Positions 1-24,209 of a stretch of 24,209 nucleotides of DNA are shown here, in pieces (positions within the stretch are counted from its first letter, which is position 1; the number at the start of each line of letters is the position of its first letter). This DNA comes from a virus, in IMG/VR virus record IMGVR_UViG_3300021373_003633, positions 1-24,209 of that record; one strand, written 5' to 3'. The position numbers were made by a program, and so were the translations under genes. The notes below the pieces were generated by a model. That model did not search any database. It saw only the letters and a program-made list of their open reading frames with translations, and was not told the origin of the DNA.

Positions 1-541
1 TGGTTGCTCGTCCAAGGATTCCACCAATAAACTTAAATGTGCCTGAGAAAAGACTAAAGAACTTACCAATTGCTTTACTAATTGGACCGGCCTTGAAGTC
101 ATCCATCATTTTAGCTACTTTGCCGGCAACAGGCAATACCAAACCCTGATTGACAACAAAAGCAATCTTCTGCACATTATTGATAAATTTAAGGAATGAA
201 TCCATAATAGATTGGATTGATTCACGGATACCTTTATCCAAGAAAGCAGCAGTGGCTGCCAGTGCTGCAGCTGTACCAATAAGTAATTGGTCAAAGATTT
301 TATTCGGGTCTTGATTTGGAGTAAGTTTCGAACCACTAGAAGAATCTTGGCCCTGAGCTCTAGACTTTTCTCTCTCAGATTCCAGCTCATCAAGAGCTTT
401 GCGCTTTTCCAATTTAAAGAAATTAGAAAATTGTTCAGACAGACCATGAATAGCATTAGTTTGCTTTTCTTGCTCTCCTAGAGTATTAAGGTTTGCCTGA
501 ACTAGGGTAGCCTGTACGTCTCTTAATGTAATCTCTGCCAT
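1..541 (-). CDS. Probable tail tape-measure protein, N-terminal part (runs off the window)
   Basis: The frame opens with an ATG at 541 and stays open to the left edge, giving about 180 codons that begin MAEITLRDVQATLVQ. The first 75 residues are polar and heptad-like, rich in Glu, Gln, Lys and Leu, as in a coiled coil. They are followed by a Ser/Gly/Asn/Pro linker, an Ala-rich hydrophobic segment (about residues 90-110) and a second Phe/Gly-rich hydrophobic segment near the break. Helical N-termini with hydrophobic stretches are usual for tape-measure proteins, which set tail length and pass through the tube. The gene lies directly after the gp26/gp51 pair, where tail chaperones normally precede the tape measure. 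I infer the T4 gp29 role from position and composition; no diagnostic motif is seen. A different large internal virion protein is possible. Confidence 0.55.
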   Translation of the reverse strand, partial: MAEITLRDVQATLVQANLNTLGEQEKQTNAIHGLSEQFSNFFKLEKRKALDELESEREKSRAQGQDSSSGSKLTPNQDPNKIFDQLLIGTAAALAATAAFLDKGIRESIQSIMDSFLKFINNVQKIAFVVNQGLVLPVAGKVAKMMDDFKAGPISKAIGKFFSLFSGTFKFIGGILGRAT

Positions 542-556
542 TTATTTACACTCTGT

Positions 557-739
557 TTACTGGTTTTGTCGAGCCTTTTCGGCCTCTTCTTCTAAGTACT
601 CATTCAGCATCATTATGTAAATTTCCCTTTCCCAAGGGAGCATTTCTTCTAACTCTGTCAAAGAATATTTATGGTGTTGGATCAATTGGAAGTTAGAACG
701 ATAATAGTTAGCTAAGCTATCATGGGAAAGGCCTACTGA
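557..739 (-). CDS. gp51: gp51-like baseplate hub assembly frame, probably made as a -1 frameshift extension of gp26
   Basis: This minus-strand frame overlaps the end of gp26 and is open from 745 to a TAA at 557-559. Its peptide includes LSHDSLANYYRSNFQLIQHH, KYSLTELEEMLPWEREIYI and an acidic coiled-coil tail ending EEEAEKARQNQ. The QHHKYS...ELE.M.PWER.IY pattern is what I expect of gp51-type hub-assembly proteins in T4-like phages. No ATG or GTG lies before the conserved part: the first ATG falls inside ELEEM, and only internal TTG codons precede it. The frame enters gp26 exactly at a run of seven T on the coding strand. I therefore infer production as a C-terminal extension of gp26: 242 gp26 residues plus 60, giving 302 in all. 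Initiation at a TTG codon after translation of gp26 is the alternative. Confidence 0.7.
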   Translation of the reverse strand, partial: SVGLSHDSLANYYRSNFQLIQHHKYSLTELEEMLPWEREIYIMMLNEYLEEEAEKARQNQ

Positions 740-1464
740 AAAAAATCAGCAGTACCTTTAAGAACCTCTTTATTCTTTGCACCACAGCCTTCACAGACCC
801 ACTTGACTTCATGGGTAAGTTCAGGAATAGTGTTAATGAAATCTTGAATCAGCTTAAACTGACCGGATGTAAAGTTAGAAATAAAGTCGGAAATCTCTTC
901 TTCTGTATGATCCTCAACCATGAATCGATTATCACCCTGCATAATAGCAGAAAGACATGCACGTACCATAGTGAATGATGCCTCAACCTGATCGGTATTC
1001 TCAGGCATTGAAATCAGACGCTGAAGATCACCATAAGAAGGGAACTTGAGTTCAAGATGTACATCATCTGTTAGCTCAACAACATATGGACCTTTTTTGC
1101 CTTTTGGCGTAGGTGGTTTAATATCATCAAAGTTAATAGTGATTGGTGTAGATGTTTCACAACCATCCTCAGCACACTTCAGACCTACGTCAGTGGTCTC
1201 GCCAACAGACCTTGCACGAATCTTTAGGAACATATAATCAATATCAAACATCGTCAATGTACGTACATTAACATCTGAATTGATAAGACATGCCTCAATG
1301 GTTTTAGCAAGAGTATCCAGCATAATATTACGGTCATTGGATTCCATTGCTTGCATCATCACTTTCTCTTCTTTAACAAGATAAGGACGATACTCAACCA
1401 TTTGACCGGTTGAAGGAATCTTCATTTTGTAATTAATGTGTGCATTAAGTTTAGGTAATGCCAT
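733..1464 (-). CDS. gp26: gp26-like baseplate hub subunit / tail-assembly chaperone
   Basis: This 243-residue protein begins MALPKLN and continues with a conserved gp26-type N-terminus (PSTGQMVEYRPYLVKEEKV, then FDIDYMFLKIRARSVG at about 73-88). Two cysteine pairs (C97/C102 and C224/C227) could form a zinc knuckle or ribbon. In T4, gene 26 is needed for hub assembly. In the marine relatives the gene is larger and zinc-finger-like, as here. A good ribosome site (GGAG) lies about nine bases upstream of the ATG. The gene follows the tube protein and leads into the gp51-like frame and then the probable tape measure. By position it plays the part of the short tail chaperone (lambda gpG-like). The 3' end carries the slippery run described separately. 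Confidence 0.85.
   Translation of the reverse strand: MALPKLNAHINYKMKIPSTGQMVEYRPYLVKEEKVMMQAMESNDRNIMLDTLAKTIEACLINSDVNVRTLTMFDIDYMFLKIRARSVGETTDVGLKCAEDGCETSTPITINFDDIKPPTPKGKKGPYVVELTDDVHLELKFPSYGDLQRLISMPENTDQVEASFTMVRACLSAIMQGDNRFMVEDHTEEEISDFISNFTSGQFKLIQDFINTIPELTHEVKWVCEGCGAKNKEVLKGTADFFQ
739..745 (-). promoter_or_regulatory. Candidate -1 programmed ribosomal frameshift site (T TTT TTT)
   Basis: On the minus strand the last gp26 codons read GAT TTT TTT CAG TAG, so the heptamer T TTT TTT is in the correct phase for tandem -1 slippage (X XXY YYZ). The zero-frame stop comes one codon later, at 733-735. After slippage the frame continues as SVGLSHD into the gp51-like sequence. A Shine-Dalgarno-like AAAGG at 759-755 ends nine bases before the heptamer, similar to the internal stimulator of bacterial -1 sites such as dnaX. 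I did not find a convincing downstream stimulatory hairpin. The heptamer and phase are seen directly; use in vivo is inferred. Confidence 0.65.
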
Positions 1465-1481
1465 GATTTAAATCTCCAGTG

Positions 1482-1994
1482 TTATACTTGTTCAGGTTCC
1501 CAGTCTGTATAGCTCAATTCTACATTAAGTTGTACCAGACTATTTTCATTCTCATCGCCGAGTTCAATAGCATTAACTGTTGTAGGGAAAGCCCTGAGGA
1601 GCTTACAACCATAAACAACAGAATCATCACCATGATTTAGCTGAAAGATCGATACTGTTTTTGAATATTCTGTTTTGTATGCTAGTTCATAATCACCTGG
1701 ATTTACAACAGCTCTTTGCCATTCATCAAAGTAATTACGTACTGAGTAATTATTATCTAGAATAAAGGTAAGTGATACATCATTGAAACCAAATGCATAA
1801 GGCATTTTCTGAGTGATCATACCAATACGACGTTCTTGAGTAAGAATCTGACGACCTGGTAGATTTGCTGCACGACAAAGGATATTAAGGTCACGACCAT
1901 CCATACCGAAATCACTTGGCAACATGATCTTATAACGATTGGCCCGTGCGACACCTGAGGTGATCGCGCCTTTAAGTTCTTCGATACTACTCAT
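1482..1994 (-). CDS. gp19-like tail tube protein (or baseplate tube paralogue)
   Basis: I choose the ATG at 1994, giving 170 residues starting MSSIEELKGAITSGVARANR. It forms an ATGA overlap with the upstream stop and has an AGAGG ribosome site just before it. T4 gp19 is about 163 residues. The protein shows the tube-family outline: an ARANRYKI segment, then C-R-AANLPGR, a FDEWQRAV stretch, Y...YSKTVSI, a FPTTVNAIEL strand and the closing YTDWE typical of the family. Tube subunits stack as hexameric rings around the tape measure to form the DNA channel. The main tube gene of T4-like phages usually follows the sheath gene, so this copy beside the hub genes may be a paralogue forming the first rings. 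The sequence cannot decide this. Confidence 0.75.
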   Translation of the reverse strand: MSSIEELKGAITSGVARANRYKIMLPSDFGMDGRDLNILCRAANLPGRQILTQERRIGMITQKMPYAFGFNDVSLTFILDNNYSVRNYFDEWQRAVVNPGDYELAYKTEYSKTVSIFQLNHGDDSVVYGCKLLRAFPTTVNAIELGDENENSLVQLNVELSYTDWEPEQV

Positions 1995-2584
1995 GATCCT
2001 CTGATAATCCTTCTGGAATCTGCGTAAACCTGGCTTCTGTTTGCTTTTTCGAAAATCGCAGTTTGTAAGAAAGCAGCAATTTCCCATTCATTCATTGGTA
2101 CACGTGAATACCTTGAACGAACATGCTTTGTCAAATAGTGTTTGAATGTTGGCTTATACCAACGGAACTTAGAAACACCCTTGAGCATTTCATAAGATAC
2201 CTGAATCTTCTCACGTTCATTATATCTCTTTTTATCTTTTAGATCCATTAGAGAATCCAAGAGTTTTGCTCTAAGAACTGGTGGAAGATAATGAAGGTTC
2301 AATCCATAGAATCCATCTTTTGCTGGACCAACAGAAATGATCAAAGGGAATCTATCGTAGTAAGGCAATGTTTCTTTATGTTTTGGATCATAATAGAACA
2401 TGTACATATTGCCAGGATATACATTACTACTAAGAATGGCTGGGTCATCTTTCATCAAATCTTTACGATTGATAGACCGCAAGCTTTTAACACGGTTTCT
2501 GAACCACGCCTGAGACTCTTTTGTCCTTGGTGAAATACCAGCACGAAAAGCTTCTTTTTCAATCTGTTTAAAAAGATTACTCAT
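1991..2584 (-). CDS. Conserved T4-like virion protein of unknown function
   Basis: This 197-residue protein starts MSNLFKQIEKEAFRAG, with a basic N-terminal half. Its core reads NMYMFYYDPKHKETLPYYDR, then FPLIISVGPAKDGFYGLNLH followed by YLPP. I have the impression of similar YYD-FPL...G-F-GLN-HYLPP cores in proteins of other T4-like and jumbo phages, but I cannot attach a proven function. The C-terminus is rich in Lys, Arg, Tyr and Trp, which suggests nucleic-acid or head-tail-neck contact. It lies directly after gp4 and ends in an ATGA overlap with the tube protein, so it belongs to the same late operon. An exact TATAAATA box precedes it at 2628-2621. T4 has gene 2 (DNA end protector) near gene 4, so a gp2-like role is possible but is a guess from position. 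Confidence 0.7.
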   Translation of the reverse strand: MSNLFKQIEKEAFRAGISPRTKESQAWFRNRVKSLRSINRKDLMKDDPAILSSNVYPGNMYMFYYDPKHKETLPYYDRFPLIISVGPAKDGFYGLNLHYLPPVLRAKLLDSLMDLKDKKRYNEREKIQVSYEMLKGVSKFRWYKPTFKHYLTKHVRSRYSRVPMNEWEIAAFLQTAIFEKANRSQVYADSRRIIRGS

Positions 2585-2620
2585 TTAATTCAAAAACCGT
2601 TGCGTTGATTTGTATAGTTT

Positions 2621-2628
2621 TATTTATA
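2621..2628 (-). promoter_or_regulatory. T4-type late promoter box TATAAATA
   Basis: The minus strand carries an exact TATAAATA from 2628 to 2621, overlapping the gp4 stop codon. It lies about 36 bases before the next minus-strand start at 2584. In T4, this octamer at about -10 is the whole sequence recognised by the gp55/gp33/gp45-modified polymerase. Its place at a gene boundary, upstream of an unprotected leader, supports real use. Confidence 0.6.
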
Positions 2629-3118
2629 TCTTTAGTCCAAGCTTCTTAAGCTCGTTTTCAGTCCAAATCTCAAATCGCCATGTCCTGCCACCTTCGGTAT
2701 TTTTGTGTTCACACATAGCCCGAGCAGCTTTCCACTTTGAATCGTTTTTAATATAAGTAGCTACCTCATTAAGTGCATACTTAGTTTTCTTTGTTACCTT
2801 TGGCGCCCTAGTCTGCTTATGAGGTTTAATCTCAACAAGGATTACTTCACCTTTCTGAGTAACGATTGTCAAGTCAACAAAATAACGATGTGGCCTTTTA
2901 TCGGTTTCGCATATATAAGGTACTACTGTGATCTCTGAACCCCATGCTTGAATCCATGATGCATCTTCACAGTATTTGAAAGCTTGCTTTTCCCAGTTAG
3001 ATCGATAAATAACATCTTTATGATCGCCGATATATTTTTCTGGTTTTGTCACTTTGAATCTGCCTTTATAAGTACCTAGCTTAGGTAACTTTTTCAAAGG
3101 CTTTATTTTTTTAGCCAT
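2624..3118 (-). CDS. gp4: gp4-like head completion protein (TnsA/restriction-endonuclease-like fold)
   Basis: This 164-residue protein has the gp4 core KYIGDHKDVIYRSNWEKQAF, then YCEDASWIQAWGSE, RPHRYFVDLTI and EVILVEIKPHKQTRAP. E43, D82 and E96-x-K98 line up as a PD-(D/E)xK nuclease-like site. In T4, gp4 (gp50/gp4) acts at the packaged head to make it competent for tail joining. The family resembles TnsA-type nucleases, though cleavage activity is not established here. Its length is typical of the family. It is the first gene of the leftward operon, with an exact late-promoter box about 24 bases upstream of the ATG and only a weak AGAG ribosome site. The basic N-terminus (MAKKIKPLKKLPK) fits DNA contact. 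Confidence 0.9.
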   Translation of the reverse strand: MAKKIKPLKKLPKLGTYKGRFKVTKPEKYIGDHKDVIYRSNWEKQAFKYCEDASWIQAWGSEITVVPYICETDKRPHRYFVDLTIVTQKGEVILVEIKPHKQTRAPKVTKKTKYALNEVATYIKNDSKWKAARAMCEHKNTEGGRTWRFEIWTENELKKLGLKI

Positions 3119-3141
3119 AAATATCTCTAGATTTTATTTAA

Positions 3142-3149
3142 TATTTATA
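3142..3149 (-). promoter_or_regulatory. T4-type late promoter box TATAAATA for the gp4 operon
   Basis: The 41-bp divergent gap carries an exact TATAAATA read on the minus strand from 3149 to 3142. Transcription would begin near 3136, giving a leader of about 18 bases before the gp4 ATG at 3118. The gap holds no equally good box pointing right towards gp48. Confidence 0.7.
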
Positions 3150-3159
3150 TGGAAAACCG

Positions 3160-4047
3160 ATGGCTATTAGATTTCCAATTCAACCAGATGAAAAGTACGG
3201 TGGTACAGTTAGTTTCACTGCTATTCGTTCATCAACTAATACATCAAGGAATTCTGCCGTATTAGACCAGTCCAGGTCTTTGGCTGCAGAAACCGGTGGT
3301 AATTTTAATTTGAGTGCATCACAACAGCAGGTGGGCACGACTCGTAGTTCTGTTACCAGTGTTGTTGGTGATGTAGTTTTGTATTTGCCACCCGGTATTC
3401 AGTTTAGTGACGGTGTTGGTTATGATAATACCAATCTCGGTTTCTTTGGTAATGCAGTAGCAAATGCAGCCGGCGCAGGAATGTCTGGTGGAGCATCCGG
3501 TGCAGGTCAGTTTGCAAAGCAATCCCTTGATCAGTTTGTTTCTTCATTTGATAAAATGAGGTCTTCTGCCTTTGGTCCTGATCAAAAGAATGCAATGGCC
3601 GCGGTTGCAGAAAGAATGGCACCTGAAGGTCTGTCTCAAGCCATTCAGGCAGGTACAGGTATTACGGCCAACCCACATACTCGTTCTATTTTTAGAGATG
3701 TTGCACTTCGTCAGTTTTCATTTAATTTCTCTCTTTTGCCAATGAGCCCAGAAGAAGCTGAAGCTGCTGAACAGATTGTCCAGTTCTTTAGGGAAAACCT
3801 TTACCCTGAAAAAGTCAATAATGGTTATTCCTATAAGTTCCCAACTAAATTTAGAATTAAGTTTAGATACAAAGACAATGACATTGCTCATAAGTTGTTG
3901 CCTTGTTATTTGACTTCAGTACAAACTAGCTATAATTCAAATTCAGGTACATTCCATACAGATGGCAAGTTTTCTCAAACTGATATTGCAGTGTCTTTCC
4001 AAGAAGAAAAGACTTTGACAAAAGAAGACATTCAGGCAGGTTACTAA
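3160..4047 (+). CDS. gp48: gp48-like baseplate tail-tube cap
   Basis: This 295-residue protein (T4 gp48 is about 364) starts MAIRFPIQPDEKYGGTVSFT. After a Gly/Ala/Ser-rich middle (about 85-135) comes the best-conserved stretch, ANPHTRSIFRDVALRQFSF, then FSLLPMSPEEAEAAEQIVQF and FRENLYPE. The end reads ISFQEEKTLTK-type (here VSFQEEKTLTKEDIQAGY), the signature close of gp48/gp54-type proteins. In T4, gp48 with gp54 caps the hub and starts tail-tube growth. No separate gp54 gene is seen in this window. A GGAAAA ribosome site precedes the ATG. It heads the rightward operon, and gp53 follows one base after its stop. Confidence 0.85.
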   Translation: MAIRFPIQPDEKYGGTVSFTAIRSSTNTSRNSAVLDQSRSLAAETGGNFNLSASQQQVGTTRSSVTSVVGDVVLYLPPGIQFSDGVGYDNTNLGFFGNAVANAAGAGMSGGASGAGQFAKQSLDQFVSSFDKMRSSAFGPDQKNAMAAVAERMAPEGLSQAIQAGTGITANPHTRSIFRDVALRQFSFNFSLLPMSPEEAEAAEQIVQFFRENLYPEKVNNGYSYKFPTKFRIKFRYKDNDIAHKLLPCYLTSVQTSYNSNSGTFHTDGKFSQTDIAVSFQEEKTLTKEDIQAGY

Positions 4048-4048
4048 A

Positions 4049-5230
4049 ATGTATTTTAAAAACTTTCCACAGATTGATTATAAGTTTGGTGAGAATATTG
4101 AGGCTAGTAAGTTTCAAGACCTGATGGCGTACATTGATATTGTAGATCAAGTCAAGGATGAAATCACCGCCTACACTTGGTATAATATTCAAGATGGTAC
4201 ACGACCTGACCAGGTATCACAAGAGATTTATGGTACGCCTGACTATCACTGGACTTTCTTTCTTTTAAATAATAATCTTCGTTCACAGGGCTGGCCACTT
4301 AGGCAGTCTGAAGTAGAAAAGAAGATTAGAAAGGATTATCCTAATACCACTTTGAACACTGGTGGAGATTTATCGGTTAAGTTTAGACGTGGCTCGACAG
4401 TGACTGGAGCCTCTTCTGGTGCAACTGGTACGATACTTAGACGTAGACTAGACTTAGGTCAAATCATTATTTCTGGAGATTCTGATTTTGTTGATGGTGA
4501 AACCATTACAACATTTGAAGATGGTGTAACAAAATCTATTACGATTAGTTCGGCTATTCGTGAATGGAATTCTGTACACCATTTTGAAAATGATTCAGGA
4601 TATTACGTTGACATTATTCCTGATGCACCATTTATTAATGAACGTGAAAATAGATATGTTCATTATGATTCTGATACTGCAACATATGACCTAAGCGTAT
4701 TGTATAATACCGAAGGTTTATCAAATGCAAATCTAGATTCTGATGATGAAACTAGATTAGTTGATGTATATTCAATTAATACTAAGTTTGCTGAGAATGA
4801 TCCAAATGAGCCATTTGGCGCGATTCATAGATCAGTTGGTAATGGATTTGAAGCTTATTACAATGGTCAGATTCTTGGATCATATGGTTTTGATTCAGAT
4901 GCAGATGAAGCACTTCGTAATAAGTTTGATAGCTATATCACACAAACATATGATGATACTGATCCGGCAATCTATACGCCAATTACATTCCGTGAAAGGT
5001 TGATTGAAGAAAACAATGAACTGCGTGAAATTAAGGTTCTTAAGCCTGAAGTTGCCGCACAGATTGTGAACCAGTTTAGTTCTATTTTGCTAGATACAAC
5101 TCCGGTTGAAGATGTACGGCGTAAGTCACAGGGCCAACAAGGTCTTGGTAAATACGAAGCAAATACAAATGACAAAGCAACCAATGATGCAATTGCTCTT
5201 GTTAATTCACTTTTGTCAGGTAATAGCTAA
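4049..5230 (+). CDS. gp53: gp53-like baseplate wedge protein with inserted beta module
   Basis: The N-terminus MYFKNFPQIDYKF, the segment QVSQEIYGTPDYHWTFFLLN (about 55-74) and GWPLRQSEVE match gp53, a baseplate wedge protein. In T4, gp53 is about 196 residues and clamps wedge to hub. This one is 393. Extra material includes a beta-rich module at about 111-171 (FRRGSTVTGASSGATGTI ... SDFVDGETI) and a long Asp-rich middle section. The family-type end NELREIKVLKPEVAAQIVNQ is kept near 324-342, so the insertion lies inside an otherwise complete protein. The stop overlaps the next start as TAATG, which implies translational coupling. The modules probably add surface contacts or stability. Confidence 0.85.
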   Translation: MYFKNFPQIDYKFGENIEASKFQDLMAYIDIVDQVKDEITAYTWYNIQDGTRPDQVSQEIYGTPDYHWTFFLLNNNLRSQGWPLRQSEVEKKIRKDYPNTTLNTGGDLSVKFRRGSTVTGASSGATGTILRRRLDLGQIIISGDSDFVDGETITTFEDGVTKSITISSAIREWNSVHHFENDSGYYVDIIPDAPFINERENRYVHYDSDTATYDLSVLYNTEGLSNANLDSDDETRLVDVYSINTKFAENDPNEPFGAIHRSVGNGFEAYYNGQILGSYGFDSDADEALRNKFDSYITQTYDDTDPAIYTPITFRERLIEENNELREIKVLKPEVAAQIVNQFSSILLDTTPVEDVRRKSQGQQGLGKYEANTNDKATNDAIALVNSLLSGNS

Positions 5231-6570
5231 TGAGTCAAAATGAGATTTCTAGTCCATATGATTATGGATATCATAAAATCAGTATTGAAGGGCCGAGGTT
5301 TAATTCAGTAAACATCGAACACCTGGTCCTGGAAATCTCTTTATATGAGAATCTAGGCAGTCCTTTTGTATCTGGTAATATGATCATTCTTGATTCTGCA
5401 AATCTGTCTAACCATGTTAATTTCATGGGACAAGAAAAGATTAAGATCGAGTTGTATGATCCATATGAACAGCAATTTGTTGTTAAGTCATTTGTAACAA
5501 CTGGTGTAAAACGATCTGAAAAAACTAGTGATAATGCATCGTCTATTATTGTCTCTTTTGTTGAAGAACATGTAACACTTTCGAATATTACTCGCTTTTC
5601 AAAGACATATGAAGGTAAGATCGAAACCATTATTTCTGATATTTTGGCTGATCAGTTGAATGTACAAGTACAAACAGATACTAGTGCACAGGCCGTGATG
5701 AGATATATTGCACCTTATACTATTTCACCACTTAAGGCCGTGAATATGTTAAGACGCCGTGCTACAAGTACAAATGGTGCACCGTTCTTTTTGTATTCAT
5801 CTATTAAAAGACCAGGACTTAGACTTGCTAATCTTGAAACACTTATTTCACAGCCATCTTTTAATAATCAGCCGTTCATCTACTCAATTGTAACTGATCC
5901 TGAGTATTCTGAATATAGCTACTCTGTTGAAAATATGGAAGATCAATCACATAAGATTCGTAGTTTGAATATTATGGATAATGAAGATGTTGCACGTCTT
6001 TTTGAAGAAGCTGGGTTTGGTGCACAGTATCTTTGGCTCGATACTATTAAAGATATTGCTACTGAGTTAAGACACCGTTCACCTGAAGTACTTCGCAGAT
6101 TGCCAAAAATGAATGGCGATATTAACTATGATGATAACTTTACCGTTGGTGGTAAACCTTATCATGAAGGTGTTAGCAAGTATACTACTGAAATCACAAC
6201 AAAATATCTGTTTGATAATATAAATAGTTTAAAAGAAGAAGTAGTAATTGATGACCATATGCGCAAAGCTCAGGATCGTTCTATTCGTTCTATGTTAAGT
6301 AAAGCGCCAATGACAGTACAGTTGCCAGGCTATCAGTTCTTTGAAAACGAAGCAATTGGTAAAGTTATTAATTTGGAAATCCCAAAAGATATTCCAATTA
6401 TGGATGAAGCTGCAGTTGGTGAAGATGTGATTGATAAGAAGCGCTCTGGTCGTTATTTGGTATATGGTACACGTCACTTATTTAAGAATGGTCAATATTC
6501 TGCAAATCTTAATGTAACCAAATTGGATAATAAAGATTCAATTAAGAACGAGACGGTTAACCAAGTATGA
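5230..6570 (+). CDS. gp27: gp27-like baseplate hub protein
   Basis: This 446-residue protein (T4 gp27 is 391) starts MSQNEISSPYDYGYHKISIE. It reads as the hub family: a first barrel with LEISLYENLGSPFVSGNMII and LSNHVNFMGQEKIKIEL, then a helical section (IETIISDILADQLNV) and APYTISPLKAVNMLRRRA with a second barrel, GAPFFLYSSI. The close GRYLVYGTRHLFKNGQYSAN is typical of hub proteins. In T4, gp27 forms a trimer that joins the tail tube to the gp5 spike. The following gene has the gp5 OB fold and overlaps the stop as ATGA, as expected for partners. Confidence in the hub role is good; sequence similarity to T4 gp27 itself is probably low. Confidence 0.8.
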   Translation: MSQNEISSPYDYGYHKISIEGPRFNSVNIEHLVLEISLYENLGSPFVSGNMIILDSANLSNHVNFMGQEKIKIELYDPYEQQFVVKSFVTTGVKRSEKTSDNASSIIVSFVEEHVTLSNITRFSKTYEGKIETIISDILADQLNVQVQTDTSAQAVMRYIAPYTISPLKAVNMLRRRATSTNGAPFFLYSSIKRPGLRLANLETLISQPSFNNQPFIYSIVTDPEYSEYSYSVENMEDQSHKIRSLNIMDNEDVARLFEEAGFGAQYLWLDTIKDIATELRHRSPEVLRRLPKMNGDINYDDNFTVGGKPYHEGVSKYTTEITTKYLFDNINSLKEEVVIDDHMRKAQDRSIRSMLSKAPMTVQLPGYQFFENEAIGKVINLEIPKDIPIMDEAAVGEDVIDKKRSGRYLVYGTRHLFKNGQYSANLNVTKLDNKDSIKNETVNQV

Positions 6571-7100
6571 TAGACTATTATGGCGATAATTTCAGATGGT
6601 TTATTGGTATTGTTGAAGACAATAGAAACGATCCATTGAAACTTGGGCGCGTACGCGTACGTGTATTCGGAGTTCATTCGCCTTATTTTAATCAGATTGA
6701 AATTGATGATCTGCCTTGGGCAACAACCATGATGAGTCCGGGAGGTGGCATTTCGGGTGTAGGTCGTGGAGATATTTCTGAAATTGGTGCATGGGTATTT
6801 GGTTTCTTTATGGACGAAGAAATGCAAAATCCTGTGGTGCTTGGTACTCTTCCCAAGATTGAAATTCCAGGTCCTGATAATATTAATCCAATGCCTGTTG
6901 AGCCAGGTGCAGTTCATAATGATGCAGCTAAACCACAATCGCCTCGTGGTGTAAGTAATGCTGAAAAAGTTACAATGGGCGCAATTGATAGAGGTTTCTC
7001 TCCGGTAGTAGGTGCTGCATTGGTTGGCGCACTTGCTGTCGAAACCGGTAATCCAAATCTTTCGCCTTTGACTGAACTCTTGCCAGGACAAGCACCATGA
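6567..7100 (+). CDS. gp5: gp5-like spike OB-fold protein carrying the first part of a tail lysozyme
   Basis: This 177-residue protein has the gp5/VgrG OB fold at about 1-110: WFIGIVEDNRNDPLKLGRVR, VRVFGVHSP, DLPWATTMMSPGGG and GAWVFGFFMDEEMQNPVVLG. A Pro-rich linker follows. The C-terminus VVGAALVGALAVETGNPNLS looks like the first helix and catalytic glutamate (E159) of a phage tail lysozyme (Phage_lysozyme2 type), but the frame stops there. The remainder of that domain starts in the next frame with an ATGA overlap. In T4, gp5 is one 575-residue chain of OB fold, lysozyme and beta-helix, so this gene is only its first third. The OB assignment is strong; the lysozyme half-domain is an inference from the two frames read together. 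Confidence 0.85.
   Translation: MIDYYGDNFRWFIGIVEDNRNDPLKLGRVRVRVFGVHSPYFNQIEIDDLPWATTMMSPGGGISGVGRGDISEIGAWVFGFFMDEEMQNPVVLGTLPKIEIPGPDNINPMPVEPGAVHNDAAKPQSPRGVSNAEKVTMGAIDRGFSPVVGAALVGALAVETGNPNLSPLTELLPGQAP
7085..7088 (+). promoter_or_regulatory. Ribosome binding site (AGGA) for the lysozyme fragment, inside the OB-fold gene
   Basis: AGGA sits eight bases before the ATG at 7097, inside the last codons of the preceding gene. It argues that the lysozyme fragment is translated from its own coupled start rather than by frameshifting. I see no slippery heptamer in the overlap. Confidence 0.5.
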
Positions 7101-7390
7101 CAAATCCTACTTCATTCGGAATCGCTAAATGGACCGGTGAAAGACAAGAAGAGTTTTTTGCTTGGTGTGCATCATTTAATTACGATCCATTTAAGATTGA
7201 TGTTCAAATCGAATATATTTTTCATGAATTGTCAACCCATCCTGAATTAGGTATGGCACAATTGAAGAATGCAAAAACTATTGATGAGGCCGTTGAAATC
7301 TTTACCGAATATTACCTTGGGTATGATGAAGATGAACTGAGTGATAGTCGTAAGGCTTTTGCTCGTGATGCATTTGAAAGGTTTTGTTAA
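7097..7390 (+). CDS. Tail lysozyme domain, C-terminal part (Phage_lysozyme2-like)
   Basis: This 97-residue protein begins MTNPTSFGIAKWTGERQEEF and continues with a Trp/Cys/Phe helix, then IDVQIEYIFHEL, a hydrophobic helix and AVEIFTEYYLG, ending in DSRKAFARDAFERF. The GIAxWTGxR motif followed by Q-x-x-YI-x-x-EL and an A-x-x-F-x-x-YY segment matches the middle and end of phage tail lysozyme domains. The first helix with the catalytic glutamate is missing here but is present at the end of the overlapping upstream protein. The two products may associate to rebuild a muramidase that cuts peptidoglycan during injection. A single-base error joining or splitting one gene is an alternative. Confidence 0.8.
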   Translation: MTNPTSFGIAKWTGERQEEFFAWCASFNYDPFKIDVQIEYIFHELSTHPELGMAQLKNAKTIDEAVEIFTEYYLGYDEDELSDSRKAFARDAFERFC

Positions 7391-7392
7391 AA

Positions 7393-8673
7393 ATGAAAAT
7401 TAATGCAGTAGCAATTACATCGAAATTATTGACTCTTCTTGGTGGTATTGTCAAACTTCTTACTAGTACATACACAGCATCAGGTGCCGCTCAGTTGCAG
7501 CTTAAGCAATTGAGAGACTCACCGGAAGAAGCTGAAATCGGTGCTGATGTTGGTGGACTTCAGGTTAAAGCAATTGCTGATGAGAATTATGATGATGCCG
7601 GTAATCGTACTAAGAAAACTGCAATTGGAATCTATGGTGACAAGCTAGATACAATTGGAGACCTTCGCCGTACACCTACTCCTGAACTTGCTCAAGTGCA
7701 GCAAATTTATTATGGTGAACCAAATAAAAAGGCACAGCTTTTTAGGACCGTTACTGCTGTTACTACAGAAGCGGCCAATGAAGCATTTGCCCAAACCTTA
7801 AGAGCTACCGGTCAGACTACAGAAGAACAAACATTTCAGGCATCTTTATTTGCTTCCGAGAATCTTGCTGATTCTACCGGTCTACCTCTTGGTGCATCTT
7901 CTGTTGGTTTGTTGAATGATGCAATCACTACTATTAATGATGATGCCGAAAGATTTAATAAGCAAATCAAAAAAGCTGGAGATGGCAGCGTAATTGGTTC
8001 TTTGACTAAGAATGACGATCCGGCCAATAATACTGAATTGGACACAAAGTCTGATTTGTTTGGTGTATCGACTGTGCCGACAATTGATATGAAGAATGTA
8101 CCACCGCGAATGATTCTTAAAACTTTTGAAGAAATGGAAGCAATCATTCGTTCATCAACTCGTGAAATTACAGAGGTCGTTGTTCACCATACAGATACAT
8201 ATGAAAACCAAGATGTAAGTTATGATATTTTATACCAATGGCATGTAGTTGATAATAAGTGGTCTGATGTCGGTTATCACTTTATCATTATGCGAAACGG
8301 TGATCTTCAGGTATGTCGTCCTATTTCCAAGAAAGGTGCACATGCCCGTAGTCATAACAAATATTCAATCGGTATTTCTTTTGTTGGTGGGTTACAAGGT
8401 TCATCAACAAAGAAAGGCAAGACTCGTTCAGCAAATACTTTTAGACCGGTTCAATGGAAAACATTTGACACTTTTATGAAAGCTTTCTATACAGTACATC
8501 CGGGTGGACAGGCATGGGGTCACAATGATATTGATCCTGATCGTCGTTCTGATCCAAACTTTGATGTACCTGAATATGTCAAAAAACGTTTTTCAAAAGA
8601 AAATGTACAAACTTCTAAAGATGCGGCACTGACCGGGTCTTTGTCTACAGATGAAATAATTGCAAGGCACTAA
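7393..8673 (+). CDS. Virion-associated N-acetylmuramoyl-L-alanine amidase (Amidase_2 domain)
   Basis: I start at the ATG at 7393 (426 residues) rather than the TTG nine bases earlier. The first 230 residues form an Ala/Thr/Asp-rich structural region with no family I recognise, starting with a hydrophobic helix (AITSKLLTLLGGIVKLL). The C-terminal 165 residues form a type-2 amidase: EVVVHHTDTYENQ with HH at 265-266, WSDVGYHFIIMRNGDLQV, KGAHARSHNKYSIGISFVGG and AWGHNDIDPDRRSDPNFDV. H266 (or H265), H377 and D387 fit the zinc ligands. Arg385 stands where AmpD/T7 enzymes have Lys. The enzyme would cut the sugar-peptide bond of peptidoglycan. Its place between lysozyme and spike genes suggests a structural baseplate part rather than a lysis endolysin. 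Confidence 0.85.
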   Translation: MKINAVAITSKLLTLLGGIVKLLTSTYTASGAAQLQLKQLRDSPEEAEIGADVGGLQVKAIADENYDDAGNRTKKTAIGIYGDKLDTIGDLRRTPTPELAQVQQIYYGEPNKKAQLFRTVTAVTTEAANEAFAQTLRATGQTTEEQTFQASLFASENLADSTGLPLGASSVGLLNDAITTINDDAERFNKQIKKAGDGSVIGSLTKNDDPANNTELDTKSDLFGVSTVPTIDMKNVPPRMILKTFEEMEAIIRSSTREITEVVVHHTDTYENQDVSYDILYQWHVVDNKWSDVGYHFIIMRNGDLQVCRPISKKGAHARSHNKYSIGISFVGGLQGSSTKKGKTRSANTFRPVQWKTFDTFMKAFYTVHPGGQAWGHNDIDPDRRSDPNFDVPEYVKKRFSKENVQTSKDAALTGSLSTDEIIARH

Positions 8674-8676
8674 TTA

Positions 8677-10323
8677 ATGGCAGGTTCTTTTCCATATACT
8701 GAGATTGTTTCTTCTCGTTCAGGTTATACCAAAGTAAGATTGACTAATGGTGATGTTGTTGAATATGGTGGCTCACGTGGTTATCGTAATAACAATCCAG
8801 GCAATCTGACATCCGATTCTAAGTCACAAAGAATCTTAAATAAGTACAAGCCTTATGGTGCTATGGGCTATGACTATGGTGGTAACCTGATCTTTTCTGA
8901 CATGCAGGGTGGATTCAATGCACAAAAAGCATTGGTCACCGGCACATATAAAGATTATAGCATTGGTGGTATGCTTAATAAGTATGCACCTCCTGGCGCT
9001 GCCAATGATCCAAATGGAACTAATGCATCTTATCCTGGTTATATGGAAAAGCAAGGATGGAATCTAGATACTAAGATTTCAGATCTTTCTCCAGAAGAAC
9101 AAAATCAGTTAATTGCTGATATGATTCGTAAAGAGAATAGCACATCCGATGCCAATAAGATTCTTGATGAAGTTGACTTGGGTGATACTTCCAATGTACA
9201 AAAGGGCGGACAATCTGGATTTAGTACACCTGAAGATGATGGTGAAGATGGTCAGAATTCCAATACAGATAATCAGAGGTCTGGATCAGTCACACCTCGT
9301 AATGATAAAGTAGTACCGACTGACGATTTTGGCTTTAAGAACTATTCCAAAAATCAATACTATAATGAATCTGGTATCAACAAAGCAGCACGAGGTGAAT
9401 GGGAACCCAAGCTAAAAGTCGGCGGTGGTCCACTTGGTAAGAATCTATTTCCTACTAGTGCAAATCCACGGTATCCATATAACAATGTAACCGAGACATC
9501 TTCCGGTCATCGTATTGAATTAGATGATACACCTGGTGAAGAACGTATCACGACTGTACACGCGGTTGGTTCTGGTATGGAATTCCATGCCGATGGTACA
9601 GTGGTTCTTAATTCATATGATAAAACCATTCAAGTTGTTGGCGATGACTTTACCGTATATGTTCGTGTTAATGGCGATATTACATATGAAGGTGATTTGA
9701 GCATGCATGTACGCGGTGACATGAAAGTAAAAGTTGATAATAACTATACCTTGGAAGTCGGTGGTAAGATCATCGAAAGGGCCATAGAAGGTCGCTCAGA
9801 GGTCGTAGAAGGGGATAAGGTATCAACTGTGATTGGTAACATGTCCGAAACAATTACCAACTCAGCGACCCGTACGACCCTTGGAGATAATACTCAGGTC
9901 GTTAAAGGTGATATGAACTTCTGGGCAGAAGGCGACGCCGAATATTTGACCAAAGGTAATCAACATTTTTCTTCAGAAGAATCAATGACATCTGCATCTC
10001 CAGTAATCAATGCAACGGCCCTTAATATGAACTTGACTGCACCATCTGGTCATTTTGGTGGGTCAGGCGTTATTGCTCATGGCTTTGCATTCAAAGGATA
10101 TGCACAAGGTCTTTGGAATAATATTACAATTGCTTCGGCATATACACCAGATGCTAACACGGCACAAGATACTTTGTTTTTGTCTGAAAAAGGTATCTAT
10201 GATGTTGATATCGATCCGGGTAACAAAATCAAACAATCTCTTGATTTGAGAGAAACTACAAGTATTGGTCAAAATACTTCATCAACAACCGACAATGCAA
10301 CTTCATTTAATCTGGTAGAATAA
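8677..10323 (+). CDS. Spike protein: RNNNPGN-motif domain plus gp5-type C-terminal beta-helix
   Basis: This 548-residue protein is in three parts. Residues about 33-165 hold YGGSRGYRNNNPGNL, a G-x-FSDMQGGFNAQKAL segment, a MLNKYAPPGAANDPNG loop and LSPEEQNQLIADMIRKE. Such RNNNPGN domains occur in phage virion proteins and are often suspected of acting on peptidoglycan, which is not proven. A polar linker follows. From about 280 to 460 there is a repeated G-D/N plus alternating-hydrophobic pattern (VNGDITYEGDLSMHVRGDMK, VVEGDKVSTVIGNMSETI). It resembles the octapeptide beta-helix of the T4 gp5 C-terminus and VgrG needles. I infer a trimeric cell-puncturing needle that sits below the OB-fold protein. 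Confidence 0.75.
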   Translation: MAGSFPYTEIVSSRSGYTKVRLTNGDVVEYGGSRGYRNNNPGNLTSDSKSQRILNKYKPYGAMGYDYGGNLIFSDMQGGFNAQKALVTGTYKDYSIGGMLNKYAPPGAANDPNGTNASYPGYMEKQGWNLDTKISDLSPEEQNQLIADMIRKENSTSDANKILDEVDLGDTSNVQKGGQSGFSTPEDDGEDGQNSNTDNQRSGSVTPRNDKVVPTDDFGFKNYSKNQYYNESGINKAARGEWEPKLKVGGGPLGKNLFPTSANPRYPYNNVTETSSGHRIELDDTPGEERITTVHAVGSGMEFHADGTVVLNSYDKTIQVVGDDFTVYVRVNGDITYEGDLSMHVRGDMKVKVDNNYTLEVGGKIIERAIEGRSEVVEGDKVSTVIGNMSETITNSATRTTLGDNTQVVKGDMNFWAEGDAEYLTKGNQHFSSEESMTSASPVINATALNMNLTAPSGHFGGSGVIAHGFAFKGYAQGLWNNITIASAYTPDANTAQDTLFLSEKGIYDVDIDPGNKIKQSLDLRETTSIGQNTSSTTDNATSFNLVE

Positions 10324-10324
10324 A

Positions 10325-11173
10325 ATGATTATTAAAAGAGAAACTATTACAACTAGAGAAGTTCGCTCTAAACTACGTGAAGACAATAATCGTAAAGATG
10401 ATTTATTCACATCTTTTTGTATGGCAAAAGGCGTATTAGATCCAAGATATAAGTTTTTGGCACCAACTGGTATTAATAGATTAATTGGTAAAGAACCAAT
10501 TGCAAAGTTTGGTAATAAACCACTTGGTGTATCTGATTTTCGTAAATTGAAATATAAAGAGTTTAAAGGCTTTCGTAGATTTGTTCCTGAAAAGCAGTTT
10601 AATCCAATGAATAAAGATAAAATCTCTGCAGGAACCAAATTGGCAAGAGGCGTAACTCTTGGTCGATTTACTGGTGCAATAGGTTCTCGTCATACTCTTA
10701 ACAGATATAGTCACGCGGAACGTCAACAAATTGCTCGTAACTTTTATTTGCAAGCTCCACTGATGGTAGGGTTTGAAAATAATGAAGACAAGTTCGATAA
10801 TTATAGTTTGGTTGTTACTGAAGGTCTATATTCGCCTGAAACGACAGAGACATTGACGCGTGATGGAATTAAAGATAAAGCAACAAAAGGTCAAGTAGTC
10901 GTATATGAAGTTATTGATCAAGAAGGTAATATGTCACCAGAAAAAACATTTGAGGTGGCACAATACTGGAAAGACAATTTCTTGTTTGATGAATTAATTC
11001 TTAGCTATGATACCGTTGATCCTAAAATGGGATATAATGCACAGATTATTGTGGTCATGCCTGAAGTAGGAACTGACTATAATCCAAGATTTGATTTCAA
11101 AGTAAAGACTGAATTTAACTTTAATCTATTAGTTAATGATGGTCTGGCAGAAGCATTCGTAAGAACTGCATAA
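10325..11173 (+). CDS. Conserved-looking baseplate-region protein, function unknown
   Basis: This 282-residue protein starts MIIKRETITTREVRSKLRED. The first 130 residues are very basic and probably partly extended (KPLGVSDFRKLKYKEFKGFR, NRYSHAERQQIARNFYLQAP). The second half is a balanced, beta-rich region with YSLVVTEGLYSPETTETLTR, FEVAQYWKDNFLFDELIL and YNAQIIVVMPEVG. I do not recognise a family. No signal peptide or membrane segment is seen. It sits two bases after the spike gene and before gp25, in the middle of the baseplate genes, so a structural or assembly role is likely. Its stop overlaps a near-consensus late-promoter box that would serve gp25. Confidence 0.7.
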   Translation: MIIKRETITTREVRSKLREDNNRKDDLFTSFCMAKGVLDPRYKFLAPTGINRLIGKEPIAKFGNKPLGVSDFRKLKYKEFKGFRRFVPEKQFNPMNKDKISAGTKLARGVTLGRFTGAIGSRHTLNRYSHAERQQIARNFYLQAPLMVGFENNEDKFDNYSLVVTEGLYSPETTETLTRDGIKDKATKGQVVVYEVIDQEGNMSPEKTFEVAQYWKDNFLFDELILSYDTVDPKMGYNAQIIVVMPEVGTDYNPRFDFKVKTEFNFNLLVNDGLAEAFVRTA

Positions 11174-11176
11174 ATA
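11169..11176 (+). promoter_or_regulatory. Near-consensus late promoter box CATAAATA before gp25
   Basis: CATAAATA differs from TATAAATA at one position and overlaps the upstream stop codon. It lies 18 bases before the gp25 ATG, with AGAGAG (11185-11190) as a possible ribosome site between. The position suits a late promoter for the gp25-gp6 group. Confidence 0.4.
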
Positions 11177-11194
11177 TATAAAAAAGAGAGAATA

Positions 11195-11641
11195 ATGGCA
11201 GCACGTCGTAGTTTTGCAGCAGAAGATAAGAACTTAACCGGGAGTACAGTTGTAACTTCCCGCACTAGGTTCTATTCAGATATTGACTTGTCAATTGCGC
11301 CCAAGCCTTCTGGTGACATCTTCAAAAAGGTAGATGCCGAATCAGTTAAGCAATCGATTAAAACCATTATTCAAACGAATCATGGCGAAAGACCTTTTAA
11401 TCCATTCTTTGGTGCTAATATTAGAGGTCGATTATTTGAGCTAAATCATCCAGATGTTGCTGATGAAATTGAAAGAGATATCATCCTTGCAATTGAAAAC
11501 TATGAGCCAAGAGCAAAAGTAATTAATATTGATGTTAACAATCAAATCGATCATAATGATTTGAGAGTTACTATTACATTTAAAATCGTATCAACAGAAG
11601 AAATTGTAGTGTTGAATACTACACTTACAAGGGTTAAGTAA
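11195..11641 (+). CDS. gp25: gp25-like baseplate wedge protein
   Basis: This 148-residue protein (T4 gp25 is 132) belongs to the GPW/gp25 family. The N-terminus holds RFYSDIDLSIAPKPSGDIFK. The core has SVKQSIKTIIQTNHGERPFN followed by PFFGANIRG, and the hallmark EPR triplet (residues 104-106) sits in AIENYEPRAKVI. In T4, gp25 forms with gp6 and gp53 the wedge core bundle and starts sheath assembly, since its fold mimics a sheath subunit. The gp6 gene follows after two bases. The family assignment is secure. Confidence 0.95.
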   Translation: MAARRSFAAEDKNLTGSTVVTSRTRFYSDIDLSIAPKPSGDIFKKVDAESVKQSIKTIIQTNHGERPFNPFFGANIRGRLFELNHPDVADEIERDIILAIENYEPRAKVINIDVNNQIDHNDLRVTITFKIVSTEEIVVLNTTLTRVK

Positions 11642-11643
11642 AG

Positions 11644-13512
11644 ATGGCACGTAAACAAACAATCCACAACACAACGCTGGATTTCTCTAATATTAAACGT
11701 TCACTTAGAGACTATCTTGGCTCACAGACTGAATTTTCTGATTACGATTTTGAGGGTTCCGGTCTTTCTGCTTTGATTGATGTATTGGCATATAATACTC
11801 ATCAAAATGCACTGATCGCAAACTTTGCTCTTAATGAATCTTTTTTGACGACTGCCCAGACTCGTTCTGCAATGGTTAACCATGCTCTTAACTATGGTTA
11901 TGTTCCTCGTTCTAAGTCAGGTGCAACAGCAATCGTGAATGTTAGCCTAAATCTTAGTGGTGTATCTCCTCGTCCAGCAACTGTGACAATTCCTCAATAT
12001 ACACGATTCACTTCAAGTGTTGATGGTGTATCATATACTTTCTACACACTTGATGAATATATCGGTTATGATCGTACTGGTACAGGAATCTATACATTTG
12101 AAAACGAGGCTGGTGATAAAGCACTGGCTATTACCGAAGGTGTTTTGAAAACAAAAACGTTCCGTTGTAATGATGCACTTGAACGCCAAATTTATGTAAT
12201 CCCTGATGCTGACCTTAACCTTCTTAGCTTGTCTGTGAAGGTGTATGACAATGCATCAACAGATAATTTTGACATCTATGAGAGTACTTCCACAATCGGT
12301 ACAATCGATGCAGAAACAAAGCTGTTTATTCCACTTGAAAGTTATAATGGCTTTTATGAAATTAACTTTGGTGATGGAGTAAACACCGGTCTTGCTCCTG
12401 TACCTGGTAATATCATTAGAGCTCAGTACCTTTCTTCCAATGGTTCGGCTGCAAACGGTGCTGAGGCATTTACTGGTATTGACCAAGTTGAGGTTAATGG
12501 CACATCATATCCTTTGATCATCTCTACAGTGACCAAAGGTGCACTGGGTGATGAGAAAGAAGGTGTTGAATCCATTCGTCTTTCTGCTCCACTTAACTAT
12601 TTGGCAGGTGGCCGTCTGGTTACTTCTTCTGATTATATTGCAATTATTGGTCGTGGTGTACCAGGTATTAAGTCGGTAAATGCATGGGGTGGTGAAGAAG
12701 AAGACGAACCAAAATATGGTAAAGTAATGATTTCCATTATCTTTAAAGATGATGTTGATGCTGCACAGAAACAAGCAATTGAAAGAACTATTAAAGATCA
12801 AATTGTTGATAGTATTTCAATGATTTCCATTGATGGTGAATTTGTCGATCCTGAGTTTACTTACCTTGATCTTTCTACAGAGGTGAGATATAATGCAGCT
12901 CGTACGGCACGTACTCCACAAGCAATGCAGAATCTTATTCGTACAGAAATTAATAAATTCTTTGATGATAACCTTGGAGCATTTAACCAAGTATTCCGTA
13001 AGTCACGGGTCACCAATGCGATTGACGCTGCCGATAACTCGATTCTTTCTTCTAAAGTTGAAGTAAAGATGGCAAGTAGATTCCAGCCAATCGTCAATCC
13101 GTTGACAGTCCAGATTGCTGAAGCTGATTATGACATTAGCTTCCTTAATAAAATCGATTTTGCAAATGATCAAACTCCAGTAATTACATCTGATCGTTTT
13201 TACTTTGATGGTTTGAATATCTGTGAAATTCAAAATAAGCTTGGTTCTACTACTCTACAAATTGTTGATATTGATGGTCGTGTTCTTAATGACAATGTTG
13301 GATCATTTAATCCAGAAACAGGCGAAGTAAATCTTCGTGCATTTAAGCCTGCCGGTATTGTTAGTGGTAATCCTTATATTGCGATCAAAGCAGTTCCTCA
13401 AGATGATTCTGTAATCAAGCCACTTAGAAATCATGTAATTGATTTGGGTCTTAATAATGTTGTGGCGATTGGTGATGCTGATTTGGCAAATAACTCAGGT
13501 GTAGTTAACTAA
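11644..13512 (+). CDS. gp6: gp6-like baseplate wedge protein (baseplate J family)
   Basis: This 622-residue protein (T4 gp6 is 660) begins MARKQTIHNTTLDFSNIKRS and follows the gp6 pattern: SALIDVLAYNTHQNALIANF and ALNESFLTTAQTRSAMVNHA, then GYVPRSKSGATA in the first 90 residues. Later come LNYLAGGRLVTSSDY...GVPGIKSVNAWGGEE and RTPQAMQNLIRTEINKFFDD of the J-type core. gp6 dimers form the ring that links wedges and transmits contraction. A C-terminal beta section (about 500-620) is present as in T4. The next gene starts after one intervening base. Confidence 0.93.
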   Translation: MARKQTIHNTTLDFSNIKRSLRDYLGSQTEFSDYDFEGSGLSALIDVLAYNTHQNALIANFALNESFLTTAQTRSAMVNHALNYGYVPRSKSGATAIVNVSLNLSGVSPRPATVTIPQYTRFTSSVDGVSYTFYTLDEYIGYDRTGTGIYTFENEAGDKALAITEGVLKTKTFRCNDALERQIYVIPDADLNLLSLSVKVYDNASTDNFDIYESTSTIGTIDAETKLFIPLESYNGFYEINFGDGVNTGLAPVPGNIIRAQYLSSNGSAANGAEAFTGIDQVEVNGTSYPLIISTVTKGALGDEKEGVESIRLSAPLNYLAGGRLVTSSDYIAIIGRGVPGIKSVNAWGGEEEDEPKYGKVMISIIFKDDVDAAQKQAIERTIKDQIVDSISMISIDGEFVDPEFTYLDLSTEVRYNAARTARTPQAMQNLIRTEINKFFDDNLGAFNQVFRKSRVTNAIDAADNSILSSKVEVKMASRFQPIVNPLTVQIAEADYDISFLNKIDFANDQTPVITSDRFYFDGLNICEIQNKLGSTTLQIVDIDGRVLNDNVGSFNPETGEVNLRAFKPAGIVSGNPYIAIKAVPQDDSVIKPLRNHVIDLGLNNVVAIGDADLANNSGVVN

Positions 13513-13513
13513 T

Positions 13514-14236
13514 ATGGTACGTGATACACTAAGCGATTATGATCGCGTTACTCCAAACTTCAATCAACCACGGGTTGTTGATGTTGTTCCTGAGCATTTC
13601 TTAGAACAATATCCTAAACTCGTTGGATTGCTAGAGACCTATTATGAATGGATGCACCAGTGGCAAGATTCTGATGGTCGAATGGCAATGGGTGAATTTG
13701 AAGATATTAATTATATTAAAGATCGCGAAACTGTGCCTGAGCGATTTATTGATTATATGTACAATGAGGCAATTAATGGACTAAGTCCTGACAACTTTGA
13801 TTTGCCTCGATATACACTTAAGCTTTTGCCTTTCTTTTATAAATCCAAAGGTACTATTGTTGCATCCCAAGGATTCTTTAGATTTCTTTATGGCATTGAT
13901 CCTGATTTTGAATACCCAAAGAATGATATGTTTATTGTTGGTGAATCTGAAATTGGTGCTGAATCCCTTAAAGTAATTCAAGATTCTTATTTTTATCAAA
14001 TCTTTTCTGTATTGATTAAATCTGAATTGCCTTATTCTAAGTGGGGTAGAATCTATAAGCAATATATGCATCCCGCAGGTTTTGCATTGTTTGCTGAAAC
14101 TTTGTTTGAATCGGTTGTTAGTAATGCATCACTAACTTCTCCGTCTGATGCTAAAATTACAAAATTCGAGCACGATGCTGAATCCACTATTAGTTTTGTG
14201 TTTGATGGTTTTGCCAGTTCATATCTGAAAACTTGA
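13514..14236 (+). CDS. Baseplate wedge protein with SKGT motif (possible counterpart of the gp7 N-terminal part)
   Basis: This 240-residue protein has the recurring phage baseplate pattern PEHFLEQYPKLVGLLETYYE and W near the N-terminus, then LKLLPFFYKSKGTIVASQGF, FRFLYGIDPDFEYPK and a closing segment KWGRIYKQYMHPAGFALFAE. SKGT followed by a FFR-x-LYG helix is familiar from T4-like and jumbo-phage wedge proteins, including gp7-like ones, and I base the call on that. T4 gp7 is over 1000 residues, so this is much shorter and any gp7 identity is tentative. It lies between gp6 and gp8, exactly where T4 has gene 7. It is the last gene before an exact late-promoter box. Confidence 0.7.
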   Translation: MVRDTLSDYDRVTPNFNQPRVVDVVPEHFLEQYPKLVGLLETYYEWMHQWQDSDGRMAMGEFEDINYIKDRETVPERFIDYMYNEAINGLSPDNFDLPRYTLKLLPFFYKSKGTIVASQGFFRFLYGIDPDFEYPKNDMFIVGESEIGAESLKVIQDSYFYQIFSVLIKSELPYSKWGRIYKQYMHPAGFALFAETLFESVVSNASLTSPSDAKITKFEHDAESTISFVFDGFASSYLKT

Positions 14237-14244
14237 TATAAATA
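14237..14244 (+). promoter_or_regulatory. T4-type late promoter box TATAAATA before gp8
   Basis: An exact TATAAATA lies just after the upstream stop codon (14234-14236), in a 45-bp gap that is long for this compact region. It is 38 bases before the gp8 ATG. A ribosome site (TAGGA, near 14271-14275) follows. Confidence 0.7.
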
Positions 14245-14281
14245 TTACCAACACTCGAGATAAGTTTACCTAGGAACTATA

Positions 14282-15631
14282 ATGGCAACTGTTACTACTA
14301 AATTTAAAAAGCAATTATTGGAATCCATTGCCAGTGACATGTTGGCTGATTCCAATGAATACTATATTGCTATTGCTAAATCCGATCCTTGGAACGAGAC
14401 GGACACGGTTCCTTCTGAAGTTAATTCAGAAAGCGAAGTACGTGAATTTAGAAATAACATGTTGGCGATGAAAAAGCTTGTTGATTTTAGCTTTGTGACC
14501 CATCGCAATAATTGGGATTCTGGTGAAACTTATCGTTCTATTACAGATGCAGTTGATTTGGATACGATCACCGATTATGTTGTTAAGACTGACAACAACT
14601 CAGTTTATGTTTGTGTTGAACAGGGTCGCGATGATGTTGGTCTTCCTGTTGCTTCACAAATAAACCCTCAGTTGGTTGGAACTGGTACAAAATCAAAGCG
14701 TACTTCTGATGGATATGTATGGAAATATGCATATACTATTTCCGGTGTAAATGGCGCAAAATATCTTTCCAATGAATATATCCCGGTTGATAAGATTGTC
14801 ACTGCCGATAATATCAATGAAACTCTTCAGAAAACTGTACAGGATTCTGCAGTCTCCGGTTCCATCATCGGATACCGTGTAGTTAATTCAGGGACTGGTT
14901 ATGCACAAAACACGACAGCCGTGATCAGCGGGCCTGGTACGGGCGCTGAGGCCGTTGTTAGCGTTGATTCTGATACTGGTTCTATTATTAAAGTTGAGGT
15001 TGCTGACTCTAGTGATACTACACAAAAGATCGGCTCCGGATACAATGATGCTAGTATTGAATTGGTTACTGGTACAGGTCCAACTCAACCGGCAATTGTA
15101 TATCCAATCATCTCTAGAAATGGAATCGGATACGATTCACGTGATGATCTTAATGCACACCTAGGTATGTTTAATGTCAAGTCAGTTGGTGCTGATGAGG
15201 CTGGTTGGCCACTAGGTAACGATTTTAGACAAATTGCAATCATCAAGAATCCAAAGAAATATAATGATTCTGACTTTAATGATGCTGCTGGTAATACACT
15301 TAGCTTCATGAAATTTACAGGTCAGTCTGGCACTTTTTCTACTGATACTTTAATTCGTGGCACAACTTCTAATGCCGCTGCATATGTTGATTATAATGCA
15401 AGCGATAAAACATATTATCACCAGAATAAAAATACTGGATTTAAGTCTTTCCAGGTTGGTGAGACGATTCAGGATTCGGATGATCCAGGTAGTAACTATG
15501 GTATTCTACTTTCTGATTCTGATAATGTAATTAATCCATTTAGTGGTGAAATTCTATATCTTGAAAATCGTGCACCGATTCTTCGTGATTCAGCACAGAC
15601 CGAAAACATTAAAATTATTATCAATCTATAA
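14282..15631 (+). CDS. gp8: gp8-like baseplate wedge protein with inserted GxGY beta module
   Basis: This 449-residue protein (T4 gp8 is 334) shows clear gp8 signatures: SNEYYIAIAKSDPWNE (24-39), REFRNNMLAMKKLVDFSFVT then HRNNW, VYVCVEQGRDDVG, and SDGYVWKYAYTIS with YIPVDKI near 142-172. A beta module with VVNSGTGYAQNTTAVISGPG and GSGY repeats fills about 192-270. A second module (about 335-410) contains FQVGETIQDSDDPGSNYG. The closing GEILYLENRAPILRDS matches gp8 ends. In T4, gp8 dimers sit at the outer wedge with gp7 and gp10. The two modules account for the extra length. Confidence 0.9.
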   Translation: MATVTTKFKKQLLESIASDMLADSNEYYIAIAKSDPWNETDTVPSEVNSESEVREFRNNMLAMKKLVDFSFVTHRNNWDSGETYRSITDAVDLDTITDYVVKTDNNSVYVCVEQGRDDVGLPVASQINPQLVGTGTKSKRTSDGYVWKYAYTISGVNGAKYLSNEYIPVDKIVTADNINETLQKTVQDSAVSGSIIGYRVVNSGTGYAQNTTAVISGPGTGAEAVVSVDSDTGSIIKVEVADSSDTTQKIGSGYNDASIELVTGTGPTQPAIVYPIISRNGIGYDSRDDLNAHLGMFNVKSVGADEAGWPLGNDFRQIAIIKNPKKYNDSDFNDAAGNTLSFMKFTGQSGTFSTDTLIRGTTSNAAAYVDYNASDKTYYHQNKNTGFKSFQVGETIQDSDDPGSNYGILLSDSDNVINPFSGEILYLENRAPILRDSAQTENIKIIINL

Positions 15632-15640
15632 GGTTAAGAC

Positions 15641-18600
15641 ATGACCGAACAATTTCTAAAAAGTACTTTTGAGACTACTTACAAAGACGACTTTAAGGAT
15701 TCTGATAACTATCATCGGATTCTTTTTAATTCAGGTCGTGCATTGCAGGCTCGTGAACTTATTCAAATGCAGACGATCATCCAAGAGGAAGTTCGTCGGT
15801 TTGCTGATAATATTTTTAAAGACGGGTCAGTAGTTACTCCAGGTGGTTTGTCACTTAATAACTCGCTTGAGTTTGTTAAGCTTGAAGGCAACCCGACCAT
15901 CACGACTTATCAGGTCGGTCAGACTCTTACAGACACTTCCGGTGTAACTGCTGAGATTGTTGCAATTGCTGCTTATGAAGATGCCAGTAATCCAGCAACA
16001 TTTTATATCAAATATACGAGCACAACTGCTGGTACACCCGGTAATACACCTGTAAGATTTACCAATTCTGATACAATCACCAATGGTATTACGCCAGTAC
16101 AGATTCAGATTGCAAATACTATTGAAAACCCTGCGGTTGGTCGTGGTACTCAGCTTTCTGTTTCTACCGGTTCTTTCTATGCACAGGGTCACTTTGTTCA
16201 GTGTAATCCTCAGTCTATTTTCGTTGATCGTTATTCCTCAACACCCACCAAGAATGTTGGTTTCCGTGTTGTTGAAGATATCGTAACGACCGATGACAAT
16301 GATGCTCTGTTCGATAACCAGAATGTACTTCCTAACCAATCTGCTCCTGGTGCTGATCGTTACCGTATTCAACTCATTCTCACCAATGAAGAAGATGTTG
16401 AAGCTGACCAGAACTTTATTCTTTTGAATCGCATTGATCGTGGTCAGTTTGTTGATGAAATTGATTTGTCAACATACAACATCATTGGTGATGAAATGGC
16501 TACACGGACTTTTGAAGAGTCTGGTAACTATACAGTGACAGCGTTTAATGCGACTTTTGCTGATTCTGATGATAATACAAAGCTTAAGTTGGATGTTGAT
16601 ACCGGTGTTGCTTATGTAAATGGTTACCGTGTTTCAAAGACGGCGCCTACAGCCATTTCTGTAAATAAAGCACAAGATACCGGTACAATTGATAATGATG
16701 TAGTTGCTGCCAACTTTGGTAATTATGTCAAGATTGAAGGTTCTTCTGTACTTGGAATTCCTAATGTAGATATTCTGGAAACAGTAAATCTTAGAAATGC
16801 AACCAACTATGGTGGTTCTACAATTGGTACTGCACGTGTTAGACACGTTGAGCGCGATGGCGTTGATTTCCGCTGGTACCTTTTTGACGTACAAATGGAT
16901 AATGGTCAGAACTTCCGTGACGTACGTTCAATTGGACTCAGCTCTACTTTTAGAGGTAACCCGATTCTTGAGAATTCTAATGCTGTAATCAAAGAAGCGA
17001 ATAATAATAACCTTTTCTTTGATATGAGCAATGAAAGACCAAGTGCACTGAATAGCATCTCATTGACGACCCAGCGCCGTTTCACTGATGTTACCACAGG
17101 TCTTGGTGTTTCTTCTTTGACTGTAACTGGTACTGAAACATTCTCAAATACAACTCAATGGATCGTTTCTAGAACAGATACTGGAGATATTGTGACACCT
17201 TCTTCTATTACAGGAGCAGGTACTCAGGGTGTTTCTATTGATGGTCTTCCAGTAAGTACAAATGTTGAGATTATTGCATATGTTAATAACTCAGCGGGTA
17301 CCGTAAGAACAAAGACTCTAACTGAAACTACGACAACTGCATCTATTGACTCTGATGGTGATGGTGTTAGGTTTATTCCTTTGACCAAAGCAGATGTTTA
17401 CTTGGTTTCTAGAGTTAGATCAGAAGATTCTGATGGTGATGATCTGTCAAACAGGTTTATTCTTGATAATGGTCAAAGAGACAACTTCTATGCTCAAGGC
17501 CGTTTGATTCTTGATGCATCATTTACTCCACCTACTGATCCTGTATTTGTTCGCTACCAATACTTTGATCATGGCGCTAATGGTCATTTCTTTGCAGTCA
17601 ATTCTTACAATGGACAAGTTGACTATGAAGAAATTCCAGCGTATGTACAAGCAAATGGCGAGTTAATCGAGCTTCGTAACGTATTGGATTTCCGTGCACG
17701 TAAAGGTGATTTGGATTCTGACTTTACTGTGTCTAGCGGTGTTATTCATGAGCTGCCTGCAAACACCGATTTGATTGAAGCTGATGTAACATACTACCTG
17801 CCACGTCGTGATATTCTCGCGATTAATAATTCAGGCGCGTTCCAGTACATCACTGGTACTTCTCAGTTTGATCCTCAATTCCCTCCTTTGCCTACTACTG
17901 CAATGGACCTATATCAAGTTGAAATGAATGCATACACCGACAATTCAAACGATCTTACGATTACACCTATCGCAAACAAGCGTTATACAATGCGTGATAT
18001 CGGTAAGATCGAAAAGCGTATCGACAATCTTGAAGAAGTCACTGCATTGAATCTCCTCGAACTCGAAACTTCTACAATCGAGGTTCTTGATTCTAATGGA
18101 AACAATCGATTCAAGAATGGTTTCTTTGCAGATAACTTTAAAAGCTTTGATTTTGCTGCAATTGAATCTAATGAATTCCGTGCTTCCATTGATATCAATA
18201 ATGATGAAGTTCGTCCAGGTTTTAATACTAAGAATGTTAGAATTATGCTGGACTCCGAAGCTTCAACAAATGTAACTCTTTCCGGTGATAATGTATATTT
18301 GAGCTATGAAGATTCTGCAGTTATTTCTCAGATTCTTGCTTCAGATACAGAAAACGTTAACCCATTCTCTATCATCACTAATGAAGGGTCTATGGTTCTT
18401 TCACCTTCTAGTGATATTTGGACTACCGTTAGACGGACATTTGTTGATTCTCGCGGTCGTCAAGTTCCTGGTAGACAAAGACGTACTGTGCAAAGACTTG
18501 TTGCTAGAAGTCAATTTGGACCATGGAATAATGTAAGAACTTTTAGATCTTTGGGTGGAAGCTCTGAACTTCTTCCATTCATTCGTTCTCGTCGAGTATC

Positions 18601-20572
18601 GTTCCATGCACGTGGTCTTAAGCCATTGACTGAACACTTTGCGTTCTTTGATGGACAAGACGTTGCTGCATTGATTCGCGAAGAAACAGATTTTAGTAGA
18701 ATTTCTCGTACTTCTAATTTCTTGGATCAGCCTCGTTGGAGAAATAATGATGTACACCCATCTACTGCATCTGCTCTAGTTTCTGATGCGAATGGAGAAA
18801 TCATCGGATCATTCTTTATTCCAGGCGATACTTTTGCTGCTGGCGAACGTGAATTCAAGATTCTTGACATTTCTGCAAATAATGACGATGGTGCCACATC
18901 TATAGCACGTGCTAGTTACTTTGCACAGGGTACTTTGGATAGAAGAACATTTGACATTAGACCAGTACGTCGTGACCCGTTGGCTCAATCATTTAGATTG
19001 CCAAATGTTGATATGCCATTTGGTGGATTTGTTTCCAAGATTGGTGTATTCTTCTCTACACGCCCTGATAATGATGTACCGGTACAGATTGAAATTCGCC
19101 CATTGGAAAACGGTGTACCATCTCAGAACCAGGTTCTGCCGGGTAGTATTACCTCTGTAAATAGAGATGATGTTGTTATTCCAGGTGACACCAACAACCT
19201 GACTTCTGTACAAGGTGCTGAAACTCAGTTTGTATTTGATGAACCAGTATATCTTGAGCCTGGTAATTCTTATGCATTCGTGCTTTCTGCAGATACTACA
19301 GATTATAATGTGTATGTTGCACGGGCTGGTGATTTCCATCTTGGTACGACCGAATCTCGTATTAAGCGTCAACCAACAATGGGTTCCTTGTTCTTGTCAC
19401 AGAATGCAATTACTTGGACGCCTGATCAGATGCGTGATATGATGTTTAATCTTTATTGTGCTTCCTTTAATACGTCTTTGACTGGCGAAGCTATTATTGA
19501 AAACGTCGATCTCGCTGATGATCTTCTTGATGCTGATCCATTCTTGACTGACTCAGGTTCGCCAACAGTGACCGTTATTTCTCCGAATCACGGTCTTGTT
19601 ATCAATGATGTGGTTACCTTCACTGGTGTAGATTCTTCTGCCGATATTGGTGGTATCATGGGTACTTCCATTCTTGGTGATCGCACAATTACTAAAGTTG
19701 ATGGCACAGGGTTTACATTCGATGCCGATTCGGATGCAACATCCACGGTAAGAGCTGGCGGTAATGATAACCTTGTAACTCAAAATGCGATGTTCGATGC
19801 AATTGTTCCTGCTATTGGTAACTTTATTCCAGAAGAAACCAATATGACATTCGTGGCTAATTACACTGACGGTGTTAGCTTGTCAACAGCGAATAATGTA
19901 ACAAATGCAGCATATGGCAAATCTTCTACAGATGAACCATTCATTCCAGATGAACAAGTTGTATTTGATACACCAAGAATGATTGCTGGTGCTAAACTAG
20001 AAGAGGCTGAGCTTGGTGCTGGTGTGCGTTCCCTGACTATTAAGGGTACAATGACCACGACAAACAAGTGGGTATCTCCAGTTATTAATTTGCAACGATC
20101 TGATATGTTGCTGGTTAGCAATAGAATCGATAATCAAGATTCTGATGCATCGGTTGTAGCTCCGTTCAATAATCCAATTACTTGGGTTGACGAAACTGAT
20201 CCTGCTTCCGGTACTCATATTGCTAAGCACGTGACAAATGCGATCAACCTAGAAGAAGCTGCTGTGGGTCTTAAGATTATTGCTGCTATGAATCGTCCAT
20301 CGGTTGCTGAAGTCGATCTTTACTACCGGGTAATTGATACTGGTTCTGATGATAACATTCAAGACAAGTCTTGGATTTATGTTGAAGAAGAAACCAATAA
20401 CCCTACTGATAATAACAGAGACATCTTCCGTGATTATCAGTACTTGATTGGCGGTCAGGGTGGTAACCTTGATCCATTCACCACGTTCCAATTGAAGTTC
20501 GTATTTAGATCGAGTAATAGTTCACGTGTTCCACGTCTACGTGATCTTCGTACAATCGCACTGGGCACTTAA
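15641..20572 (+). CDS. Giant DUF4815-type baseplate / fibre-attachment protein
   Basis: This 1643-residue protein begins with the DUF4815-like head NYHRILFNSGRALQARELIQ followed by MQTIIQEEVRRFADNIFKDG. A probable F-x-x-G-x-T-type beta module follows (about 85-155). Residues near 715-775 include YYLPRRDILAINNSG, then RYTMRDIGKIEKRIDNLEE, a likely coiled coil, and NGNNRFKNGFFADNFKSFD. Later come DPLAQSFRLPNVDMPFGGFV with FFSTRPDNDVPVQIEIRP, and a beta domain near 1310-1370 (PNHGLVINDVVTFTGV...). T4-like marine phages carry such giants after gp8, where T4 has genes 9-11, and they are virion proteins. I infer that it forms the wedge periphery that anchors fibres; the exact T4 equivalent is unclear. 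Confidence 0.8.
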   Translation: MTEQFLKSTFETTYKDDFKDSDNYHRILFNSGRALQARELIQMQTIIQEEVRRFADNIFKDGSVVTPGGLSLNNSLEFVKLEGNPTITTYQVGQTLTDTSGVTAEIVAIAAYEDASNPATFYIKYTSTTAGTPGNTPVRFTNSDTITNGITPVQIQIANTIENPAVGRGTQLSVSTGSFYAQGHFVQCNPQSIFVDRYSSTPTKNVGFRVVEDIVTTDDNDALFDNQNVLPNQSAPGADRYRIQLILTNEEDVEADQNFILLNRIDRGQFVDEIDLSTYNIIGDEMATRTFEESGNYTVTAFNATFADSDDNTKLKLDVDTGVAYVNGYRVSKTAPTAISVNKAQDTGTIDNDVVAANFGNYVKIEGSSVLGIPNVDILETVNLRNATNYGGSTIGTARVRHVERDGVDFRWYLFDVQMDNGQNFRDVRSIGLSSTFRGNPILENSNAVIKEANNNNLFFDMSNERPSALNSISLTTQRRFTDVTTGLGVSSLTVTGTETFSNTTQWIVSRTDTGDIVTPSSITGAGTQGVSIDGLPVSTNVEIIAYVNNSAGTVRTKTLTETTTTASIDSDGDGVRFIPLTKADVYLVSRVRSEDSDGDDLSNRFILDNGQRDNFYAQGRLILDASFTPPTDPVFVRYQYFDHGANGHFFAVNSYNGQVDYEEIPAYVQANGELIELRNVLDFRARKGDLDSDFTVSSGVIHELPANTDLIEADVTYYLPRRDILAINNSGAFQYITGTSQFDPQFPPLPTTAMDLYQVEMNAYTDNSNDLTITPIANKRYTMRDIGKIEKRIDNLEEVTALNLLELETSTIEVLDSNGNNRFKNGFFADNFKSFDFAAIESNEFRASIDINNDEVRPGFNTKNVRIMLDSEASTNVTLSGDNVYLSYEDSAVISQILASDTENVNPFSIITNEGSMVLSPSSDIWTTVRRTFVDSRGRQVPGRQRRTVQRLVARSQFGPWNNVRTFRSLGGSSELLPFIRSRRVSFHARGLKPLTEHFAFFDGQDVAALIREETDFSRISRTSNFLDQPRWRNNDVHPSTASALVSDANGEIIGSFFIPGDTFAAGEREFKILDISANNDDGATSIARASYFAQGTLDRRTFDIRPVRRDPLAQSFRLPNVDMPFGGFVSKIGVFFSTRPDNDVPVQIEIRPLENGVPSQNQVLPGSITSVNRDDVVIPGDTNNLTSVQGAETQFVFDEPVYLEPGNSYAFVLSADTTDYNVYVARAGDFHLGTTESRIKRQPTMGSLFLSQNAITWTPDQMRDMMFNLYCASFNTSLTGEAIIENVDLADDLLDADPFLTDSGSPTVTVISPNHGLVINDVVTFTGVDSSADIGGIMGTSILGDRTITKVDGTGFTFDADSDATSTVRAGGNDNLVTQNAMFDAIVPAIGNFIPEETNMTFVANYTDGVSLSTANNVTNAAYGKSSTDEPFIPDEQVVFDTPRMIAGAKLEEAELGAGVRSLTIKGTMTTTNKWVSPVINLQRSDMLLVSNRIDNQDSDASVVAPFNNPITWVDETDPASGTHIAKHVTNAINLEEAAVGLKIIAAMNRPSVAEVDLYYRVIDTGSDDNIQDKSWIYVEEETNNPTDNNRDIFRDYQYLIGGQGGNLDPFTTFQLKFVFRSSNSSRVPRLRDLRTIALGT

Positions 20573-20573
20573 T

Positions 20574-20783
20574 ATGTCCCGTCGTTTGATTAAGGTGCAG
20601 GGTAACCCCAGTCTTAGGAAGGATTCTAAGACTGGGGCAATTCTCTCTATAAATAAAGAAGATTTAGAGAAAGCCAAACTTAAAAAGAAAAGTCAAAAAG
20701 AAAAAGATCAAAAGATTAAGAATCTTGAAAATGAAGTTTCTGAATTAAAATCTTTGGTAACACAGATGTTAGAGAATAGATAA
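20574..20783 (+). CDS. Small basic coiled-coil protein, function unknown
   Basis: I choose the ATG at 20574, one base after the giant gene stops (TAATATG), giving 69 residues; a longer upstream start would sit inside that gene. The N-terminus is MSRRLIKVQGNPSLRKDSKT then GAILSIN. A strongly charged helix follows (KKKSQKEKDQKIKNLENEVS) with Leu/Val heptads, so a coiled coil is likely. Short proteins with a GNxxLxxDxxTGAIxNxN-like start and a coiled-coil tail recur beside structural genes in T4-like phages; their role is unknown to me. Its coding sequence contains a very strong hairpin (20606-20637) and an exact late-promoter box (20648-20655). The stop abuts the next ATG (TAAATG). Confidence 0.75.
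   Translation: MSRRLIKVQGNPSLRKDSKTGAILSINKEDLEKAKLKKKSQKEKDQKIKNLENEVSELKSLVTQMLENR
20606..20637 (+). terminator. Intrinsic-terminator-like hairpin inside a coding sequence
   Basis: CCCCAGTCTTAG (20606-20617) and CTAAGACTGGGG (20626-20637) are perfect reverse complements. The loop GAAGGATT can close by two more pairs (a G-U and an A-U) to an AGGA tetraloop. The following bases, CAATTCTCTCTAT, are only moderately U-rich, so termination may be partial. It sits 34 bases after the stop of the 1643-residue gene and within codons of the small coiled-coil protein. Termination is inferred; the stem itself is plain in the sequence. Confidence 0.6.
20648..20655 (+). promoter_or_regulatory. T4-type late promoter box TATAAATA just after the hairpin
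   Basis: An exact TATAAATA lies ten bases after the hairpin, inside the small coiled-coil gene and about 130 bases before the adhesin start at 20784. Because it is inside a gene it could be a chance match. Its position directly after a terminator-like stem makes a restart of transcription for the fibre genes plausible. Confidence 0.4.
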
Positions 20784-21848
20784 ATGGACAAGACTTACGG
20801 TGTAGCTCAAGAGCTCGCAACATCTTTTAATCGCGATTCAAAAGCGACATACAACAATTGGAATGGTGAATCAGTCACAGCCGATTCCGATGTTGCCCGT
20901 ATTGAATATGAAAATGGCTTGGTAAAAGGTATTCTTATTGAGGATGATGATCTTCGTCTTAAGCTGACAGATACTTATTATGATTCTGCAGATTTCGACG
21001 ATGAAATCATTAATGGTACTTTTGATAATGGTACAACCGGTTGGACTGTACCAACAACAGCTCAAGTAACAACCGGTGATAATCGTCTAGAATCAAATAG
21101 AAATGGCGAGATTGATGAAGACCTTGCAAGTTTTTATCAGATTTTTTCTACACCTGTAGGTCAAAAGTATAGAGTCACTTTTAATCTTATTTCAGTAACT
21201 CTTGGCGATTTTATTGCAGAAGGCTCAACGGCAAACTATAATACGATCCATAATTCAATCTATACTAATACACCAGGCCAGCATTCATTTGAATTCACAG
21301 CAACAACTACATCGAGTCGTATTTCTATTAGACCTGAAAACTTTTCTGGTGTAATGATTGTAGATAATGTTAGTGTAGTTCCTTTGAACAACTTTGGTAC
21401 ATCTGGTTCTATTCTAGTTAAGGGTAAACACTCATTGGGTCTTGGTCAAAGATCTGCTGCAGGAATCCAGGGCATCTTTTCATTGAAAGATTCTGGTACT
21501 TCTGGTACTGATACAATTAATGCATATATTGATAATGATTCATTGGTATATGAAATTGTATCTGGCGGTTCTTCTATTCTTGACCAAGATTTGACTACTT
21601 CATTGGATTCCGCTTTTTCAATGCTAGTTACTTATGAAACCGGTAGTCAAAAAGCATTTTTGAATGGAACTAAAGTTGCTGATTTGTCGGTAACTTCTGC
21701 ATTACCTTCAACGTCAATTGATACATTACAAATTGGCGGAATCTTTGCGGGTTCAACACTTAAAGGCTTTAATGGCAACATTTCTGAATTGAAATTTTGG
21801 CCACGAGTATTGAGCGATTCAGAAGGTCTTAGTTTCAGTTCTTTATAA
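20784..21848 (+). CDS. Tail adhesin with CBM-like and LamG/concanavalin-like domains
   Basis: This 354-residue protein starts MDKTYGVAQELATSFNRDSK. The SFNRDSKATYNNWNGES...ARIEYENGLVKGILIEDD head (about 14-55) is a motif found at the front of many phage tail and fibre proteins. Residues about 78-205 form a carbohydrate-binding-module-like sandwich (INGTFDNGTTGWTVPTTAQV, then FYQIFSTPVGQKYRVTFNLI and MIVDNVSVVPL). Residues about 210-350 look like a LamG/concanavalin-type domain, ending with GFNGNISELKFWPRVLSDSE. Both folds bind sugars, so I infer a receptor-binding or surface-glycan-binding virion protein. The start follows the upstream stop directly. The stop overlaps a late-promoter box. Confidence 0.75.
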   Translation: MDKTYGVAQELATSFNRDSKATYNNWNGESVTADSDVARIEYENGLVKGILIEDDDLRLKLTDTYYDSADFDDEIINGTFDNGTTGWTVPTTAQVTTGDNRLESNRNGEIDEDLASFYQIFSTPVGQKYRVTFNLISVTLGDFIAEGSTANYNTIHNSIYTNTPGQHSFEFTATTTSSRISIRPENFSGVMIVDNVSVVPLNNFGTSGSILVKGKHSLGLGQRSAAGIQGIFSLKDSGTSGTDTINAYIDNDSLVYEIVSGGSSILDQDLTTSLDSAFSMLVTYETGSQKAFLNGTKVADLSVTSALPSTSIDTLQIGGIFAGSTLKGFNGNISELKFWPRVLSDSEGLSFSSL

Positions 21849-21851
21849 ATA
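21844..21851 (+). promoter_or_regulatory. T4-type late promoter box TATAAATA before the fibre genes
   Basis: An exact TATAAATA overlaps the adhesin stop codon and lies 35 bases before the next ATG at 21886, in one of the few real gaps of the region. A GGAAG ribosome-site-like stretch (21873-21877) follows before the start. Confidence 0.65.
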
Positions 21852-21885
21852 ATAACGGAATTATAATATCACGGAAGCTTAGGGA

Positions 21886-22230
21886 ATGAATTACGCAGAT
21901 TTAGAAATTCATCAAGGCGCAGACATCGTTTTTCGACTTGAACTTATTAATGATGATAAGACTGCTAAGGACTTGACGAACCTGACTGCACGAGCTTACA
22001 TCAAAAAGACATATGCGACATCTGACTCAGATGCGACCGCTTTTGTATGCAGCTTTCCTGAGCCAAGAACTGATGGCTACCTTGATTTGACCTTGGATGG
22101 TACTGTTTCCGACGACATGCGTAAGGGAATGTACTACTATGATGTATTTCTGTTTAATAATGATAGCGATTCTGAAAAAATCTTAGAAGGCCGCGTCGAT
22201 CTTAAGCCTTCAGCAACAAGCATTATTTAG
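21886..22230 (+). CDS. Small BppU-N-like baseplate/fibre protein
   Basis: This 114-residue protein begins MNYADLEIHQGADIVFRLEL and has the compact beta-sandwich pattern IHQGAD-F--L-L, AKDLTNLTARAYIKKTY, DGYLDLTLDGTVSDDMRKG, MYYYDVFLF and ILEGRVDLKPSAT. This is the outline of the N-terminal domain of BppU-type baseplate upper proteins, also seen as stand-alone proteins in T4-like marine phages. I infer that it joins fibres to baseplate or capsid surfaces. The next gene, a long fibre, starts eight bases later and is probably the partner. The exact attachment site is unknown. Confidence 0.7.
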   Translation: MNYADLEIHQGADIVFRLELINDDKTAKDLTNLTARAYIKKTYATSDSDATAFVCSFPEPRTDGYLDLTLDGTVSDDMRKGMYYYDVFLFNNDSDSEKILEGRVDLKPSATSII

Positions 22231-22238
22231 GACAAAAG

Positions 22239-24209
22239 ATGACACGTCGTATCATTGTAAAAAATATTCGTGCTGGTATCCCTAGCAAAACAAGTAGACT
22301 GGTAGACTTGAATGACGTTACTGGGAGTCCATCCGGTGCTCGTTCTTTTGTTCAATGGGATTCTGACCAAAATAAATTTGTATTCTCTGAATCAACAGTA
22401 AGTGATGCACTGGTTTCATCTCTTGTTGACTCAGCTGTAGTTGCAACGGTTGATTCTGATTTTATTAATAGCATCCTTGGTACTTCTGTTAATGCGGCAA
22501 CACTGAATAGTCAGCCGGGTTCTTACTACCTCGATTATACTAATTTTACAAATACGCCTGACATTGGTACAGATTCTGCCGGCGTTTCTTTGATTATTGC
22601 AGACGATGTCGATAAAGCATTTATTGATGCACTTAATGTTGATGCCGATACCCTTGATGGCCAACATGGTGCTTATTACCTTGACTTTGGTAATTTGACA
22701 AATGTTCCGACAAATATCGGTGCAGGTACGGATTCTGCTTCTGTTTCTTTGATTATCACTGAAGATGTTGATAAAGCTTTTGTTGATGCCCTTAATGTTG
22801 ATGCCGATACCCTTGATGGTCAGGATGGTACGTATTACCTTGATTACGGTAACTTCAATAACACACCATTTATTTTAGATTCAAATAATGTACAAGGCAT
22901 GATTGACAGTTCAATCAATGCCCTTGATACTCATGACTCTGCGGCGGTTCAGGGCCAGATTAATTCAACATTGTCTGGTGATGTAACGGTTGGTGGTAAC
23001 CTTACGGTTGATGGTTATATTGCCGGCCCAGTTAATATGGTTATTGACCCAGCAACTATTGGTACTGATTCCGGTACACTTACTATTCTTGGTAACCTAG
23101 TTGTTGAAGGTGAAACCACTACAGTTAACTCGACTACTGTAACAATTTCAGATAAGAATATTGTACTGGCTGACTCTGCCACTAATAATACACAGGCTAA
23201 CGACGCTGGCATTACAGTCAATGGCTCTAATGCTGCAATGCAATATAAGTCGACTGGTGATAAGTGGGAATTTAACAAAGCTCTTTTTTATGGTGCTGAC
23301 CGGGTTCTGACAACTGCTGATGGCCTCTTGTATGATTCTAATTTAGTACAAGGTCAAATCGATTCAGCAGTAAATCAAGACTTTGTAAGAAGCTTTATTG
23401 ATCAGAATTTTATTAATACATTTGTCACTCATGAATCTGATTTGACACAAGCTCAGATTGATTCATCTTTGTCTGTATTTGATTTTCATGACTCAGCTGC
23501 AGTGCAGGGCCAAATCGATTCCTCCTTGTCTTCATTGGACACTCATGATTCTGCTGCAGTTCTTGGTCAAATCAATGGTGTAATTGCTGCAACAAGTATC
23601 GGTGATTTGATTGATGTTGATCTTTCCAATATACAAGACAACTATGTAATTAAGTGGGATTCTGATAATAATAAGTTTATTGGTGCAGTTGATGTAGCAT
23701 CGGGTGGTGCTGGAGCTGATGCTGATACACTTGATGGTCAGGATGGTACGTATTACCTCAATTATAATAACTTTACTAATACACCATTTATTCTGGATTC
23801 GAATAATGTAAGTGGCTTGATTGATTCTGCACTTGCTGGATTTACTTCATATGACTCGGCAGCGGTTCAAGGTCAGATTGATTCCGCAGTAAATCAAGAC
23901 TTTGTACGTGGTTTTATTGATCAAACATTCATCAACACATTTGTTACACATGAATCTGATTTGACACAAGCCCAGATTGATTCTTCCATTTCTGTATTGG
24001 ACACACATGATTCTGCTGCAGTTTTAGGTCAAATTAATCTCACAGTCGATCAAACATATGTACGCAACTTCATTGATCAATCCTTTATTAATTCTTTTGT
24101 TACACATGAATCTGACCTAACACAGGCTCAAATTGATTCTTCGATTTCTGTACTAGATACGCATGATTCTGCTGCGGTTCTTGGACAAATTAACCTGACT
24201 GTAGATCAA
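22239..24209 (+). CDS. Long repeat-built tail fibre, N-terminal 657 codons (runs off the window)
   Basis: The frame opens with ATG at 22239 (AAAAG just upstream) and is open to the right edge. The first 60 residues (MTRRIIVKNIRAGIPSKTSR, LVDLNDVTG, FVQWDSDQNKFVFSE) look like a fibre attachment domain. Repeats follow: LNVDADTLDGQ-x-G-x-YYLDYGN units of the kind common in phage fibres. Next comes a beta domain (VVEGETTTVNSTTVTISDKN, IVLADSA, AGITVNGSNAAMQYKSTG). The rest is VNQDFVRxFIDQxFINTFVT and HESDLTQAQIDSS with HDSAAVxGQI units, which settle into an exact 52-residue period at the window end. Asp, Ser and Gln dominate. I infer a trimeric fibre shaft; the tip and any chaperone are outside the window. 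Confidence 0.85.
   Translation, partial: MTRRIIVKNIRAGIPSKTSRLVDLNDVTGSPSGARSFVQWDSDQNKFVFSESTVSDALVSSLVDSAVVATVDSDFINSILGTSVNAATLNSQPGSYYLDYTNFTNTPDIGTDSAGVSLIIADDVDKAFIDALNVDADTLDGQHGAYYLDFGNLTNVPTNIGAGTDSASVSLIITEDVDKAFVDALNVDADTLDGQDGTYYLDYGNFNNTPFILDSNNVQGMIDSSINALDTHDSAAVQGQINSTLSGDVTVGGNLTVDGYIAGPVNMVIDPATIGTDSGTLTILGNLVVEGETTTVNSTTVTISDKNIVLADSATNNTQANDAGITVNGSNAAMQYKSTGDKWEFNKALFYGADRVLTTADGLLYDSNLVQGQIDSAVNQDFVRSFIDQNFINTFVTHESDLTQAQIDSSLSVFDFHDSAAVQGQIDSSLSSLDTHDSAAVLGQINGVIAATSIGDLIDVDLSNIQDNYVIKWDSDNNKFIGAVDVASGGAGADADTLDGQDGTYYLNYNNFTNTPFILDSNNVSGLIDSALAGFTSYDSAAVQGQIDSAVNQDFVRGFIDQTFINTFVTHESDLTQAQIDSSISVLDTHDSAAVLGQINLTVDQTYVRNFIDQSFINSFVTHESDLTQAQIDSSISVLDTHDSAAVLGQINLTVDQ
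22566..22883 (+). repeat. Two fibre repeats of 159 nt (53 residues)
   Basis: Two in-frame copies begin at 22566 and 22725 with GTDSAxVSLII and pass through DVDKAFxDALNVDADTLDGQ to a YYLD-GN segment. A 29-nt block is identical at 22632-22660 and 22791-22819. Part of the unit recurs at 23730-23758, a 29-nt perfect match to 22812-22840. Confidence 0.8.
23889..24209 (+). repeat. Tandem fibre repeat, period 156 nt (52 residues), continuing past the window
   Basis: Equivalent codons fall at 23889, 24045 and 24201, so the period is exactly 156 bases. Each unit reads V(N/D)Q-x-(F/Y)VR-x-FIDQ-x-FIN-x-FVT, then HESDLTQAQIDSSISVLDTH and DSAAVLGQI. An earlier, longer-spaced relative begins at 23370. The third tandem copy is cut by the window end. 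Confidence 0.85.

Follow-up and report, generated by a model that had tools for sequence, protein, structure and literature searches.

Does the gp26 reading frame of this locus end where its stop codon stands, with gp51 as a second gene behind it, or do the two frames form a single gene that is decoded in two ways? The locus lies in a 24,209-nucleotide stretch of viral DNA carrying T4-like tail genes (IMG/VR virus record IMGVR_UViG_3300021373_003633, positions 1 to 24,209), which we refer to as the window. The gp26 frame (733-1464, minus strand; 243 amino acids), which would encode the short form of a chaperone, matches PF12322 (E = 2e-52) and phrog_150 (E = 3e-57). Its 3' end on the minus strand reads GAT TTT TTT CAG TAG. 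This places an in-phase slippery heptamer, T TTT TTT (745-739), three bases 5' of the stop, followed by a CAG codon (738-736) and the TAG itself (735-733). An SD-like AAAGG (759-755), a candidate stimulator, is located nine bases 5' of the slip site. In the -1 frame, a gp51-like extension of 60 amino acids plus stop (557-739, minus strand) reads past the slip site as FFSVGLSHDSLANYYRSNFQLIQHHKYSLTELEEMLPWEREIYIMMLNEYLEEEAEKARQNQ, ending at a TAA (559-557), and matches phrog_634 (E = 6e-26). The joint open frame, consisting of gp26 residues 1-242 plus the extension, would encode a long form of 302 amino acids with ADFFSVGLSHDSLANYYR as the predicted junction peptide.

A TGA in the -1 frame abuts the slip site on its 5' side, and therefore no gp51 start is possible upstream. 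The first ATG of the gp51 frame in the window is residue 33 of 60, within the conserved part, and no GTG precedes it. A TTG first occurs at residue 19, and no Shine-Dalgarno-like sequence was seen ahead of it on reading the window. An earlier note, made from the letters alone, had described the heptamer one codon ahead of the stop, the AAAGG, the open -1 frame leading for 60 residues into gp51-like sequence and the lack of an ATG or GTG ahead of the conserved part; all of these hold.

The minus-strand genes run from head-closure through DNA-end-protector, tail-tube-like, gp26 and the gp51 frame to a gene that is cut by the contig end. The 5' neighbour of gp26 (1482-1994, minus strand) encodes a tail-tube-like protein of the gp54/gp19 class (PF06841, E = 3e-7; phrog_45, E = 1e-34). 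The gene after gp51 (1-541, minus strand), whose ATG at 541 is 15 bases past the gp51 stop, is a probable tape-measure gene by its likeness to relatives. Its fragment is 29.7% identical (E = 1e-18) to a 573 amino acid ORF from another locus (L010), which in turn matches a tape-measure family (E = 1e-6), and tape-measure family matches were also obtained from the next genes of L035, HTVC008M and phi-Grn1. The gp26/gp51 locus sits between a tail-tube-like gene and a tape-measure-like gene, and the earlier note's placement of a probable tape-measure gene directly behind it is supported by way of these relatives. In P-SSM4, the gene after gp51 (L002, 3203-6177) matches an endolysin-labelled phrog family over the whole read length (E = 5e-162), which suggests that the probable tape measure contains a hydrolase domain or that the family is wrongly labelled.

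The AlphaFold2 model of gp26 has a mean pLDDT of 93.3 and the extension is modelled as helical (pLDDT 86.7). A fold search of the gp26 model against the PDB placed the HK97 tail assembly chaperone 2OB9 among the best matches, although not significantly (probabilities 0.57 and 0.44, E of about 0.8), with 0.57 being one of the two highest probabilities among the gp26 PDB matches. The match is weak, with a TM-score of 0.36-0.45 by target length. The same search with the extension alone returned nothing significant, sequence searches found no gp26 homologue with a solved structure, and there was no NCBIfam model for gp26 or the extension.

We assembled 97 loci with the frameshift layout, comprising the window, 80 IMG/VR contigs and 16 named phages. 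The named phages include members of Kyanoviridae (P-SSM4, Syn1, ACG-2014b, Melnitz-3 and HTVC008M), Straboviridae that have the frameshift layout (EniLVp02, phi-Grn1, TCU-VP04, Aeh1 and Ci1) and others (phiN3, Mendera, ACP17, V45v66, IG49 and Atu_ph04). Reducing this set at 70% protein identity left 77 representatives. An in-phase T TTT TTN lies at most nine bases from the gp26 stop in all 97 loci, and likewise occurs in six loci found later (L135-L140). The last base of the heptamer is C in 51 loci, T in 39, A in six and G in one. The residue ahead of it can be S, D, N, G, T or A, while its codon always ends in T (AGT, GAT, TCT, AAT, GGT, ACT or GCT). Among the 77 representatives, the motif is formed at 70 of 70 terminal FF sites, whereas FF pairs elsewhere in these genes form it in only two of 48 cases (Fisher P = 8e-31, ignoring kinship among loci). 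The heptamer is invariant in relatives at 33-43% protein identity and also in more distant phages; a single-protein scan with Atu_ph04 gp26 as query gave no matches. The site is conserved at the nucleotide level beyond what the protein needs.

The frame behind the site is conserved too. The extension is open from the slip site to its stop, is 58-69 amino acids long in complete relatives, and its protein sequence is conserved among them. No ATG or GTG occurs before extension residue 11 in 50 of the 77 representatives, and an upstream start in the extension's frame is present in only five. The reading offered in the earlier note turned on relatives keeping the heptamer and lacking a start, and they do so, in every locus for the heptamer and in most for the start. 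In the annotated frameshift-layout genomes that we examined, gp51 is either annotated separately, in many cases from a start further downstream, or omitted, and in none is it joined to gp26. Cyanophage-type annotations start gp51 within the conserved frame or omit it (L002, 3010-3195; L003, 2055-2186; L005, 2055-2198; L004, after 2004).

Sequences flanking the slip site may stimulate slippage. Across the 77 representatives, the upstream region pairs with the anti-SD more strongly than synonymous shuffles do (mean -6.1 vs -5.2 kcal/mol, P = 5e-5). The 60-base stretches downstream of the site in relatives fold more strongly than shuffles (mean z = -1.27; control, -0.33), and hairpins are found there in many relatives, while the window's own downstream stretch has no notable structure (z = 0.76) and no consensus downstream RNA structure was found across all loci. 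The hairpins lie approximately 20 bases past the slip site in L012, L029, L030, L055, L057 and L083 and approximately five bases past it in L041, L064 and L068. They are lineage-specific, with stems kept despite different sequences, and are candidate frameshift stimulators.

The T4-type layout is a mirror image of this arrangement. T4 genes 26 and 51 are divergent in orientation. T4 gp51 has a PF12322 match over residues 1-201 (E = 4e-52) and, in its final 48 residues, the counterpart of the window's gp51 extension, while T4 gp26 consists of the N domain alone; T4 therefore has a short and a long paralogue. By sequence comparison, the window gene corresponds to T4 gp26 as the short form and to T4 gp51 as the long form. 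The proposal that separate T4 genes 26 and 51 are represented here by one frameshifted gene stands as far as this correspondence goes, but T4 gp51 is the full long form and not just the C-terminal piece. An ATG-started gp51 with no slippery run, which the same proposal had counted as evidence against itself, was found only in T4-type phages, where gp51 has its own N-terminal domain, and this explains such genes rather than refuting the frameshift. T TTT TTN was absent from the T4-type short gene in all 25 IMG/VR loci with this layout, some of them near-identical, and in all seven named phages. Many T4-type gp26 proteins still end in EFF, encoded by GAA or GAG followed by TTC TTT or similar codons. 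The presence of the site in the single-gene layout and its absence from the T4-type layout indicate that the slip site tracks the use of one gene to make both forms.

In an unrooted tree of the N domain, the frameshift genes, T4-type gp26 and T4-type gp51 form three supported groups (95/92, 97/97 and 100/99). Because it has no root, the tree alone cannot show that the duplication is derived. The frameshift layout spans several families together with some Straboviridae genera, and the two-gene layout occurs in our dataset only in Straboviridae. This family spread favours the duplication as the derived state.

What we observe directly is a conserved slip site, an open frame that joins the two coding regions, the order of the genes and the fact that gp26 and gp51 of T4 are paralogues. 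From this we infer that gp26 and the gp51 frame are, very probably, one tail assembly chaperone gene expressed through programmed -1 ribosomal frameshifting. The slippage, its rate and the action of the chaperone are predicted as follows. Most ribosomes would end at the TAG and release the 243-residue short form. A minority would slip one base back with both phenylalanine codons of T TTT TTT in the ribosome and continue through gp51 to give the 302-residue long form, which carries the helical extension at its C-terminus. If the system works as lambda G/GT does, the tape-measure protein of the neighbouring gene would be coated by numerous copies of the short form and a small number of the long form, whose extension would recruit tube subunits.

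Alternatively, gp51 could be a separate small gene, with its own start or coupled to gp26 by stop-restart at the gp26 stop. Deposited annotations do place internal starts, and TGATG or TAATG occurs at the gp26 stop in Vibrio phages, Mendera, phiN3, Atu_ph04 and L138-L140. Nevertheless, we regard a separate gene as very unlikely, given that in the window neither an ATG nor a GTG precedes the conserved part and a -1 frame stop abuts the slip site, that most relatives similarly have no early start, that the slip site is retained even where an ATG overlaps the gp26 stop, and that these residues are found fused to a gp26-like domain in T4-type phages. A TGATG or TAATG in the -1 frame overlaps the gp26 stop, with the slip site retained, in L007, L089, L091, L094, L100, L106 and L138-L140. 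Stop-restart at such an overlap could add a free gp51, and it is conceivable, if unlikely, that Schizotequatrovirus, EniLVp02, Mendera, phiN3, Atu_ph04 and L138-L140 combine a frameshift fusion with stop-restart, giving three products per locus.

The T run itself raises two further explanations for the junction. RNA polymerase could slip on it, so that the long form would be translated from altered mRNA. The run is seven or eight T long in 35 of the 77 representatives, which would suit such a mechanism, but in the other 42 it is only six T long, too short for usual transcriptional slippage, and what is conserved is the phase and the heptamer pattern rather than the run length. Transcriptional slippage is thus highly improbable. 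Homopolymer runs are also prone to sequencing error, and the junction could in principle be a decayed or misassembled single gene. The same junction is present in 96 other loci, complete isolate genomes included, and this conservation rules out decay or assembly error for practical purposes.

The window has two other regions of note, both on the plus strand. T4 gp5 appears to be split over 6567-10323 into ORFs that each abut the next: an OB-domain ORF (6567-7100), a 97 amino acid ORF (7097-7390), an Amidase_2 protein with a possible TTG start (7384-8673) and a gp5 C-terminal-like ORF (8677-10323). The amidase seems to stand at the place of the lysozyme domain of T4 gp5. Downstream of a 1643 amino acid DUF4815 protein is a protein with a Laminin_G_3/concanavalin-like domain (20784-21848), which is probably related to adhesion or fibres.

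Frameshifting at lambda G/GT is classical, and in both lambda G/GT and P2 E/E+E' a -1 site yields short and long products from a position before the tape-measure gene. The window shares with these systems two overlapping frames ahead of a tape-measure-like gene, a -1 slip site close to where the first frame ends and, as predicted here, short and long products. Unlike lambda-type chaperones, the window gene has a T4-type PF12322 N domain and the slip motif T TTT TTN, and no significant sequence or fold match between it and lambda-type chaperones was found. A 2016 review that summarises lambda G/GT frameshifting describes it as widely conserved in long-tailed phages, with T4 excepted (PMC5009743).

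The N domain and the C-terminal extension are common to the window gene and T4 gp26/gp51, but the T4 forms come from two divergently transcribed paralogues that have no slip site. The chaperone identity of gp26 and gp51 in T4-like phages is already published, reportedly by Vladimirov, Gautam and Davidson in 2022 (Virology 566:9), and the window is a well-supported further case. The PRFect paper cites this work for just such an arrangement of a short gene and a fused long gene in some T4-like phages (PMC10885494). Among T4 proteins, gp26 and gp51 are counted as chaperones of hub assembly, and gp51 is required yet is not in the particle (PMC3004832). The present analysis adds numbers for the conservation and a contrast of the two layouts. 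gp26 and gp51 thereby gain a common short/long tail-chaperone logic across T4-like phages, in which slip-site and two-gene genomes would be two natural ways of setting the ratio of short to long forms. A report on phage Adele describes, for the chaperone locus of Vandenendeviridae/Andersonviridae, a conserved -1 frameshift with the motif GTTTTT, and states that short chaperone genes of T4-like phages are known to have poly-T signals of a similar kind (PMC12846349). In both the window and the Adele locus, the short frame ends in a T-rich -1 motif ahead of the tape measure, although the motif is T TTT TTN here and GTTTTT in Adele, and the phage families differ.
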